This document shows positions 1 to 64,000 of a DNA stretch of 64,000 bases, piece after piece. This DNA comes from Planctomycetaceae bacterium (GTDB taxonomy: Bacteria > Planctomycetota > Planctomycetia > Planctomycetales > Planctomycetaceae). Positions within the stretch are counted from its first letter, which is position 1. Each line of letters starts with the position of its first letter. Location of the stretch: contig JADZEF010000419.1 in assembly GCA_020850695.1 (NCBI GenBank), positions 1-64,000 of the forward strand, read 5' to 3'. The translations under genes and the position numbers were made by a program. Below the pieces are notes generated by a model. That model was not told the DNA's origin, did not search any database, and saw only the letters and a program-made list of their open reading frames with translations.

Positions 1-1
1 G

Positions 2-1099
2 GACCTGATCGAAGAAGCGAAGAAGGCGAACGCCGATGTCGTGAAGTTCACATGGCCGACGCCGACGCTCGATGCGGCGTGGCCGCTGCTGGCCGCCGTC
101 AGCAAGAAGCGCGACATCCCGGTGGTGGGCTTCGGCATCGGCCGCGGCGGTGTGACGTTTTCGCTGCTCGGCCAGAAACACGGCTCCCCCTGGATGTACG
201 CCGCCCTCGAAAAAGGGATGGAGGCGTTTGAAGGGCAGTCGACGGTCTGGGACTTGGACGACATCTATGGTTGGCGCGAGATCGACACCCACACGCGGTT
301 CGTCGGCGTTGTCGGCCTCGACACCTTCGGCATGGCGACCACAAAGCTCTTCACTGCCGGCTTCCGCAAGCTCGGCCTCAACATGCGTTGCCTGCCGCTG
401 GCCCTCGGCGGGTTCGACCGGCTCGGACAGATGCTCGACATCCTCAAGATCAACGCACTGCTCGTGTCGCCCCGGTTCGCCCAGCACACGCTGCAGTTCG
501 CGCAGCAGATGGAGGACTCGGCGAAGGAATGCCACTTCTGCGACATCCTCGTCAAGCAGCAGACCGGCTGGATGGCCTACAACACCGCGTGGAAAAGCGT
601 CATCAAGGCCATCGAGGACAAGCTCGGCCGAAAGGAAGCGGAAGACCGCCCGCTCGATCGCCGCAACGTCCTTGTCATCGGCTCGGGCGGCATGGCGCCC
701 GCCATTGCCTGGGGCATCCAGCGACGCAAGGGAGTCCTCAGCATCACGTCGCCCGACGACAAATCCGCCCAGCAGATCGCGACGAAGCTCAATTGCCGCC
801 ACGTCCCCTTCGCCAACCTCTACGATACGCTCGCCGACGTCGTCGTCATCGCCGACCCGGCGATCGTCCCCGGTCACAAGAAGACCGAACTCAATGCGGC
901 CTACCTCCGCCCCAGCATGACGGTGGCTGATGTCAGCCACGTCCCCGAGGAAACCGAGTTCGTTCGCGAAGCCCGCATGCGCGGCTGCAAGCTGATCGAA
1001 CCGGCCGCCGTCTACCGCGACCAGGCGGTCGGCCTGTTCAAGTCGCTCACGCAGCAGGAGCTCCCCGCCGAATTGCTCGAGACGGCCCTCGCCGAATGA
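2..1099 (+). CDS. Fused type I 3-dehydroquinate dehydratase / shikimate dehydrogenase-like protein, 5' truncated
   Basis: The frame is open from base 2, so the start lies outside the window. The first ~70 residues match the C-terminal part of type I dehydroquinase, with a Schiff-base-like Lys (ADVVKF) and a GSPWMYAALEKG segment. From about residue 95 a shikimate dehydrogenase-like part follows: an N-terminal substrate domain, then a Rossmann NADP fold with the glycine loop VIGSGGMAPA. Expected roles are steps 3 and 4 of the shikimate pathway in the cytoplasm. Key residues look altered. The NVTxPxK motif that carries the catalytic Lys reads LLVSPRF, the NTD motif with the catalytic Asp reads NTAW, and the SxS substrate motif near the domain start is missing. 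The dehydroquinase Arg (ISR in Escherichia coli) also appears replaced. Fold assignment is confident; activity is doubtful. Confidence 0.82.
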   Translation, partial: DLIEEAKKANADVVKFTWPTPTLDAAWPLLAAVSKKRDIPVVGFGIGRGGVTFSLLGQKHGSPWMYAALEKGMEAFEGQSTVWDLDDIYGWREIDTHTRFVGVVGLDTFGMATTKLFTAGFRKLGLNMRCLPLALGGFDRLGQMLDILKINALLVSPRFAQHTLQFAQQMEDSAKECHFCDILVKQQTGWMAYNTAWKSVIKAIEDKLGRKEAEDRPLDRRNVLVIGSGGMAPAIAWGIQRRKGVLSITSPDDKSAQQIATKLNCRHVPFANLYDTLADVVVIADPAIVPGHKKTELNAAYLRPSMTVADVSHVPEETEFVREARMRGCKLIEPAAVYRDQAVGLFKSLTQQELPAELLETALAE

Positions 1100-1168
1100 C
1101 CCGGTTTCGGTCATCATGGACCACGCCGCGTCATTCGCGAAGCCTTCTGACGAATTCGGGAGTGTTCC

Positions 1169-2686
1169 TTGAGTTTGAACTCCTGCCCCATCTCTGCTTC
1201 CCGGCCATCGGCAAGCTTCGTTCCCGGCCGCTCCGTCGTGGAACGTGCTTCATCGCTCACTCGCCGCAGTCTGCTCCAGGGGGCGAGTGCGGCGACGGGC
1301 CTCGCGGCACTGTCGACACTGTTGGGGGTCCGCGGCCAGGCTGCCAACGGGGCGGGGTCGTCGCCCAATTCGAAGGGGGCCATCACCCCGCATTTCGCTC
1401 CGAAGGCAAAGCGGGTGATCTCCCTTTTTCAGTCCGGCGGACCCTCGCACCTCGAACTGTTCGATCCCAAGCCCGAACTGGCGAGCCGGCACGGGTCCGA
1501 GCTTCCGGATTCCATCCGCCAGGGGCAGCGGCTGACGGGAATGACCTCCGGGCAGAAGAGCTTTCCCGTGATCGCGCCAAAGTTCAAGTTTGTGCGGTGC
1601 GGGGAGTCGGGGACGTCCCTCAGCGAACTCATCCCGCACACCGCCCGCGTCATCGACCAGATCTGCGTGATCCGCTCGATGCACACCGACGCCATCAACC
1701 ACGACCCGGCCATCACGTTCATCCAGACCGGCTCGCAGCAGCCGGGACGGCCGTCGCTGGGGGCATGGCTCAGCCATGGCCTTGGTTCCGACGCCGAGGA
1801 CCTGCCGGCTTTCGTCGTGATGATCTCGCACGGCAGCGGGGCCGACGCCAACCAGGGACTTCTGGAGCGCCTCTGGGGGGCGGGGTTCCTGCCGTCGAGC
1901 CACCAGGGAGTGAAGCTCCGCAGCGGTCGCGACCCGGTGCTGTACTTGTCCGACCCGCCGGGAATCGACCGCGGCTTGCGGAGGACGATGCTCGACAGCC
2001 TGGCGCGGCTCAATCAGCGCCGTCTCGACGCGACGGGCGATCCCGAGATCGCGACGCGCATCGCCCAGTACGAGATGGCGTTCCGCATGCAGTCATCGGT
2101 CCCCGAACTGACCGATCTCTCGCAGGAGCCCGAATCGACGTTCGACATGTATGGCCCCGACGCCCGGAAGCCGGGCACGTTCGCAGCGAACTGCGTGCTG
2201 GCCCGGCGGCTGGTCGAGCGCGGCGTGCGGTTCGTGCAGCTTTACCATCGCGGATGGGACCAGCACGGCGGGCTGCCGACGAATATCCCGAAGCAGGCCC
2301 GCGACGTCGACCAGCCCTCGGCAGCCCTTGTCGCCGATCTCAAGCAGCGCGGACTCTTGGACGATACGCTCGTGATGTGGGGAGGCGAGTTCGGCCGGAC
2401 CGTGTATGGGCAGGGCGGGGTGAAGGAAGACTACGGCCGCGACCATCACGGCCGCTGCTTCAGCGTCTGGCTGGCCGGCGGCGGGATCAAGCCGGGGATC
2501 GTCCACGGCGAGACCGACGACTACGGCTACAACATCGTCCGCGATCCGGTCCCCATTCACGACCTCAACGCGACGATCCTCCACTGTCTGGGGATCGACC
2601 ATGAGCGCCTGACTTACCGCTATCAGGGGCGCGATTTCCGCCTGACGGATGTCGAGGGGAAGGTGGTCGAGTCGATCCTCGCATGA
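1169..2686 (+). CDS. DUF1501 family exported protein (Tat substrate)
   Basis: A 505-residue member of the planctomycete DUF1501 family, related to the sulfatase/alkaline phosphatase fold; its substrate is unknown. The N-terminus carries a twin-arginine signal ([14 protein letters not shown], about residues 31-44) and a hydrophobic stretch, so it should be exported folded. Family motifs are visible: [14 protein letters not shown] early on, GGEFGRT and GRDHHGRCF late. The start is TTG, chosen because GGAG lies six bases upstream; a GTG at 1238 would also keep the Tat signal. It stands alone, without the DUF1549/DUF1553 partner that usually accompanies such genes. It is 70 bp downstream of the AroDE-like gene and convergent with the next gene. 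Confidence 0.9.
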
Positions 2687-2733
2687 GCCAATTCGGGAGG
2701 CCACTGTAACCACGAATGGGACGGAGCGACTCC

Positions 2734-2766
2734 GCACCCCGGCCCGGCCCCGAGCAGTCGGGGTGC
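2734..2766. terminator. GC-rich hairpin between convergent genes
   Basis: GCACCCCG at 2734-2741 pairs with CGGGGTGC at 2759-2766, and a smaller CCCCG/CGGGG stem nests inside. It lies between the convergent DUF1501 gene and the small minus-strand gene. There is no T-run, so a terminator role is inferred from position only. Confidence 0.4.
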
Positions 2767-2779
2767 GCCCCCTGCCCCC

Positions 2780-3280
2780 TTACACCTCACCTCCCTCTTC
2801 CAGTTTCACTGCCCGGCTCCCAAGCAGCGTTTCAAACCGCTCCGTCGCATCGCACTCGTACGGCTGATACATGTCATCCGTGTGACAGACGCGGAACGTG
2901 TTTCCATTCCGGCACAGACATGCCACATCGTGTTCCATGTCGATGTCGGAATGTCCTTGCACGAAGAAGTAGATTGCTTCGGAGCTCTTGAGCGGAGGGA
3001 TCAGCACGGTGTGAAACTCGACCTGCAGGTCTTCGGGTTCCAACTCTTCGTACTCCTCGGGACCGAGATACTCCCTGGCGTACCTCCGCACGCTCTTCCG
3101 AATCGGTTTGCGAATCGCTTTGGGCAGCCCTGCGATCATTGCCAGCGCCGCGAGTTGTCGTTCGCCTGGCGGGTCGCTCTCTCCTTGAGTGTTGATGAGT
3201 ACATCCAGCGAACCAAACGCCGGGCATTTCACGGTCGTCGTCCACGATCCGTCCGGAGCACTCCATTGTGGCTGCGACAT
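2780..3280 (-). CDS. Hypothetical protein, 166 aa
   Basis: I do not recognise the family with confidence. The product has no signal peptide or membrane segment. It has a basic patch (PKAIRKPIRKSVRRYAREY) followed by an acidic run (GPEEYEELEPEDLQ) and a C-terminal half with alternating hydrophobics and a short Cys-containing segment (VACLCRNG). The overall look recalls small soluble domains of the immunity or SUKH-like kind, but that is a guess. The frame stays open upstream to 3490; I chose ATG at 3280 because the upstream residues are low in protein character. ATG at 3328 is an alternative. It is convergent with the preceding DUF1501 gene. Confidence 0.55.
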   Translation of the reverse strand: MSQPQWSAPDGSWTTTVKCPAFGSLDVLINTQGESDPPGERQLAALAMIAGLPKAIRKPIRKSVRRYAREYLGPEEYEELEPEDLQVEFHTVLIPPLKSSEAIYFFVQGHSDIDMEHDVACLCRNGNTFRVCHTDDMYQPYECDATERFETLLGSRAVKLEEGGEV

Positions 3281-3597
3281 TGATGGGCTCGTGCATGTGC
3301 TGTGATATGGTTTCCAGTCGATGATCATTCCAGAAAAATCAAGGAAATAGAAGGAAGACAGGTCGCCTTTGATGCAGCCATGGTGAGGGCGGAACCCGTG
3401 GGCGGTCCTCTCGACGACATCCCCCTGTTGTCCCTTGTCCTCTCCGTCGATTCCGAGGTCTCTATCAGCCGCTGCCGAATTTCCCCTCACCCGTCGAGTC
3501 GCCCTTGCCGCAAGCGTTCGCGGCCGATGAAATTGAAGGCGTTCCCCGTTGTTCGAGTGTCGAGCCTCGGCGTAAGTGAGTCGCGAGAGAGCCAGCC
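3281..3597. other. Intergenic region, divergent
   Basis: This gap lies between the divergent small minus-strand gene and the exported coiled-coil gene and should hold both promoters. I see no convincing -35/-10 pair, hairpin or further gene. Part of it could code for an N-terminal extension of the minus-strand gene if an upstream start were used. Confidence 0.5.
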
Positions 3598-4440
3598 ATG
3601 AGACGATCGTTGACCCTGTGCCTCGCCTTAGGCGTTCTCTCCGTGAGTGTTGCGAGGGGATCTCTCGGTCTTGCCTTCGACAAGAAGTCCGGCAACGCCC
3701 GGGAGCGGAAGGACGACGCCCGCGTCCGGCGTGAGAAGGAAGACGTCGAAAAGGCGAAGGACGCCGTCAACGACGCCCAGAAGTCGCTGACCAGGGTCCT
3801 GAAGGAAGCCGCGGCCGCCGAAGCGCGGGAGAAGGTGGTGCTGCACGCGTTGCACGCCGCGCGCGAGCGAGTCGAGGAGCGGCTCGGGAAGAAGGTCGGG
3901 CTCGATGTCGAGTCGACCCGTTTCAAGGAGGCACAGTCGGAATACGAAAAAGCGAAGGGACCGATCGTCGAGCGGCTCAAAGCGTCCCAGGAATATCAGT
4001 CCGCGGTGAAGTCGGCCGAGACCGCCATGAATCAGCTGCGCGAGCTTCGCGGCGACGACTCATTGACCGACGATCAGCGGAAGGCGAAATCAACCGAGTT
4101 GACCAGGCTGTCGCTGGGTCCCTCGCGGCTCGAGCAATCGGCCGTCGCGGCGGACGAGACGGCCAATCGTGCTCAAACCCGCCTCGACGAGATCCAGAAG
4201 CGGGTCGCCGCGCTGCGGGAAAAGATCCGCAAGGAAGTGGACGCCGAACCCGACGTTCGGAAGGCACTGTCAGACGTCGAATCCGCTCGCAAAGACTCCA
4301 ATAAGGCGGACAGCGAGGTTGTAAAGGCCCGCAATCATCTCCAGTCGGCCCGGACGAAACTGGCCCAGCAACAACAGGACTTGCGGAAGGCTCAGATCAA
4401 GGACAAACAGAACGACGGCAAAAAGAAAGGGAAAGGATGA
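3598..4440 (+). CDS. Exported coiled-coil protein, 280 aa
   Basis: The N-terminus (MRRSLTLCLALGVLSVSVARG) is a Sec signal peptide. The rest is almost entirely helical and charged: long runs of Glu, Lys, Ala and Arg with heptad spacing from about residue 35 to 260, interrupted only by a short proline/serine loop near residue 155. The C-terminus is very basic (KKKGKG). No enzymatic motif is visible. The likely role is a periplasmic structural or scaffold protein. It is followed by a gap and another DUF1501 gene on the same strand. Function unknown. Confidence 0.8.
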   Translation: MRRSLTLCLALGVLSVSVARGSLGLAFDKKSGNARERKDDARVRREKEDVEKAKDAVNDAQKSLTRVLKEAAAAEAREKVVLHALHAARERVEERLGKKVGLDVESTRFKEAQSEYEKAKGPIVERLKASQEYQSAVKSAETAMNQLRELRGDDSLTDDQRKAKSTELTRLSLGPSRLEQSAVAADETANRAQTRLDEIQKRVAALREKIRKEVDAEPDVRKALSDVESARKDSNKADSEVVKARNHLQSARTKLAQQQQDLRKAQIKDKQNDGKKKGKG

Positions 4441-4695
4441 CCGGTCATCATCGTTCGGCCACACCCGGGATCTGATCAAGCGTTATGGGCCGGTCCGGCT
4501 TGACCGCTGCCATCCATCCACTCCTCGGAATCGCTCCATTTCTCCGTGGCGGTTCTGACGGGTGCCGTGTACACTTTGAATGTTGTTGATCCGTCCTGCC
4601 GAAGAGATTGCTGCGGTCCGCTGACACCCGCCGGCCCTGCTCGACCCCAACGGGCCAGGGGCCAACCCACCCGCCTCTTTCAAGCCAGTCGCTCC

Positions 4696-6123
4696 ATGAA
4701 CACGCACCGTTGTTCTGGTCCGGTTTCGCGCCGCAGATTCCTCGAGGTCGGCTCGCTCGCCGCCAGCGGCGTCTCGCTGTCCAGCATGCTTCGGCACCGC
4801 GCCCAGGCGGCCGAATCGCACGGCTCGTCGTTCGCTCCGGACGCCGACACCTCGGTCATCTTCATCTGGCTTCCCGGGGGCGCCCCGCACACCGAAACCT
4901 ACGACATGAAGCCGGACGCCCCGATCGAATACCGGGGCGAGTTCAACCCGATTCATACAAACGTCCCCGGCCTCGACGTCTGCGAGCACCTGCCGCTGCA
5001 CGCGAAGATGGCCGACAAGTACAACATCGTGCGGTCCGTGGCCCACAATTTCGCCGACCACGGCGGCGGCCACAAGCGGTTCCTCACCGGCCGCATCCCC
5101 GCCTCGCCGGTCGACACGGTCAACGACAACCCAATGGTCGGGTCGATCGTCGCCAAGTGCCGCGAGAAGAAGAGCGTCGGCATCCCGAACTACATCTCGG
5201 GGACCGATCCGGGACGCGACGGCATCGACGTCTTCGCCTTTGGCCCGGCCTACCTTGGCCCGACGTATGTTCCGTTCTCGGTCGCCGGAGATCCGAGCAG
5301 CGACAAGTTCGAAGTGCGGAACCTCGGCATCGATAAGGCGATGTCCGACCGTCTCGACGACCGCACCCGCCTGCTGACCGGCCTCGACCACCTGCAGCGG
5401 CAGGTCGACCGGAGCGGGGCGATGGATGCGATGGACTCGTTCAACCGCCGCGCCTTCGAGATCCTCACCAGCACCAAGTGCCGCGAAGCCTTCGACCTCA
5501 AGAAGGAGCCGCAGGAGCTTCGCGACCGCTACGGGATGCACGCCTGGGGCCAGCGGTGCCTGCTGGCCCGCCGCCTCGTCGAGGCGGGCTGCAGCTTCGT
5601 GACGATGGTGCTGGAAAACCCGTACCAGTCGGGCGTCCCCTTCCTGAAGCAGGGGGTCTACAACTGGGACTCGCACTCGGTCAACTGCCACATGTACGAC
5701 GATCTGAGGGCTCGCCTTCCGATCTATGACAAGTGCATCACGGCCCTCATCGAAGACCTCTACAACCGGGGCCTCGACAAGAAGGTCATGCTGGTCGTCA
5801 CGGGCGAGTTCGGCCGCACGCCGCGGGTCAACCCGGCGATCGGCACGCAGACCGGCGTGATGCAGCCCGGCCGCGACCACTGGCCGCAGGCCATGTCCTT
5901 CCTGGTGAGCGGCGGCGGAATGCAGACGGGGCAGGTGATTGGCTCGACGAATGCAAAGGCCGAGCACCCGCAGGACCGCCCGATGACGCCGAACAACTTG
6001 TGGGCTTCGGTCTACCGCCACCTGGGAATCGACTACACGATGGCCTTCCCGGACCGCCGCGGCCGCCCGATGCCGATCCTGCCGTTCGGCGAACCGATCG
6101 ACGAGTTGCTGCGGGTGTCGTGA
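4696..6123 (+). CDS. DUF1501 family exported protein (Tat substrate)
   Basis: A 475-residue DUF1501 protein. The ATG at 4696 starts just before a twin-arginine signal (SRRRFLEVGSLAASG), and the frame upstream of it does not look coding. Characteristic motifs are IFIWLPGGAPHTETYDMKP, ending in the DMKPDAPIEYRGEF box, an internal LARRLVEAGCSFV helix, GEFGRTPRVN, and GRDHWPQAMSFLVSGGG. It belongs to the same sub-branch as the DUF1501 genes at 24154 and 50966, which share the GEFGRTPR and GRDHW boxes. It has no adjacent DUF1549/DUF1553 gene. The biochemical role of the family is not established; association with exported degradation machinery is the usual inference. Confidence 0.9.
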   Translation: MNTHRCSGPVSRRRFLEVGSLAASGVSLSSMLRHRAQAAESHGSSFAPDADTSVIFIWLPGGAPHTETYDMKPDAPIEYRGEFNPIHTNVPGLDVCEHLPLHAKMADKYNIVRSVAHNFADHGGGHKRFLTGRIPASPVDTVNDNPMVGSIVAKCREKKSVGIPNYISGTDPGRDGIDVFAFGPAYLGPTYVPFSVAGDPSSDKFEVRNLGIDKAMSDRLDDRTRLLTGLDHLQRQVDRSGAMDAMDSFNRRAFEILTSTKCREAFDLKKEPQELRDRYGMHAWGQRCLLARRLVEAGCSFVTMVLENPYQSGVPFLKQGVYNWDSHSVNCHMYDDLRARLPIYDKCITALIEDLYNRGLDKKVMLVVTGEFGRTPRVNPAIGTQTGVMQPGRDHWPQAMSFLVSGGGMQTGQVIGSTNAKAEHPQDRPMTPNNLWASVYRHLGIDYTMAFPDRRGRPMPILPFGEPIDELLRVS

Positions 6124-6339
6124 AGCGTGGTATAGGCTTTCACGGCACGTCCCGGGTCAGGTGCGGCAAGTACGGATATGTTCGTTTCGGTGCGCCGAAG
6201 GCGTGACATTCCACTGCCTGGTGTCGCGAGGCTTCGCGAGCGAACTCTCGGTTGGCGAGGGAAGCCTCTAATCGCCCCGATCGCGCACGACAATCGGCGA
6301 TCGAGAAGGCTTCAACTTTGCGAGGGCGGCTTTCACCTG

Positions 6340-9234
6340 TCAGTTCACGACGACCGCCCCGCTATTCCCATCGATCTCAATCGTCGTTCCGTCCGCGATG
6401 AGTTGTGTCGCATTCTCGAGCACGACCGCCGGAATGCCGAAGTCCCGCGCGACGATCGCCCCGTGTGACAGGATCCCGCCGCGTTCGACGACCAGGCCGC
6501 GGCAATGCAGAAACAGCGGCGTCCAGCCAGGATCGGTGCTGGGGCAGACAAGCATGTACCCCGTCCCGAGGTTCCCTGCCTCGCCGGGGCGATGCACGAT
6601 GCGGGCGACGCCGCGCGCCGTCCCCGCCGCAATCGGACGGGCCTCGTAGTGGCCATCCCCAGCCGCCTTCCGCACCGGCGGCCGCCCGAGTTCGTCGAGT
6701 CGACGCGAGTCAATGAGATCCGCAACGGCCAGTTTGCGGGCCGCCTCCCACTCGGCTTTGCGGCGTGCGGCCACTCCCCGCAATTCGTCGGCCCGTGTTG
6801 CAAGGTCTCGCAGTTCCGAACGCCTCAGGAAGAAGAGGTCGCGTCCAAAGCCGGTCTGCTCACCGAGTCGCACCAGAACCTGGCGGATCGTCTCGTAACC
6901 GCGCATCAGATGGAACTTGCCCGTCTCGCGGAACGGAAGCAGCGTCTGTGCTTCAAACACGAGCCGCTCGATCCGTTCGCGAAGCGACGAGGCGCCATGC
7001 TCCGCAAGCAGTCCGGGAAGTTGCGTCTCGGCTTCGTGTCGTCGCCGCGCCTGCTCGGCATGCCGCACGGCGGGAGAAACCGCGTGGCTCCCCTGCAGCC
7101 CCGCAACCATTCGTTCCAGGAAGGACCGATCCTCGCGCCACCGCGGCTGAGCGAGTTCCATCTCTTCGGCCGCCCGGTGGCCGAAGACACGCACGAATTC
7201 CTCCAGCGCGTCAACGGGGTGGCTGGGGTCGAGGCTTTTCGAGCCCCCAGCAGATTCACCCCCGACCATCGCTGGGGGCTCACTTCGTTCGACCCCAGCC
7301 ACCCGCCTGGCCGCCTGAAACAGACGCTCGTTCTGCTCCACCGTGACATCGCCATCGAGACCCGCGGTCAACGCCCCGCACAATTCGTTGCAGCGCTCGC
7401 TCCCGAAGATCTGAACCAGCCATTGCCGCAGCTCGTCCAGCGCGACCCCTGCGAAGAAACCCGGAATCAGCGACTCGGCGGCGAAGTCTCCCAGGACGAA
7501 ATCGACGCCACGATCCAGTTCATCGCACAACGCGCCGACGCCTGACGACGTGTCGAACGAATGGCTGGGACCACGCAGCAGAGGGCTCCCCCCGACTCCT
7601 CCGTGCTGGCCGGAAAGGAACCGTTCCAACGGCGCCTGGCACTTCATCCGGAACCGCTCGAGCAGAGGATGCGGACGGTTGCGATCCTTCGCCCGCATCC
7701 GCCGCATGAGGCGGCTGGAACGCCACATCGCCCACATCAACCCTGGCAGCTTCAGGAACAGCAGCGGGTCGGCCCGCTCGAAGTTGAGCTTGGACGGCGG
7801 CTGCTCCAGGGTCTGCCGGTCGGCGAGGATCTCCTGCGGGTCGTACTCGTACGGAAGGTCCCCCCAGAACAATCCTGCCGCCCGCTCCGGGTCGACGTAG
7901 ATGCGGCCGGCGATCAGCTCCAGGAAGCCGCGCTCGCAGACGTCGCGCCGCGGGCGAAACCCGAGTTGGCGGTAGAGCTGTCCGAAGCCGCCGTCGCCGC
8001 TCATGAACCAGCGGACGATGTCCCAGGTCAGCGGCGTCGGGTGCGGAAGCGTCTCGCCGAGATTATGGACCACCCACACAATGTGCCGATCGCCGGCGAG
8101 CGATTTCAGCCGTGCGATCTCCGACTGCCGTAGCTGCTCGGTCGCCCGCAGTGCATCGAGCCCGCGGATCGCCCGCGTCTGCAGCAGCGCGACCTTTCCG
8201 TCCGCAATCCCCCATTCGATGTCGGACGGCACGCCGAAGTGCTGCTCGATCCGCCGCCCCAACTCGGCGATCTCACGAACCTGCGGTTCGTTCAGTGACA
8301 GTTCACTTGCGGTCGCAGGCCCCGCATGACCGTTGGTGCGGGGCGACGCATCAGCATCCCTTCGCTCGCCCGGAATCGTCCGCCGCACCGCCAGCGTCTC
8401 GCGGTCAACGACGAAGATATCCGGCGTCACCGCCCCCGAGACGACCGCCTCACCCAGCCCCCACGACGCTTCGAGAATCATCTCTCCCGCATCGGGAGAC
8501 TGCGGGTTCATCGTGAAGAGAACCCCGGAGCGTTCCGAGGGAAACATGCTCTGCACATTGACCGCCGTCCCGGCCAGCCCCCGCACATCGTGCCGCTGGC
8601 GATAGGCCCGCGCCCGCTCGCTGTGCCACGACGCGAACACCGCATCGATGCACTGCCGCAACGCGTCCCACGGCTCGGTCGGAAAACGCCGGCCGGTGTG
8701 CTGCTCGTAGCGGGCGATCCACTGTCGCGCACAACTGCGCGCATCGTCCCCCGGCCCTTCTCCATCATCCAGCTTCAATCCCGCGACCGACGCGGCGAAC
8801 ATGCGGACGTGCTCGGCGAAGTCCTTCCAACGGGTCTCCCCAGGGTACGCCGATGTGTCGGAGTCGTCAGAGCCGGCCGTCAACCCGCAGTTGAGGATCG
8901 TATCCATCATGCCGGGCATCGAGACGCCGGCCCCCGACCGCACCGCGACCAGCAGAGGCTGCCGCCCCGTGCCGAACCGTCGTCCCGTCGCGGCTTCCAA
9001 CCGTGCCAGTGCCCCCCGCACCTGCTCTTCGAGTCCCTCCGGCCAACGGCCATTGTTCGCTTCGGCCAGGGCACAGCACTCGGACGAAATCGTGAATCCC
9101 GGCGGAACGGGGAACCCCGCCAGACTCATCGCCGCCAGGCTCGCTCCCTTCCCCCCGAGCAGATCCTTCCGCTCCGGATCCCCTTCGCTCGATCCGTCTC
9201 CGAAGAAGTAGACATACTGCGGCGCTCCGCTCAC
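6340..9234 (-). CDS. PEP-synthase / rifampicin-phosphotransferase-like phosphotransferase
   Basis: A 964-residue enzyme with three parts. Residues ~20-360 are a PPDK/PEP-synthase ATP-grasp domain (GGKGASLAAM, SMPGMMDTIL, SGVLFTMNPQ, ASWGLGEAVVSG, LLQTRAIRG). Residues ~380-790 are an all-helical middle region (ETLPHPTPLTWD, FGHRAAEEMELAQPRW). Residues ~870-964 are the swivelling phosphohistidine domain with GGILSHGAIVARDFGIPAVV, whose His carries the phosphate. The PEP/pyruvate TIM barrel of true PEP synthase is absent, so the order matches rifampicin phosphotransferases (Rph), which phosphorylate a small molecule using ATP. The real substrate is unknown. It starts at GTG inside the stop of the upstream gene (GTGA overlap), implying translational coupling. 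Residues ~644-673 are encoded by a repeat pair (7217-7304). Confidence 0.85.
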   Translation of the reverse strand: MSGAPQYVYFFGDGSSEGDPERKDLLGGKGASLAAMSLAGFPVPPGFTISSECCALAEANNGRWPEGLEEQVRGALARLEAATGRRFGTGRQPLLVAVRSGAGVSMPGMMDTILNCGLTAGSDDSDTSAYPGETRWKDFAEHVRMFAASVAGLKLDDGEGPGDDARSCARQWIARYEQHTGRRFPTEPWDALRQCIDAVFASWHSERARAYRQRHDVRGLAGTAVNVQSMFPSERSGVLFTMNPQSPDAGEMILEASWGLGEAVVSGAVTPDIFVVDRETLAVRRTIPGERRDADASPRTNGHAGPATASELSLNEPQVREIAELGRRIEQHFGVPSDIEWGIADGKVALLQTRAIRGLDALRATEQLRQSEIARLKSLAGDRHIVWVVHNLGETLPHPTPLTWDIVRWFMSGDGGFGQLYRQLGFRPRRDVCERGFLELIAGRIYVDPERAAGLFWGDLPYEYDPQEILADRQTLEQPPSKLNFERADPLLFLKLPGLMWAMWRSSRLMRRMRAKDRNRPHPLLERFRMKCQAPLERFLSGQHGGVGGSPLLRGPSHSFDTSSGVGALCDELDRGVDFVLGDFAAESLIPGFFAGVALDELRQWLVQIFGSERCNELCGALTAGLDGDVTVEQNERLFQAARRVAGVERSEPPAMVGGESAGGSKSLDPSHPVDALEEFVRVFGHRAAEEMELAQPRWREDRSFLERMVAGLQGSHAVSPAVRHAEQARRRHEAETQLPGLLAEHGASSLRERIERLVFEAQTLLPFRETGKFHLMRGYETIRQVLVRLGEQTGFGRDLFFLRRSELRDLATRADELRGVAARRKAEWEAARKLAVADLIDSRRLDELGRPPVRKAAGDGHYEARPIAAGTARGVARIVHRPGEAGNLGTGYMLVCPSTDPGWTPLFLHCRGLVVERGGILSHGAIVARDFGIPAVVLENATQLIADGTTIEIDGNSGAVVVN
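7217..7304. repeat. Head-to-head pair of 34-bp hairpin repeats inside a gene
   Basis: Unit 7217-7251 and the reverse complement of unit 7271-7304 share GGGTGGCTGGGGTCGA, then 7-8 variable bases, then GAGCCCCCAGC. Each unit is itself a hairpin (GCTGGGG with CCCCAGC). A third copy is at 29388-29421. The pair is translated in frame within the Rph-like gene, giving a Gly/Ser/Pro-rich segment just before the FGHRAAEE motif. Confidence 0.85.
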
Positions 9235-12077
9235 GGCATCACCCCGCGGAGACAGACGATCCCTCTGCCTCGGACCGTCACCAGCGCTTGTCCGTCAAAA
9301 GAGACCGTCGGACGGTAGAAGGCGTCCCTGGACCATGGAGGAATCTCGGATTCCCCGGTCAGTTCGAAGAAAGTTCGCGTCTCGTCCTCACCCGGACGCC
9401 ACCAGGCAAGTCTCGTCCCTTCGATGAGCAGCAGGTCGTCGCCCCGCCGGAGCGACGTCCATTGCAGCGATGCGGAAACCGAACCCGAACGCTTTCTCTC
9501 AAACAGAACATCGCCGCTTAAGGCGTTCAACAGGATGATCCGATCGCCATACGAGACCGCGCACCGACCCGATCCGCAATCTCCCAACTGAATCGGCAGC
9601 GTTGGAGTTTTCGCGGCTGACGTCTCCGGAGCGAATCGCCACAGCGCACTGCCATCGCGAATGTCCAGCCCGCTCAGGCTTCCATCGATCGCCAGCATGA
9701 CGACCGTCGAGCCACACACCAGCGGACTTCGCGCCGATAGAGTAGAGAGTGAAGTCCTCCATAACCTGGCGCTGGTCGACGCGTCCAAAGCGTGCAATTG
9801 ATTCCCCACGCAGACCAGGAGCACGTCACCCACGACGACCGGTCCGCCGGTGAGGTCATTCCCCGCCAGTTCCTTCACCGTCCACACAAGTTTTCCTTCC
9901 TGGAGCGAAATGCATGAGAGCCCCTGAGGTCCGTCCCAGAACCAGACTCGCTCCGCGTCGAGGCCGAAACGCGCGCGGCGTTCGTCAACATCGTCAACGG
10001 AGAGTGGCGGCTTCTTCAGCTCATAGTCGTTGCGAAGCGCCTTCGATCTTGAATCACCGCTGTCGCGCTGCCAGCGCACTTCGCCCGTGGCCGCGTCAAA
10101 GGCGGTCAGCGGCGATCGCCCGCGATTCCAGCCCGACTGTTGGACGACAATCGTGTCGTCGGCTGCCGCGATGGCGTCATGCATGACGTGTTTCACCCTC
10201 CAGACCAGCCGGGGGACGTCCTCGCGACCGCGGGGCAACTCGATCCGAACAAGATCTTGAACGCCGGTATCCTGATAAGTGACCGACTCGAAACAGTACA
10301 GGGAATCTCCGAGCACGATCGGCAGGCTGGTCGCACCGCGCGAGATTCCGGCATACCAGACATTGGTGATCTTCGCATCCTGCTCTGCCTGGCGATCCAG
10401 TTGCTCGTCGGGCAGGCGATGGGTCGTCCAAGCCACTTCTGCCTCGTCAGGAAGTGCCACATCGTCGACGGGGCCGCCGCGCTCTGCGACGGCAACAACA
10501 GGGGGCATCGGAGGCTCGTTCGTTCCCACGCATCGCAATCCCTGGTCTTCGGTCCCGATGAAGAGCCGGCCGTCGGCGATTGCGGGCGAACTGGTGAGCG
10601 TCCCTGTCTGCTGCACCGTCATGTCCCACACGGGTTGCAGCGTGTCGGTCTTCAGAGCGAACAGGCGGCCCGTTTTGGTGGCAAAGTAGACGTGCTGTCG
10701 GCCCAGGGCCGGCGAGGCGAGGATCGGGCTGCCGGCATTCCACTTTGCGAAAGGCGTTCCATCCGCACCCAACGAGTAGGCAAATCCATCGCGGCTGCCG
10801 AAGAAGAGACGCCCGGGACCGCTGCCGGACGGGGGTTGATAGGCGATCGAATCGAGGACGGTATCAGGGAGGTCGTGCCGCCATTCGATGTTGCCTGTGG
10901 CGGCGTCGAGACACCAGACCGCCCCCGCGGTCGCCAAAGCTTTCTCGTCGGCCGCAATCTCGTCGGCCGATTTGCCTTCGTCGCGCATCGACTCAACCCG
11001 CGCCGCCCGCAACTCGTCCGCCGAGAACATGAAGTTCCCGTTTCCCATGCCGATGAAAATCCTTCCGTGCCCCTCGCGCTCATCGTCCTGCACGAACGTC
11101 GGTGCGGCGAAGACGGGAAAGGGTGTCGTCACACACCACCGCTCGCTTCCGTCGGCGGCGTTCACGGCGACGACCGCATTGCCTTCTTCACCGAGCCCGA
11201 ACCAGACCGTCTGCCCATCGGTGACGGGGGAGGACTCACAGTCGGCGTAGCGGTCGCCCGTCAGATGCCAGATGACGTTCGGCTTCCCTTCGGCATCCGG
11301 AGCGAGGTCGAAGCAGTAGAAACCATCCCCCGCACACGCGACGTACACCCGTCCTGCATGGATACAAGGCGTCGACTCGACGTGGCTCGCGGTGCGGTAA
11401 TCCCAGATCTTGCGGCCCGAGAGGTCGAGGCAAGTCACGCGAGCGTCGGACGTCTGATGCAGGCCCTCTCCGACGACAATCCGTCCCTCTCCGACGGCCG
11501 GCGAAGAAAACGTTCCCCGCAGGTCGCCGTCGTCTCCTTCGTACCGCCACTGCTCGCGGCCGCTCGCCACATCGACGCAGACCACGGCTCCCTGACCCGT
11601 CGGTGTGAAGGGGCCGATGCCGGTCACCGTCGTGAAGTAGACGCGATCCCCTGCGACGGTCGGCGAGGAGAAGACCGTCTTGTGGTCGTTCCAGGCCCAG
11701 TGGCTTCCCGCCGCGGTCGGCTCGTCCCCGCCCGCATAACCCGTGCGGTGCGGGCCGCCGCGCGACGTCGGCCATTCCCCTGCTCTGGCCGACTCAGTGA
11801 CGGGTGCCGCCCGCAACCCGAGGGCATTCCGCAACCCGCTCCAGAGCTTTCGTGGATAGCCTTGCCAGATCGCCAGCCCCAGCAGCAGCAGGCAGATGCT
11901 GAAAATTTTCTGATGCCACAGAAAGCCGACGATCTTCCGCATGCCCGAGGGCTTGAACAGCGCGAGGAGCGCTCCCCCGAAGGCCACCAGGACGGCCGGC
12001 AGAAGGGCCAGGAGCACTTGCAGCGGTCCCACCAGGACCGGCATGACGGCGAGCGGCGACTCCATGTTCCAGTGCAT
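9231..12077 (-). CDS. Membrane-anchored PQQ-type beta-propeller protein
   Basis: A 948-residue protein. The first ~85 residues hold two or three hydrophobic segments (LLALLPAVLVAFGGALLALF; FSICLLLLGLAIW), placing it in the membrane. The remainder is two beta-propellers of the PQQ/BamB-like kind (about residues 95-525 and 545-948). Repeats of the type GRIVVGEGL, RVYVACAGDGFYCFD and DGSERWCVTTPF, with W/Y-rich blades, recur. No haem or PQQ-dehydrogenase catalytic residues are evident, so I read it as a sensing, scaffolding or quinoprotein-like domain and not a proven enzyme. It is the first gene of an operon whose second gene, the Rph-like phosphotransferase, overlaps its stop by 4 bp. The shared operon suggests a joint function, but none can be named. 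Confidence 0.82.
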   Translation of the reverse strand: MHWNMESPLAVMPVLVGPLQVLLALLPAVLVAFGGALLALFKPSGMRKIVGFLWHQKIFSICLLLLGLAIWQGYPRKLWSGLRNALGLRAAPVTESARAGEWPTSRGGPHRTGYAGGDEPTAAGSHWAWNDHKTVFSSPTVAGDRVYFTTVTGIGPFTPTGQGAVVCVDVASGREQWRYEGDDGDLRGTFSSPAVGEGRIVVGEGLHQTSDARVTCLDLSGRKIWDYRTASHVESTPCIHAGRVYVACAGDGFYCFDLAPDAEGKPNVIWHLTGDRYADCESSPVTDGQTVWFGLGEEGNAVVAVNAADGSERWCVTTPFPVFAAPTFVQDDEREGHGRIFIGMGNGNFMFSADELRAARVESMRDEGKSADEIAADEKALATAGAVWCLDAATGNIEWRHDLPDTVLDSIAYQPPSGSGPGRLFFGSRDGFAYSLGADGTPFAKWNAGSPILASPALGRQHVYFATKTGRLFALKTDTLQPVWDMTVQQTGTLTSSPAIADGRLFIGTEDQGLRCVGTNEPPMPPVVAVAERGGPVDDVALPDEAEVAWTTHRLPDEQLDRQAEQDAKITNVWYAGISRGATSLPIVLGDSLYCFESVTYQDTGVQDLVRIELPRGREDVPRLVWRVKHVMHDAIAAADDTIVVQQSGWNRGRSPLTAFDAATGEVRWQRDSGDSRSKALRNDYELKKPPLSVDDVDERRARFGLDAERVWFWDGPQGLSCISLQEGKLVWTVKELAGNDLTGGPVVVGDVLLVCVGNQLHALDASTSARLWRTSLSTLSARSPLVCGSTVVMLAIDGSLSGLDIRDGSALWRFAPETSAAKTPTLPIQLGDCGSGRCAVSYGDRIILLNALSGDVLFERKRSGSVSASLQWTSLRRGDDLLLIEGTRLAWWRPGEDETRTFFELTGESEIPPWSRDAFYRPTVSFDGQALVTVRGRGIVCLRGVMP

Positions 12078-12184
12078 CTTCCGGCCTCAGGCAACCCGGC
12101 GCGAGCAACCCCTCGGAACCTCCCTCCGCCGGATCATATCGCACCTCACTGCCAATTGGCCGTTTTCCCCCGCGGTTACGCCCA

Positions 12185-13321
12185 TCAAGAGCCACCCACC
12201 AAACGCCCCGCTCTCACGACGAGCGCCGCACGCCAGCCGCCCCCCGGACGCGAGTTCCCTTCCACATCGACCAGTGGCGTCGAGTCGTCCGGAACGAGCA
12301 CCGCGATGTCCGCACAGGCTCCCGGCCGAAGAGTGCCAATCTCCCCTGCCATCCCCAGCACCTGGGCCGGTCGCGACGTCGCCGCCCTCAGCACATCCCG
12401 CTCGCACATCCCCGCGGCCCGCAGCTTCGCCATGGTGCGCGGGAGCGTGTGCGGGGGGACGAGACCAATGTGACGGGCGTATTTGTCGGTCGAGATAGTG
12501 TCGGGAGGAAAGCCGTCCGCAATGGCCGCCTCGGCCACGGCGAACGAGAACGAGCCCATCCCGTGACCGACGTCGAACAGCACGCCCCGCTCGCGGGCGT
12601 CGCGAACGGCCGGGTGCACGTGGCCGTCCTCCCCAACGATGCTGTGTTCCCCGCCCCGGAAGCAGTAGGTCATGACGTCACCAGCTTTCAGCAGTCGCAT
12701 CTGCTCGTCGAGTGACCACCCCCGCGGCACATGAATGCCATACAGAAGGGGCTTCCGGGACTCGTCCCGCACCTGCATCGCTCGCTGCATCACCTCGCGA
12801 GGGTCGGTCCGCACACAGGCGATCTCACTGACGTTGACCGCAATTCCCCAGATCGAGTCGCCGCCATCGGCAATGGCTCGCAGACAAGCATCAACGTCCG
12901 CCCATTCGAGTTGCTCGAAGCAGCCGCCAGGCATCGATTCGCCCGGCCGCGACAGGTTGATCGCCAGCCGCACCCGCGTCGTCGAACCGCCAATGGTTGC
13001 GTCGCGATACGCGGGCCACGCGTCCGCCCCGGCATCCCCCTGCGACAGAACGGTCGTCACGCCGTCGGGGAGAAAGTGCTGGTCCGGATCGACGCCGTAT
13101 TTCGATCCACCGCGCGCGGGGTGAGCGTGAAGATCGACGAGCCCGGGAAGGAGCAAACCGTCGTCGAAGCGAAGGGTGCGGTGCGCGGGTCCGTCGATGT
13201 CTGGCCCCAGCGCCGCTATTCGCCCGTCACGGACGGCCACCGATCCCGGTCCGTTGAAGTTCGAATCGGCGCAGAAGACGCGCGACGCATGAATGATGAA
13301 ATCGAATAGGGGGGCAGTCAT
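12185..13321 (-). CDS. Metal-dependent amidohydrolase (COG3964-like)
   Basis: A 378-residue TIM-barrel amidohydrolase. Seen: N-terminal beta-sandwich strand (DFIIHASRVFCADS), metal-binding LVDLHAHP (residues ~62-69), the family signature YGVDPDQHFLPDGVTTVLSQGDAGA, a later GIHVPRG segment, DVGHGMGSFSF and the Asp-containing STDKYAR. This pattern fits the amidohydrolase/deacetylase branch related to dihydroorotase and D-aminoacylase (Atu3266/EF0837 group), acting on N-acyl or ester bonds of small metabolites in the cytoplasm. The start at 13321 gives the usual length; the upstream frame looks non-coding, and ATG at 13354 is an alternative. It is divergent from sdhC. Substrate unknown. Confidence 0.85.
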   Translation of the reverse strand: MTAPLFDFIIHASRVFCADSNFNGPGSVAVRDGRIAALGPDIDGPAHRTLRFDDGLLLPGLVDLHAHPARGGSKYGVDPDQHFLPDGVTTVLSQGDAGADAWPAYRDATIGGSTTRVRLAINLSRPGESMPGGCFEQLEWADVDACLRAIADGGDSIWGIAVNVSEIACVRTDPREVMQRAMQVRDESRKPLLYGIHVPRGWSLDEQMRLLKAGDVMTYCFRGGEHSIVGEDGHVHPAVRDARERGVLFDVGHGMGSFSFAVAEAAIADGFPPDTISTDKYARHIGLVPPHTLPRTMAKLRAAGMCERDVLRAATSRPAQVLGMAGEIGTLRPGACADIAVLVPDDSTPLVDVEGNSRPGGGWRAALVVRAGRLVGGS

Positions 13322-13452
13322 CGGCTCTCGGGGTTCCTGGTCGCGGGTTGGCATCAAGGAGACGGTAAGATGTTCGCAGATCCTGCGCCGCCGCTGAATC
13401 CTGCGCCTCGTTCGAAACTCCGCTGTCGAACGTACCGCAATGAGTGGCTCGA

Positions 13453-13480
13453 TTGCAGTCGCCTCTGATCGGCCTATAAT
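13453..13480 (+). promoter_or_regulatory. Candidate promoter for sdhCA
   Basis: TTGCAG at 13453-13458 and a perfect TATAAT at 13475-13480 are 16 bp apart. They lie about 100 bp upstream of the sdhC TTG start, in the gap between two divergent genes. Position and the exact -10 box support a housekeeping promoter. Confidence 0.6.
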
Positions 13481-13586
13481 TCGAAAGAGTTCGCGGATCG
13501 GAGACTGAGGGCCCCCCGAGAGATGCTTGCGGGAACGCCTGTTCCGCCGCTCCGACGAGTTCCGGCAATCCGTTAAGGAGCCGACC

Positions 13587-14306
13587 TTGAGCTGGCTGTT
13601 GAAGGCATTGCAATCTTCCGTCGGGAAGAAATTCGTGATGGCGATCACTGGCCTGCTGTTATGCGGGTTTCTGGTCGCTCACCTCGCGGGAAACCTGCTG
13701 CTGTACGTCGGGGCGAAGCAGTACAACGACTACGCCCACGCCCTGCACGATAAAGCGGCGCTGCTGTTCGTCGCCGAGTTGGGCCTGCTGCTGCTGTTCG
13801 TGGCCCATGTGTATCTCGCGTTCACGACCTCGCGGTGGAACCAGAAGGCCCGCGAGACCGACTACGCGATGAGGCAGACGAAGATCCGCAACCGCCAGAT
13901 GTCGCTGCGGGCCGAGAACTGGATGTTCACATCCGGGGCAATCGTCCTGGCCTTTGTGCTGCTGCACTTGAGCGACTTCCGCTTCGAGCTGCGGAACTCG
14001 TCGGTCCACACGCTCGATCCTTACGAGAAGGCGGTCGTCATTCTGAGCGACCCCATCACGCAGGTCGGATACACAGTCGGCTGCCTCATCCTCGGCATTC
14101 ACCTGGCGCACGGCGTCGGCAGCGCCTTCCAGACTCTGGGAGCGAACCACCCTCGCTATCACCGCATGATTCATGGCTTCGGTGTCTTCTTCGCCGTGGT
14201 CATCGCACTCGGGTTCATCAGCTTCCCGATCTGGGGCTTCCTGAAGAACGCCGGCAAGGTTCCGGCGAAGCCCGCCGCAGTGCGTGTCGCTGAGCCGAAG
14301 TCATGA
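13587..14306 (+). CDS. sdhC: Succinate dehydrogenase cytochrome b subunit
   Basis: A 239-residue membrane protein of the single-subunit b558 type found in Bacillus and epsilon-proteobacterial/Bacteroidetes-style succinate dehydrogenases. Five hydrophobic segments can be followed: FVMAITGLLLCGFLVAHLAGN, LFVAELGLLLLFVAHVYLAF, a third near MFTSGAIVLAFVLLHLSDF, VGYTVGCLILGIHLAHG and FGVFFAVVIALGFISFP. Conserved His residues in segments 1, 2, 3 and 4 are placed to ligate two haems. It anchors SdhA and passes electrons to quinone. I chose TTG at 13587 because AAGGAG sits six bases upstream and the first residues (SWLLKALQSSVGKK) match the family N-terminus. sdhA follows 66 bp later. Confidence 0.92.
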   Translation: MSWLLKALQSSVGKKFVMAITGLLLCGFLVAHLAGNLLLYVGAKQYNDYAHALHDKAALLFVAELGLLLLFVAHVYLAFTTSRWNQKARETDYAMRQTKIRNRQMSLRAENWMFTSGAIVLAFVLLHLSDFRFELRNSSVHTLDPYEKAVVILSDPITQVGYTVGCLILGIHLAHGVGSAFQTLGANHPRYHRMIHGFGVFFAVVIALGFISFPIWGFLKNAGKVPAKPAAVRVAEPKS

Positions 14307-14372
14307 CCATCCTGGCCTGACCAGCCGGCGTTCTCAAATACGATCGAATTTCCCGCTTCCGCGGAGCTTTTC

Positions 14373-16319
14373 ATGTCGACGGCGTCCACGGCGACCGCCA
14401 GTTCCACGCTCAACTCGAAGGTCCCCAGCGGGCCGATTCAGCAGAAGTGGGACAAGCACAAGTTCGAGTTGAAGCTGGTCAACCCCGCGAACAAGCGGAA
14501 GTACAACATCATCGTCGTGGGGACGGGGCTGGCCGGTGCGTCGGCCGCGGCGTCGCTGGGCGAGCTTGGCTACAACGTCCAGTCGTTCTGCTTCCAGGAC
14601 TCCCCGCGGCGGGCCCACAGCATTGCCGCCCAGGGGGGCATCAATGCGGCGAAGAACTACTGCAACGACGGCGACAGCGTCTGGCGTCTCTTCTACGACA
14701 CCGTGAAGGGGGGCGACTTCCGCGCCCGCGAGGCCAACGTCTACCGCCTCGCCCAGATCAGCACCGCCATCATCGACCAGTGCGTGGCCCAGGGGGTTCC
14801 CTTCGCCCGCGAGTATGGCGGCCTCCTCGCCAACCGCTCCTTCGGCGGAACGCAGGTCTCGCGAACGTTCTACGCCCGCGGCCAGACGGGCCAGCAGCTG
14901 CTGCTCGGGGCCTATCAGGCGTTGATGCGTCAGGTCAATGCGGGGAAGGTGAAGCTCTACTCGCGGCGCGAGATGCTGGACGTCGTCGTGATCGACGGCC
15001 AGGCCCGCGGCATCATCACGCGAAACCTCGTCACCGGCCAGCTCGAAAGCTACGTCGCCGATGCGGTGCTGCTCTGCACCGGCGGCTACAGCAATGTCTA
15101 CTACCTCTCGACCAACGCCAAGACCTGCAATGTCACCGCGGCGTGGCGGGCCTACAAGCGCGGGGCGTACTTCGCCAATCCGTGTTACACGCAGATCCAT
15201 CCGACCTGCATCCCCGTCTCGGGCGACTACCAGTCGAAGCTCACGCTGATGAGCGAGAGTCTCCGCAACGACGGCCGCGTCTGGGTGCCGAAGAACAAGG
15301 GAGACGCCCGCTCGCCCGAATCGATCCCCGAGGACGATCGCGATTACTTCCTCGAGCGCCGCTATCCGGCGTTCGGCAACCTCGTCCCGCGCGACGTCGC
15401 CTCGCGGGCGGCGAAGGAACGCTGCGATGCCGGATATGGCGTCGGGAGCACCGGGTACTCGGTCTACCTCGATTTCCGCGACGCCATCGTGCGCGACTCG
15501 GAGAAGGTGGTCCGCGAGAAGTACGGCAACCTGTTCGACATGTATCAGCGGATCACCGACGAGAACCCCTACAAGGTGCCGATGCGGATCTACCCCGCGG
15601 TGCACTACACGATGGGCGGGTTGTGGGTCGACTATAACCTGCAGAGCACCGTCCCCGGCCTCTACGTGCTGGGCGAAGCCAACTTCAGCGACCACGGGGC
15701 CAACCGCCTCGGGGCCAGCGCCCTGATGCAGGGGCTGGCGGACGGCTACTTCGTCATTCCCTACACCATCGGCGACCACCTCGCGACGGCGAAGCTGCCG
15801 AAGATCGGCACCGACCATCCGGCCGTGAAGGAGGCGATGGTCGAGGCCCGCAACCGCATCGAGAAGATCCTCGCGGTCGACGGGAACAAAACCGTCGAAA
15901 GCATTCACCGCCAGCTCGGCAAGATCATGTGGGAATACTGCGGGATGGCCCGCAACGCGTCCGGCCTCAAGCAGGCCATCAGCGAGATCCGCACGCTGCG
16001 GGAAGACTTCTGGCGGAACGTCCGCGTCGTCGGATCAGGCGAAGGTTTCTTCCAGAACCTCGAGCACGCCGGCCGCTTGGCCGACTTCCTCGAGTTCGGC
16101 GAACTCCTCGCGATGGACGCGCTGCATCGCAACGAATCGTGCGGCGGACATTTCCGCGAGGAATACCAGACGCCGGACAACGACACGCTGCGCGACGATA
16201 CGAACTTCTGCTACGCGGCCGCCTGGCAGTACACCGGCGCGGGGAACGACCCGGCGCTCCACAAGGAGCCGCTCGAGTTCCACGACGTGCACCTCGTCCA
16301 GCGCGATTACCGCAAGTAG
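14373..16319 (+). CDS. sdhA: Succinate dehydrogenase / fumarate reductase flavoprotein subunit
   Basis: A 648-residue catalytic subunit oxidising succinate to fumarate. Visible elements are the FAD dinucleotide fold [22 protein letters not shown] (residues ~46-67), the segment [18 protein letters not shown] with the FAD-attaching His, the substrate-site region [34 protein letters not shown] near residue 430, and the C-terminal [10 protein letters not shown]. Length matches the SdhA type that pairs with a b558 SdhC. It follows sdhC in one transcript. The iron-sulfur subunit gene sdhB, expected next, is not present; the next gene is on the opposite strand. Confidence 0.95.
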
Positions 16320-16655
16320 TCGGAGGTTGGTCGTCGATCGACGGGTTCTCGGCCGCGCCGAGAGAGCCATCAGCGCAGTTCGCGGCCAGATGGGTTGAAA
16401 GACCTGCGGCTCCGGCGGCTGTCCCGTTCTTGTTCATGCGGACCGCGACGATCGGCCTGGGCTGCGGCGTCAGGCGCGCTCAGGGGCGAACGATCCGTCG
16501 AACGCGGCATCAGCTCGGCTGGCCTGCCCGAGTTGATGCCGCCTTTGAAGGACCGGCTCGGCAGGCGATCGCAGGTGACGGGGATCGCGTGGCCCTGAAA
16601 GCGCACCAACGCCAATCATTGCCGGCACGCCGACCGTCGATTTCCGGACGCCGAG
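16320..16655. other. Intergenic gap at the convergent end of sdhA and pepF
   Basis: No gene is seen, and no trace of an sdhB remnant (no Cys clusters of ferredoxin type in any frame). It holds the strong hairpin described separately at 16504-16542. Confidence 0.6.
16504..16542. terminator. 15-bp stem hairpin between convergent sdhA and pepF
   Basis: The arm at 16504-16518 (GCGGCATCAGCTCGG) pairs with 16528-16542 with a single G-T wobble, around a 9-nt loop. The position between two converging genes fits a bidirectional terminator, although no T-tract follows. Confidence 0.6.
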
Positions 16656-18473
16656 TCACAGCTGGTCCACAAGCTCGACAAACCGCTCCACGCGTCCCGC
16701 AATGATGCCGAGGCTGCGGTTCCAGAAATCCGGCCCCGAGAGGTCGTACCCGAATGTCGACCGCACCGACTCTTCGGCCGACATGCACCCGGTCGCGATC
16801 AGCAGCCGCTTGTACTGCTCGGGGAAGTCGCTCCCCGAGTCGCGGGCCATGGAATAGACCCCCAGCGACAGCAGGTAGCCGAACGTGTAGGGGAAGTTAT
16901 AGAACGGCAGCCCGCTGATATAGAAGTGGAGCTTCGAAATCCAGAAGCTCGGGTTCCACCCGTCCTCGGCGAGGCCATTCAGGTAAGCCTCCTTCTGCGC
17001 CTCGAGCATTAGCTCGGAGAACCGCGCGGAGGTCAGCTCGCCGTTCGGACGCTCGCGATGGAAGCGGTCCTCGAAAATGAACCGCGCGTGAATGTTCATC
17101 AGGAACGCGACCGCGTCCCCCAGCATCCCGTCGAGAATGGAAAGCTGTTCCTCGGGCGTCCGCGCCGCCCGCAAACGCTCCTCGCCCAGCACCGCTTCAG
17201 CAAACGTCGAAGCGGTCTCGGCCAGGTTCATGGGATAGTCCTGCAACAGCATCGGCTGATCTCGCAGGACCCATGAGTGATACGCGTGCCCCAGCTCGTG
17301 CGCCAGCGTCGACATGCTGTCGGTCGAGTTGGTGAACGTCATGAAGATCCGCGACTGCTTCTTCGTCGGGAACCCCGTGCAGAATCCTCCCTGCCGCTTC
17401 CCTTCGCGGTTCTCAACTTCAATCCAGCGGTCCGCCAGCGACATCTCGGCGAAGCGTCCCAGTTCCGGGCTGAACCCGTGAAACGTCCGCAGCACCATCT
17501 CGCAGGCTTCGTCGTAGGTGATCTCTTCCGACGGCGCCTTGCGGCCCAGCGGAAGCGGCGCCGCCTGGTCGTACCACGACATCCGCGGGACGCCCAGCAG
17601 CTTCGCCTTCGCTTCGAGATAGCGGACCAGCACCCCCTTGCGATCGGTGATGGTCGACCACATCGCATCGAGCGTCGCCCGCTGCATCCGGTTATAGCGC
17701 AGCGGCACTTCCAGGTGATCCGCCAGCCCGAGCCGCTTGTAGAGCGTCAGCCGCGTCCCGGAGATGTGGTTCAGCGCGTCCGCACAGCTGTCGCCGATCG
17801 TCTGCCACGCCTTGTTCGACGCGTAGAAGTTGTTTTCGCGGACGGCTCGCTGCGGGGAGTCGAACTGCACCTGGCTGGGCGACTTCTCGACGACCTCCCC
17901 CTTGTCCATCACCTTGACGCGGAGCGCCCCCGAAAGACGGTCGTAGAGTCGGCCCCACGCGTGAATGCCATCCACCGCCAGGTCGGCCGCCAGCAGTTCC
18001 TGCTCGCGGGGAAGGCGGATCTCGGCGTTCTTGCGGCGCTCGCCGATCCAGAAGGCCACCTTTTCCAGCCACGGGTCGGCCTTGACGAAGGCCGCCATGT
18101 CGGACGCGGTGGCCTCCTTGAAGGCGAATTCGATGTTCGTCGCCATCCGCTCGCGGAGCGGGTCGAGCGACGAGAGCTTGGCTTCCATCTGCTGGTAAAG
18201 CTTGTTCACCGCATCGGCCGCCGCATGGCACCCGATGAACGCGCCGAGGTCTCCTGCCCTGCCGGTCAGCTGCTCATACGTCTTCAGAAAGGCGACCCAC
18301 TTCGACACCGACGCGGGGGCGGCGCTCACCGGGGGGAGCGTGTCGGACTGCACGGCCGCGTTTTCGAGCTCGCGCTGATATTGGGCGAGCAGCGTGCGGA
18401 ATTCTTCCTTCTGGGGGTTGGGAAGAAGGCTGTCGAGTTCCCACGTCAGTGGGTAAGAGGAAGCCGCGGGCAC
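16656..18473 (-). CDS. pepF: M3 family oligoendopeptidase F
   Basis: A 605-residue cytosolic zinc peptidase that cleaves short peptides. The zinc motif HELGH is at residues 392-396 (TLAHELGHAYHSW), and the downstream zinc-ligand helix (NLAETASTFAEAVLGEE) carries the third ligand Glu. Before it lie the family features NRMQRATLDAMW and MSWYDQAAPLPLG; after it come FIFEDRFHRER and the substrate-binding LHFYISGLPFYNFPYTFGYL. Length matches the PepF/M3B family. The gene converges with sdhA and has its own upstream gap. Confidence 0.93.
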   Translation of the reverse strand: MPAASSYPLTWELDSLLPNPQKEEFRTLLAQYQRELENAAVQSDTLPPVSAAPASVSKWVAFLKTYEQLTGRAGDLGAFIGCHAAADAVNKLYQQMEAKLSSLDPLRERMATNIEFAFKEATASDMAAFVKADPWLEKVAFWIGERRKNAEIRLPREQELLAADLAVDGIHAWGRLYDRLSGALRVKVMDKGEVVEKSPSQVQFDSPQRAVRENNFYASNKAWQTIGDSCADALNHISGTRLTLYKRLGLADHLEVPLRYNRMQRATLDAMWSTITDRKGVLVRYLEAKAKLLGVPRMSWYDQAAPLPLGRKAPSEEITYDEACEMVLRTFHGFSPELGRFAEMSLADRWIEVENREGKRQGGFCTGFPTKKQSRIFMTFTNSTDSMSTLAHELGHAYHSWVLRDQPMLLQDYPMNLAETASTFAEAVLGEERLRAARTPEEQLSILDGMLGDAVAFLMNIHARFIFEDRFHRERPNGELTSARFSELMLEAQKEAYLNGLAEDGWNPSFWISKLHFYISGLPFYNFPYTFGYLLSLGVYSMARDSGSDFPEQYKRLLIATGCMSAEESVRSTFGYDLSGPDFWNRSLGIIAGRVERFVELVDQL

Positions 18474-18924
18474 GGGACGTCCTTGGGAAAAGGCGGCGAT
18501 TCAAGATCGCCGCAATGGGAGAGGTTCCTGGCACGACGGGTGGTTGGCGATTCAATCAACCTCCGACCGATCGCGTGAACCGACAAGCTACCGGACGCAC
18601 GCCCCGCGCCGCAATGAATCACCACAGATCACGGCAGGTCGCCCGAGTGTTGGCGAGGAACTCGATGCATCCCACCAGTAGGAGAGAAAAGGAAGGAACC
18701 ACGGAATACACGAAATACACGGAAAAGTGGCAGGCGAAATCCGACGCTGAGTTTTGGTTCCGGCCTGATGCGCCTTTTGCCTTCCTTCCGTGTATTTCGT
18801 GTATTCCGTGGTTCCTTCCCTCCTTTTGATTTTGACTCAGTGAACTGTGTTTGACGCCGGAAGTCGATGCGGGTACGAACACAAACCTGAGTTGATGCGT
18901 CCCGCGTTACTCCCTGCGAAACAA
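18474..18924. other. Intergenic region with an inverted repeat
   Basis: This gap separates the divergent pepF and double hydrolase genes. It holds the long-loop inverted repeat at 18688-18819. No additional gene is supported; the small open frames here are by-products of the repeat. Confidence 0.6.
18688..18819. repeat. Long-loop intergenic inverted repeat
   Basis: The left arm (18688-18724, containing GGAACCACGGAATACACG) is matched almost perfectly by the reverse complement of 18785-18819. The spacer is about 60 bp. The arms contain the motif CCACGGA, also seen in the repeats at 33580 and 39888. Confidence 0.85.
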
Positions 18925-21039
18925 ATGAAACCCTTCACTCGATTCTCCGCTTCGGTGGTTGCCCTCCTCTTGCTGGCAAGCGGTGCCGCCTCGTCCGCCG
19001 CCGACTTCCCGCCCCTCCCCGACGCCAACGCCACCATCACTCTCGACGCCCAGGAGTGGCCGCAGAAGCCCGGCCCGCGAACCATCACCGCCCTCATCCA
19101 TTACCCCGGCGGGAAGAAGGCGAACATCAACGCGCGGACCGGCCTGATGCTCACGCTCCACAACTGGGGGGGCCATGACTGCATCGGCACGACCAACCCC
19201 AACACACTTGCCGAGCGACTAAACGTCGTCGCCATCTGCGTCAACTATCTCCAAAGCGGCAAGAAGGCGTCGATCGAAGATCCCGAGCCGTACGACTTCG
19301 GCTACCTGCAAGGACTCGATGCCCTCCGCTCGCTGGGCCGCGTCTACCTTGGCCTGAAGCAGGAAAAAATTCCGTTCGCCGAAGGCCGCCTCTTCGCGAC
19401 CGGCGGCTCTGGCGGCGGCAACGTCACGCTCATGTCGAACAAACTCGCTCCGCGAACGTTCGCCTGCATCATCGATATGTGCGGGATGAAGAAGCTGAGC
19501 CACGACATCGCCTTCAACTTCCCCGGCGGCAGCGACCTCGACGCCCGCTGGAGCCGCGACCCGAAAAGCAAGAACTACCTCAGCGTCGACGAGCAGGAGA
19601 TCCGGTTCGTCGGTCATCCCGATCATCTGGCGACGATGAAATCCCTCGGTCAGCGGACGAAGATCTTTGTCGTCCACGGCAGCGAGGACCGCACCTGCCC
19701 TTTCGCCGACGCGGAAGAAATGGTCAACCTGATGAAGGCCGGCGGCTACGACGTCACACCGTACTTCCTCACAGCCAAAACCCCCGATCCGGCCCGCGGC
19801 TTCGTCCCGCTCGACGGCAAGATCTTCGCCAGCACCGGCCACTCGCTGGGCGACCGCAATCAGATCCCGTTCCACGTCGCCGGTGCCTACCTCGCCCCCG
19901 AAGGCGAGAACGCCCTGGAACGCGAGATCCTGTCCGACTTCGACCGCCGCGATGAACTCGTCCGCTACAAGACCAGCAACGGCACCTTCGTCATCTCGTA
20001 CAAAGACGGCCTGCCGACGGGCCGCTTCGAAGCCGATCCTCCGCCTCCGACCTACAAAGAGCACCTCGACCTCACCTACATCCTCGACGACAAAGGCAAC
20101 CGCAAGCCCATCACGACGCCCGCCGAATGGGAAACCCGCCGCCAGCACATCCTCGCCAACATGGAGCTCGTCATGGGCAAGCTCCCCGGCATCACGTCCC
20201 GCGTCCCGCTCGACGTCAAAGTGATCGAAGAAAAGACCATCGGGACACTGGTGCGAAAGAAGATCACCTACCAGTCCGACGCCGATGACCGCGTGACCGC
20301 CTGGCTCTTCGAGCCGCAAGCCGTCGATTCGCGATCGCTCCCCGCCGTCCTCTGCCTGCAACAGACGACAAACGCCGGCAAGGACGAGCCCGCCGGACTC
20401 GGCGGCTCGCCCGACCTCCATTACGCTCTCCATCTGGCCGAGCGGGGATACGTCACGCTGGCCCCCGACTATCCCTCCTTCGGCGAGCACAAGTACGACT
20501 TCGCCCCGGAGCATGGCTACGTCAGCGGAACGATGAAGGCGATCTGGGATAGCATCCGGGCCGTCGACGTGCTGCAATCGCTGCCGATCGTCGACAAGGA
20601 CCGCATCGGCTGCATCGGCCACTCGCTCGGCGGCCACAACACGATGTTCACCGCGGCCTTCGACCGCCGCATCAAGGTGATGGTCTCCAGCTGCGGCTTC
20701 TGCCGCTTCGGCAAGGACGACGTCCCCAGCTGGACCGGCCCGCGCTACATGCCGCGGATCGCCACCGTCTACGGGAACTCGGCCGATAAAGTCCCCTTCG
20801 ACTTCACCGAGATCATCGCGAGCTTCGCCCCGCGTCCCTTCCTGACCTGCTCGGCAACGAAGGACAGCGACTTCGACGTGCAGGGAGTCAAAGAGACGCT
20901 CGAATACGCGCGTCCGGTCTACAAGCTCTTCGGAGCCGAGGCCAACCTCCAGGGGTACTACCCCGAAGCACCCCACGCCTTCCCCGCCGACGCCCGCGAC
21001 GTCGCTTACAAGTTCCTCGACAAGCACCTTGGCAAGTAA
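18925..21039 (+). CDS. Exported protein with two tandem alpha/beta-hydrolase domains
   Basis: A 704-residue protein. A Sec signal (MKPFTRFSASVVALLLLASGAASSA) sets the start at 18925. Domain 1 (about 30-330) looks like the DUF2920 type: TLHNWGG oxyanion-side loop, YDFGYLQGLDALRSLG helix, and nucleophile elbow GGSGG with Ser162, followed by FVVHGSEDRTCPFADAEEM, which should hold the acid. Domain 2 (about 430-704) is a dienelactone-hydrolase/acetyl-esterase type with elbow GHSLGG (Ser567) and a C-terminal HAF as the likely catalytic His. Both look intact, so two esterase or peptidase activities on one exported chain are possible. Neighbours give no substrate hint. Confidence 0.85.
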   Translation: MKPFTRFSASVVALLLLASGAASSAADFPPLPDANATITLDAQEWPQKPGPRTITALIHYPGGKKANINARTGLMLTLHNWGGHDCIGTTNPNTLAERLNVVAICVNYLQSGKKASIEDPEPYDFGYLQGLDALRSLGRVYLGLKQEKIPFAEGRLFATGGSGGGNVTLMSNKLAPRTFACIIDMCGMKKLSHDIAFNFPGGSDLDARWSRDPKSKNYLSVDEQEIRFVGHPDHLATMKSLGQRTKIFVVHGSEDRTCPFADAEEMVNLMKAGGYDVTPYFLTAKTPDPARGFVPLDGKIFASTGHSLGDRNQIPFHVAGAYLAPEGENALEREILSDFDRRDELVRYKTSNGTFVISYKDGLPTGRFEADPPPPTYKEHLDLTYILDDKGNRKPITTPAEWETRRQHILANMELVMGKLPGITSRVPLDVKVIEEKTIGTLVRKKITYQSDADDRVTAWLFEPQAVDSRSLPAVLCLQQTTNAGKDEPAGLGGSPDLHYALHLAERGYVTLAPDYPSFGEHKYDFAPEHGYVSGTMKAIWDSIRAVDVLQSLPIVDKDRIGCIGHSLGGHNTMFTAAFDRRIKVMVSSCGFCRFGKDDVPSWTGPRYMPRIATVYGNSADKVPFDFTEIIASFAPRPFLTCSATKDSDFDVQGVKETLEYARPVYKLFGAEANLQGYYPEAPHAFPADARDVAYKFLDKHLGK

Positions 21040-21071
21040 TCTTGAAGCCGATCTCCTCGGAGACTGCGCAG

Positions 21072-21875
21072 ATGGATGTTCGGACGCCGATCATCTCGTT
21101 GATGCTCCTCGCCGCACTCGGATGCGATCGCGCGCCGAAAGACGTCGTCGTCCACGAGCCATGGAGTTCGACAGGACCCGCCGTGACGGAGTACTTGCTG
21201 CCTTGTGCGTCGATGCCGCAGGACGTTCGCGACGGTCTCCCCGAGTGGCTTCAAAGTTTTGTCGGACAGCATCCGCTCGATGCGCGTCAGTTGCTGGTGA
21301 AACGCTGGCAGGACGTCTCCGAGCCATCCTTAAGAGACCTTGCAAATCTCTTGACGTTCGAGTTCACGCCGAAGTCAATCGCCGTGACGAAGGACGGCGC
21401 CTGGCTGATCGTCGACCGGCCCGATCGTCAACGTCCCGAGGAGCGGGATGACATGCTGATTCCTCCGCCTCCCGATCCGTCACGAATCGAAAAGGGAATC
21501 GCACGGTTTCCAATCGCTGACCAGAGCATCATGCGAGAGTTCCTGACGTCTTTTGGAGCGATGCAGGACGTCTGGCCTGGAAGATCAGGACTCTTCCTCA
21601 TTCCGGATGAGTGGAGTTCGTTGCGTGACTATTGGGGGGATGAGGACGATCACCTCTACGGTGCGTGGTACCCGGATTGGAAACCAGCTCTGATCGTGTG
21701 CAACTCACCGGGGGGCGACATGGTCCTTCTCCATCCGGATGGCCGTGTCGCCTATCACTATTTTGCAGAGGGAACGATCCAGATTCTCAATGAGAATCTG
21801 ACGGATTTCTTCGCGCGTTACGTGCGCCATCGCCGAGTCGAGAGCATGATCGACGGCATCGGCAGCACACCGTGA
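21072..21875 (+). CDS. Putative lipoprotein with SUKH-like domain
   Basis: A 267-residue product. The N-terminus (MDVRTPIISLMLLAALGCDRA) resembles a lipoprotein signal with Cys at about residue 18, though the lipobox is imperfect. The C-terminal ~90 residues (SLRDYWGDEDD, a Trp-rich stretch, PGGDMVLLHPDGRVAYHYF, LTDFFARYV) have the look of SMI1/KNR4 (SUKH) domains. These are widespread as immunity proteins or as binding modules. The middle is proline- and Asp-rich. It starts 32 bp after the double hydrolase and is probably cotranscribed. No toxin gene is nearby, so an immunity role is not supported. Confidence 0.6.
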   Translation: MDVRTPIISLMLLAALGCDRAPKDVVVHEPWSSTGPAVTEYLLPCASMPQDVRDGLPEWLQSFVGQHPLDARQLLVKRWQDVSEPSLRDLANLLTFEFTPKSIAVTKDGAWLIVDRPDRQRPEERDDMLIPPPPDPSRIEKGIARFPIADQSIMREFLTSFGAMQDVWPGRSGLFLIPDEWSSLRDYWGDEDDHLYGAWYPDWKPALIVCNSPGGDMVLLHPDGRVAYHYFAEGTIQILNENLTDFFARYVRHRRVESMIDGIGSTP

Positions 21876-21904
21876 CGCACGCCTCACAAAGGCGGCTCAA
21901 AGAA

Positions 21905-22099
21905 AGTAGCCCTCACGCTCCGCGTGAGGTGAAGCCGTCGTGACGCAGCGGGTGGAGCGGTAATACGACTTTCTTTGCGCGCTCAATCCAGCGTCTTCAG
22001 GACCATGAGATCGGGCTCGTCGTGCCATCGACCTCGTTTGGTCCCAACGGACCCGATGCGTGTAGGGCTTAACCTCATGCGGAGCATGAGGGCTACTTT
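21905..22099. repeat. Paired REP-like hairpin element, copy A
   Basis: The left unit 21905-21936 reads GTAGCC, stem CTCACGC, loop TCC, stem GCGTGAG, then GTGAAGCC. The right unit 22065-22099 is the same motif inverted with stem CTCATGC/GCATGAG. About 128 bp lie between. The right unit runs into the TAA stop of the AAA ATPase gene at 22098. Another pair is at 25578-25694. Confidence 0.88.
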
Positions 22100-23894
22100 A
22101 AAGCACCGAGAAGTAGTTCTTCACTGCGAAGTCGAATGCTTCCGGCGTGATCTTTCGCGCCGTCCCGCGATACGTGCAGAAGTTCTTCACCTGCAGCATC
22201 AGGTCGCGGGGCTGGCACGAGCGCAGCGGGCGGACGCCGCGGAAGTGCGTCATGATCAGGTAGTCGATCGCGCTGCGGTCGTAGGTGAAGCCCATCTTCG
22301 GGGCGATCGCCTGGAAGATCTTGTGGAACTCTTCCTCGGTCGGATCCGGAACCTGGATCTTGTACGGAATACGGCGCAGGAACGCTCCGTCGACCAGGTC
22401 CTTCGGCTCCAGGTTCGTCGAGAAGATGATCAGCTGGTCGAACGGAACCTGCACCTTCTTGCCCGACGGCAGGTTGAGGAAGTCGTACCGCTTTTCGAGC
22501 GGAACGATCCAGCGGTTGAGGAGCACCGTGACGGGCATCGTCTGGCGGCCGAAGTCGTCAATGACGAACGTCCCGCAGTTGCTCTTCAACTGGAGCGGGG
22601 CCTCGCAGACCTTCGTCTGCATATTCTGCGTGACTTCCAGCTCTTTCATCGTCAATTCACCACCGGCGATGACGGTGGGCCGGACGATGTGCACCCACCG
22701 CTGGTCGACGTCGGTTTGGAACAGGGTCGGGGCTGCGGCATCTTCGACGGCATCATGCACGCCAGGGTCGTACAGGCGAATGATGTCCCCATCGATGCCC
22801 AGGGCCCGCGGAATCCAGATGGACGACCCGAAGCACTGCGTGATGCGTTCCGCGATACTCGTCTTGCCGTTGCCTGGTTCGCCGAACAGGAACATGCCGC
22901 GCCCGGAGTTGATGGCGGGCCCCAGTTGGTCGAGCATTTCGCGGCTGATGATCAGGTCCTTGAATGCCTTGTGCAGGTGTTCTGCGGTGACGACCTGGTC
23001 GGCGATGCTCTGGGCGGCCATCGCCTTCAGATAGTCCTGAAGCGACACGGGGGCGGCCCCGTAATCCGAACATTCCTCGGCGAAGCGGCGGGCCCGCTCG
23101 CGGCCGAAGTCGGTGATGACGTATTCGTAGTCCCCCATTTCGGCCGTGCCGCGATAGGCGACCAGCTGCTCGGACTTCAGCTGCTTCAGGATCGGATCGA
23201 CGATGGTGAAGGGCAGCTTGATCTGCGAGCAGATTCCGCGGCCCGAGCTTGTCCCTTTGGCCAGCAGATACTTCAGCGCCAGCCGCTCGACTTCGTCCTG
23301 TGTCAGGCGTGTCTCGTCCAGGTTCTCCGGGCTGCGGGGACGATAGGGACCGTCGTTCTTGTCCTGCGATCCTAGGAGCTTATTGACGCGCTCGAACAGT
23401 TCGGACAGATGCGAGTGCCGCTTCAGGAAGATCGTCGGGCCTGCCCCTCCCTTTCCCGCTCCGGCTTCGGGGGGCTCTTTCGGGGCGGTCGATTCCGTGG
23501 GCGGAGCTTCGACCGCGACGGCAGCGGGGGCCGCGGCTTCGGCATTGTCCGTCGTTGCGGGGGCGTCGAGATCCGAGAAGTCGAGATCCAGTCCGTCGAG
23601 GTCCGCAGCGGCCGTGGTGGCTTTTGCCGGCGGCGATTTGACGGTTGGCGTCGGTTTGACAGCCGCCGCCGACTTCGCGGCTGCCGACTTCGCCGCGGCT
23701 GGCTTCGGCTTGGCAAGCGTCGCCGTTGCGGCCGCACTCCTGGGAGGCGGGTTGGGGGCGGGTGCGGAGCTTGTCGACCCCTTCGCCGACGAACCCGCAG
23801 AACCGTTCGAAGCGGTGGAACCGGACTTCGCGGGCGAGCGCTGCTTGAGCTGCGCGAGGAACTCGGCCGGAGTCAACTTTTGCGAGTCGGACAT
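22098..23894 (-). CDS. AAA+ ATPase with disordered N-terminus and winged-helix segment
   Basis: A 598-residue protein. After a short start ([14 protein letters not shown]) residues ~20-155 are Ala/Pro/Ser/Lys-rich and look disordered. Residues ~165-310 resemble a winged-helix domain ([42 protein letters not shown]). Residues ~310-598 are an AAA+ module: Walker [11 protein letters not shown], Walker-B-like VIDDFG, then IFSTNLEP with the sensor-1 Asn, and a Cys/Arg-rich C-terminal lid ([15 protein letters not shown]). Related planctomycete ATPases are annotated only as AAA proteins; MoxR-like remodelling is a possibility. It is divergent from a DUF1501 gene with a 259-bp gap that should hold both promoters. 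Confidence 0.82.
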
Positions 23895-24153
23895 GAGGGT
23901 TACGTCGGTGATGCGGCGAATGACGACGCGGGACGGGGATTCCCGTATGACCCGGACGGCCCGGCGTGAAACCGTAGGTCATATTCTGGAGGCGAGCAAA
24001 CGCCTTGGCGGGTGGGGATGGAATAGATTGAGAGAGGAGACCGGTTTGAGTGTGCGGGTCTGGAAAGGAATGGGACGAACCGAAGCCAGGCTTCCCCTTT
24101 CCGACGCCCCGGCCGATATGATAAAAAGTGGTTGATTCAACCGGAGACACCAC

Positions 24154-25566
24154 ATGCTGCGGATCCTCGACGGTCAGGCTCGCCTCTGTGACGGCGTTAC
24201 GCGCCGCGAAGCACTTCGCGTCGGCGGGCTGAGCGCACTTGGACTTGGGCTCCCCACCCTGCTGGGCGGCCGCACCGCGCTCGGAAACTCCGCCGGCTCT
24301 CTCGTCAAGGGAGAGGGGACGGCCAAGTCGTGCATCGTCCTCTTCCTGATGGGCGGCCCCCCGCAACACTCCACTTTCGATCCCAAGCCCGACGCCCCGA
24401 TCGAAGTCCGCGGAGAGTTCGGGCCGATCAGCACCACCGTTCCCGGCATGCAGCTTGCCGAGACGCTCCCGCGGACGGCCTCCCAGGCCCATCACCTCGC
24501 GGTGTTGCGGGCGGTCTCGAGCGGTGACAACGCCCACTCGTCCAGCGGCTACTACATGCTGACGGGGCAGCCGCACGCCCCGATGAACTCGGAGAACGCC
24601 AACCCTGGCTTTCCCAACGACTACCCCAACTGGGGCGCCGTCGTCCGCAAGTTCCTGCCGCGCCGCGGCACGCTCCCCGCCTCGGTCCGCCTTCCGCACC
24701 GCATCTTCAACACCGACGGCAGCGTCTGGCCGGGCCAGGACGCGGGCTTTCTCGGACGCCCCGTCGAGCCGTGGCTCCTCAACTGCAAGCCGGCCGAGAA
24801 AGACGCCCGCATCGATGAATTCGTGCTGAGCGCCGACGTCTCCGAAGCACGCCTCGCCGGCCGCCGCAGCCTCCTCGACCACGTCAGCCGCCGTCTCGAC
24901 ACCGCTGAGCGGCTCGCCGCCCCGTCCAACTACGGCCAGCTCACCGAGCAGGCCTTCGGCGTTCTCAGCTCCACCGCCTCGCGACAGGCTTTCGAGCTCG
25001 ATCGCGAACCCGAGGCGATGCGCGATCTCTACGGCCGCACGCAGTTCGGCCAGGGAGTGCTGCTGGGCCGTCGCCTCATCGAAGCGGGAGTTCGTCTGGT
25101 CCAGGTCAACTGGTATCGCGGCCCCGAAGAACCCTCCGATGCCCCGTGCTGGGACAGCCACGCCCGCGAAGCGAAGCGGCTCCGGGAAAACCTCTGCCCG
25201 CCCGCGGACCAAGCGATCTCCGCCCTGTTAATCGACCTCGAACAGCGCGGCCTCTTGAAGGAGACGCTGGTCGTGGTGATGGCCGAGTTCGGCCGCTCGC
25301 CGCGAATCAATGGAGCCGCCGGCCGCGACCACTGGGGCAGCGTCTACTCGGCCGCCCTCGCCGGCGGCGGCATCAAAGGGGGCGTCGTGCACGGCGCGTC
25401 CGACGCCATCGGCGGTTATCCGAAGGAAGGGAAAGTCGCTCCGGAAGACCTCACCGCAACGATCTTCGATCGTCTGGGCATCGCCCCCCAAACCGAGATC
25501 CAGGACACGCTCGGCCGTCCGATCCCCATCAGCCGCGGCGAACCGATCCGCTCGATCCTGGCCTGA
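24154..25566 (+). CDS. DUF1501 family exported protein
   Basis: A 470-residue DUF1501 protein. The N-terminus (TRREALRVGGLSALGLGLPTLLGG) is a Tat-type signal with RRE in place of the strict RRxF. Motifs match the family: VLFLMGGPPQHSTFDPKPDAPIEVRGEF (cited here as the FDPKPDAP box), LGRRLIEAGVRLVQ, AEFGRSPR, GRDHWGSVY and ALAGGGIKGG. The C-terminal tail (PISRGEPIRSILA) is the usual ending. A GGAGA stretch lies about 13 bp upstream of the ATG. It has no DUF1549 partner and is followed by REP-like hairpins and the dihydroorotase gene. Confidence 0.9.
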   Translation: MLRILDGQARLCDGVTRREALRVGGLSALGLGLPTLLGGRTALGNSAGSLVKGEGTAKSCIVLFLMGGPPQHSTFDPKPDAPIEVRGEFGPISTTVPGMQLAETLPRTASQAHHLAVLRAVSSGDNAHSSSGYYMLTGQPHAPMNSENANPGFPNDYPNWGAVVRKFLPRRGTLPASVRLPHRIFNTDGSVWPGQDAGFLGRPVEPWLLNCKPAEKDARIDEFVLSADVSEARLAGRRSLLDHVSRRLDTAERLAAPSNYGQLTEQAFGVLSSTASRQAFELDREPEAMRDLYGRTQFGQGVLLGRRLIEAGVRLVQVNWYRGPEEPSDAPCWDSHAREAKRLRENLCPPADQAISALLIDLEQRGLLKETLVVVMAEFGRSPRINGAAGRDHWGSVYSAALAGGGIKGGVVHGASDAIGGYPKEGKVAPEDLTATIFDRLGIAPQTEIQDTLGRPIPISRGEPIRSILA

Positions 25567-25577
25567 AAGGCCTCTAT

Positions 25578-25694
25578 AGTAGCCCTCATGCTCCGCATGA
25601 GGTGAAGCCCTTCGCAGTCGCGACGTCGATGAGCCAATATCACGTCGATGGCACACCCGGCTTAACATCTTGCGGAGCAAGATGGCTACTTTTA
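25578..25694. repeat. Paired REP-like hairpin element, copy B
   Basis: The left unit 25578-25609 has stem CTCATGC/GCATGAG around TCC. The inverted right unit 25657-25694 has stem ATCTTGC/GCAAGAT. The flanks GTAGCC and GT(G/T)AAGCC are the same as in copy A at 21905-22099. The central spacer is unrelated to that of copy A. The element fills most of the gap between a DUF1501 gene and the dihydroorotase gene. Confidence 0.88.
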
Positions 25695-25719
25695 AGGCAA
25701 TCCAAGGCTGAGCGGTCTG

Positions 25720-26970
25720 ATGATCATTGCCGGGCGCGTGGTGAATCCTGAGGGAGTCGTTCCGGCTCAGGTGCGGTTCGAAAAGGGAACGATCGTTGAA
25801 GTCGGAGCCGGCCTCGGCACGCCCGACGTCACCTATGGCGACCACTGCCTGATCTTCGCCGGGATGGGGGACATCCACATCCACGCCCGCGACGACGTCA
25901 GCGAGTCGCAGACCTACAAAGAAGACTTCCGCACCGCTTCCGCAGCCGCAGTCCATGGAGGCGTCGTCCACGTCGCCGACATGCCGAACAACCCGGTCGC
26001 TCCGATCGACGACGCGAGCTACCGCGGCAAGCAGCAGCACCTGGCGAAGCGCGACGTCCCCATCCACGTCACGCTCTACGCAGGCATCGGCCCCGGCACG
26101 CGACCGCTCTCGTTCCCCGTTCCGTACAAAGCCTACATGGGGCACAGCGTCGGCGACCTCTTTTTCACCTCGCTCGACCAGATCGACGAAGCCCTCTCCC
26201 ACTACCGCGGCTGCGACGTCAGCTTCCACTGCGAAGACCCCGAGCTTCTCGAAGCTCACAAGGGGGCAGCGACCCACGAGCAAAGCCGCCCCCCCGAGTG
26301 CGAAGTCTCCGCCACGCGGTTCGCCCTGAAGATGATCGAAAAGCACGGCCTGCGTGGAAAGCTGTGCCACTACTCGGTCGACGAGGGCCTCCCGCTCATT
26401 CGCGAGGCCCGGCGGCGCGGACTCCCCGTCACCTGCGAAGTCACCCCGCACCACCTCTACTTCGACGAAACCGACGTCACCCCGGCCAACCGCGGCTGGA
26501 TGCAGATGAACCCCCCGCTCCGCCGCCCACAGGACCGCGAAGGCATGCTGGCCGCCCTCCGCGACGGAACGCTGGACTACCTCGCGACTGACCACGCCCC
26601 CCACTCGCTCGAAGAGAACGAAAAGGGGATCTCCGGCCAGCCCCACCTCGACACCTTCGCCCCGTTCGTCACCTGGCTGCTGCTCGAAAAGGGATTCACC
26701 CCCGAGCGTCTGGCCGAAGTCTGCTCGGCCAATCCCGGCCGCTTCGTGAACCCCTACACGGCCCCGAAGCGGTTCGGACGGGTCGAAGCGGGATACGTGG
26801 CGTCCTTCACCGTCCTCAATCTCCAGCGGCCGACGACGATCCGCCGCGAGGAACTGAAGACGAAGTGCGGTTGGTCGCCCTTCGAAGGCATGTCGTTTCC
26901 GGGCTCGATCGAAGCCGTGTGGATCGATGGCCGGCAGGTCGCGGGTGTCGATGGCATCGCAGCGCCGTAG
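25720..26970 (+). CDS. pyrC: Dihydroorotase-type amidohydrolase
   Basis: A 416-residue cytosolic zinc amidohydrolase; the expected reaction is ring closure of N-carbamoyl-aspartate to dihydroorotate in pyrimidine synthesis. Seen in order: metal-binding GMGDIHIHARDD (residues ~47-58), a DMPNNP substrate-loop motif near residue 88, a candidate carbamylated metal-bridging Lys in VPYKAYMG, SFHCEDPE and LCHYSVDE supplying further His ligands, EVTPHHLYFDE, MNPPLR, and the catalytic Asp in ATDHAPHS. This pattern is dihydroorotase-like and not allantoinase, but the enzyme has not been distinguished from other cyclic-imide hydrolases. No other pyrimidine genes are adjacent. Confidence 0.85.
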   Translation: MIIAGRVVNPEGVVPAQVRFEKGTIVEVGAGLGTPDVTYGDHCLIFAGMGDIHIHARDDVSESQTYKEDFRTASAAAVHGGVVHVADMPNNPVAPIDDASYRGKQQHLAKRDVPIHVTLYAGIGPGTRPLSFPVPYKAYMGHSVGDLFFTSLDQIDEALSHYRGCDVSFHCEDPELLEAHKGAATHEQSRPPECEVSATRFALKMIEKHGLRGKLCHYSVDEGLPLIREARRRGLPVTCEVTPHHLYFDETDVTPANRGWMQMNPPLRRPQDREGMLAALRDGTLDYLATDHAPHSLEENEKGISGQPHLDTFAPFVTWLLLEKGFTPERLAEVCSANPGRFVNPYTAPKRFGRVEAGYVASFTVLNLQRPTTIRREELKTKCGWSPFEGMSFPGSIEAVWIDGRQVAGVDGIAAP

Positions 26971-27037
26971 CAGCGGATACGTCGCCGATGACGAGACGTT
27001 GCCACCCACTCTCCCAAGGCTTGCGGTGGAACGAAAT

Positions 27038-27066
27038 GACCCACGCCCCGTTGCTGGGCGTGGGTC
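27038..27066. terminator. Strong hairpin between convergent dihydroorotase and Csp-like genes
   Basis: GACCCACGCCC at 27038-27048 pairs perfectly with GGGCGTGGGTC at 27056-27066 around a 7-nt loop. It lies midway between two convergent genes, which supports a bidirectional terminator. Confidence 0.7.
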
Positions 27067-27099
27067 CTCTGTATCAATCCGCCATCGAACCAGCCAAAG

Positions 27100-27501
27100 T
27101 CACTTCGTCTTCGCCTGGTTCCTGCATTCCTGAGCACATCGCCTGCACTGCTCCGCACATGCCTGACAACTCTTGTCGTCCTTGTGCTTCCCGCATTCGG
27201 CGGCGCACTTGTCACACGCCTCTGCGCAAGCCGCAGCGATAAGCCTTTCCAGCGGACCGCCGCGCGATCCGATGTTGGCACACGCTCCGCAAATGTCCGC
27301 ACAGTCCTGACACAGCTTGATGCACGCCTTGCGGCTACCGTCGTGTGACAGTTCTTCCAGACAGCTGGCCGCACATGCCTGACACAGAGTCTGGCACTGG
27401 CGACATTCTTTGACGCAAGCATCGATCTTTCCGTCTTCGGCGCCGGCGATTCCGGCACCAAGGACGGACATGGCGAACGCCACGGCAATGGCTCGACTCA
27501 T
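27100..27501 (-). CDS. Exported copper-storage-protein-like four-helix Cys-rich protein
   Basis: A 133-residue product. A signal peptide (MSRAIAVAFAMSVLGAGIAGA) is followed by ~110 residues with 20 cysteines in CxxxC and CxxC spacings (CVKECRQCQTLCQACAASC; CAEACDKCAAEC; CAEQCRRCAQEC). This is the pattern of DUF326/Csp four-helix bundles that bind many Cu(I) ions along the bundle core. The signal peptide makes it a Csp1-like exported form. The start overlaps the stop of the upstream ArsR-type regulator by 4 bp (ATGA), so the two are translated together and the regulator very probably controls it. Metal specificity is inferred. Confidence 0.85.
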   Translation of the reverse strand: MSRAIAVAFAMSVLGAGIAGAEDGKIDACVKECRQCQTLCQACAASCLEELSHDGSRKACIKLCQDCADICGACANIGSRGGPLERLIAAACAEACDKCAAECGKHKDDKSCQACAEQCRRCAQECRNQAKTK

Positions 27502-27887
27502 GGGCTTCTCCGTTTGGTTTCTTCGACCAGACACAGTCCACGTTCCAGGAGGATGAGCACGCAGTTGTCGACGATTCGATAATGCACGTTGTTCCCGTTT
27601 CGACGAGCACCCACGATGCCCTTGTCGGCCAGACGTTGAAGCTGGTTGGAAATGGCTTGTGGCTTCATCTCCAAAGCCGCAGCAAGGTCGGAGACGCACA
27701 CTTCGCCACAGCGGGCCACCTCGTGGAGGAGCCGCAAGCGTGTGTCATTCGCCAGGACTTCAAAGATCGCTTCCACATCCCCCGCCATTTCTGGCGACAT
27801 GAGTGGACGCTGCCGGAGACTTTCTTTCTCCGGGCACGGTGCGGGAAGGGCGAACTTGGAATGTGTCATGCGGACTTGCTTCTCCAT
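27498..27887 (-). CDS. ArsR/SmtB-family metalloregulatory repressor
   Basis: A 129-residue winged-helix regulator. The helix-turn-helix region reads LANDTRLRLLHEVARCGEVCVSDLAAALEM, then QAISNQLQRLADKGIV as the recognition helix and RRNGNNVHYRI as the wing. Candidate thiol ligands are the Cys pair in ARCGEVC before the recognition helix, the N-terminal Cys (PAPCPEK), and the C-terminal pair in DNCVLILLERGLCLV. This arrangement resembles thiol-based ArsR-family metal sensors. The start codon directly abuts a palindromic operator, and the gene overlaps the Csp-like gene by 4 bp. Autorepression and relief by metal are the natural reading. Confidence 0.87.
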   Translation of the reverse strand: MEKQVRMTHSKFALPAPCPEKESLRQRPLMSPEMAGDVEAIFEVLANDTRLRLLHEVARCGEVCVSDLAAALEMKPQAISNQLQRLADKGIVGARRNGNNVHYRIVDNCVLILLERGLCLVEETKRRSP

Positions 27888-27922
27888 TACTACACTACTC
27901 AGTGTAATAGTGTTTTGTCAAA
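27888..27922 (-). promoter_or_regulatory. Promoter/operator of the arsR-csp operon
   Basis: On the minus strand a perfect TTGACA -35 (27917-27922) is followed 18 bp later by TAGTGT as the likely -10. The palindrome TACACT-actc-AGTGTA (27891-27906) overlaps it, and only a few bases separate it from the ArsR ATG, so the transcript would be almost leaderless. An operator covering the -10 is typical of ArsR autorepression. Confidence 0.6.
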
Positions 27923-28312
27923 CTGGAGGAGACTGCGTTCGCGTGAAATCCTTTTCGTTTGGCCGATCCTGAATCAAGGTCGCCGGCTACGATTCTCACC
28001 CACCGCATCCGTATTCCTCCGGATAACAACACCGTAAGTTTTCCGTACGCAACGGATTTTCAGGTTGGGCCAGAGATGCTGGAGAATCTATCGCGGACAA
28101 AAAAAGAAAAGAGGGTCAGGAAATGTGGAAAGTTTGCCGATGTCTGGTCATAATCCCTCGGCCTCAAGGGGGCTGCCGTCGGCGTTGGGTCCGCCTGCGG
28201 TCCGGTTGCCTCGAATGAGTCGGGCGCGTCACTTGGGCAGGAGACCGCTCCCCTCCCACTTCAGGCTGGGTGGGCCGGGACATTTCCCGGGACGTTCTTT
28301 CAGGCAACTGAC
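27923..28312. other. Intergenic region upstream of the desaturase
   Basis: A divergent gap between the arsR-csp operon and the desaturase. A short hairpin (CCGGGA/TCCCGG, 28274-28289) lies about 25 bp before the desaturase start. No further gene is supported. Confidence 0.5.
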
Positions 28313-29377
28313 GTGAGCATTGCAGTCGTTTCCGGGGAAGGTGTCGCCGCGCCGCGACCCGCCGTTGACGTCTCCGACCGTGAGCGCGCCCGCCGCATTT
28401 CCGCCGTCATCCGCTTCGCGGAGCGACGCCTGCGCCGTCGGTTCCCAATCCTCAACTGGCAGAATCTCCTCGGCTCGCTGATCTTCCTCTCCGCCGCCGG
28501 CGGCTTCGTCGGGTCCGCCGCCCTGTACCTCACCGGGAATATCCCGGCGTGGCTCTGCATCGTCATCAACGCCATCTGTGCGTCGATCCTGCACGAGCTT
28601 GAGCACGACCTGATCCACAGCATCTATTTCCGCTCGCAGCCGTTCATTCAGAATTTCATGATGGGGGCGGTCTGGGCCTTCCGCGGCAACATCATCAGCC
28701 CGTGGGTCCGCCGCAAGCTCCACCTGCTGCATCATAAAGAATCGGGCCACCACACCGACCTCGAAGAACGGCTGATCGGCAACGGAATGCGCTACAGCTT
28801 CCTCCGGGTCATCACCACGTTCGACGGCTTCCTCTCAACCGTCCTCCGCGGTCCCGAGTTCCACGATGTCCCCGCCTTCAACCAGGTGACGCTCGCCCTC
28901 GCGACGCTCCCCTGCATGCTGATCTTCACGATGTGCTGGTACGCGTGGCTCGCCTTCTGGGTCGTCAGCGGCGCCGCCATGCTCCTCGGCACCACCATCG
29001 CATGGCCCGCGTGGGTCCTCGCCGCGATGCCCGTCCTCAACGCGATGGCCGTCGTCTATCTCCTGCCGAACATCATCCGCCAGGCGAGCATCAACATCGT
29101 CTCGTCGAGCATGCACTACTTCGGCGATGTCGAAGGGGTGGTCGACCAGACGCAGGTGCTCAACGCGTGGTATTTCCTGCCGCTGCAGATTTTCTGCTTC
29201 AATTTCGGCAGCACGCACGGCATCCATCATTTCGTGGTGAGCCAGCCGTTCTATCTGCGGCAGATGGTGGCGGCCCCCGCCCATGCGGCGATGCGAAAGT
29301 ACGGCGTCCGCTTCAACGACCTCGGCACCTTCGGTCGCGCCAACCGCTATCATGCGGAACCCGCCGCAAAAGGCTGA
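28313..29377 (+). CDS. Membrane fatty-acid desaturase family protein
   Basis: A 354-residue integral membrane di-iron enzyme. The three histidine boxes are visible: HELEH (residues 94-98), HLLHH (137-141) and HGIHH (302-306). Hydrophobic spans lie at ~53-75, 80-95, 185-240 and 245-260. The reaction expected is O2-dependent desaturation or hydroxylation of an acyl chain; electron donor genes are not adjacent. GTG start at 28313 is the first in-frame start that keeps the N-terminal MSIAVVSGEG; ribosome-binding evidence is weak. The fold is clear, the substrate is not. Confidence 0.85.
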   Translation: MSIAVVSGEGVAAPRPAVDVSDRERARRISAVIRFAERRLRRRFPILNWQNLLGSLIFLSAAGGFVGSAALYLTGNIPAWLCIVINAICASILHELEHDLIHSIYFRSQPFIQNFMMGAVWAFRGNIISPWVRRKLHLLHHKESGHHTDLEERLIGNGMRYSFLRVITTFDGFLSTVLRGPEFHDVPAFNQVTLALATLPCMLIFTMCWYAWLAFWVVSGAAMLLGTTIAWPAWVLAAMPVLNAMAVVYLLPNIIRQASINIVSSSMHYFGDVEGVVDQTQVLNAWYFLPLQIFCFNFGSTHGIHHFVVSQPFYLRQMVAAPAHAAMRKYGVRFNDLGTFGRANRYHAEPAAKG

Positions 29378-29387
29378 GCGAGAAGTG

Positions 29388-29421
29388 GGGTGGCTGGGGT
29401 CGACCGAAGGGAGCCCCCAGC
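29388..29421 (+). repeat. Single 34-bp hairpin repeat, same family as 7217-7304
   Basis: The sequence GGGTGGCTGGGGTCGA, CCGAAGG, GAGCCCCCAGC matches the units inside the Rph-like gene apart from the central seven bases. It begins 10 bp after the desaturase stop. Confidence 0.8.
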
Positions 29422-29499
29422 GAGTCACGCGGGGTGTCGGCCGTGTCTTCGGACCGGCTCGACTCCGACCGCACGCAGCCGTTTGAGTGGAACCGTCGA

Positions 29500-30354
29500 A
29501 TGCCCCGGCTCCTCTGGCTGACCGACCTTCATCTGAACTTCGCATCCCCTGAGCGGATCGATCTCCTCAAGTATTCGATCTGCGAGCGGCAACCAGACGC
29601 ATTGCTGGTCGGCGGCGACACAGGAGAGGCCAAGTCCTGGCGACCTCTCCTCGAAAACCTCGCCGACGCCGTCGAGAAGCCGACGTACTTCGTCCTCGGA
29701 AATCACGACTTCTATCGCTCGTCGATTGCGGGCGTGCGTCGCGAAGCCGTGGAGGCCACGCGCACATCGAAGTGGTTGCGGTGGCTCCCCGAAGTGGGAC
29801 TTATCCGATTCGGGTCGGACACCGCCCTCGTCGGCCACGACGGCTGGGCCGATGCCCGGACCCCCGAGTACCGCACCTCCGACGTCGTCCTGAATGACTA
29901 CCTGCTGATCAAGGAACTTCGGGCGGCCGCGCATGCCGATGAACTGACACCCAGCCGCATGTCGACGAGCGGCCTCTCACTTCTCACCGAAGACCTTCGG
30001 ACCGAGCTTCACCGCCTGGGCGACGAAGCCGCCGCCTACTTCCGGCGCATTCTCCCGGAAGCTGCGGCCGCCGCCCGCCACCTGATCGTCCTGACGCACG
30101 CCCCGCCGTTCCGCGAATCGTGCTGGCACGAAGGCCGGATTTCGGACGACAACTGGGCCCCGCACTTCACCTGCGTGGCGGTCGGCCAGGCGCTGGCCGA
30201 GTTCATGCGCGATCATCCCGACCACGAGATGACGGTCCTGTGCGGCCACACGCACGGCGCGGGAACGGCCCGGATCCTTCCGAACCTCGTCTGCCACACC
30301 GGCGGCGCTCGCTACTCCTCTCCTGAAGTGCAGCGAGTCTTTGAAGTCGGCTGA
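29500..30354 (+). CDS. Calcineurin-like metallophosphoesterase
   Basis: A 284-residue cytosolic phosphoesterase. All five metal motifs are seen: DLHLN near the start, GGDTGE, GNHDFY, LTHAPPF and GHTHGAG. The frame continues far upstream, but that part is the shadow of the desaturase gene; ATG at 29500 begins MPRLLWLTDLH, the standard family N-terminus. It follows the desaturase by 122 bp, with a hairpin repeat between. Substrate cannot be told; candidates include nucleotides, lipids and phosphoproteins. Confidence 0.88.
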   Translation: MPRLLWLTDLHLNFASPERIDLLKYSICERQPDALLVGGDTGEAKSWRPLLENLADAVEKPTYFVLGNHDFYRSSIAGVRREAVEATRTSKWLRWLPEVGLIRFGSDTALVGHDGWADARTPEYRTSDVVLNDYLLIKELRAAAHADELTPSRMSTSGLSLLTEDLRTELHRLGDEAAAYFRRILPEAAAAARHLIVLTHAPPFRESCWHEGRISDDNWAPHFTCVAVGQALAEFMRDHPDHEMTVLCGHTHGAGTARILPNLVCHTGGARYSSPEVQRVFEVG

Positions 30355-30491
30355 CGATCGACGTGCATGCCGAAATGTTCACACGCAAGCCCCGCCGCAC
30401 TCCGCGCCGCGTGACACCCCCCGGTCCCGCGGGTACGCTGTCTTTGCCCGCCTGAAGCCCGCCGGTATCTCCCTTCCAGGACCGTCTTCCG

Positions 30492-33400
30492 ATGCGACGC
30501 CCGGTTTTGCGCTCGACGCTCACGTTTGGTCTCTCCGCGACCGCACTGCTCGCCTTCGCCGTTGTCCTCGCTGCCAACGTCTCGCGCGGTCTACACGCTC
30601 AGGACACCAAGGTCCCCGGCGAAAATCTGGCCGAGCAGATGAAGCGTCTCCCCGCCGTCGAAGCGAAGGACGCCATCAAGACCTTCTCCTTCGAGAAGGG
30701 TTTCACGTTTGAAACCTTCGCGGCCGAGCCCGCGGTGGGCGATCCTGTCGACGCCTGCTTTGATGAGAACGGCCGGATGTTCGTCGCCGAGTTCCACGCC
30801 TATCCCTACTCGGCCGAAAAACGCGAGCACGACCCGACCGGCCGCGGCAAGAAGGAATCGGGCATCATCCGCATGCTTGAAGACACTGACGGCGACGGCA
30901 AGGCCGACCGCAGCGTCGTCTTCGCCGACAAGCTCGACTGGCCCCTCAGCGTCGCCCCTTACAACGGCGGCCTGTTCGTCATCGATCCCCCGCACCTCTA
31001 CTACTTCAAGGACACGAACGGCGACGACGTCGCCGACGAGAAGCGAGTCATCTTCAGCGGGTTCAGCCGCTACAACGTCCAGGGTGTGGCCAACAACCTG
31101 AAGTGGGGGCTCGACAACCGCATCTGGGCGGCGACCGGCTCCAACCCCGCCAACCTCACGAAGGAAGGGATGGCCCTCGCCAACCTCGGCCGTCGCGACT
31201 GGGCCTTCGATCCCCGCACCGAAAAGCTCGAACCGACCACCGGCGGCATCCAGTACGGCCACTCGATGGACGACTGGGGCAACCGCTTCGTCTGCAGCAA
31301 CAGCGTCCACATCATTCACTGCGTGTTCGAAGAGAAGTACCTCGCCCGCAACCCGTACTTCGCCGCTCCGGGCGGCACGCGGTCGATTGCCAAGGAAGGG
31401 GGCGCGGGCCCCGTTTTCCGTCGCAGCCCCCCCGAACCGTGGCGTCTGGTCCGCACCGCCCGCCGCGTCGCCGATCCGAAGTTCGCCGGCCTCCCCGCCA
31501 ACGAGCGCGTCCCGACCGGGTTCTTCACCTCGGCCACCGGCGTGACGATCTACCGTGGCGACGCCTACCCCGAGGAATACCGCGGCAACGTCTTCGTCGG
31601 CGACGTCGGCGGCAACCTCATCCATCGCAAGACCCTCACGCCGACCGGCGCGACTTTCCTTGCGGTGCGGGCGGATGAGAACACCGAGTTCGTCGCGTCG
31701 ACCGACACCTGGTTCCGCCCCGTCAACTTCGTGAACGCTCCGGACGGCTCGCTGTTCGTCCTCGACATGTACCGCGAAACGATCGAGCACCCGATCTCGA
31801 TTCCCGAAGACATCAAGGCCTACCTCGACCTCGAAAGCGGTCACGACCGCGGCCGCATCTACCGCCTCGTCTCGCCCGGCATGAAGCGGAAGCCGGTGGT
31901 GAAGCTCGGCAAGGCGAGTGTCGCAGAGCTCGTCGCCAACCTCGAATCGACCAACGCCTGGAACCGCCAGACCGCTCAGCGTCTCCTCTGGGAACGCCAG
32001 GAAAAGTCGGCGGTGCCGAGCCTCATCAAGCTCGCCAAAGAGTCGAAGAACCCGTTGGGCCGGCTGCATGCCCTCTACACGCTCAGCGGTCTCGAAGCTC
32101 TCACGCCTGAGATCCTGATCGCCGCCATGAAGGACTCGCACCCCGGCATCCGTGAGCACGGCGCTCGCCTCTCGGAACCTTTCCTGAAGCAGGACGCCGT
32201 CGCGGAGGCCCTGATCGGCCTCGCCACCGACTCCGAATTCCGTCCGAAGTTCCAGGCGGCTCTCTCGATGGGCTACGTCCCGGGAGAAAACGGACTCCGC
32301 GGCATGGCGACTCTGGCGAAGAACCTGACCGCCGACCCCGACCTGCGGACGGCCTTCCTGACGAGCGTGACTGACAATGCGGCTTCGCTGACGAAGGCGC
32401 TCCTCAAGGACGCTGAATTCCTCAAGACCGTTCAGGCTCGTGGCCTGTTGAGCGAGCTCGCTCGAATCGTCGGAGCCCGTCCCGAAGATGCCGGAGCCCT
32501 CGCGCTCCTCACGGCCGTCACCGGATCCGAGTGCCCGGCCGACGTGCGGCCACTCATGCTGCAGGGGTTGGGTGAAGGGCTTGGACGTCGTGGGATGTCG
32601 CTGTCCAAGTTGCTTAAGACGTCGAGCGACGCGGCAGTCGCTTCCCAGACGGCTCAGTTCTTCGCGAATGCACTGGCGACCGCCAGGGACGACGCGCAGC
32701 AGCCTGCGGTCCGGCGGCCGGCGGTGCTGCTGCTCGCCTTCGCCGAGTTGGGCGAGGTGGCAGGGACGCTGGAGGAATTGCTCGCCCCGCAACAGCCGCA
32801 GGAATTGCAGTCGGCGGCTGTCGCGGCACTTGCGGCTCATGACGATCCTTCGGTGCCCAAGGTGCTGCTTGCGGCGTGGAAGGGTTACGGGCCGAAGGTC
32901 CGTGCGGAAGCGACGGATGCACTCCTGGCTCGATTGCCGCGAATCGAGGCGTTGTTGACGGCTCTTACCGAAGGCAAGGTGAAGCGAGCTGAAGTCGACC
33001 GTGAGAAGAAGCAGCTCCTGCTGAACCACCCCAACAAGGCGATCAGCGGGCGGGCGAAGGAACTCTTCAGCGGCGAGTTGGGGGGCAACCGCGTGAAGGT
33101 GGTCGCCGACTTCCAGCCGGTCCTCGAACTGGCCGCCGATGCCACCCGCGGCAAGGAAATCTTCACGAAGAAGTGCTCGCAGTGCCACAAGCTGGGAGAC
33201 GTCGGCCACCAGGTCGGCCCCGACCTGACGTCGACGCAGAACAAGTCCCCCGCCGACCTCCTCATCTCGATCCTCGATCCGAACCGCGAAGCCCAGGCGG
33301 CGTTCATCGCCTACACGGCGGTCACCGTCGACGGCGAGACTTATACCGGGCTCGTCGCCACGGAATCAGCGGGAAGCATCACGTTGCGGCGCGGCGAGGG

Positions 33401-33548
33401 AAAAGAAGACACGATCCTCCGCAACCGCATCGAAGTTCTCGCCTCGCAGGGTCTCTCGCTGATGCCGGAAGGCCTTGAGAAGGAACTCGACAAGCAGCAG
33501 CTGGCCGACGTCATCGCGTTCGTGAAGTCGCTCAAGAAGGCGAACTGA
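30492..33548 (+). CDS. PVC-type membrane-bound dehydrogenase with HEAT repeats and haem c domain
   Basis: A 1018-residue exported protein. A signal segment (LTFGLSATALLAFAVVLAANV) is followed by a six-bladed propeller dehydrogenase domain (about 60-440; GFTFETFAAEPAVGDPVDACFD, the NNLKWGLDNRIW box, SATGVTIYRGDAYPEEYRGNVFVGDVGGN, FVLDMYRE, GHDRGRIYRL). An alpha-helical HEAT-like region covers about 450-850. A C-terminal cytochrome c domain carries the haem motif CSQCH near residue 895 with a later Met ligand region. It is a hallmark PVC-superphylum protein, thought to oxidise sugars or similar substrates in the periplasm and feed electrons to the respiratory chain. Substrate unknown. Confidence 0.93.
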   Translation: MRRPVLRSTLTFGLSATALLAFAVVLAANVSRGLHAQDTKVPGENLAEQMKRLPAVEAKDAIKTFSFEKGFTFETFAAEPAVGDPVDACFDENGRMFVAEFHAYPYSAEKREHDPTGRGKKESGIIRMLEDTDGDGKADRSVVFADKLDWPLSVAPYNGGLFVIDPPHLYYFKDTNGDDVADEKRVIFSGFSRYNVQGVANNLKWGLDNRIWAATGSNPANLTKEGMALANLGRRDWAFDPRTEKLEPTTGGIQYGHSMDDWGNRFVCSNSVHIIHCVFEEKYLARNPYFAAPGGTRSIAKEGGAGPVFRRSPPEPWRLVRTARRVADPKFAGLPANERVPTGFFTSATGVTIYRGDAYPEEYRGNVFVGDVGGNLIHRKTLTPTGATFLAVRADENTEFVASTDTWFRPVNFVNAPDGSLFVLDMYRETIEHPISIPEDIKAYLDLESGHDRGRIYRLVSPGMKRKPVVKLGKASVAELVANLESTNAWNRQTAQRLLWERQEKSAVPSLIKLAKESKNPLGRLHALYTLSGLEALTPEILIAAMKDSHPGIREHGARLSEPFLKQDAVAEALIGLATDSEFRPKFQAALSMGYVPGENGLRGMATLAKNLTADPDLRTAFLTSVTDNAASLTKALLKDAEFLKTVQARGLLSELARIVGARPEDAGALALLTAVTGSECPADVRPLMLQGLGEGLGRRGMSLSKLLKTSSDAAVASQTAQFFANALATARDDAQQPAVRRPAVLLLAFAELGEVAGTLEELLAPQQPQELQSAAVAALAAHDDPSVPKVLLAAWKGYGPKVRAEATDALLARLPRIEALLTALTEGKVKRAEVDREKKQLLLNHPNKAISGRAKELFSGELGGNRVKVVADFQPVLELAADATRGKEIFTKKCSQCHKLGDVGHQVGPDLTSTQNKSPADLLISILDPNREAQAAFIAYTAVTVDGETYTGLVATESAGSITLRRGEGKEDTILRNRIEVLASQGLSLMPEGLEKELDKQQLADVIAFVKSLKKAN

Positions 33549-33579
33549 CTTTGGTCCCGGCGGGAGCATTCGACCCGAA

Positions 33580-33686
33580 GAGGGGCCACGGAAACGACGG
33601 AGTCGACGGAATTCCACGGACGAGCCGCCGTCGTTTTCGTCCTCATCCGTTCAATCCGTCCCATCCGTCGTTTCCGTGGCCCCTGG
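33580..33686. repeat. Long-loop intergenic inverted repeat
   Basis: GGGGCCACGGAAACGACGGA at 33582-33601 is matched by the reverse complement of 33664-33683. A spacer of ~60 bp intervenes. It lies between the PVC dehydrogenase and the GT2 gene. Confidence 0.8.
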
Positions 33687-33776
33687 GGGAAGATTCTCGG
33701 AGATGAAACGAGGCAACGAAGTCCGAAAACATCTCCGAGCGGCTCCTGGCATCTCTCTTCGCACGGACTCCACGCG

Positions 33777-34751
33777 ATGCGGCTTTCAATCATCGTTCCC
33801 GTGCTGAATGAGGCCGAGAGCCTTCCGACGCTGCACCGCGAGATTCTCTCGGGGTGCGCCGAAGGGAACATCGAATTCGAGATTCTCTTCATCGACGATG
33901 GCTCGACCGACACGTCCTGGGCGACGATCACGCAGTTGGCAGCAAATGATTCGCGGGTTTCGGGCATCCGCTTCCGCCGCAACTTCGGGAAGGCCGCCGC
34001 ACTCACAGCGGGAATGCGGGCGGCTCGCGGCCAGGTCCTGATGATGATGGACGCCGACCTCCAGGACGACCCCGCCGAGATCCCCGCATTCCTCGCCAAG
34101 CTCGACGAAGGGGCGGACGTCGTCAACGGCTGGAAGCAACGGCGACTCGACCCCTGGCACAAGGTCTATCCCAGCAAAGTCTTCAACGGGATGGTCGGCT
34201 GGCTGACCGGAGTGCGGCTGCATGACCACAACTGCGGCCTCAAGGCCTTCCGCCGCGAGGTGGCCGAAGAGATCCGCATCTACGGCGAGCTGCACCGCTT
34301 CATCCCGGTGCTGGCCCATGCCCGCGGGTTCCGCATCAGCGAGCTGGCCGTCCATCACCGCCCGCGCCAGCACGGCCATTCGAAATACGGCATCCGCCGT
34401 TTTCTGCGCGGCTTCCTCGACCTGTTGACAGTCAAGTTCCTCACCGGCTTTGGGCAGCGGCCGCAACACATGCTGGGAGCCATTGGCCTCGGACTTTTCG
34501 CGATCGGAGGCCTTGGCCTCGCGGCGCTCGCCGTGCTGTGGATCCTGACGAACGTTTTCGGCCAGGACCACGCCCCGATCGGCTCGCGACCGCTCCTCGC
34601 CTACTCGGTCGCCGCCACGCTCCTCGGCGCTCAGGCCTTCTCGCTCGGTCTTCTGGCCGAACTCCTCGTCGCCTACACCGGCCGCGACCAGGACACCTTC
34701 AGCGTGCGCGAACGAACACGCAACACGACCGACGTCGACCGCGAAGCGTGA
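33777..34751 (+). CDS. Family 2 glycosyltransferase, polyprenyl-phosphate sugar synthase type
   Basis: A 324-residue GT-A enzyme of the DPM/GtrB/ArnC kind, transferring a sugar from a nucleotide donor to undecaprenyl phosphate. Seen: [26 protein letters not shown], the [14 protein letters not shown] helix, the DADLQDDP catalytic/metal motif, the [12 protein letters not shown] segment, and QHGHSKYG. Two C-terminal membrane segments (about 228-255 and 268-295) follow, as in GtrB. It converges with the methyltransferase gene, only 9 bp apart, so both likely end in a shared short region. The lipid-linked sugar is unknown. Confidence 0.9.
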
Positions 34752-34760
34752 CGGCAAGAA

Positions 34761-35651
34761 TCAAGCGTGCGGCGGCGCGACCGCCGGCTTCGTCAGCACC
34801 GCCCAAAGGAACCCCGCAAGGTACTCGCGCAGGAACGGAACCTTGAGCAGTGCGCCGGACCAGCGGGCGAGCTTCGAACCGAACGGAACCAGGTGCATCT
34901 CGTGCGTCATCCCGCACGCGGCGAACTCCCGCTCGAAGTCGCGAATGAGGAACTTATTGAGGTAGTCGGTCGAAATCGCCTCGTGCTGATAGCGGTCGGT
35001 CCGTCGCTGCCCCTTGGCATCGAGGTCAAAAAGGGTCGGGCGATACCACGACGCCTGGTAGACGCGGCGACAGGTGCGAAGCATCGTCCGCTCGCCGAAC
35101 ACGATATGAGCCCAGGGGACCGGCATCGTCGCCCAGAGGTGCGGGGCGAATGGGTGCTTCCAACCCCACGTTCCGATGAGCATGCGGCCCCCCGGCCGGA
35201 GGACGCGGCGACACTCCGCGAGGATTCGGGCCGGCTGCGACACATGTTCGAAGACATCAAAGCACAGGATCGAATCGACGCTTGCATCCTCGAGCGGCAG
35301 TCGATCGACGCCGCTCAATCGGAAGTCGACGCCGGAATCGGTGAACGTCCGCTTCGCCCGCTCGATCGCCGCCGCATCGATATCGACGCCGATCAATGAC
35401 CGCGGGCCAAGTGCCTGATACTGCGACGTCAGAACGCCGTCGTTGCAGCCGAGATCGAGGACGTCGCGTCCCTTGACCTCGATGCCATAGCGAGCGATCG
35501 CGTCCAGTACGCGCCGCGCCTCGCCCGATCGAAAGCTTCGGAACGCGTCGGTGCTGGTCGTGGCCGCCTTCATCGTTCCCGAGTGGGCGACCTCGGTGCG
35601 GTAGAAGGTGCGGGCGAGGCCGTACAGCACCTGCTCGGCAATCCACCCCAT
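34761..35651 (-). CDS. Class I SAM-dependent methyltransferase
   Basis: A 296-residue Rossmann methyltransferase. Motif I is DVLDLGCNDG, the acidic end of strand 2 is GVDID, motif II region is ILCFDVFEHV, and RRVLRPGGRMLIG is the post-motif helix-strand. The N-terminus (MGWIAEQVLYGLARTFYRTEV) has an amphipathic helix, and the C-terminal part contains aromatic-rich segments typical of enzymes acting on lipids or glycans. An ATG 30 bp further upstream (35681) is also possible. It converges with the GT2 gene, which may hint at a role in modifying a lipid-linked sugar; this is only context. Confidence 0.85.
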   Translation of the reverse strand: MGWIAEQVLYGLARTFYRTEVAHSGTMKAATTSTDAFRSFRSGEARRVLDAIARYGIEVKGRDVLDLGCNDGVLTSQYQALGPRSLIGVDIDAAAIERAKRTFTDSGVDFRLSGVDRLPLEDASVDSILCFDVFEHVSQPARILAECRRVLRPGGRMLIGTWGWKHPFAPHLWATMPVPWAHIVFGERTMLRTCRRVYQASWYRPTLFDLDAKGQRRTDRYQHEAISTDYLNKFLIRDFEREFAACGMTHEMHLVPFGSKLARWSGALLKVPFLREYLAGFLWAVLTKPAVAPPHA

Positions 35652-36173
35652 CAGCAAGACCTCCGCAGTCAGGAGACTCAATCGCCGCGAATGAATGACA
35701 TCGTCACGCGATCGTTCGTGCGTTCCGGCTCGATCATCGCATCCAAAGGCGAAAAGGGAGGGTCTGTCGACGGCGGATTTGCAGTCCCCTGCCGGGGCGA
35801 AGGCGACCCTGCCAGGTGCGCCGGAAGAGACGGGATGTTGACGATCGGCAACACTGCTTTCACTGCCAGATCCGCGGGATTCACACCGGCCTGTGATGCT
35901 GCCGCACAGCGGGCTGTCGGGGGTCGAGCACGCCGGGAAATTCCCACGAAATCGGGTGCTCCGCGGGATTGGATGCCCTCTCGGCTATCATTGCTTCGGC
36001 GAGCGATGGGGATCGCGGGGGGCTCCGTCATTCGCAGTTTGCATTCGACTCCAATCGGTATTACGCTGCGCTGGGGACGAAGAGGAGCGGTGTGTTGCAG
36101 CTCTGCGTCGCTTCGAGCCCTGGAAGTTTTCAACCTGGGCGGCCGTCCGTCGATCCGGTCAGCGGGGCGGGAC
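35652..36173. other. Intergenic region upstream of the hybrid kinase
   Basis: The plus-strand frame of the kinase is open through this gap, but the translation lacks domain character and is rich in Arg, Ala and Gly. I treat it as non-coding. I see no clear promoter boxes or hairpins. Confidence 0.5.
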
Positions 36174-39100
36174 ATGCCTCAATCCGTCAGCCTCTCGCTG
36201 TTTGAACTGCTCGGCCCGCTGGTGGAATCCAACCCGCAGGCGGTGGTGGTTCTCGATGCGCGCGGGACAGTGGTGCTGGCGAACTCGGCCGCGTCGCGGG
36301 TCTTCGGGTATCGTGCCGACGAGTTTCCGGGACGTCCCTGCGAGTCCCTGATCGGCCCGCGGTTTCTGGAAGTCTTCGCGAGGTTGCGGGCGCATTCCAG
36401 CAGTCATCCCACGGCGAACGGTGCTGCCAGTGAAGGGAATGGCTCGGGCGCGCCGGCTTCCGATGCAGCCAATCTGATCGGCGGCATTCGCCAGAACGGT
36501 GAAGAGTTCCCCGTCGAAGTCGGCGTCAATCCCTTGCCGGCCGTCCTGGGGCAATATTCTGCGGCGACGTTCGTCGATATCTCCGAGCGGTTGCGGGTCG
36601 AGCAGGCGCTGCGCGATACCGAGGCCAGCTACCAGTCGCTCGTCGAGAGTCTCCCGCTCAACGTCTTCTGCAAGGATCTGCAGGGGCGGTTCAACTTCGT
36701 CAATCAGCGGTTCTGCGACACCGTGAAGATGGACCGCCGGCAGATGCTCGGCCGGACCGACTTCGACCTCTTCCCGCGCGCGCTGGCCGAAAAGTACGTC
36801 CGGGACGATCGACGGGTGATCGACAGCGGGCAGCCGTTTGACGACGTGGAAGAGCATCGCGAGGCCGACGGGACCGTCACCTACGTACAGGTATTGAAGG
36901 CCCCGGTTCGCGACGCCCGCGGAAACATCGTCGGCACGCAGGGGATGTTCTGGGACGTTACCGAGAAGAAGCGGGCCGAGGACCATCGCCGTGAGAGCGA
37001 GCTGCGAAAACGGGCGATCTTCGAGGCCTCGCTCGACTGCATCATCACCGTCGACCAGGAGAACCGGATCTTCGAGTTCAACCGCGCCGCCGAACGGACC
37101 TTCGGCTACCGCCGCGACGAGGTGGTGAACCAGCCGGTCGACGTGTTGTTTCCCTCGACGTCGCAGGAGCGGTATCGCTCGAACCTCGACCGCTACAGCG
37201 CCCGGCAGGAAGAGGGCTCGCTCGTCGGCAAGCGGCGCGAAGTCCCCGCCCGCCGCAAGAACGGGACGCAGTTCCTGGCCGAGATGACGATGCAGCCGAT
37301 TCCCATGAAGGGGTCGATGGCCTTCACGATCTTCCTGCGCGACGTCACCGAGCGCCGCCGCACCGAGGACGCCCTCCGCCGCAGCGACGCCCGCTTCCGC
37401 AGCCTCGTGCAGTCGAACATCATCGGCATCATGATCTGCCGGCTCGACGGCCAGGTGACCGAAGCCAACGACTCGTTCCTCCAGACGGTCGGCTACACGC
37501 GGGAAGAACTCCTGTCGGGCAACATCCGCTGGGACGAAATGACGCCCGTGGAGTACCGCGGTTACGACGAAATTGCGAAGGTGCAGCTGCGCGAACATGG
37601 CCAGGCGGTGCCGTGGGAGAAGGAATTTTTCCGGAAGGACGGCGAGCGCGTCCCGGTGCTGATCGGCGTCGCGATGCTTGAAGGGAGCCGCAATCACTGC
37701 GTCTGCTTCGTGCTCGACATGACGACGCAGAAGCAGCAGGAGCGAGAACTCCAGGCGGCGAAGGAAGCGGCCGATGCGGCGAACCGCGCGAAGACGGCGT
37801 TCCTCGCCAGCATGAGCCACGAGATCCGCACGCCGATCCACGCGATCCTCACGGCGACCGACCTCGTGCTCGACATGCGGCCGACGCCCGACCAGCGCGA
37901 GTATCTCCACATCGTAAAGGACTCGGGCGAATCGCTGCTGTCGCTCATCAACGACGTGCTCGACTTCTCGAAGATCGAAGCGGGCCGGCTCGATGCCGAC
38001 GAGATCGAGTTCCGGCTCCGCGACGCCATCGGCGGCACGCTCAAGACGGTCGCCGTGCAGGCGCACGCCAGGAACCTCGAACTGGTCGCCGATGTCAAAC
38101 CCGACGTCCCGGACCGGGTGATCGGCGACGTGACCCACTTCCGGCAGGTCGTCGTCAATCTCGTCGCCAACGCGATCAAGTTCACCGAGGCCGGCGAGGT
38201 GGTTGTGCAGACCTCCCTTGTCAGCCGCGACGAGGACGAAGTCGAGCTTCAGGTCTCGGTCCGCGACACCGGCATCGGCGTCCCCGAGAGCGAACGCGAG
38301 CGGATCTTCGAGCCGTTTGAACAGGTCGACAACACGATGCGCCGCAAGGTGAGCGGCACGGGACTCGGCCTGGCCATCTGCAAGCGGCTGGTCGAGAGCA
38401 TGCGGGGCCGCATCTGGTGCGAAAGCACTGTCGGCCGCGGAACGACGTTCTTCTTTACCGTGAAGCTCCCGCTGACCGGCGAATCGGAATTCGAGGACGG
38501 CGCCGAGACGACGGCCGCGCTGCGGGCGATGCGCGTGCTGATTGTCGATGACAACGCCGCCTGCCGCGAAGCGATCGCCGACATGTTCCTCAGCTGGGGC
38601 ATGGCGCCGACGGTCGTCGTCGACGGGGCGGCCGCGCTCACCGAGTTGGAAAAGTCCCGCAGCGAGGGAACGCGTTTCGACCTGATGCTGGTCGACGCCC
38701 GCATGCCGGGAATCGACGGCTTCACGCTCGCGTCAGACGCCCAGCGCCGCTTCGGCCTTCCGGGCTCACGCATCCTGATGCTGCTGACGTCGGGCGACAG
38801 CTCTGGAGACATCTCGCGGTGCGAGCAGCTTGGAACACCGGCCTACCTCATGAAGCCGGTGAACCAGTCCGAGCTGTTCGACACGCTGATGGCCCTCATC
38901 CATGGGGAGAGCAGCAGCCGCGTGTTGTTCCGCGGGGCCGCAGAAGCCGTCCCTCAGACGGGGCGGTCCCTCGATGTCCTGCTGACCGAAGACAGCCCGT
39001 ACAACCAGAAGCTGGCGCTGGCCGTCCTGTCGCGGCGCGGGCACCGCGTGACGGTGGCGAACAACGGCCGCGAAGCCGTGGTCGCTCTTCGCAAGCGCCC

Positions 39101-39842
39101 GTTCGACATCGTGCTGATGGACGTGCAGATGCCCGAGATGGACGGCCTTGAGGCGACGCGGATGATCCGCGCTGCGGAGCGCGATTCGCCCCGCCGCACC
39201 CCGATCATCGCGATGACGGCGCAGGCCCTGAAGGGAGATCGCGAGAAGTGCCTCGAGGCGGGGATGGACGAGTACCTCACGAAGCCGGTCAGGGCGACCG
39301 ACCTGCATGCCGCCATCGAGCGGTTGACCAGTGATGCAGAACCGGTGAATGGCACTCTTGCCGCAGCAACGGCGACTCTGCGCGGCGATCCATCGGGATC
39401 GCGTGCTGAGGACGAAGCGAACGAACTCGCGCGAGAACCGTCCAACGGTTTTGACGCCTCAGAAATCCGGGGCGCGGAATCAACGGCCGTCCCTGCACCG
39501 GTGAAATGGGATGTCGCATTGGAGGGAGTCGGCGGCGACCGCAGCCTCCTCCGCGAAGTCGTCGAGGCGTTCTGTCAGGAAGCGCCGACACATCTGCGCG
39601 GTATCGCAGAGGGGGCCGCGCACAACGATGCAAAGCTCCTGTCGCGATCGGCCCACACGCTCAAGGGAGGCCTGCGGTTTCTCGGGGTCGAGTCGGTCGC
39701 ATCCGTGGCCGAATCGCTGGAAAAAGCAGCCAAGGCCGGACGCACGCAGGGACACGAGCGGCAGATCGAAACACTGGAGCGGGAGGCGACCGAGATTCTT
39801 GACTTTGTCCGTCAGTGGCTGCGAGAGACGGACCCCGCGTGA
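36174..39842 (+). CDS. Hybrid sensor histidine kinase: 4 PAS, HisKA, HATPase, 2 receivers, Hpt
   Basis: A 1222-residue cytosolic phosphorelay protein without membrane segments. Order: PAS 1 (~18-140), PAS 2 (~148-265), PAS 3 (~275-395), PAS 4 (~405-525), a short coiled coil, HisKA with His549 in MSHEIRTP, HATPase (N-box NLVANAIKFT, G1 DTGIGVP, G2 GTGLGLAI), receiver 1 with Asp841 (LVDARMPG), receiver 2 with Asp983 (LMDVQMPEMDG), and Hpt with His1161 (AHTLKGG). All phosphorylation residues are present, so an internal His-Asp-His-Asp relay of the BarA/ArcB type is expected. The start is the ATG before SLFELLGPLVE. The next gene codes for a receiver protein, its obvious candidate partner. The stimulus is unknown. 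Confidence 0.93.
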   Translation: MPQSVSLSLFELLGPLVESNPQAVVVLDARGTVVLANSAASRVFGYRADEFPGRPCESLIGPRFLEVFARLRAHSSSHPTANGAASEGNGSGAPASDAANLIGGIRQNGEEFPVEVGVNPLPAVLGQYSAATFVDISERLRVEQALRDTEASYQSLVESLPLNVFCKDLQGRFNFVNQRFCDTVKMDRRQMLGRTDFDLFPRALAEKYVRDDRRVIDSGQPFDDVEEHREADGTVTYVQVLKAPVRDARGNIVGTQGMFWDVTEKKRAEDHRRESELRKRAIFEASLDCIITVDQENRIFEFNRAAERTFGYRRDEVVNQPVDVLFPSTSQERYRSNLDRYSARQEEGSLVGKRREVPARRKNGTQFLAEMTMQPIPMKGSMAFTIFLRDVTERRRTEDALRRSDARFRSLVQSNIIGIMICRLDGQVTEANDSFLQTVGYTREELLSGNIRWDEMTPVEYRGYDEIAKVQLREHGQAVPWEKEFFRKDGERVPVLIGVAMLEGSRNHCVCFVLDMTTQKQQERELQAAKEAADAANRAKTAFLASMSHEIRTPIHAILTATDLVLDMRPTPDQREYLHIVKDSGESLLSLINDVLDFSKIEAGRLDADEIEFRLRDAIGGTLKTVAVQAHARNLELVADVKPDVPDRVIGDVTHFRQVVVNLVANAIKFTEAGEVVVQTSLVSRDEDEVELQVSVRDTGIGVPESERERIFEPFEQVDNTMRRKVSGTGLGLAICKRLVESMRGRIWCESTVGRGTTFFFTVKLPLTGESEFEDGAETTAALRAMRVLIVDDNAACREAIADMFLSWGMAPTVVVDGAAALTELEKSRSEGTRFDLMLVDARMPGIDGFTLASDAQRRFGLPGSRILMLLTSGDSSGDISRCEQLGTPAYLMKPVNQSELFDTLMALIHGESSSRVLFRGAAEAVPQTGRSLDVLLTEDSPYNQKLALAVLSRRGHRVTVANNGREAVVALRKRPFDIVLMDVQMPEMDGLEATRMIRAAERDSPRRTPIIAMTAQALKGDREKCLEAGMDEYLTKPVRATDLHAAIERLTSDAEPVNGTLAAATATLRGDPSGSRAEDEANELAREPSNGFDASEIRGAESTAVPAPVKWDVALEGVGGDRSLLREVVEAFCQEAPTHLRGIAEGAAHNDAKLLSRSAHTLKGGLRFLGVESVASVAESLEKAAKAGRTQGHERQIETLEREATEILDFVRQWLRETDPA

Positions 39843-40161
39843 CGTCGCGGCGTTCAACAGGTTGCCGTAATGAGACCACGTACTTCTCACCACGGAGACA
39901 CGGAGACACGGAGACACGGAGACACGGAGACACGGAGACACGGAGACACGGAGACACGGAGACACGGAGACACGGAGAAATGCGGGGAAGGATCCGCAAG
40001 AAGCCGCGAATGCGAACTCTGTGGCGGGTTCAACAAGCACTTGGCCGCACACCTTTCATTTTCTTGATTTTTCTCCGTGACTCCGTGTCTCCCTGGTGGA
40101 AAATGCCTTTCATGTCCAAGTCCAGGCGTCACTCGACCAAGACCCTTTTCCGGATCCCGCG
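39843..40161. other. Intergenic region with an octamer array
   Basis: This gap holds the tandem octamer array (39891-39978) and its inverted partner arm (40068-40099). Open frames across the array are artefacts of the repeat. Confidence 0.7.
39891..39978. repeat. Tandem array of an octamer, 11 copies
   Basis: The octamer CACGGAGA is repeated eleven times without interruption from 39891 to 39978. The bases just before it and its first copies match the reverse complement of 40068-40099 (CTCCGTGACTCCGTGTCTCC), so the array is an expanded arm of an inverted repeat. Total extent of the inverted repeat is 39888-40099. Confidence 0.95.
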
Positions 40162-41070
40162 ATGACCACCCTGCTCGTCGTGGATGACTCGTTGATGGAC
40201 CAGAGACGTGCCGGCGGGCTGCTGCAGAAGCATCCCGAGTGGTCGGTCTATTATGCGTGCAACGGCAAGGAAGCGTTGCAGAAGATCGAGCTGCATCTGC
40301 CGGACCTCGTTCTGACCGACATGCAGATGCCCGAGATGGGAGGGCTCGAACTGGTCGAGATGGTCCGCAAGCGTTATCCGTTGCTCCCCATCGTGCTGAT
40401 GACGGCGCAGGGAAGCGAGGACATCGCGGTGTCGGCGCTCCAGGCCGGGGCGGCCAACTATGTTCCGAAGCGCGAGATGGCCCACGAACTGGTCGAGGTG
40501 GTCGAGCGGGTGCTGTCGGCGTCCTGTCGCGAACGGCATGTCGCGCGGCTGCTGACGCGGCTGGTGCGCCAGGAGCTGGCGTTCGAACTGGAGAACGACC
40601 TGCAGCTGATTCCGCCGCTGGTGCATCACCTGCAACAGGCAGGGGTCGTCCATCGGCTTTACACGGAATCCGAGTCAGTCCGCGTGGGCGTTGCGCTCGA
40701 AGAGGCGATGCTCAACGCCTACTACCATGGCAACCTGGAAGTGAGTTCGACCCTCCGCGAGCAGGACCATAATTCCTATTACGACCTGGCCCGCGAGCGT
40801 TCGCTGGCGGCGCCTTATCGTGAGCGCAGGATCGTGGTCGAGGCGACCTTCACGCCGACCGCCGGCGTGTACGTCATCCGCGATGAAGGGCCGGGCTTCG
40901 ATCCCTCCACGCTGCCCAGCGCGGTCGATGCGGCGAACATCGAAAGGCCGTGCGGGCGGGGCCTGCTTTTGATGCGGACGTTCATGGATGAGGTGCGTTT
41001 CAACGTGATCGGGAACGAGGTGACGATGGTGAAGCGTCGTGGATCGCGTAACGAAGCGCCGGAACAGTAG
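40162..41070 (+). CDS. Receiver domain fused to RsbW-like HATPase
   Basis: A 302-residue response regulator. The receiver (1-120) has acidic pair VVDDS, phospho-acceptor Asp53 (LTDMQMPEMGG), the switch Thr in LMTAQGS and the Lys in VPKRE. The output half (~165-295) is an ATPase of the anti-sigma/RsbW type: N-box EEAMLNAYYHGN, G1 RDEGPGFDP, G2 CGRGLLLMRTF. Such proteins usually act by binding or phosphorylating an anti-anti-sigma factor, so phosphorylation of Asp53 could gate a partner switch. It lies 319 bp after the hybrid kinase and is its most likely target. No STAS-domain or sigma gene is in the window. Confidence 0.88.
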   Translation: MTTLLVVDDSLMDQRRAGGLLQKHPEWSVYYACNGKEALQKIELHLPDLVLTDMQMPEMGGLELVEMVRKRYPLLPIVLMTAQGSEDIAVSALQAGAANYVPKREMAHELVEVVERVLSASCRERHVARLLTRLVRQELAFELENDLQLIPPLVHHLQQAGVVHRLYTESESVRVGVALEEAMLNAYYHGNLEVSSTLREQDHNSYYDLARERSLAAPYRERRIVVEATFTPTAGVYVIRDEGPGFDPSTLPSAVDAANIERPCGRGLLLMRTFMDEVRFNVIGNEVTMVKRRGSRNEAPEQ

Positions 41071-41172
41071 GATGAGTGAAGAGAGCGAGCCCGCGCGTCG
41101 CGGGGGGCGGTTCGCTAGAATGGCGATCTGGACTGCCATAGAGACCCGTGCGCGTTCGCGAGCTGTTGCCCG

Positions 41173-42462
41173 ATGTCGAGTGAGATTGAGATTCATCCGG
41201 TCGATCGTCCCATCCGGGGAACGATCCGCCCCCCCGGTTCCAAGAGCCTGACGAATCGGGCATTTGTCGTGGCGGCGCTGGCGGATGGAACGACCGAACT
41301 GACCGGCGTTCTCGACAGCCGCGACACCCGGGTGATGGTCGACAGCCTCCGGCGACTGGGGCTCGACGTCGCCCATGACCCCATGGAAGGAACCGCCCGC
41401 GTCGTCGGTTGCGGGGGAAAGTTTCCCAACGCGAATGCCGAACTGTGGCTGGAGAACAGCGGCACCAGCATTCGGTTTTTGACGGCCGCCTGCACGCTGG
41501 GGCACGGGACGTATCGACTCGACGGCAACGCCCGGATGCGGGAACGGCCGATTCTCGACCTCGTCACCGCCCTTCGGGGACTCGGAGCCGAGATCCGCTG
41601 CGAGACTGAGAGCGGGTGTCCGCCGGTCGTCATCAAGGCGAATGGTTTGCCCGGCGGGCGGGTGAAGGTCCGCGGGAATATCTCGAGCCAGTACCTCAGC
41701 GCCCTGCTGATGGCGGCCCCGCGGGCGACGTCGCACGTTGAGCTGGAGCTCGAAGGGGAACTGGTTTCGGAGCCATACGTCGAGATGACGTTGCGGGTGA
41801 TGGAGCAGTTCGGAGTGAAGGTCGCCATCGAACGGACGGAGAGCGCGACGGTGTATCACGTGCCGCGGCAGGCCTACCGGGGCTGCGCGTACGACATCGA
41901 GCCCGATGCCTCGGCGGCCAGTTACTTCTTCGCGGCGGCCGCCATCACAGGGGGCGAAGTGACGGTCCCCGGATTATCGCGCGTAGCGCTCCAGGGGGAT
42001 GTTGAATTCGCCTCGGTGCTTGAGCAGATGGGTTGCCGCGTGATCTGGGGACGCGATTCCATCACGGTGCAGGGGGGGCCGCTGCGCGGCGTGGACGTCG
42101 ATATGAATGCCATCAGCGATACCGCCCAGACGCTGTCGGCGGTGGCCGTATTCGCCGAGGGATCGACGCGAATCCGGAGCGTGGCCCACATGCGGCACAA
42201 GGAGACCGATCGCGTGTCGGCCGTCGCGACGGAGCTGCGACTGCTGGGCCAGATCGTCGAGGAACATGACGACGGACTGACGATCACTCCGTCTCCCGTC
42301 GTTCCCGCGACGGTCGCCACCTATGACGATCACCGCATGGCGATGAGCTTCGCCCTGATCGGCCTGCGGGCGAAGGGAATCCGGATTGCCGACCCCGACT
42401 GCACGTCAAAGACGTACCCGCACTACTTCATCGACCTGCGACGATTGTGCGACGAATCGTGA
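41173..42462 (+). CDS. aroA: 3-phosphoshikimate 1-carboxyvinyltransferase (EPSP synthase)
   Basis: A 429-residue cytosolic enzyme joining shikimate-3-phosphate and PEP, step 6 of the shikimate pathway. Seen: [12 protein letters not shown] with the catalytic Lys24, the central [14 protein letters not shown] (LXXGNAGTAXR-type motif), [25 protein letters not shown], and the C-terminal [15 protein letters not shown]. Length is standard. It follows the receiver-HATPase gene by 102 bp; the other shikimate gene in the window (2-1099) is far away. Active-site residues look complete. Confidence 0.95.
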
Positions 42463-42775
42463 CGCCGCCGAGACCGTCGCGCGCAGCCTGCGTCATTCGT
42501 CGCCGGCATGCTCGATGTGCCGCGAGGAATGATGTCACTCGAGGGGTCCGGGACTGGGAGATTAGGGCGTCCCTGAGGCAGCAAGCGGGCGGTTCCGGCT
42601 GAAGAAATCGTCGGGTCATGGGGCGAACCCCCTCTCAATCCAGTGAGCACTTTCGTCACTCCCACCTGCGGAATCTGCTCTTGCCCGAATCCGCGTTCCG
42701 TGGCAGATTACGCCCCCTTTCCCCGATCCTCGCGCGTCCTGCGCTGATCTCGTTCCCACCTTCGGCATCTTTCCC
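42463..42775. other. Intergenic region, no gene seen
   Basis: This gap separates aroA from the following lipoprotein gene. I see no hairpin, repeat or supported small gene. Confidence 0.5.
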
Positions 42776-43354
42776 ATGTCCCGCCGCCTTCATCCCGTGC
42801 TGACGTTGATCGTCTGCGTGGGGGTCAGTGCGTGCTCCGGACTGGAACCGGCCCGCATCACCGATGGGCGGCGGGTTCCAGGGAACCCGATTTTTGTGCG
42901 GGCGAATAATGACGAGGTGGTGTGGGAGCGGGCGGTCGACGTCGTCCACGACTACCAGTTCGAGATCCTCCGCGAGAACCGGCTGGACGGAATCCTCGAA
43001 ACGAAGCCGAAAGTCGGATCGGGCCTGTTCGAACCGTGGCAGCGCGAGACGCTGGGGTTCAACAACCGGCTGGAAAGCACGCTGCAATCGATTCGGCGTC
43101 GGGCGATCATCACCGTCACCCCGCAGGAGGGGGGATTCCTGGTCGGCGTCGAAGCTCTGAAGGAGCGCGAGAACGTCCTCGGCGTGGCCGAGAACGCCCA
43201 GGGACAGGCCTCCTTCCCCGAGAACGCCGAGTTGCAGCGCGACCTGAATCTTGTCGTGGGACAGTCGGCTCCGTCGGGATGGATTCCGCTCGGCCGAGAC
43301 CCGGTTCTCGAAGAGAGCATCATCTGCCGGTTGCGGCAGGCGTTCTCGCGCTGA
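42776..43354 (+). CDS. Putative lipoprotein, 192 aa
   Basis: The N-terminus (MSRRLHPVLTLIVCVGVSACSG) is a lipoprotein signal with VSAC as lipobox and Cys20 as the expected acylation site. The rest is a soluble domain with VWERAVDVVHDYQFEI, LDGILETKPKVGSGLFEPW and RRRAIITVTPQEGGFLVGVEAL, suggesting alternating helices and strands of the kind found in planctomycete outer-surface lipoproteins. I cannot name the domain. The start was chosen because the signal begins there; no strong ribosome-binding site is visible. Confidence 0.75.
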   Translation: MSRRLHPVLTLIVCVGVSACSGLEPARITDGRRVPGNPIFVRANNDEVVWERAVDVVHDYQFEILRENRLDGILETKPKVGSGLFEPWQRETLGFNNRLESTLQSIRRRAIITVTPQEGGFLVGVEALKERENVLGVAENAQGQASFPENAELQRDLNLVVGQSAPSGWIPLGRDPVLEESIICRLRQAFSR

Positions 43355-43794
43355 CCGCACCGCAGTTGGCCGGCCCTCATCGCTCCCGCCGAAGTGCATT
43401 TTTTCCGGCCGTCTTTGAAGCGCCGCGGTGACGACACCTCTGCTTCTTCTCGCCCGACTCGATCTGCCATTGAGATCGCAATGATCGCGGCGAAACCAGT
43501 CTGAGACGCCAGACCCTCCCCAACCTCTGCGTCTTCCCTCTGCGAACTCCGCGTTGCTGGTTTCTGCTTTTTGTCTGGAACAGGACCGAAGAATCAAAAG
43601 GCAATGAACGCAGAGTTCGCAGAGGGAAGAAGCAGAGAGGAGGGAGACCGCCACGAAACGACGTCATCGGGTCGCGCGATCGTGAGGTCGATGAGCCGAG
43701 CTACATTCCGCCTGGTTTCTGCTTCGAATCCTGACGAGTTTTGTTCTCACTGCGACTTCGCATCGATACAGAATCAAGGCAATGCGAGAACGTC
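43355..43794. other. Intergenic region between convergent genes
   Basis: This gap separates the lipoprotein and ubiX genes, which converge. It holds the inverted repeat at 43524-43640. No gene is supported. Confidence 0.6.
43524..43640. repeat. Long-loop intergenic inverted repeat
   Basis: The left arm 43524-43557 contains CTTCCCTCTGCGAACTC; the right arm 43601-43640 is its near-perfect reverse complement with a three-base insertion. The spacer is ~43 bp. The sequence word differs from the CCACGGA type but the architecture is the same. Confidence 0.85.
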
Positions 43795-44499
43795 CTAAGC
43801 GTCTTCCGTCGCGTTCTGGCCGCCCCATCGCTTGAACAGCGCGTGCCGCACGCCGAGCTGGTCGCAGATGCGGCCCACCACGAAGTCGACCAGGTCCTGG
43901 ATCGACGTTGGGTTGTGATAGAACCCAGGCATCGCGGGGAGCACCACGGCTCCCGCATCGGTCAGCCGCTTCATGTTGTCGAGCTGGATGCTGCCGAGCG
44001 GCGTCTCGCGCGGGACGACAATCAGCTTGCGGCGTTCCTTGAGATGGACGTCCGCGGCACGCTGGATCAGGTTCGATGACTGGCCGTGGGCGATGCTCGC
44101 CAGCGTTCCCATCGAGCAGGGGCAGATCACCATGCCATCCGTCAGAAACGACCCGCTGGCGATCCCCGCGCTGAAGTCCATGTAGTGATGGTACGTCAAC
44201 CGGCCTCGCGAAGACTCGCTCTCGCTGAAGACCGAGCTGTTGCCCAGCCCCGAAGATCCCGACACGCGTCGTACCCCCAGGCGGCTGTCGTGGACCAGGT
44301 CAGCGTCGGGAGGGAGCAGATCCGACTCGTCGAGTGAAGCCAGATCGATGGACAGGCCGAGTTCGTGCTTGATGACCTGGCAGGCGGCGGGGCTGACCGT
44401 CAGATGCACGTTGCGGCCGAGGGACAGCAGCGCGTCGAGCAGCCGCACCGCGTAAATCGACCCGCTCGCTCCCGTGATGGCCACGACAAGATCAGACAT
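43795..44499 (-). CDS. ubiX: Flavin prenyltransferase UbiX
   Basis: A 234-residue flavoprotein that attaches a dimethylallyl group to FMN, producing the cofactor for UbiD-type decarboxylases. Seen: VVAITGASGSIYAVRLLDAL at the start, the FSAGIASGSFLTDGMVICPCSM region with the SGS and CPCSM motifs, RAADVHLKERRKLIVVPRETPL, and MPGFYHNP at the C-terminal end. Length is slightly above the usual ~190 because of an inserted loop (~85-105). It is the last gene of a minus-strand cluster and starts 7 bp after the DUF350 gene. No ubiD is present in the window. Confidence 0.93.
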   Translation of the reverse strand: MSDLVVAITGASGSIYAVRLLDALLSLGRNVHLTVSPAACQVIKHELGLSIDLASLDESDLLPPDADLVHDSRLGVRRVSGSSGLGNSSVFSESESSRGRLTYHHYMDFSAGIASGSFLTDGMVICPCSMGTLASIAHGQSSNLIQRAADVHLKERRKLIVVPRETPLGSIQLDNMKRLTDAGAVVLPAMPGFYHNPTSIQDLVDFVVGRICDQLGVRHALFKRWGGQNATEDA

Positions 44500-44506
44500 A
44501 GACCCG

Positions 44507-44815
44507 CTATCCCATAATGGCCGCCGCGATGATCAGCGAGAGCCCCAGCAGCACCGAGCCCATGATGATCGCCAGCGCCGTGTTCTGGTCTTCCTCGATT
44601 TCCTTCCGCACGCAGAACGGCGACAGCTTGACGAACAGCCACATGCTGAGCGCCAGCACGAAGATGCCGATCAGAGCGAAGATCACCGCGGCCGCGAGGT
44701 GCGGCACCAGCATCCGCCACGGGCTCGATTCACCGGTCGGCAGCGCCTCGGCGAGCAGGGGAATCGTAGTCAGCCGCGCCATTCCCGCCACGATGGACGA
44801 AACTGTCAACGTCAT
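44507..44815 (-). CDS. DUF350 family small membrane protein
   Basis: A 102-residue membrane protein. Three hydrophobic spans can be seen: an N-terminal one (MTLTVSSIVAGMARLTTIPLL), a central one (LAAAVIFALIGIFVLALSMWLFV), and a C-terminal one (IIMGSVLLGLSLIIAAAIM). The KEIEEDQNTALAI linker is the DUF350 signature. No biochemical function is established for the family. The start at 44815 was preferred to the longer frame because it begins directly at the first span. It lies between the Gly-rich protein and ubiX. Confidence 0.8.
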   Translation of the reverse strand: MTLTVSSIVAGMARLTTIPLLAEALPTGESSPWRMLVPHLAAAVIFALIGIFVLALSMWLFVKLSPFCVRKEIEEDQNTALAIIMGSVLLGLSLIIAAAIMG

Positions 44816-44887
44816 AAATCCCTCAATACGCCCGGTTCGCAGCCGCTTTCCGAAATGCCGTCCGTTCCACGCCACCAGGGCCGACGC

Positions 44888-45094
44888 TCACTTGCCGCCG
44901 CCCCAACCCCCCGAACCGCTTGTTGAACGGCCGCCCGGAAAGTAATAGCCGCCTCCGCCCGAAGGTCCGTACGATGTCCCCGACGAGCCGAAGCCCGATC
45001 CGCCGAAGCTGGGGGCCTTCCAGCCGAGGGCCGAGGCCGTGGCAAACCACAGGCAGACCGCCGCACCCACGACGAGATAGGTCTTGAACAACAT
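44888..45094 (-). CDS. Small Gly/Ser-rich exported protein
   Basis: A 68-residue product. The N-terminal hydrophobic stretch (MLFKTYLVVGAAVCLWFATASA) is a signal peptide or anchor. The rest is Gly, Ser and Tyr-rich (GGSGFGSSG, GGGGYYFPGG, GGWGGGK), so it is probably disordered. Its position between DUF1501 and DUF350 genes on the same strand supports a real gene, since short Gly-rich frames alone would be weak evidence. Function unknown. Confidence 0.6.
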   Translation of the reverse strand: MLFKTYLVVGAAVCLWFATASALGWKAPSFGGSGFGSSGTSYGPSGGGGYYFPGGRSTSGSGGWGGGK

Positions 45095-45169
45095 GAGGCG
45101 ACCCGCGACGAGAGGCCGATTCGGCGAGGGAACCCGGCGCGGGGCAATCCCCGGCCCAATCACTCGGCG

Positions 45170-46582
45170 TCAGAATAGCTCATCGAGCGGCCGCCCGCAC
45201 GGGAGGACCGGGTGCGGACGCCCCGAATTGTCGACATAGTTCACGTCCGGGTCGACACCCAGATGCCGATACACCGTCGCGAGGACGTCCTGCGGGCACT
45301 TGGGATTGTCCTTCGGAACCATTCCCTTCGAGTCGGTCGACCCGACGATGCGGCCCCCCTGGGCGCCGCCCCCCGCAATGGCGACCGACATGGCGTTCGG
45401 CCAATGGTCGCGTCCCGGCTTGTCGGCCCCCGCCCGCGTGTTGATGAGCGGCATGCGGCCCATCTCGCCCCAGGCCACGACCAGCGTCCGCTCGAGCAGG
45501 CCGCGGTCGGACAGGTCCTGGATCAGGGCCGAGTACGCGAGATCCCATCGCGGAAGGAACTCGTTCTTCAGCGACCAGAAATTGTCCTCGTGGGTGTCCC
45601 ACCAGCGGCAGTCGACCGTCACCAACCGCACTCCCGCCTCGACCAGCCGCCGCGCCAGCAGCACGCGCTGTCCCCAATTGGGAGCGTCGCCCCCGGCGAA
45701 TACCCGCGTCGAGCGATAGTTCGGAAAAATGCCATAACGCTCGCGGGTCGCCGCCGACTCGGACGCGAAGTCGAAGGCCTTCCGAGCGCGGTCGCCCGTC
45801 ATCATGCTCCACGCCTGACGGTCGAAGTCGTCCATGGCGGCCATCACGCCCGAGCCGTCGACCTGCCGCCGCAAGCGGTCCATCTCTCCCCGCAGTTCCA
45901 TTCGCGAACCGAGCCGCGAGACCGACAATCCCTCGGGCGAGCTGAGGTCGGGCACCGTGAACGCCGCATTCGGATCGCCGGGGTCCGCCTGCGTTTCGAA
46001 GGGACGATACGCCGCGCCGAGGTAAGACGAGTTCGTCCCCGGAACCATCCGCGGAATCATGACATACGCGGGGAGCGTGGGGTCGAGTCGCTGAAGCTGC
46101 TTCTTGACGATCGATCCGACGCTCGGGGCGACGTTGCCGCTCGGATCGCGTCCTGACGGATAGCCGGTGAAGCAGATCTGGTCGCCCGAGGAGTGATCGG
46201 CGAGGCCGTCTTCCTTGCGGTGCGCCATGCTGCGGATGATCGACCATTTATCGAGGCAGGCGGCCGTCTTCGGCAGATGCTCGCTGAGCTGGATGCCGGA
46301 GATGCGGGTGCTGACGGGATGAAACTCGCCGCGATACTCGGCGGGAGCGTCGGGCTTCATATCCCACATGTCGAGGTGGCTTGGCCCACCCCGCATCCAG
46401 AGGATGATGACGGACGTGTCCTTGCGGGTGGCAAGCCCCTGCGACTCGGCCCGCAACAACCGAGGCAACGAGAGCCCCCACGCCGCACCCGCCCCCAGGA
46501 CGCCCGCCCGCAGAAACTCGCGCCGGTTGCGACGCAGCCCGCGCTCGAACTGAAGGCAGCCGGTGGGCATCGTCTGACTCAT
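45170..46582 (-). CDS. DUF1501 family exported protein (Tat substrate)
   Basis: A 470-residue DUF1501 protein. The Tat signal is RRNRREFLRAGVLGAGAAWG. Motifs: IILWMRGGPSHLDMWDMKPDAP (first box), LARRLVEAGVRLVTVD, WGEMGRMPLIN (the usual GEFGRT box altered to GEMGRM), GRDHWPNAMSVAIAGGGAQGG and the C-terminal LPCGRPLDELF. ATG at 46582 was chosen; one at 46603 is also in frame. It heads a minus-strand cluster (Gly-rich, DUF350, ubiX). The altered GEMGRM box sets it apart from the other paralogues here. Confidence 0.9.
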   Translation of the reverse strand: MSQTMPTGCLQFERGLRRNRREFLRAGVLGAGAAWGLSLPRLLRAESQGLATRKDTSVIILWMRGGPSHLDMWDMKPDAPAEYRGEFHPVSTRISGIQLSEHLPKTAACLDKWSIIRSMAHRKEDGLADHSSGDQICFTGYPSGRDPSGNVAPSVGSIVKKQLQRLDPTLPAYVMIPRMVPGTNSSYLGAAYRPFETQADPGDPNAAFTVPDLSSPEGLSVSRLGSRMELRGEMDRLRRQVDGSGVMAAMDDFDRQAWSMMTGDRARKAFDFASESAATRERYGIFPNYRSTRVFAGGDAPNWGQRVLLARRLVEAGVRLVTVDCRWWDTHEDNFWSLKNEFLPRWDLAYSALIQDLSDRGLLERTLVVAWGEMGRMPLINTRAGADKPGRDHWPNAMSVAIAGGGAQGGRIVGSTDSKGMVPKDNPKCPQDVLATVYRHLGVDPDVNYVDNSGRPHPVLPCGRPLDELF

Positions 46583-46859
46583 CGGTGCTCGACCTTCGGT
46601 CACGAAAACAGAATCGTCCGCAATTGACGCGAGCGCGTCGCGCTGCGGCGAACAATGTCACATCTTTCCATCGACCGTGATCGTACCCGCCCTTGCGGAT
46701 GAATCAACCGCGCTCGATGGATATGGCGTCGTGACGAAGCAATTCGGCGAGCGTGGTCCGTTCCGGCGAGAGAGCGTTGCGTTTGACGATGATCGCGACA
46801 GGAACATCCGAGGTTTTGATCCGCGCTTGCGTTCTTTCGCGGGAGCGAAAGACGACCGA

Positions 46860-47597
46860 TCAATGATCGGGATTCGCCGTCTTCTGGAGCGCTGTCGCGA
46901 GATCGGCCTCGATCAGCAGCAGCCGCTGCCAGCCGATCCACGCGAGGAACATTCCTTCTCCCTGGCCTTCCTGCAACTCGCCCGGCTGAGCCGACGGGCC
47001 AATCTCGCACGACGTCTGCACGACGTTCTGAATCTGGTCGTGGACGTACGCAAGGTAATCGGACAACTCGGCCCGCTGGGCCGCCGTCAGTCCGGAAGGC
47101 AGGGCGGGTGCTCCGCGGGGGAACAACGCCGTGCCAAGCGGCTTGCGGGGGATCAGGCCGCTCTCTTCGAACTCATCGAAGCCCGGTTCGTTGTGCGCGT
47201 AATAAGTGCCGTCCTCGGCAAGATCGTCCTCGGCTTCGTCGGGCCGGCGGGTGACGTCGGAACCGGAGCGGGCCGCGAGCATTTCCATGCGGTCGGCGAT
47301 TTCGGCGCGGCTTCCGTAGACCAGCATGCATCGGCCGATCGTGAGCTGGTCGCCGGGCTGCAGGACACGCATCTGCACAGGCTGGCCGTTGCAGCGGGTC
47401 CCGTTGGTGCTGTCGAGGTCGGTCAGGATGATGCGGCCGGCGTCTTCCTGGATCTTCGCATGGAAGCGGCTGACGCGCTCGTCGTTCAGGCGGATCCGGT
47501 TGTCGTCCTCGCGGCCGATCGAAATGGGCGTCGGGATGTTCTCAAAGACGCTGCCGCGCTCGAGTCCTTCGATCACCTGAATCGTGACCAGCGCCAT
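46860..47597 (-). CDS. FHA-domain protein
   Basis: A 245-residue cytosolic protein. Residues 1-100 are a forkhead-associated domain that binds phosphothreonine: ISIGREDDNRIRLNDERVSRFHA carries the conserved GR, S and H positions, and LTDLDSTNGTRCNG the NG. Residues ~105-165 are acidic and probably flexible. The C-terminal ~75 residues (LTAAQRAELSDYLAYVHDQIQNVVQTSCEIG; FLAWIGWQRLLLIEADLATAL) are helical. The partner Ser/Thr kinase is not in the window. It is 277 bp upstream of the DUF1501 gene on the same strand and probably separate from that cluster. Confidence 0.87.
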   Translation of the reverse strand: MALVTIQVIEGLERGSVFENIPTPISIGREDDNRIRLNDERVSRFHAKIQEDAGRIILTDLDSTNGTRCNGQPVQMRVLQPGDQLTIGRCMLVYGSRAEIADRMEMLAARSGSDVTRRPDEAEDDLAEDGTYYAHNEPGFDEFEESGLIPRKPLGTALFPRGAPALPSGLTAAQRAELSDYLAYVHDQIQNVVQTSCEIGPSAQPGELQEGQGEGMFLAWIGWQRLLLIEADLATALQKTANPDH

Positions 47598-48049
47598 GCC
47601 GCACCCGCCGCTTCACTGAGCAACTTGAACTGAAGTCGTCCCGGCTCCGCACGGCGCCACCATGGGCCACTCACAGTGACCGCCCCGCCGCCTGATCGGG
47701 TCGCCGACGCTGCGTGGCATCGTAACGCGGCGACAATCAATCCGCTTGTAGCATTCTGCGCCGAACATCGTCAAATGGAAGACGCAAACCGCGGAAAACG
47801 GCCAGGAACGACTTTTTCCGATTGGGAAATTCTTGACGATCGATCGGAGGCGCTCCTTAGAATGAAACCGTGCTGCAGGACCGGGCTATTCCGCAAGACC
47901 GGCATATTTTGCGCGGGTTCACCAGGAACGGGCGGACTTCTTCATTCGGGGTTCATCGTCGCGCGAGGACGCGTCCGATACCACCGAAATTGACGGAGCC
48001 TTGAATTCTGGCTTGCACGGAGGTTGCAACCCACGCGGAGCTACCTGCC
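47598..48049. other. Intergenic region, divergent
   Basis: This gap separates the divergent FHA and dolichol-kinase-like genes. A weak promoter-like pair for the plus strand (TTGACG at 47833, TAGAAT at 47858) has an over-long 19-bp spacing. No gene is supported. Confidence 0.45.
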
Positions 48050-48775
48050 GTGTCGACCGTCCTGAAATCTCCCCGCGCTGCCCGCACCCGCCCTTCACTT
48101 CCTGAATACACCGCCGAGGACGCGTTGGCCGGCCATTGGACCCAGGCCTCCAGCACTGAGCTGCGCCGCCGCCTCTGGCACATGGCCCCCGGCCTCCTGC
48201 CGTTCTTCCTGTGGCCCGTTCCTCACGAAGATCCGCTCTCGCCGACTCTGCTGGGGCTGATCGCCGTCGCGGGCCTCGGTTTGGCCGCCGGCGTCTACTT
48301 CGGCTACAACCTCATTCGCCGCTCCGAGCTCGATCGCGAGCAGCGGACCGCCGTGCTGGGCTACCTGTGCTCGGTCCTCACGATGATCTTCCTGTTCCCG
48401 TCCGCTCCCGAGATGGGATTGGCGGTGCTGGCGGTGCTGGCGTTCGGCGACGGCTCGGCGACGCTGGGAGGCATCTGGCTGGCGGGGCCGAAACTGCCCT
48501 GGAACCGCCGCAAGACGTGGAGCGGTCTGGCATCCTTTGTGGTGGTCGGGACGGCCATGGCCGCGACCGTCTACTGGGGCGAGTCGAACAACCTCGAGAA
48601 CCTGACGCCGGGTGTCAGTCCGCTGACCGCGATCCTCTGCACGCTGCCGGCAGTGATGCTCTCGGCCATTGCGGAGTCGATTCCATCGCGCGTCAACGAC
48701 AATATCCGCGTAGGAGTCGTCTCGTCGGTCATGGTTCTCTGCATGCACACGCTTCTCATCGGCTGGCCTGCCTGA
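48050..48775 (+). CDS. Dolichol-kinase / phosphatidate-cytidylyltransferase-like membrane protein
   Basis: A 241-residue multi-pass protein of the SEC59/DGK1/VTE5 type, which phosphorylate polyprenols, diacylglycerol or phytol with CTP. Seen: RRLWHMAPGLLPFFL, the FGDGSATLGG core motif with the conserved Asp, WNRRKTWSGL and SIPSRVNDNIRVGVV (the family EAxxxxxxDN region). Seven or so hydrophobic spans follow one another. GTG at 48050 begins it; an alternative start a little downstream would keep all spans. It might supply lipid carriers for glycosylation, but the GT2 gene is 13 kb away. Confidence 0.78.
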   Translation: MSTVLKSPRAARTRPSLPEYTAEDALAGHWTQASSTELRRRLWHMAPGLLPFFLWPVPHEDPLSPTLLGLIAVAGLGLAAGVYFGYNLIRRSELDREQRTAVLGYLCSVLTMIFLFPSAPEMGLAVLAVLAFGDGSATLGGIWLAGPKLPWNRRKTWSGLASFVVVGTAMAATVYWGESNNLENLTPGVSPLTAILCTLPAVMLSAIAESIPSRVNDNIRVGVVSSVMVLCMHTLLIGWPA

Positions 48776-48922
48776 CCGACGATTCGAATCAATCAGTCGC
48801 GCGTCAGTTTCGTCCGATGCCCTTCCGGAGTGGAAAGGTCGTCGGACGTTTTCCATTTAATTTCCGATCAAGGCACGCCCGCACAATCCGACGATCGACC
48901 GCGACCAGTCCGCCAATTATCG

Positions 48923-48948
48923 TTGACGGACTGTATCGCGTCCGTCAA
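48923..48948. promoter_or_regulatory. Perfect 9-bp-arm palindrome upstream of DUF1549 gene
   Basis: TTGACGGAC (48923-48931) and GTCCGTCAA (48940-48948) flank TGTATCGC. It lies about 107 bp upstream of the DUF1549/DUF1553 start and could be an operator or the terminator of the upstream gene. A related palindrome precedes the second DUF1549 gene (55823-55837). Confidence 0.5.
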
Positions 48949-49054
48949 AATGACCGATCAAAGAGCGCCTACCTGTTGATTGGCTCAGTCCCCTGAGCCC
49001 CTTTGACTCGATCCACCTGCTCGCCCCGCTTCGAGCTTTCGGGAGTCACGGATT

Positions 49055-50803
49055 GTGAACCGTCGAATCATTCCCCTCGCATTGCTGATCCTCGGGACGG
49101 CCGCATGGCTGTCGGGGTGGAATGTTCGTCAGGCTCCGGCCCAGGAAACGCAGCCTCCCGTGGCGGCCCCCGAATTCGGCGACGCGGCCATTGCCGAGAC
49201 GCCAACGCCGCTGCATGTCGAGATCGACCGGCTCATCCGGGAGCGGACGCCCAACTACGACTCGATGGCTGCCCCGTTGGCGACCGACGGCGAATTTCTG
49301 CGACGGGTTTCGCTCGACCTGACCGGGTTGCTCCCTTCGGTCGCCGAGACCCGTGCATTCCTCGCCGATACCGACCCTGCCAAGCGCGAAAAGGTCGTGA
49401 ACCGTCTTCTGGCCCATCCGTCCTATCCGCGCCACATGCAGCGGACATTCGACGTGGTGCTGATGCGGCGACTGGCCGCCAAGCACGTCGCGGCGCCGGC
49501 GTGGGAAACCTTCCTGCGAACGTCATTCGCCGAGGACAAAGGCTACGACCAGATCGTCCGCGAGATTCTCGCCGCGGATGGCACCGATCCCAAGGCCCGG
49601 GGACCAGCGCGGTTCCTGCTCGATCGCGAGGGGGACAGTCATGAGATCACCCGCGACGTCGCCCGCATCTTCCTGGGGGCGAACCTCGACTGTGCCCAAT
49701 GCCACGATCATCCCTCGGTCGATGGCTTCAAGCAGGCCCACTACTACGGCATCCAGGCGTTCGTCGTCCGCAGCTTTCTGTTTACCGACGAAAAAAAGGT
49801 CGCCATGATGGCCGAGAAGGCCGACGGCGAAGTGACCTTCGAATCGGTCTTCGAGATCCGCGACAAGAAATCGTCCGGACCGAAATCTCTCCCGCCGCAG
49901 ATCTTCGAAAAGGTCTCGTTCACCGAGCCGAAGTTCGACAAGGGAAAAGAGTACGTCGTCGCTCCGGATCCGAAGAAGAAAGAAGTGCGGCCGATCCCGA
50001 AGTTCAGCCGCCGCGCCCACCTCGCCGAGGCGGTCGCTTCCCGCGACAACCGCCGCTTCGCCCGCACCGCCGTCAACCGCGTCTGGTCGATCCTGTTCGC
50101 CCGCGGTCTCGTCCACCCCGTCGACATGGATCACGCCGCCAATCCGCCCTCGCATCCCGAGTTGCTTGATTTGTTGACCGACGAGTTCATGCGGAACCGT
50201 TTCGATGTCCGGTGGCTGCTCCGCGAGATCGTCTTGAGTTCCACCTATCAGAGGTCGAGTCAGCGCCCCGTCGGTGCGGATGGCAAGGCGGAGTTCCCGC
50301 CGGAAACCGCGTTTGCCCAGGCTCCCGTCCGGGCGCTGTCTCCCGCGCAGTTCGCATGGTCTTACTGTCAAGCGACCGGCGAAGCCGACGTCCAGAGGAA
50401 CGCGCTGGGCAACAAGCTGAGTGAAGAGACCCTCTTTCAACGCCTGGCCGGATACGAGTCCCAGTTCACCAACCGCTTCGGCGGCCAGCCCGGCAAGCCG
50501 GTGGAAGGACTGGAGGCGACGATCGACCAGGCGCTGTGGCTGTCGAATGACGCGGGCGTGCTGAGCCTTCTTAACGTCCGTCCTGGCAGCCTGTCGGATC
50601 GGTTGGTCAAGTTGCCGGCCGACAACCCCGCGGCCATTGCGGAAGAGCTTTACTTGACGACCCTCGTCCGTCCGCCGACGCCGCAGGAAGTGGCCGAAGT
50701 GGCGGAATACCTCAAGGACACGACGCCTGAAACGCGGCCCAATGCGATCAAGGATCTTGTCTGGGCCGTGACGATGTCATCCGAGTTCCGTGTGTTGCAT
50801 TGA
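49055..50803 (+). CDS. DUF1549 / DUF1553 domain exported protein
   Basis: A 582-residue planctomycete protein. The signal is MNRRIIPLALLILGTAAWL. DUF1549 covers about 55-255 (LRRVSLDLTGLLPS, the LGANLDCAQCHDHP box whose CxxCH may bind haem or metal), and DUF1553 about 325-570 (RRAHLAEAVASRDNRRFARTAVNR, PSHPELLDLLTDEF, LLREIVLSSTYQRSS). GTG start; GGGAG lies nine bases upstream. It sits 162 bp upstream of a DUF1501 gene, the classical pairing, with an inverted repeat between them. Thought to be part of an exported oxidative or degradation apparatus; the real function is unknown. Confidence 0.9.
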   Translation: MNRRIIPLALLILGTAAWLSGWNVRQAPAQETQPPVAAPEFGDAAIAETPTPLHVEIDRLIRERTPNYDSMAAPLATDGEFLRRVSLDLTGLLPSVAETRAFLADTDPAKREKVVNRLLAHPSYPRHMQRTFDVVLMRRLAAKHVAAPAWETFLRTSFAEDKGYDQIVREILAADGTDPKARGPARFLLDREGDSHEITRDVARIFLGANLDCAQCHDHPSVDGFKQAHYYGIQAFVVRSFLFTDEKKVAMMAEKADGEVTFESVFEIRDKKSSGPKSLPPQIFEKVSFTEPKFDKGKEYVVAPDPKKKEVRPIPKFSRRAHLAEAVASRDNRRFARTAVNRVWSILFARGLVHPVDMDHAANPPSHPELLDLLTDEFMRNRFDVRWLLREIVLSSTYQRSSQRPVGADGKAEFPPETAFAQAPVRALSPAQFAWSYCQATGEADVQRNALGNKLSEETLFQRLAGYESQFTNRFGGQPGKPVEGLEATIDQALWLSNDAGVLSLLNVRPGSLSDRLVKLPADNPAAIAEELYLTTLVRPPTPQEVAEVAEYLKDTTPETRPNAIKDLVWAVTMSSEFRVLH

Positions 50804-50824
50804 CTCTGGTCAGAGCATCTTGCC

Positions 50825-50901
50825 GTAGCACGGGCATACCTGCCCGTGGGTGAATGGGTTCGAGATGGGATGGGTCGCACGGGCAGGAGTGCCCGTGCTA
50901 C
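50825..50901. repeat. Intergenic inverted repeat with nested hairpins
   Basis: GTAGCACGGGCA at 50825 is mirrored by TGCCCGTGCTAC ending at 50901, and each arm also contains its own hairpin (CGGGCA/TGCCCG). It separates the DUF1549/DUF1553 gene from DUF1501. Confidence 0.85.
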
Positions 50902-50965
50902 AGTCCGATGAAGCTCATATGCACATTCCTCGAAACGCCCCCCGCTGACGATTTCGGAGCCCGCC

Positions 50966-52240
50966 ATGACATATTCGCCCGCCTGTGGTTCCGCCGCCCA
51001 CCTCTCTCGTCGCTCGTTCCTTCAGGGAGTGACCACCGGAGCGCTGGGGGCGATAGGGTTCGCCGGCCTGACGCACGCGCGGGCGGCCGAGCAGTTGACG
51101 CGGGCGCAGAAGCAGGTCGTGGTCTTCTGGCTTTCGGGCGGAGTGAGCCAGCTCGAGACGTGGGATCCGAAGCCGGGCACCGACAACGGCGGTCCGTTCC
51201 AGACGATCGAGACCTCGGTCCCCGGAACGCACATCTGCGAACTGCTGCCCTACACGGCGAAGCAGATGCATCACCTGGCCCTCGTCCGCGGCATCAACAC
51301 GAAGGAAGGAGATCACGGCAAGGGGGCGTACATCATGCAGCACGGCTACAAGAAGACGCCGGGCTTTGAGTATCCCCATCTCGGCTCGGCCTTCTCGTCG
51401 CTGCTGACGCCCGCCGGCAGCCCGCTGCCTGGCTACATTCACGTTGCGGGGGGCGCCAACGCCAAGGACGCCTCCTTCCTGGGACCGCGGCATGCTCCGG
51501 TGGCCCTTGCCAACGGCAAGGCGCCCGATCATCTCGACCGCGCGGCGGGAATGACGGCCGAAGCCGACGCCAAGCGCCGGGCCATGCGGGCGAAGGTGAG
51601 CCAGCAGTTCTCCACCGGACGCAAGGCGACTGAGACGGAAGCCTACAGCGCCTCGTACGACCAGGCGGCCTCGCTCATGGCACGGAAAGATATCTTCGAC
51701 TTCAGCACGATCAGCGAGGCCGACTTCGCCCGCTACGGCAAGCACGACTTCGCCCGCCACTGCCTGATGGCCCGCAAACTCGTCGAGAACGGCGTCACCT
51801 TCACGAAGGTGAATCACCGCGAGTACGACACCCACTCCGAGAACTTCAACTTCCACATCGAGCAGCTGGGCGAGTTCGACCAGCCGTTCGCCGCGTTCGT
51901 CGAGGACCTCGCCGACCGCGGGCTCTTGGCGAACACGCTGGTCATCGTCATGTGCGAGTTCGGCCGCACGCCGCGGATCAACCAGCGCGTCGGCCGCGAC
52001 CACTGGGGCACCGCCTGGTCAATCGCGGTGGGGGGCGCCGGCATCAAAGGGGGGGCGGTCGTCGGCAAGACGAACGAGAACGGGACGAAGGTCATCGACC
52101 GTGAAGTCGACGGCGGGCACCTCTTCCACACCTATTACAAGGCGGTGGGGATCGACTCGACGCAGCCCTTCTGGGACAACGACCGCCCGTACCACAAGGC
52201 CGATCCGCAGGCCAGCGCCATCGACGAAATCCTCGCCTGA
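50966..52240 (+). CDS. DUF1501 family exported protein (Tat substrate)
   Basis: A 424-residue DUF1501 protein, the shortest of the five. The Tat signal is SRRSFLQGVTTGALGAIGFAGL. Motifs: VVFWLSGGVSQLETWDPKPGTD (first box), LMARKLVENGVTFTKV, CEFGRTPRIN, GRDHWGTAWS and VGGAGIKGGAVVG. ATG at 50966 follows a ribosome-binding-like GGAG. It follows a DUF1549/DUF1553 gene on the same strand, so the two form the conventional pair and are probably expressed together. Confidence 0.9.
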   Translation: MTYSPACGSAAHLSRRSFLQGVTTGALGAIGFAGLTHARAAEQLTRAQKQVVVFWLSGGVSQLETWDPKPGTDNGGPFQTIETSVPGTHICELLPYTAKQMHHLALVRGINTKEGDHGKGAYIMQHGYKKTPGFEYPHLGSAFSSLLTPAGSPLPGYIHVAGGANAKDASFLGPRHAPVALANGKAPDHLDRAAGMTAEADAKRRAMRAKVSQQFSTGRKATETEAYSASYDQAASLMARKDIFDFSTISEADFARYGKHDFARHCLMARKLVENGVTFTKVNHREYDTHSENFNFHIEQLGEFDQPFAAFVEDLADRGLLANTLVIVMCEFGRTPRINQRVGRDHWGTAWSIAVGGAGIKGGAVVGKTNENGTKVIDREVDGGHLFHTYYKAVGIDSTQPFWDNDRPYHKADPQASAIDEILA

Positions 52241-52720
52241 GATCTCGTAAAGGACGTGACAACCGGTCAGGCGTCGCCGTCCGCGGCACGCCTTCGGGGC
52301 AAGGAAGCCGTGGCAGACCGCGGTTTCTACTCGATGAGCGACTTCGATTCCCGCTCGAGAGGTCTCGGGCCAGGTTTCCCCGTTGCGATCCGCCGGCACC
52401 GTTCTCCGCGCCTTCGCGGTCAATCCCTTCTGCCGACGGGAATCGCATTCCAGGCCGGAAGAATGCCGAGATGCGGAGTGCGCCGCACTCGCCGCGCTTT
52501 GAGGCGGATTGCGACGGGCGGGAAGAGCGAGTGGCTGACGGGCACTTGCGGCGAGCGGCCGACAGGCCGCTTCAAACCGCAAAGCGTCGACGGGCGGGAA
52601 CCGCGGATCCGATCCAAGTCCTGATCGGGGAAAACCGCCACGAACGGCGATGCGCCCTGTCGGTCGGGCGCAATCGAACGGCCGCGACGCTCGATCAGAA
52701 CGTTCACAGCGCCGCGCGAA
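52241..52720. other. Intergenic region between convergent DUF1501 and csrA
   Basis: No gene is supported in 480 bp. A perfect small hairpin (AGCGGCC-GACA-GGCCGCT, 52554-52571) could terminate either gene. Confidence 0.5.
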
Positions 52721-52918
52721 TCACTTGTCGAGCGGCAGATTGCTCTCGTGATCCCGCTCGCGCTTGATCGCTTCGTACACTTCCTGACGGTGCACGGTGA
52801 CGTCTTTCGGAGCGTCGATCCCGAGGCGGACTTTGTCCCCGCGGATCTCGATCACCATGATGGTGATCCGGTCCCCGATGATGATCTTTTCGTCCTTTTT
52901 GCGGCTCAAGACGAGCAT
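52721..52918 (-). CDS. csrA: Carbon storage regulator CsrA
   Basis: A 65-residue dimeric RNA-binding protein that recognises GGA in hairpin loops near ribosome-binding sites to control translation. The sequence MLVLSRKKDEKIIIGD is the canonical start, followed by IEIRGDKVRLGIDAPKDVTVHRQEVYEAI, which holds the conserved Arg/Leu-Gly and VHR residues. The C-terminal tail (RDHESNLPLDK) is family-typical. The frame extends upstream but that part is not CsrA. The leader contains AGGGA ahead of the ATG, which could allow autoregulation. No flagellar gene is adjacent. Confidence 0.96.
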   Translation of the reverse strand: MLVLSRKKDEKIIIGDRITIMVIEIRGDKVRLGIDAPKDVTVHRQEVYEAIKRERDHESNLPLDK

Positions 52919-53300
52919 AGCCAGTCCCTGCTTTGCATGGGAGTATGAGAATGAGTGGGTGAACGTTTCCAATTCTAAACCCGCTTTCTCGACGCGCTGA
53001 AAAATGCCGTCATGTTTCCACGGCAAAACAGGACAACAAGGGAGACGCTGACGCCTTTCCCGAACGTGACGCCTGCACGGCGATGTCCGCCCGCAACGTT
53101 TCTTCCTGTCAGGAAAACTGGATTGGCCGAAAACCTCGCGCGGCCGGCGATCCCTTCCGTTCCATTCCGGCGACTGATGCGATCGCTACAGTCGGATTCC
53201 GGGCGGTGCGCACGGAGGCGCTTCGGCAGCAGTCGGGGGGCCCGGGCTCGACGCGGCATCGCCGCCGCGAATTCCGGGGAAGCTCGCCGGTCAGTCACCG
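52919..53300. other. Intergenic region upstream of csrA
   Basis: The csrA promoter should lie here; TAGAAT on the minus strand (52972-52977) is a candidate -10 without a good -35. No gene is supported. Confidence 0.45.
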
Positions 53301-54194
53301 TCAGCCGATCAACCGCCGGATCGTCGCCAGGCTCTTCGCCGCTGTGGCATCCAGGTTCGCCTCGCTCCCCCCGCCCCGGACCGGCGAGCACATCTCGTAG
53401 GCGACGAACCCATCGAACCCTCCGTCCTTCAATCCCTGGAAGAAGGCCGGAAGGTCCAGGAACCCGTCCCCCAGCGGCACCGCACGGACGGCGGGCGGGT
53501 CGAGGCGCTCGTAGTTCACCAGCTCGGGGCGATAACGGAAGCGGTCGAGCCGCACGTAGTCGGCCAGCGTCGTCTGAACCATCCGCGGCGCCAGGCGGCG
53601 AGCCGAGGCATAGAGGTCGGTCCCATGCAGCGCGGGCGCCCAGGGATCGAACATCGCCCGCAGGTTGGGATGATCGACGTCATCCAGGAGTTCCTCGAAG
53701 GCCTCGGCCGAAACTCCGACGTCATGGTGGTTCTGAAGTCCCAGGGTCACTCCGAAGTCCGCCGCGACCGACGCCGATTCACGCAGCGCCCGCACGCAGC
53801 GGTCCCAATCGGATTGATATTCCTTCTGGTCGGTGAAGTATCCGCTGAAGACCCGCACGAGGCGGGCGCCGAGCGTCCGGGCCATCCGGGACAGTTCGGC
53901 CACATAGCGGACCTGCATCTCGACGAACGGGACTTCCGCCGCGGTGCGAGTGGCGGTGAAGTCGGTGTATCCGGCCATCGTGGCGATCGTCAGGCCAAGG
54001 CGTTGTGCGGCGTCGCGAATCGGGGCAAGCGACTCCTCGGAACCGTAATCGAGCACCGAGAGGTGCGGCCGCTTTCCGCCGAGTTCCACGGCGGGATAGC
54101 CCAGCACCGCGGCTTTCTCGAGAAAATCCAGGACGCTCAGGCGATGCTGACCCCAGGCGCCGGCATAGCTTACGGAGAACAGAGTCGGGATCAT
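53301..54194 (-). CDS. Sugar phosphate isomerase/epimerase family TIM-barrel protein
   Basis: A 297-residue cytosolic protein of the xylose-isomerase-like (AP endonuclease 2) fold. Seen: strand FSVSYAGAWGQ, FLEKAAVLGYPAVELGG, the TIATMAGYTDF strand, ARLVRVFSGY, LGLQNHHDVG with the metal-binding His, LRAMFDPWAP with Asp, and the final FDGFVAYEMCSP strand with the metal-binding Glu. Divalent-metal isomerisation of a sugar or inositol derivative is expected. ATG at 54194 starts the first strand. It is divergent from the HD gene. Confidence 0.87.
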   Translation of the reverse strand: MIPTLFSVSYAGAWGQHRLSVLDFLEKAAVLGYPAVELGGKRPHLSVLDYGSEESLAPIRDAAQRLGLTIATMAGYTDFTATRTAAEVPFVEMQVRYVAELSRMARTLGARLVRVFSGYFTDQKEYQSDWDRCVRALRESASVAADFGVTLGLQNHHDVGVSAEAFEELLDDVDHPNLRAMFDPWAPALHGTDLYASARRLAPRMVQTTLADYVRLDRFRYRPELVNYERLDPPAVRAVPLGDGFLDLPAFFQGLKDGGFDGFVAYEMCSPVRGGGSEANLDATAAKSLATIRRLIG

Positions 54195-54326
54195 GGAGTT
54201 GTGCCGGTCGGAATCGACGGTCGAGAAAGCGCGGATCGAATGCTGCGCATCTTGCCGCACACCGTCCCCCAGCGAAAGTCACGACGGCCGTCGCGAACCA
54301 CTCTCAGGCCCCGTTGTCTTTTCTGC

Positions 54327-54941
54327 ATGACCACAGAACCGACAAATCCCACGCTGGTTCAACCGTGCGATGTCGTCTCATCGTCGGCAGGGACGGTCCA
54401 TGGCATCGAGCTCGAAACCGAGCTTGAGCGACGGATTGCAAGCGATCCCCGCTGGCAACTGGGGCTCGACTGGGGCCGACCTCGTCCCGGTCATCCCGAG
54501 GGATCAATTCGTGCGCATCTCCAGACCGTGCTCGCGAATGTCGATCGCTTGTTCGGCGACTCTCCGCTGCGTCGAAAGCTTCGACTGATCGCACTGATTC
54601 ACGATACGTTCAAGCACGAAGTCGATCCGGACAGGCCCCGTTCGGGTGCGAATCATCACGGGATGATCGCCCGCCGGTTTGCCGAACCTCTGATCGACGA
54701 CCAGGACGTGCTGGACGTCATTGAACTGCACGATGAGGCATACAACGCCTGGCAGAAAGGGTCCCGTGACGGACGATGGGACCGGGCGATTGAGAGAGTC
54801 GATGCACTTCTCGATCGTCTGGGTCCAACACGGACTCTTTTTGTTGGCTTTTACCGTTGTGACAATTCGGTGGAAGGGAAAGCGTCCGACAGTTACGACT
54901 GGCTCCAGTTGCAGATCACTCGGCGATACGCCGCCAGGTGA
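54327..54941 (+). CDS. HD-domain protein, putative metal-dependent phosphohydrolase
   Basis: A 204-residue protein. The first His candidate is in SIRAHLQTVLANV (about residue 62), the HD pair in LIALIHDTFKHE (about residue 92) and later His/Asp candidates in LDVIELHDEAYNAW, arranged as in HD hydrolases. The C-terminal ~60 residues (helical, ending QITRRYAAR) are unassigned. The frame continues upstream but only as the shadow of the isomerase gene. The enzyme may hydrolyse a nucleotide; substrate unknown. Confidence 0.72.
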   Translation: MTTEPTNPTLVQPCDVVSSSAGTVHGIELETELERRIASDPRWQLGLDWGRPRPGHPEGSIRAHLQTVLANVDRLFGDSPLRRKLRLIALIHDTFKHEVDPDRPRSGANHHGMIARRFAEPLIDDQDVLDVIELHDEAYNAWQKGSRDGRWDRAIERVDALLDRLGPTRTLFVGFYRCDNSVEGKASDSYDWLQLQITRRYAAR

Positions 54942-55029
54942 GAGTCGTGCTCAGATTCGACGAGCGTTTTGAAGCTCTCACGATGCCTCGATGACGAGCG
55001 GGTTGCTGAGATGAGGGGTTAAAAAGCAA

Positions 55030-55082
55030 AACGGGTTCAAAAGCGAGCGGGCAGGACCTGCCACAACTCTTTTGAACCCGTT
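55030..55082. terminator. Long hairpin with perfect 14-bp outer stem
   Basis: AACGGGTTCAAAAG (55030-55043) pairs exactly with 55069-55082, and the loop contains a second hairpin (GCAGG/CCTGC). It lies between the convergent HD and acidic-protein genes, consistent with a bidirectional terminator. Confidence 0.6.
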
Positions 55083-55176
55083 CAGAGATCCACTGCACCT
55101 GGCAGTGCTTTCGCGTTCACCGTTCGCGCCCGGCCGCGACCCAGTCATCCGGTCGCGATGCGGCGGCGGGAGTCGC

Positions 55177-55476
55177 TCAGCCCTCTTCTTCTTCGTCTTC
55201 GTCGTCCAGGGTATCATCGGCCGCCAATGCAGCGCCCAGCGGCCCATGGTCGTAGCAATCTTCGTCATGCCACAGCGGGAGACCGGCCGCATAGCGGGCG
55301 GCGAGGACACGCACCTTGTCTTCCGAGCCCGGCTTCGCGGCGGTCGGAATGATCGGATCAATCCCTAACGCGGCGTAATCGAACTCCTCGAAAGACTCGT
55401 CGTAGTCCACTCCGTATTCCTCATCCAACACATCCGTGTCAGAGTCGACCTCGAGGGCGGATTCTTTGTACGCCAT
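55177..55476 (-). CDS. Acidic hypothetical protein, 99 aa
   Basis: A small, very acidic soluble protein: ALEVDSDTDVLDEEYGVDYDE near the start and LDDEDEEEEG at the end flank a moderately conserved-looking core (KVRVLAARYAAGLPLWHDEDCYDHG). No signal or membrane segment. I do not recognise the family. ATG at 55476 is preceded by GAGAG on the minus strand, a usable ribosome-binding site, and the frame upstream does not look coding. Acidic small proteins of this size are often binding partners, but nothing here identifies one. Confidence 0.6.
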   Translation of the reverse strand: MAYKESALEVDSDTDVLDEEYGVDYDESFEEFDYAALGIDPIIPTAAKPGSEDKVRVLAARYAAGLPLWHDEDCYDHGPLGAALAADDTLDDEDEEEEG

Positions 55477-56127
55477 GCCACTCTCTCCCACAACTTCTAT
55501 CGAACACGAGGGAAATGGAAATCTGCGACGCCGCCGGCACGCCGACCTGGACTTCGGAAGTACTGAAGAGCAAAGATCCTGAGCGGGCACTCATCCCAAG
55601 GGTGTCGGGAGGGGCCAGACCGCAGGGAGTTACTTCAGGAAGACGTCAAAAGGTGGGCGAATCAGGCTGGACCGATAACGATCGGCTGCCAGCCGGTTGG
55701 AACACCGGCGAAGAAGAAACTCTTCTTCCATTTTGCTGCAAACAGTGCGCAACCGCACGACAATTGCAGATCAAATGACTTACAGCGACCGCCAATCAGC
55801 TAAGGCCGATTTTTGGGTCGTATTGACGAATTGTCAACGAAAAAACTCAAAACGATCGGCAATTCGCGGAAATTGAAGCCTCGCGCCGTCGGCGCGCGAG
55901 GTTGTGACGGCAACTGCAATCGAATTCCAATTCGATCGTCTCGCGCGCGAGGCAATTGACGCATTTTGTCCCGATGTTCTGATGCATTGCGCGACTCGAC
56001 GATAGTCAGCGGCGAAGTCTTCCGTCACACTGACCGTCACAAGGAATGGGATAAACATCCGATTCTCCGTCCGCCGTCACACGGCATGCAGCGGCTTGTT
56101 CCGCGGAGCCATCCTGAGACCCTCATC
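55477..56127. other. Long intergenic region upstream of PSCyt1/DUF1549 gene
   Basis: A 651-bp divergent gap, noticeably more AT-rich than its surroundings around 55740-55870. It holds the palindrome TTGAC-GAATT-GTCAA (55823-55837), a GC hairpin (CCTCGCGC/GCGCGAGG, 55879-55901) and a near-palindrome around 55919-55936. No gene is supported; this looks like a regulatory region. Confidence 0.6.
55823..55837. promoter_or_regulatory. TTGAC-N5-GTCAA palindrome upstream of DUF1549 gene
   Basis: TTGAC (55823-55827) and GTCAA (55833-55837) flank GAATT, inside the AT-rich part of the upstream region and about 290 bp before the gene. It resembles the longer palindrome at 48923. Confidence 0.45.
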
Positions 56128-58497
56128 ATGGTGCGATTTCGCCACGTCTTGTGCTGTGCCCTGAGCTTCGTCGTCGCTGGCGGCGGACTGACTTCAACGT
56201 CCGCGGACGATCGTCCCCTCGACTACCAACGCAATGTCCGTCCCATCCTGGCGGATAAGTGCTTTCAATGTCACGGACCGGATGCGGGGCATCGCCAGGC
56301 CGACCTGAGGCTCGACATGGCGCCGCCGAAAGATGGATCCGCCATCCGTCCCGGCCATCCTGACGACAGCGAGATCATCCGGCGGATCGAATCGAGTGAT
56401 CCCGAGACGCGGATGCCTCCCGCCCGCTCGGGCAAAGCCATCACACCGGCCGAGACGGCCATCCTGCGACGCTGGATCGCCGAGGGAGCACGGTGGAGCG
56501 ACCACTGGGCTTACGTGACTCCTGCGAAGCGGGCTGCCCCCGGCGCGGGCGGCATACCGGGCGCCGCCCACTGGATCGATGCCTTCCTCCTCGAACGCCT
56601 GCAGCGGGATGGGCGGCAGTTCGCTCCCGCGGCTGATCGCGTCACGCTCCTCCGTCGCCTCAGCTTCGACCTTCGCGGTCTTCCACCCTCTCCGGAAGAA
56701 GTCCGGACGTTCGTGGCCGATGTCGACCCCCGTGCGGTCGAAAAAGTCGTCGACCGGTATCTGGCTTCGGACGAGTACGGCGAGCGGATGGCGACGGTCT
56801 GGCTCGACCTCGTCCGCTTCGCCGACACGGTCGGCTATCACGGCGATCAGGTCCATCACATCACGCCCTACCGCGACTGGGTGATCGACGCGTTCATCGA
56901 CGACATGCCATTCGACCAGTTCACCCGCGAGCAACTGGCGGGAGATCTGCTTCCGGACGCGACCGTCGATCAACGCATCGCTTCGGGCTACAACCGCCTG
57001 CTCCAGACCTCTCACGAAGGGGGCGTCCAGGAGAAGGAATACCTGGCGATGTACGCCGCCGACCGCGTCCGGAACCTCTCCGCAGTCTGGTTGGGGGCGA
57101 CGGTCGGCTGCGCCCCGTGCCACGACCACAAGTTCGACCCTTACACTCAGCGCGATTTCTACGCCCTGGCCGCCTTCTTCGCCGATCTCGACGAAGCCCA
57201 GCACCTCAAGCGCGGCAGCGACGCATCTCCCACGGTTCGAGCGCCCGAGTTGAGGGTCCATACGCGTCGCGAGCGGGCGGAACTGGCCGCAATCGACGAT
57301 CAGATTCTGGCTCTCCGCAACCGGCCGACGGGCGACGAGCAGAAAGAGGCGACCGCGAAGCAGATCGCCGACCTCGAGGCCCGCAAGATGTCGCTCGAGA
57401 AGGCGGCCCGACTGACGATGATTTCTGCCGCCATCGAGCCCCGCACGATCCGCCTGCTTCCTCGCGGCAACTGGCTCGATGAATCGGGCCCGATCATCGA
57501 GCCCGCCGTCCCGTCATTTCTCGGCGGTCTCAACGTCAAAGGCCGCCGCCCCACCCGTCTCGACCTGGCCCGCTGGCTCACCGATCCCCGCGACGGCGCT
57601 GGCCTGCTGACCGCTCGCGTCATGGTCAACCGCTTCTGGGCCATCCTCTTCGGTGCGGGGCTTTCCCGATCGCTCGAAGACTTTGGAGCTCAGGGGGAAG
57701 CCCCCGATCATCCCGAGCTTCTCGACCGCCTGGCGGTCGGGTTCGTCGAGAATGGCTGGCGGATCAAGCCGCTGCTCCGCCAGATCGTTCTGACCCGCGC
57801 CTACCAGCAATCGTCCGTCGCATCCGATCGCTCGACCGACCCCGACAACCGACTCCTTTCCCGCCAGGCCCGGTTCCGCCTTCCCGCCGAAATGATCCGC
57901 GACAACGCCCTCGCGATCAGCGGGTTGCTTGTCCGGCAGCTTGGCGGGCCGAGCGTTCATCCCTATCAGCCGGCCGGATACTACAAGCACCTCAATTTTC
58001 CGAAGCGGGATTACCACGCCGACAACGACGCCCGCCAGTGGCGCCGTGGCCTCTACGTGCATTGGCAGCGGCAGTTCCTGCATCCCATGCTGAAAGCGTT
58101 CGACGCTCCGCGCCGCGAAGAGTGCGTTCCGCGGCGCTCCCGCTCTAACACCCCCCTTGCGGCACTGGCGCTCCTCAACGATCCCAGTTTCATTGAAGCG
58201 GCCCGTGCTTTCGCCGCCCGCATCCTCGCTGCCGGCGCAACGGATGAGGATCGAATCAACGCGGCCTTCGAGATTGCCGTCTCTCGAACTCCCGACGACC
58301 GCGAACGGGTGATTCTGTTGAAACTGCTCCAAGAGTCGCGGTCGGCGTTTCTCGTCCGCGGCGACGATGCGGCCGCCAGAGTTCTCGCGACCGGCCTGGC
58401 TCCGCAAGCGAAGGACCATCCGACGCGCGAAGTCGCCGCCTGGACGATGGTCGCCCGAGCCCTTCTGAACCTCAGCGAAACCGTCACCCGGCCATGA
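56128..58497 (+). CDS. Exported PSCyt1 / DUF1549 / DUF1553 protein
   Basis: A 789-residue planctomycete protein. A signal (VRFRHVLCCALSFVVAGGGL) is followed by a planctomycete cytochrome C domain with the haem motif in KCFQCHGPD (about residue 50), DUF1549 (about 150-355; LRRLSFDLRGLPPS, ERMATVWLDLVRF, VGCAPCHDHKFDPYTQ) and DUF1553 (about 520-770; LDLARWLTDPRDGAGLLTARV, APDHPELLDRLAVGF, RPSRSNTPLAALALLND-like tail). Two CxxCH motifs make electron transfer likely. It resembles the gene at 49055 but includes the cytochrome domain. The ATG follows a 650-bp regulatory-looking gap. No DUF1501 gene accompanies it. Confidence 0.92.
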   Translation: MVRFRHVLCCALSFVVAGGGLTSTSADDRPLDYQRNVRPILADKCFQCHGPDAGHRQADLRLDMAPPKDGSAIRPGHPDDSEIIRRIESSDPETRMPPARSGKAITPAETAILRRWIAEGARWSDHWAYVTPAKRAAPGAGGIPGAAHWIDAFLLERLQRDGRQFAPAADRVTLLRRLSFDLRGLPPSPEEVRTFVADVDPRAVEKVVDRYLASDEYGERMATVWLDLVRFADTVGYHGDQVHHITPYRDWVIDAFIDDMPFDQFTREQLAGDLLPDATVDQRIASGYNRLLQTSHEGGVQEKEYLAMYAADRVRNLSAVWLGATVGCAPCHDHKFDPYTQRDFYALAAFFADLDEAQHLKRGSDASPTVRAPELRVHTRRERAELAAIDDQILALRNRPTGDEQKEATAKQIADLEARKMSLEKAARLTMISAAIEPRTIRLLPRGNWLDESGPIIEPAVPSFLGGLNVKGRRPTRLDLARWLTDPRDGAGLLTARVMVNRFWAILFGAGLSRSLEDFGAQGEAPDHPELLDRLAVGFVENGWRIKPLLRQIVLTRAYQQSSVASDRSTDPDNRLLSRQARFRLPAEMIRDNALAISGLLVRQLGGPSVHPYQPAGYYKHLNFPKRDYHADNDARQWRRGLYVHWQRQFLHPMLKAFDAPRREECVPRRSRSNTPLAALALLNDPSFIEAARAFAARILAAGATDEDRINAAFEIAVSRTPDDRERVILLKLLQESRSAFLVRGDDAAARVLATGLAPQAKDHPTREVAAWTMVARALLNLSETVTRP

Positions 58498-58736
58498 CTG
58501 ACCGTCGGTGCTTCCGAAGAGGCGTTTCAACGCCTTCCGGTTCTTCCTGAGGGGATGTCACCGTAGCGAACACATCCACAAGAGGCACCCCCGTCCCAAG
58601 GTAAGGCTGGGTGGAATGCCGGCTGCACTTTCGATGCGATGCCAGGCCATCGCAAGGAAATTGCATTCGGAACGCGAATTGCACCAATGGCGAGGCCGTG
58701 CCACCCAACGCTTCGTCTACACCCGCGGCCGCGCGA

Positions 58737-59747
58737 ATGACGCCCTCCGTCCCGCACAGCCCTTATCGCAGCACCCCGCTCCGCGACCTCAAGCTGACCA
58801 TTGAGGGGACGCCGCTTGAGCCGACCCTCAAACGGTTCGACGCCGAAATCGCCGCACGCGGCATCCCCCTCCAACCCCACTACTACCTCTCGACCGACTG
58901 GGGCGTTCCTTTTCCGTCGATCTCCATCGGCATTCCGTTCTACCTCGCCCATCCCGATCTGACCGAGCTTCATGGACAGCAGGTCGGACACTTGGAGGGG
59001 TCGTCCGGACCGGCCGAGCTTCTCCAGTACATGCGTCACGAGATGGGGCATGTCGTCAACTACGCGTACCGCCTTTATGACGAGGAAGAATGGGTCAAGC
59101 TGTTCGGTTCGATGACGCAGCCTTATCTCGAGGAATATCGTCCCTCGCCGTTCAGCCGGAGATATGTGCGGCACCTCCCGGGCTGGTATGCCCAGAAGCA
59201 CCCCGACGAGGATTGGGCCGAAACATTCGCCGTCTGGATGACACCCGGCGACGCCTGGCGCGAGGACTATAAGAATTGGCCGAAGGCCCGGGCGAAGCTC
59301 GAGTATTGCGACAGGACGATGGCGTCCCTGAAGAACCGGAAGCCTGTCGTCACGAACCTGGATTACGACGAAGATGCAAGCACGATGGCTCTGACCGCGG
59401 AAGACTTCTACCGCGGTTATGTCCCCCCCGACGAGCCGCTGCCGGAAGGGATTGCGGGGGCGCTTCGGTCGATCTTTTTCGAGCCGGGAGAGTCGAAGTC
59501 AGCTGACGTGCGTCCCGCGTCCGAGCTGATCAACCGCCTGAAAAACTCGATCGCGGCCGACGTCTTTCGCTGGACTGGGCATTTCCCCGAGCGGACGCAT
59601 GCGCTTCTTCGCGACATGGCCAGGCGGTGCGACGAGATGCACCAGGTCATCCCCAGATCGCGGGAATTGGATGCGACCGTCAACCTGACGACACTCGTCA
59701 CCGCGCTCGCCATGAACTACGTCCACAACGGGTCGTATCTCGGCTGA
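58737..59747 (+). CDS. Putative zinc metallopeptidase (HEMGH zincin)
   Basis: A 336-residue protein without signal peptide. The zincin motif HEMGH lies in YMRHEMGHVVNYAYRLYD (about residues 102-106), and the third ligand is likely the Glu in DEDWAETFAVWMTP, ~60 residues later. This HExxH plus DxxE layout matches the putative zinc-binding peptidase group (PF15887-like). The N-terminus (STPLRDLKLTIEGTPLEPTLKRF) and C-terminal helices are unassigned. The frame upstream of 58737 is unlikely to be coding. It faces an ATP-grasp ligase gene 53 bp away; genes of these two types do occur together in peptide-modification loci. Confidence 0.75.
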   Translation: MTPSVPHSPYRSTPLRDLKLTIEGTPLEPTLKRFDAEIAARGIPLQPHYYLSTDWGVPFPSISIGIPFYLAHPDLTELHGQQVGHLEGSSGPAELLQYMRHEMGHVVNYAYRLYDEEEWVKLFGSMTQPYLEEYRPSPFSRRYVRHLPGWYAQKHPDEDWAETFAVWMTPGDAWREDYKNWPKARAKLEYCDRTMASLKNRKPVVTNLDYDEDASTMALTAEDFYRGYVPPDEPLPEGIAGALRSIFFEPGESKSADVRPASELINRLKNSIAADVFRWTGHFPERTHALLRDMARRCDEMHQVIPRSRELDATVNLTTLVTALAMNYVHNGSYLG

Positions 59748-59800
59748 CGCGCGACAGACTGCCGAAAGCGTAGCGAACCAACGGACGCCGTCGACGTTTC

Positions 59801-60829
59801 CTACGTCGCGACTTTCGCGGCCTTGCGCGTTGTCCTGCGGCGGGGCGAGGGCTCCCGGGTTCGTTCGCAGGCCAGATCGACGATTGTGTTGATGAGGTCG
59901 TCGTATTCGATTCCGGCCGCGCCCGCCGCCATCGCGAACTCGCTCTCCTTCTCGAGATAACAATTCGCATTGACCTCAATGACGTAAATCTCTCCCGACT
60001 CGGTCAGCCGCAGGTCGATGCGGCCATAATCCCGCACCCGCAGCGCATGGTACGCATCCAGCGCCACCTTCTGCAGCCGCGCCTTCAGCGTGTCGTCGAC
60101 GTCGGCGACCACCGCCCGCGTCCCCTGGTATTCCGGAGTGTCAACATCAAACTTGGCCCTGGCGTCCATGATTCGAGGAGAACCCTCAGGCAACCCCGCG
60201 AAATCCATCTCGATCGGCGGGAAAGCCCGCGGCTCCCGGTTTCCCAGCACGCCGACGTAGAACTCGCGGCCCTCGATGTACTCTTCGACGAGCGCCGCAT
60301 CCTTCAGGTCCTTGTGAATCGACAGGACACGCTCCATCAGGTCGGTCGTCGACCGGACGAGCGACTTCCTGCCGTCGATGCCGATCGACGCATCGTTGCG
60401 GAGCGGCTTGACGAACAGCGGCATCCGCAATCGCCCCGCCGTCTCGAAGTCCGCATCCTGGGCGAACGTGGCATAGTGCGGATAGAGAATCTCGTCGAAC
60501 GCCAGGAGCTTCTTGCTCAGCCCTTTGTCTTCCTGAAGGAAGATTTCACCGGGTGATCCGCCCGTGTAGGGAATCCGCAGCAGGTCCAGCACGGCCGTGG
60601 CCGCAATCAGCCCCCCCTGCATCCCGCCCGCAAAGTCTTCGAGCAGGTTGAACACCAGGTCGGGCGACTTCCGCCGAAGCCCAGACACCATCTTCTGCAG
60701 GTCGGCATGCACGCCGAGCACCGAACACTCGTGTCCTTTGGACTTCAACGCCTGCGTCACTTGCTCGAACACGACGTCGACGTCTTTTGAACCTTCCTCT
60801 TCGACATATCCCAACAACGTGATTTTCAT
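59801..60829 (-). CDS. ATP-grasp ligase, D-Ala-D-Ala-ligase-like
   Basis: A 342-residue cytosolic carboxylate-amine ligase. N-terminal domain: MKITLLGYVEEEG, DLVFNLLEDFAGG and GGLIAATAVLDLLRIPYTGG, as in Ddl. ATP-grasp core: FVKPLRNDASIGI (phosphate loop), ALVEEYIEGREFYVGVLG, YGRIDLRLTESGEIYVIEVNANCYL with the metal-binding Glu and Asn. The C-terminal tail is basic (SPRRRTTRKAAK). Joining of D-Ala or another amino acid or peptide is expected; the substrate cannot be read off. It is not next to cell-wall genes, so it may be a specialised ligase and not the housekeeping Ddl. Confidence 0.87.
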   Translation of the reverse strand: MKITLLGYVEEEGSKDVDVVFEQVTQALKSKGHECSVLGVHADLQKMVSGLRRKSPDLVFNLLEDFAGGMQGGLIAATAVLDLLRIPYTGGSPGEIFLQEDKGLSKKLLAFDEILYPHYATFAQDADFETAGRLRMPLFVKPLRNDASIGIDGRKSLVRSTTDLMERVLSIHKDLKDAALVEEYIEGREFYVGVLGNREPRAFPPIEMDFAGLPEGSPRIMDARAKFDVDTPEYQGTRAVVADVDDTLKARLQKVALDAYHALRVRDYGRIDLRLTESGEIYVIEVNANCYLEKESEFAMAAGAAGIEYDDLINTIVDLACERTREPSPRRRTTRKAAKVAT

Positions 60830-61006
60830 GAGCCGGTGTCCTGGGCACGAACTGGGACCGCAACCTGCTGGACGATCGGGAATCGTCCTGACCGCACGGC
60901 GACCAGCAACCGATGCCAGTCACGGGCGGAGACGCCGTCCCCACTTGCATCGGATCACCAATGCAGATTGCATGCCCGACCGGTTCGACGCCGTTCAAGG
61001 GGCCAT

Positions 61007-61594
61007 TCAGGGGACCGAAAACCCGAGGTCGCGAAGCAATGTCGTCAGAGCGACCATCGGGAGGCCGGTGATGGCCGTCTGGTCAGCCGAGCGGATCTCG
61101 TCGAACAGCGCAATCCCGCGCGATTCGATCTTGTACGACCCCGCACAGTCCAGCGGCGAGTCGGCCGCGACGTATCGCTCGACCTCCGCACGCGTCAGCG
61201 GCCGCATCCGCAGCGTCGTGACGTCGGTGTGCAGACGCGTTTCGCCCCGATGAGCGGCGGCGAAGGACGTGATGAGATCGTGCGCGCGGCCCGCCATCCT
61301 CAAGAGCTGTTCCACCGCGAATTCGGCCGTTCCCGGCTTGCCGAGGATCTCGCCGTCCAGCGACACCAGTTGGTCGCCGCCGATCACCACCGCATCCGGA
61401 AACGTGGCGGCGACGCTTTCGACCTTCAGCGTCGCCAGCCGCTCGGCGAGGTCGCGCGGCGACGTCCCCAACCGTTGCAGTCGCCCCTTGGCATTCTCTT
61501 CGTCGAACGGGGGGGCAACCGCCCGGAACGAAAGTCCGAGGCGTTCCAACTGCTGCCGGCGATAGGGGGAGGTGCTGGCGAGAATCAGTTCCAA
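61007..61594 (-). CDS. maf: Maf nucleotide pyrophosphatase
   Basis: A 195-residue enzyme hydrolysing non-canonical or pyrimidine nucleoside triphosphates. Seen: LILASTSPYRRQQLERLGL (phosphate-binding start), DEENAKGR, VIGGDQLVSLDGEILGKP (the catalytic Asp region), the T/D-containing DVTTLRMRPL and GSYKIESRGIALFDEI. The start is TTG at 61594 with GGAG six bases upstream; the much longer frame before it is the shadow of the rhomboid gene. It overlaps the end of that gene by 10 bp, suggesting coupled translation. Confidence 0.9.
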   Translation of the reverse strand: MELILASTSPYRRQQLERLGLSFRAVAPPFDEENAKGRLQRLGTSPRDLAERLATLKVESVAATFPDAVVIGGDQLVSLDGEILGKPGTAEFAVEQLLRMAGRAHDLITSFAAAHRGETRLHTDVTTLRMRPLTRAEVERYVAADSPLDCAGSYKIESRGIALFDEIRSADQTAITGLPMVALTTLLRDLGFSVP

Positions 61595-62400
61595 GGCTCG
61601 CTCCGCGACCGGGACCGTGGTCCATACGTAAAGCGGTTGGTTGGCGACACCCGCTCGGCGACCGGCGGACTCGCCATGTGCAGCGCATTCATCAGGACGG
61701 CGCCTCCCGCGCCCACAACGAACCCGCCGATGTGCGCCCACCACGCGACGCCTGCCGCCTCGCCGGATCCAAAGCTGGAGAAGACCTGCACCAGAAACCA
61801 GAATCCGAGGAACAGGGGCGCAGGCACCTGGAACGTCTGAAGGAAAGGGCCGAGCGGAACCACCGCGAGGACGCGCGCCCTGGGATAGAACACGAAGTAC
61901 GCTCCCATGACGCCGGCAATCGCGCCGCTCGCTCCGATCGTCGGCATCATGGACGACGTATCTGCGAGGTAGTGCGCAAGGCTCGCCGCCACTCCCGAGC
62001 CGAGATAGAACACGAGAAACATGATGTGGCCGAAACGGTCCTCGACGTTGTCGCCGAAGATGTAGAGGAACCACATGTTTCCCAGGAAGTGCATCCAGCC
62101 CCCGTGCAGGAAAACGCAGGTCAACATCGTCATCCACGAGGGAACGGCGGAGGGGGCGGCGCGGCGCATCACGATCACTTCGCGCGGCCCGCCGCGCGTC
62201 TGCTCCATGCGGATCTCGGGAATCTCGACGTCGGCGCCGGGGTTCGTCACACGGGCCGGAATCATCCCGTAGCGCTCGACCATCGTCGATGCTTCGCCCC
62301 CCGCCAGCTGCGCGAAGAAAACAAGGGTGCAAAGTCCCATCATGAGATAGTTCACGAAGGGAACGGTGCGGGACGGGACGTCATCGCGAAGTGGGAACAT
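61585..62400 (-). CDS. Rhomboid family intramembrane serine protease
   Basis: A 271-residue membrane protease. The catalytic Ser158 is in GASGAIAGVMGAY, and the catalytic His223 in WWAHIGGFVVG. The CVFLHGGWMHFLGNMWFLYIF segment with its conserved His/Asn, and six hydrophobic spans, complete the core. A ~45-residue soluble loop (MIPARVTNPGADVEIPEIRM) sits between spans 1 and 2. ATG at 62400 was chosen because it begins just before the first span. The maf gene overlaps its 3' end. Substrates unknown. Confidence 0.9.
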   Translation of the reverse strand: MFPLRDDVPSRTVPFVNYLMMGLCTLVFFAQLAGGEASTMVERYGMIPARVTNPGADVEIPEIRMEQTRGGPREVIVMRRAAPSAVPSWMTMLTCVFLHGGWMHFLGNMWFLYIFGDNVEDRFGHIMFLVFYLGSGVAASLAHYLADTSSMMPTIGASGAIAGVMGAYFVFYPRARVLAVVPLGPFLQTFQVPAPLFLGFWFLVQVFSSFGSGEAAGVAWWAHIGGFVVGAGGAVLMNALHMASPPVAERVSPTNRFTYGPRSRSRSEPWN

Positions 62401-62627
62401 GAAAGACTCGTAGGGCTTGCCAGGGCGAGCGCGCCGCCCGGGCACAGCTCTGCTGTGGAAAGTCTATCCGACAATTCCATTACGCCAACTGGTCGGCTCC
62501 GCGGCCCCTTCGCGACCACCCGCTTCCGGATGCCCTCAGGACGATGGGGCCGCTCGATTGTTCCCATGGGCCCGATCAGCGACGATCTGGTCTCGGCCTC
62601 CCCGTCCTTCCTTCGAGACTCCCACCG

Positions 62628-64000
62628 ATGCCCCGATTCTTCCTGATTCTTGCGACCCTCTGTGCCCTCCCCCTTTCACGGCTCGCAGCGGCGGAGTCCG
62701 GACCGCTGAAAGCCGGTGCGGCCACCAGCAATATCACGCCCAATCTGGGGGGCGATATCGTCGGAGGCTTCAAGCCGTTTCCCGCCACTCACATTCATGA
62801 TGAACTCCACGCACGCTGCCTGGTGCTGGACAACGGCCAGTCGAAATTGGCGCTGGTCGTCTGCGACCTCCTCGGATTTCATCGCGGCGTCAGCGACGAA
62901 GCCCGCCGGCTGATTCTCGCCGAGACGGCGATTCCCAAAGAGAACGTGCTCATCAGCGCGACGCATACGCACTCGGCCACGAGCGCCCTCGGTTCGGACT
63001 GGTACCAACCCGACGTCACCCTCAACGAATACCAGAAGTTCGTCGCCCGACGGATCGCCGACGGCGTCCGGCGCGCGTTGACCAACGCCCGTCCCGCCGA
63101 GATCGGATTCGGAACCGCCGAGGCCCCCGAGCATGTCTTCAATCGCCGCTGGCACATGCGCCCCGGGACGATGCCCGCCAATCCCTTCGGGACGCTCGAT
63201 CTCGTGAAGATGAACCCTCCGGCGGGAAGCCCGAATCTCGTGGAGCCCGCCGGCCCGACCGACCCCACGGTCTCGTTCCTTTCCGCTCGAGACCTGGATG
63301 GCAAGCCGATCGCCCTGTATGCCGCGTATTCGCTCCACTACGTGGGGACTACCGGGCCCGGCCATGTCTCGGCCGATTACTTCGCGATGTTCTGCACCGA
63401 GATGGGGCGCCTCGTCCAGGGAAACGATGCCGATCCTCCATTTGTCGCCCTGCTCGCGAATGGCACGAGCGGCGACATCAACAACATCAGCTTCAAGGTC
63501 CCGCGATCGGGCAAGCCCCCCTACGAACAGATGCGACACGTCGCGCACGATGTCGCCTCCAAGGTCCATTCGGCGATGGCCAGGGTGAAGTACGATCGGA
63601 ATCTCGTGCTCGAATCTCGGTTCAAAGAACTCGAACTGGGATCGCGCCGGCCCACCGAGGAACAACTTGCGTGGGCGAAAAAGACGCTCGCCGCCGCTCC
63701 CGAGGACCGGCAGCGGTGGGATCTCTCCGCGATCTACGCGGATCGAACGACGAAGCTGAACGACGTGCCGGAACGTGTCGCCACCCCCTTGCAGGTCCTG
63801 CGCGTGGGGCCGGTCGTCATCGGCAGCATGCCGTGCGAAGTCTTCTGCGAGATCGGCCTGGAATTCAAGGAGCGGAGCGCGCTCCAGCCCGCTTTCCTGG
63901 TGTCGATCGCCCACGGATACATGGGATATCTGCCGACGCCGCGGCAGCATGACCTGGGGGGCTACGAAACCTGGATCGGCACCAACCGACTCGAAAAGGA
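62628..64000 (+). CDS. Neutral/alkaline non-lysosomal ceramidase-like exported protein, 3' truncated
   Basis: The frame is open from ATG 62628 to the window end (457+ residues). A Sec signal (MPRFFLILATLCALPLSRLAAA) precedes the ceramidase N-terminal domain: KAGAATSNITPNLGG, LVLDNGQSKLALVVCDLLG, ISATHTHSATSA with zinc-binding His residues, LHYVGTTG, LANGTSGDINN with the likely nucleophile Ser, and late HGYMGYLPTPRQHDLGGYETWIGTNRLE-type residues (quoted in part: PTPRQHDLGGYE). The domain hydrolyses amide bonds of ceramide in characterised members; planctomycete homologues are numerous and their substrates are untested. It is 227 bp from the divergent rhomboid gene. Confidence 0.88.
   Translation, partial: MPRFFLILATLCALPLSRLAAAESGPLKAGAATSNITPNLGGDIVGGFKPFPATHIHDELHARCLVLDNGQSKLALVVCDLLGFHRGVSDEARRLILAETAIPKENVLISATHTHSATSALGSDWYQPDVTLNEYQKFVARRIADGVRRALTNARPAEIGFGTAEAPEHVFNRRWHMRPGTMPANPFGTLDLVKMNPPAGSPNLVEPAGPTDPTVSFLSARDLDGKPIALYAAYSLHYVGTTGPGHVSADYFAMFCTEMGRLVQGNDADPPFVALLANGTSGDINNISFKVPRSGKPPYEQMRHVAHDVASKVHSAMARVKYDRNLVLESRFKELELGSRRPTEEQLAWAKKTLAAAPEDRQRWDLSAIYADRTTKLNDVPERVATPLQVLRVGPVVIGSMPCEVFCEIGLEFKERSALQPAFLVSIAHGYMGYLPTPRQHDLGGYETWIGTNRLEK

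Follow-up and report, generated by a model that had tools for sequence, protein, structure and literature searches.

Inverted pairs of GTAG-type REP hairpins with covarying stems in a Planctomycetaceae genome

Two inverted pairs of hairpin units in the window

We analysed a stretch of 64,000 nt, hereafter the window. It contains two inverted pairs of a GTAG-type REP unit, at 21906–22096 and 25579–25689. The unit is 31 nt long and follows the consensus GTAGC[8-bp stem]TCC[stem']TTAAGCC, or a near variant. Each element comprises two inward-facing units, with GTAG at the outer ends. The first element (REPIN 1; 21906–22096, 191 bp) has a long spacer. Its left unit (21906–21936, plus strand) consists of GTAGC, the stem arm CCTCACGC, the loop TCC, the stem arm GCGTGAGG and the tail TGAAGCC; the arms occupy 21911–21918 and 21922–21929. 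The right unit (22066–22096, minus strand) has the stem CCTCATGC, the loop TCC and the tail TTAAGCC. One nucleotide from its GTAG lies the TAA stop (22098–22100, minus strand) of a minus-strand ORF at 22098–23894. By eye, the spacer of REPIN 1 looks like a mosaic, similar on the left to the short-class spacer and on the right to the spacer of another copy, L022. The second element (REPIN 2; 25579–25689, 111 bp) belongs to the short class. It separates tandem ORFs at 24154–25566 (DUF1501) and 25720–26970 (amidohydrolase). The third unit (25579–25609, plus strand) has the stem CCTCATGC, loop TCC and tail TGAAGCC. The fourth (25659–25689, minus strand) has the stem CATCTTGC, loop TCC and tail TTAAGCC. 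It shares head, stem and loop with RAYT-flanking units of genomes labelled Prosthecobacter (L240, L245).

An earlier note on this DNA had described four units in two inverted pairs, with three stem positions changing on both sides at once. The coordinates and stems are as it described. The stems read CTCACGC, CTCATGC, CTCATGC and ATCTTGC, each is accompanied by its exact complement, and positions 1, 4 and 5 are altered on both arms. Allowing up to 3 mismatches, the pattern matched the window 4 times, compared with a shuffle mean of 0.27; none of 100 shuffles reached 4. Two units were folded as single-stranded DNA. Exactly the GTAGC-stem-TCC hairpin was returned and no shuffle folded equally well. 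A covariance model built from genome copies, with the four window units in its training set, found these units as the sole window matches up to E = 1.

Genome-wide copies and stem covariation

The source genome is Planctomycetaceae-like and comprises 8.6 Mb in 440 contigs. The pattern taken from the earlier note had 54 exact copies, against 0 for a reversed control. With up to 2 mismatches there were 88 copies (control, 3). A 24-nt core gave approximately 136 (control, 2), and almost every copy belongs to an inverted pair. GTAG-type REPs are defined by a GTAG (or GTGG) tetranucleotide 0–2 nt 5' of a short hairpin and by many, mainly extragenic copies; the present units agree in both respects. 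From the copy surroundings we extracted 45 complete inverted pairs, in which two REPs are inverted at short distance as in REPINs or HH dimers. Most are 107–191 bp long; a short class measures 107–111 bp, a long class mostly 158–191 bp, and a few are longer. Spacers share a mean identity of 64% (59% when shuffled), and units share 83%. The best pair of full elements compared was 89% identical, and neither a recent burst nor an insertion event is visible among them. At three loci (L049, L061 and L064), two near a contig end, units lie near a shared repeat around GGGGTGGCTGGGGTCGAGGCTTTGCGA, by eye another repeated element.

The elements mostly abut gene 3' ends. When ORFs were called heuristically, the neighbouring genes were tandem for 26 elements, convergent for 13 and divergent for 1; 2 of the 45 fell within a called ORF. 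The outer flank is mainly AAA/TTT. At 37 of the 71 gene 3' ends that face an element, the stop codon falls −4 to +8 nt from GTAG. At 11 of the 71, the stop overlaps the REP head, as the TAG of GTAG or the TAA of a GTAA variant. At such ends, for example L006, L012 and L026, the repeat itself supplies the stop. TAG stops provided by REPs are known already (PMC3733652), and a translational effect has been reported for E. coli REPs near stops (PMC12306157).

Covariation was measured in the 88 copies, an unbiased set, since the search left the stem letters free and did not require pairing. The stem is perfect in 70 of the 88. Across the set, 35 compensated double changes stand against 22 uncompensated ones (6 one-sided G-T, 15 one-sided broken and 1 two-sided broken), although the copies are related by descent and these are not independent events. 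Shuffling the 3' arms (5000 shuffles) gave a mean of 4.3 compensated changes and a maximum of 12. By the earlier note's own test, the claim would fail if uncompensated changes were as common genome-wide as compensated ones. The observed balance favours structure, even though uncompensated single changes are fairly frequent among copies. In 58 distinct units, 94.8% of helix cells pair and 41 cells carry double changes, versus 9.0 when shuffled. Paired cells, double-change cells and covariation score all exceeded each of 500 shuffles and every slid register. Within the 7-nt stem, variation is concentrated at positions 1, 4 and 5; the remaining positions are nearly invariant. Hence, the stem is partly under sequence constraint too.

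At the variable positions, 256 of 270 cells pair within the unit, whereas paired units agree with one another in 192 of 270. The constrained object is therefore the small hairpin and not a long inverted repeat. The same 5' stem is present in both units of a pair in 18 of 45 pairs. Together with the shuffles and the turnover of stems across genera described below, these counts support the proposal that the hairpin is selected or templated. A further claim, that left and right units differ systematically (GTGAAGCC left, GTTAAGCC right), fails genome-wide. GTTAA is most frequent on both sides (28/45 left and 34/45 right units), and GTGAA occurs in 3 of 45 left units. The asymmetry in the window is a local coincidence. 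In the right units of L045 and L056, GGA replaces the TCC loop while the rest of the unit is normal, as if the hairpin had flipped.

RAYT genes in relatives and in the source genome

The strict pattern had no match beyond the source genome among 59 genomes and a contig collection. Hence, a covariance model was needed. Of 170 genomes in the taxonomic family, 58 contained the REP family by this model; they span 18 genera and include the source genome. Stems tend toward genome-specificity, with TTCACGC in G114 and G030 and CTCTCGC in G150 and G070. Across genera the stem turns over while GTAG and TCC stay constant.

We listed Y1 transposase genes in 14 genomes carrying the family and scanned the gene flanks. 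Three genes (L158, L162 and L168) have GTAGC-CCTGTCGC-TCC units on both sides. A wider search with RAYTs of this type, together with a collection of named genomes, gave more than 100 loci in genomes labelled Planctomycetota or Verrucomicrobia. At 102 RAYT loci, some possibly counted twice because their records occur in both searches, the density of GT[AG]G hairpins is 2.59 per kb up to 400 nt from the gene and 0.19 per kb beyond 700 nt, a difference of about 14-fold. The loop begins with TCC in 177 of 201 near hairpins, which carry 59 different stems. Thus, in relatives, the same REP lies on both sides of a RAYT gene. The encoded proteins resemble TnpAREP and have the HUH and single-tyrosine motifs; HxH and Tyr are invariant (H140, H142, Y200). 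They match the E. coli TnpArep structure 4er8 (E = 0.00059), and the NCBIfam RAYT model NF047646 at E 1.5e-13, under its curated cut-off. Rows with GTAGC-C-stem units fall within a supported clade of 18 (99/97). The REP family occurs in 15 of 17 genomes with such a RAYT (at least 250 bits) and in 43 of the other 153 (Fisher p = 1.9e-6, kinship ignored). Weak model matches near the C175 RAYT fragment and in L150 are divergent and carry no weight.

The earlier note had proposed looking for a RAYT transposase. Relatives yielded the REP-flanked clade; the source genome did not yield a member of it. A profile search of the 440 contigs found C323a, C9 and C241 only, and none belongs to the cognate clade. 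C323a is placed in its sister group, and the RAYTs found are sister-clade or more distant. At least four other RAYT/REP pairings are present: C323a with GTGGCACGCGAG, C323b with GTAGGGCAGGC, C241 with GTAGCACGGGC and C9 with GTAGTCCGGCC. We had considered C323b (L072 4904–5491, G000:C323; 195 aa; NF047646 E 2.5e-54) as the cognate RAYT. It was dropped, since it has a REP family of its own, GTAGGGCAGGCTCCCGCCTGCC, arranged in inverted pairs at 22 genome sites. RAYTs of the C323b type in relatives adjoin GTAG hairpins with other stems. The RAYT remnant on C215 was also rejected as a partner; it adjoins a GTAGGGTGGGC-type repeat, a different family. More RAYT genes or remnants (L070 1299–2042, L201, L071 and L107) each adjoin their own GTAG/GTGG hairpin type. 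Hence, several REP systems inhabit one genome.

We infer that the cognate RAYT was lost from the genome or, given 440 contigs, lies in a gap between them. The REPIN population could have outlived its own RAYT, with the roughly 136 mostly perfect, compensated hairpins maintained by something else. We regard this as rather doubtful. In that case the hairpins may be kept by a host role at 3' ends or in translation, or because the sister-clade RAYT on C323 also recognises them.

Interpretation and comparison with known systems

The earlier note had called the hairpins REP-like, and the GTAG head, perfect 8-bp stem, 3-nt loop, inverted pairing, position 3' of genes and flanking of RAYT genes in relatives all bear this out. 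We conclude that the elements are very probably GTAG-type REP units in head-outward inverted pairs (REPINs or HH dimers), the hairpins of which would be recognised by a RAYT. Such REPINs would be non-autonomous DNA elements that, when single-stranded, fold into a GTAG-headed hairpin. The RAYT, a TnpAREP-like HUH-Y1 transposase, would know its target by the GTAG head, the TCC loop and a perfectly paired stem, and could thereby cut, join and spread REPIN copies. The mobilising enzyme would be a RAYT of the clade that the family flanks in relatives. Pairing would outweigh most stem letters, leaving stems to drift by compensated changes around an unchanging head and loop. Recognition seems to depend on the folded structure more than on the letters of the hairpin. 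Elements would survive mainly just past stop codons, the least harmful position, and may there slow ribosomes or shield the ends of mRNAs.

That location also invites a reading in which RNA function is primary and repetition secondary, with the hairpins serving as bidirectional intrinsic terminators or mRNA 3'-end stabilisers. The sites come after stop codons, between tandem or convergent genes; AAA/TTT predominates on the outer flank, and the transcribed pair folds much better than shuffles. However, the T-run is short. In a scan for GC hairpins with a T run, two of the four window units scored but the region total equalled chance expectation (4 terminator-like sites versus 4.1). Rfam gave no match, and a terminator needs neither the GTAG head nor the TCC loop nor RAYT flanking. 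We judge this reading unlikely; as a by-product, the REPs may act at the RNA level downstream of stop codons. Far less probable still are MITE-like remnants of a transposon that ended in 31-bp inverted repeats and relied on an ordinary (DDE) transposase. They would account for the inverted pairs, the AAA extension outside both ends and the discrete length classes, but not for pair ends that often differ in stem (the 5' stem is shared in 18/45) while self-pairing is kept (256/270 versus 192/270), nor for the same units flanking RAYT genes. No target-site duplication was seen by eye, and no intact DDE transposase gene bounded by REP ends was seen at the loci read. An integron attC reading was rejected by inspection, the GTTRRRY/RYYYAAC-like ends being wrongly oriented.

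The covariation itself might instead come from templated repair, in which strand switching at the hairpin copies one arm onto the other and pairing is not selected. The units with a GGA loop, otherwise normal, are what hairpin flipping or arm-templated events would produce. Yet one-sided intermediates are present (15 broken and 6 G-T in the 88 copies), conservation of the loop and head does not depend on pairing, and each RAYT lineage has its own stems. As a full explanation templated repair is somewhat improbable; it could add to the covariation pattern, as the loop-inverted units hint. With REPs recognised by a RAYT as the preferred reading, the hairpins are a new family within an established class, REPIN/RAYT, from Planctomycetota and Verrucomicrobiota and tied to its RAYT clade. 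They also present a possible case of REPs outliving their transposase.

GTAG super-family REPs, including HH dimers, were sorted into 24 families by Di Nocera et al. 2013 (PMC3733652), with one of which the present family may coincide. The likenesses are a GTAG head, a stem of 6–9 bp, a short loop and sub-families with alternative complementary stem letters. Dimers point head-outward, with spacers alike in length and unlike in sequence. Sites follow genes, with the TAG of GTAG as stop codon. The super-family has members in Planctomycetes and Verrucomicrobia, and REPtrons are absent from some species, as the cognate RAYT may be here. The window family differs in its TCC loop and in the single unpaired nucleotide that separates GTAG from the stem. 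In the REPIN/RAYT system of Bertels and Rainey 2011 (PMC3116915), paired REPs likewise form the unit and the same REPs flank RAYT genes, as they do in the relatives. In contrast to that system, no cognate-clade RAYT was found in the contigs of the source genome, and mobility here is putative.

The Stenotrophomonas REPtron Sm (PMC8266576) has a GCT loop in place of TCC; its RAYT has been assayed, while ours is known from sequence, with an E. coli TnpArep profile match of only E = 0.00059. Both systems combine GTAG with a perfect 8-bp palindrome and a 3-nt loop. In the TnpAREP assays of REPtron Sm, stem mismatches and a loop-base change impaired cleavage and changes of stem letters mattered less (PMC8266576). 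Dependence on stem pairing and on a loop base, with more latitude in the stem letters, predicts fixed GTAG and TCC with paired, drifting stems. The 59 stems on a single fixed GTAG...TCC frame constitute a natural mutagenesis set, with which the recognition rule is testable. This set fits the published assays, in which pairing and the loop matter more than the stem letters.

Follow-up and report, generated by a model that had tools for sequence, protein, structure and literature searches.

The window analysed here, a stretch of 64,000 nucleotides from a Planctomycetaceae bacterium (contig JADZEF010000419.1 of assembly GCA_020850695.1), carries an inverted repeat of which one arm has grown into eleven octamers. 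The locus raises the question of what kind of element this is and how one arm came to be so much longer than the other. An earlier interpretation, made from the letters alone (the sequence-only reading), had ascribed the array to one-sided slippage and had supposed that its length may vary between cells, altering spacing or transcript structure. We conclude that 39888–40098 is probably a gene-less, MITE-like relative of hairpin elements built around a GxxExxY gene, with its left arm expanded by slippage. Relatives enclosing a GxxExxY gene occur in many bacteria and may represent a form of selfish DNA that is so far little known. The locus has the following features:

35583–39842, plus strand: upstream gene, hybrid histidine kinase (PAS/HisKA/HATPase/REC/REC/Hpt); true start uncertain
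39888–39978, plus strand: left arm, a CAC leader and eleven perfect CACGGAGA octamers
39979–40071, no strand assigned: core between the arms, without a called gene
40072–40098, minus strand: right arm, three units (the normal number for the CACGGAG family) with one substitution
40104–40110, minus strand: AAAGGCA motif (TGCCTTT on the plus strand) immediately beyond the right arm, a motif enriched beside arms of the CACGGAG family
40162–41070, plus strand: downstream gene, protein with a receiver domain and HATPase_c_2

Octamer array and inverted repeat

Tandem repeat analysis with TRF returned eleven octamers (CACGGAGA × 11.0, all perfect) at 39891–39978, and every spacer in the 11-fold array was A. 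The array was located between kinase and regulator, as had been claimed, with the hybrid kinase gene stopping at 39842 and that of the REC + HATPase_c_2 protein, which has the same orientation, beginning at 40162, and the proposed inverted partner was recovered at 40072–40098 (27 nt, 93% complementary). The right arm, previously credited with about two imperfect units, actually has three, CACCAGGGAG-A-CACGGAG-T-CACGGAG on the minus strand, one substitution included; with this usual number it is an ordinary arm, and the expansion is confined to the left one.

Matches to the 15-mer in the window (at most 3 mismatches) numbered 14 against a chance mean of 4.2, a count reached in 0 of 100 shuffles, and the folded window strand was 4.75 sd more stable than shuffles. 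Successive octamers pair with the single right arm at 40072–40098 in several registers. Since any three consecutive units of the left arm can pair in this way, the hairpin survives expansion and the loop alone lengthens.

The gap holding the array was screened for a terminator or promoter and gave neither, and no GC hairpin followed by a T run, as in an intrinsic terminator, was seen at the window copy. Its core held no ORF, the window gave no rRNA match, and Rfam returned no known RNA family at the gathering cut-off for the window and seven loci. Relatives of the regulator gene were fetched (80), and among the 32 examined none had a heptamer array within 400 bp upstream, which places the window array outside any conserved kinase–regulator arrangement.

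Dispersed copies in the same genome

Across the 8.6-Mb genome there were 81 exact matches to the 15-mer CACGGAGACACGGAG, 39 of them forward and 42 reverse, compared with 0 for the reversed sequence as control; an 18-mer from the arm end, allowing up to 3 mismatches, gave 126 matches vs. 10 for controls. From 43 stretches fetched around CACGGAG-arm matches, at least 37 paired copies including that of the window were obtained, with the arms oriented face to face (CACCACGGAG...CTCCGTGGTG). Units per arm were 3+3 in 23 of the 37 paired copies, two to four in the rest and 11+3 in the window, and exact runs of three (41), two (23), four (3) and eleven units (1, the window) were counted. With 3+3 as the usual state and 11+3 as the sole outlier, the array is best read as the slippage-expanded left arm of one dispersed hairpin copy, so that the earlier claim of one-sided slippage is well supported. 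The second spacer tended to match between both arms (17 of 23 A/T cases, Fisher p 0.027; three G cases omitted).

The paired copies, 37 in number, have the terminal inverted repeats, short length, dispersal and non-coding character of MITEs. Their cores measured 43–440 bp, differed between copies and frequently contained other inverted repeats of the same style, of the GAGCAGAG type in 10 copies and of further types in 2, 1 and 3. AAGGCA was found within 22 bp of CACGGAG arms on the outside in 15 of 74 cases and on the inside in 29 of 74, compared with 58 of 11006 background windows. One copy (L002, 2001–2410) carries the REP-like palindromes CGCCGAAGGCG and AGCCCAGGGT in its core as nested elements. 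Another genome, G030, has 126 matches to the 15-mer and contains compact hairpins of the same octamers with arms facing in and facing out (L208–L223).

GxxExxY genes within periodic-arm inverted repeats

The search set comprised 59 genomes, namely the window's own and relatives, its own being the only one of its genus. TIGR04256 gave 114 matches in 35 of the 59, five of them genes of the own genome. A subset of 73 matches, picked mainly by score, was examined, and four were dropped for short flanks, leaving 69 testable loci. An inverted repeat between the 400-bp flanks (score ≥14) was present at 58 of these, the other 11 scoring below the threshold; mismatched pairs, joining one locus's left flank to the right flank of another, reached that score in 58 of 1035 cases, and displaced flanks of the same loci in 1 of 65. 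The elements had a median length of 510 bp (n = 58).

Arms were periodic (p ≤ 0.05) at 43 of the 58 loci, with periods of 8 (17), 9 (16), 10 (8) and 11 bp (2). The heptamer CRCVRAK, iterated every 8–10 bp, occurred in 49 of the 58 arms vs. about 10% of shuffles and 0 of 23 arms around S23 genes, and arms matched within a locus, not across loci. Arm similarity tracked protein similarity (Mantel r 0.34, p 0.0005, kinship uncorrected; n = 59 of 65 arms, the six of ≥60 nt being omitted). At five loci (L072, L171, L186, L192, L264) the GxxExxY gene apparently has a complete hairpin on each side instead of a single arm.

Membership in the GxxExxY family is illustrated by L078, with 138.2 bits for TIGR04256 (cut-off 35) and 135.2 bits for PF13366. 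Catalytic-type PD-(D/E)XK residues were retained in most of the 82 sequences (E in 81, D in 80, and the E and K of E-x-K in 76 and 78). Searches against solved structures gave only weak matches (E 0.036 or worse), PADLOC assigned no defence-system role to two GxxExxY proteins and one S23 protein, a single GxxExxY query had no match in the phage collection, and no GxxExxY gene was confirmed in viral contigs.

In the relative G012, a GxxExxY gene at 5712–6059 of C182 stands between CACGGAG 15-mer arms at 5626 (plus) and 6108 (minus). None of the five GxxExxY genes detected in the own genome proved to have CACGGAG arms, their arms being of other types or missing. Further loci from other organisms had arms scoring ≥16 in 8 of 11 cases, namely in Gemmatirosa, Bernardetia, Bacteroides finegoldii, Sphingomonas parapaucimobilis and four times in a Chloracidobacterium record (G067); of the remaining three, L259 is truncated by the end of its contig, L260 is a broken copy and L267, from Treponema, has a repeat of 11 nt. 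The same architecture recurs in Bacteroidota, Gemmatimonadota, Sphingomonas and a Chloracidobacterium record.

Across the 59 genomes, a generic three-unit pattern was matched 430 times in 25 genomes, its reversed control 0 times in every genome. GxxExxY genes were present in 23 of the 25 genomes with the pattern vs. 12 of the 34 without it (Fisher p 1e-5) and in all 19 genomes with at least two pattern matches (Spearman 0.70), both values being uncorrected for kinship. The flanks of the GxxExxY genes themselves account for at most 128 of the 430 matches. The own genome gave 0 matches because its arms start with CACC, not AACC. For the exact 15-mer no significant tie to GxxExxY was seen (10 of 12 vs. 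25 of 47 genomes, p 0.098).

Gene-less copies and sites without the element

A GxxExxY locus of G067, used as a DNA query, identified 66 places in its own genome, which were merged to 38 loci; the gene was present in only two of these, and 36 were gene-less. Of the GxxExxY genes in the window's genome, the one on contig C334 has the arm CCACGGAAACGACGGA, for which 148 matches were counted there (≤1 mismatch; 0 for controls), and the arm of a further one (C97, L046) had six. The latter gene-bearing copy has AAAGGCA outside and inside the arm, as in the CACGGAG family. Gene-less copies share their ends with GxxExxY-bearing copies in G012 and G067, and those of a sister family do so in the own genome; MITEs share theirs with an autonomous element that encodes a transposase, and GxxExxY is not a known transposase.

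Three other hairpins of the same class, in other dialects, were noted in the window:

18691–18819, no strand assigned: second hairpin, perfect ACCACGGAATACACGAAATACACGGAA-type arms of 34 nt
33581–33684, no strand assigned: third hairpin, without a gene, its arm a copy of CCACGGAAACGACGGA as found beside the own GxxExxY gene on C334
43532–43630, no strand assigned: fourth inverted repeat, CGCAGAG-type heptamers with arms oriented the opposite way

Two operons were compared between species. In Bacteroides finegoldii, a GxxExxY element follows the stop codon of radA immediately and precedes the gene of an FAD-dependent protein; in Parabacteroides distasonis 13 bp separate radA from the FAD gene, and arms and GxxExxY gene are both missing. 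In Sphingomonas parapaucimobilis, a GxxExxY element stands between fabD and fabG; the fabD–fabG gap of Sinorhizobium meliloti measures 24 bp and is without the element, which is also missing after fabD in Sphingomonas paeninsulae. The operons without the element look like empty sites. As the comparison sites belong to other species or genera, insertion is the likelier but not the sole reading; they are only about 70% identical to the occupied ones, and no target-site duplication was delimited. Since arms and gene are both absent at these sites, they appear to arrive together. A Phocaeicola sequence considered as a third occupant of the radA–FAD gap was rejected, the gap holding another gene without heptamer arms.

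S23 genes in hairpins of another lexicon

PF05635, the family of the 23S rRNA intervening sequence protein (S23), had 124 matches in 39 of the 59 genomes. Flanking inverted repeats were present at 23 of 30 loci examined, compared with 20 of 450 mismatched pairs and 1 of 29 displaced flanks. Arms were periodic at 21 of the 23, 16 of them at 7 bp, and CRCVRAK occurred in none, so the lexicon is specific to the gene family.

At one locus (L232, G042) the S23 gene lies between long 7-bp arrays of 27 and 30 units (1070–1260 and 2091–2298), both arms being expanded in this case, vs. one in the window copy. At a Y1 locus (L049, G000 C370) the transposase gene has a 7-bp GGAGTCA array as well as palindromes of REP-like type at its flanks and looks as though it were nested in an S23-type hairpin.

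Proposed mechanism and alternatives

The window copy probably belongs to a broad class of periodic-arm inverted repeats, about 0.5 kb long when gene-bearing, that enclose a GxxExxY gene, for a protein of the PD-(D/E)XK nuclease fold, and shed gene-less derivatives through the genome. We infer that GxxExxY proteins move the hairpins: the nuclease would cut DNA and thereby spread its own hairpin, gene-less copies would move in trans, and the CACGGAG family itself would have been spread by a GxxExxY protein. In the window copy, with arms of iterated CACGGAG heptamers plus a one-base spacer, replication slippage would have taken the left arm from about three to eleven units; slippage in an iterated arm may alter the unit number, a change that pairing in any register would tolerate. 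Once transcribed, the hairpin could act as a stem-loop of the RNase III type, in the way known from the intervening sequences of rRNA.

Taken over all loci, the data allow a broader reading, which is offered tentatively and at somewhat less than even chance: a widespread, apparently undescribed class of selfish hairpins whose arms would be private heptamer 'dialects', each tied to a small gene (GxxExxY nuclease, 8–10 bp; S23 four-helix-bundle protein, 7 bp), which sheds gene-less hairpins in several phyla. The intervening sequences of rRNA would be its only special case known so far, and GxxExxY would be the nuclease spreading its own dialect.

Ordinary regulatory or mRNA-stability stem-loops under selection, into which GxxExxY and S23 genes happened to land, are an unlikely alternative to such mobile hairpins. 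The strong fold of the window copy agrees with it, as does the orientation of neighbouring genes: with a crude gene caller and four copies left out as too close to an end, 17 of 23 classifiable copies lay between codirectional genes (two overlap a called ORF), 5 between divergent and 1 between convergent ones, so that many are probably transcribed as stem-loops. It is opposed by the radA–FAD (Bacteroidota) and fabD–fabG gaps, which lack arms and gene alike in the comparison species, by the systematic difference between the arms of GxxExxY and S23 genes, and by a window gap without terminator, promoter or Rfam match.

Rather less probable is dispersal by Y1 (RAYT/TIRYT) transposases, as with REP and TIR elements, the GxxExxY genes being passengers. 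The own genome does have 12 Y1 matches, several with flanking inverted repeats, and REP-like palindromes occupy the core of one CACGGAG copy (L002). Yet of 8 Y1 loci tested from the 12, repeats were present at 6 and periodic at only 2 of these, one owing to a 7-bp array; CACGGAG arms were found at 0 of 10 Y1 loci scanned, no cognate IS200/IS605-like Y1 transposase was seen beside the same palindrome in the way of REP/RAYT, and the lexicon of GxxExxY arms goes with their gene family.

An assembly artefact in the eleven-unit count is very unlikely. The count was taken from a draft of 440 contigs, in which several copies of the family lie close to contig ends, but the array spans only 88 bp, within the reach of ordinary reads, is unique in length among the runs examined, and has a parallel in the long symmetrical arrays of the S23 element L232 (27 and 30 units). 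A plain microsatellite-like tract, varying between cells, tuning the regulator gene and unlinked to any mobile element, can practically be dismissed: perfect elevenfold repetition with A in every spacer would suit it, as would the heptamer number that differs among Coxiella strains in an analogous place (PMC4990558), but dozens of unrelated sites show this unit again, together with the arms and the flanking motif, so that slippage alone is no complete account, while still the best one of the unit number.

GxxExxY and S23 are common orphan protein families, and GxxExxY, its TIGR and its Pfam names are mentioned in only three papers of the literature searched. Both families sit in periodic-arm hairpins and each has a repeat vocabulary of its own, which makes a role in selfish hairpin elements plausible for them. 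An association of periodic-arm hairpins with GxxExxY was not found in the literature searched, in which subscription journals are thinly covered. The mechanism is open to a direct test, for which a small protein in purified form and a short piece of DNA would be enough.

Comparison with known systems

Tandem repeats before a small nuclease are also known from type III toxin-antitoxin loci; this reading was set aside because the repeats here are inverted and stand on both sides of the gene. Many-copy intergenic tandem heptamers are known as well from the cyanobacterial STRR sequences. The TAACTGA heptamers of Beggiatoaceae are likewise intergenic, tandem and present in many copies, and are described as sets of direct repeats that hardly ever occur inverted and mostly precede start codons (PMC4679880); the accessible part of that report names no GxxExxY-like partner gene, in which they differ from the hairpins here.

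The BrickBuilt MITE of Porphyromonas gingivalis, a 23-nt minisatellite between short inverted ends, is similar in being intergenic, dispersed and non-coding, with inverted-repeat ends and an internal tandem repeat (PMC4596501). In the hairpins here, by contrast with the available description of BrickBuilt, it is the inverted arms that consist of the tandem repeat, and they have no link to a transposase of any known family. REP/RAYT (REPtron) and TIR/TIRYT systems share palindromes dispersed by or beside a cognate gene, in gene-bearing and gene-less copies (PMC3733652); from what that source describes, they differ in their Y1 transposase, whose place as partner is taken here by a PD-(D/E)XK-type protein, and in that the arms here are iterated heptamers.

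The intervening sequence (IVS) in the 23S rRNA of Coxiella burnetii is a selfish stem-loop of about 430 nt with a small S23 ORF in its loop, preceded by GACAGAT heptamers, two or three according to strain, and excised by RNase III (PMC4990558). The window copy itself is no IVS, its core having no ORF and its site lying between two protein genes, not in 23S rRNA. As far as the accessible account of the IVS goes, the elements here also differ from it in standing between protein genes instead of in rRNA, from which the IVS is excised by RNase III, and in having GxxExxY as the main ORF and another lexicon. The gene-bearing relatives resemble it as stem-loops with an ORF in the loop and tandem heptamers beside it (PMC4990558), and the finding would account for a large class of bacterial heptamer-repeat hairpins and tie these to the rRNA intervening sequences.
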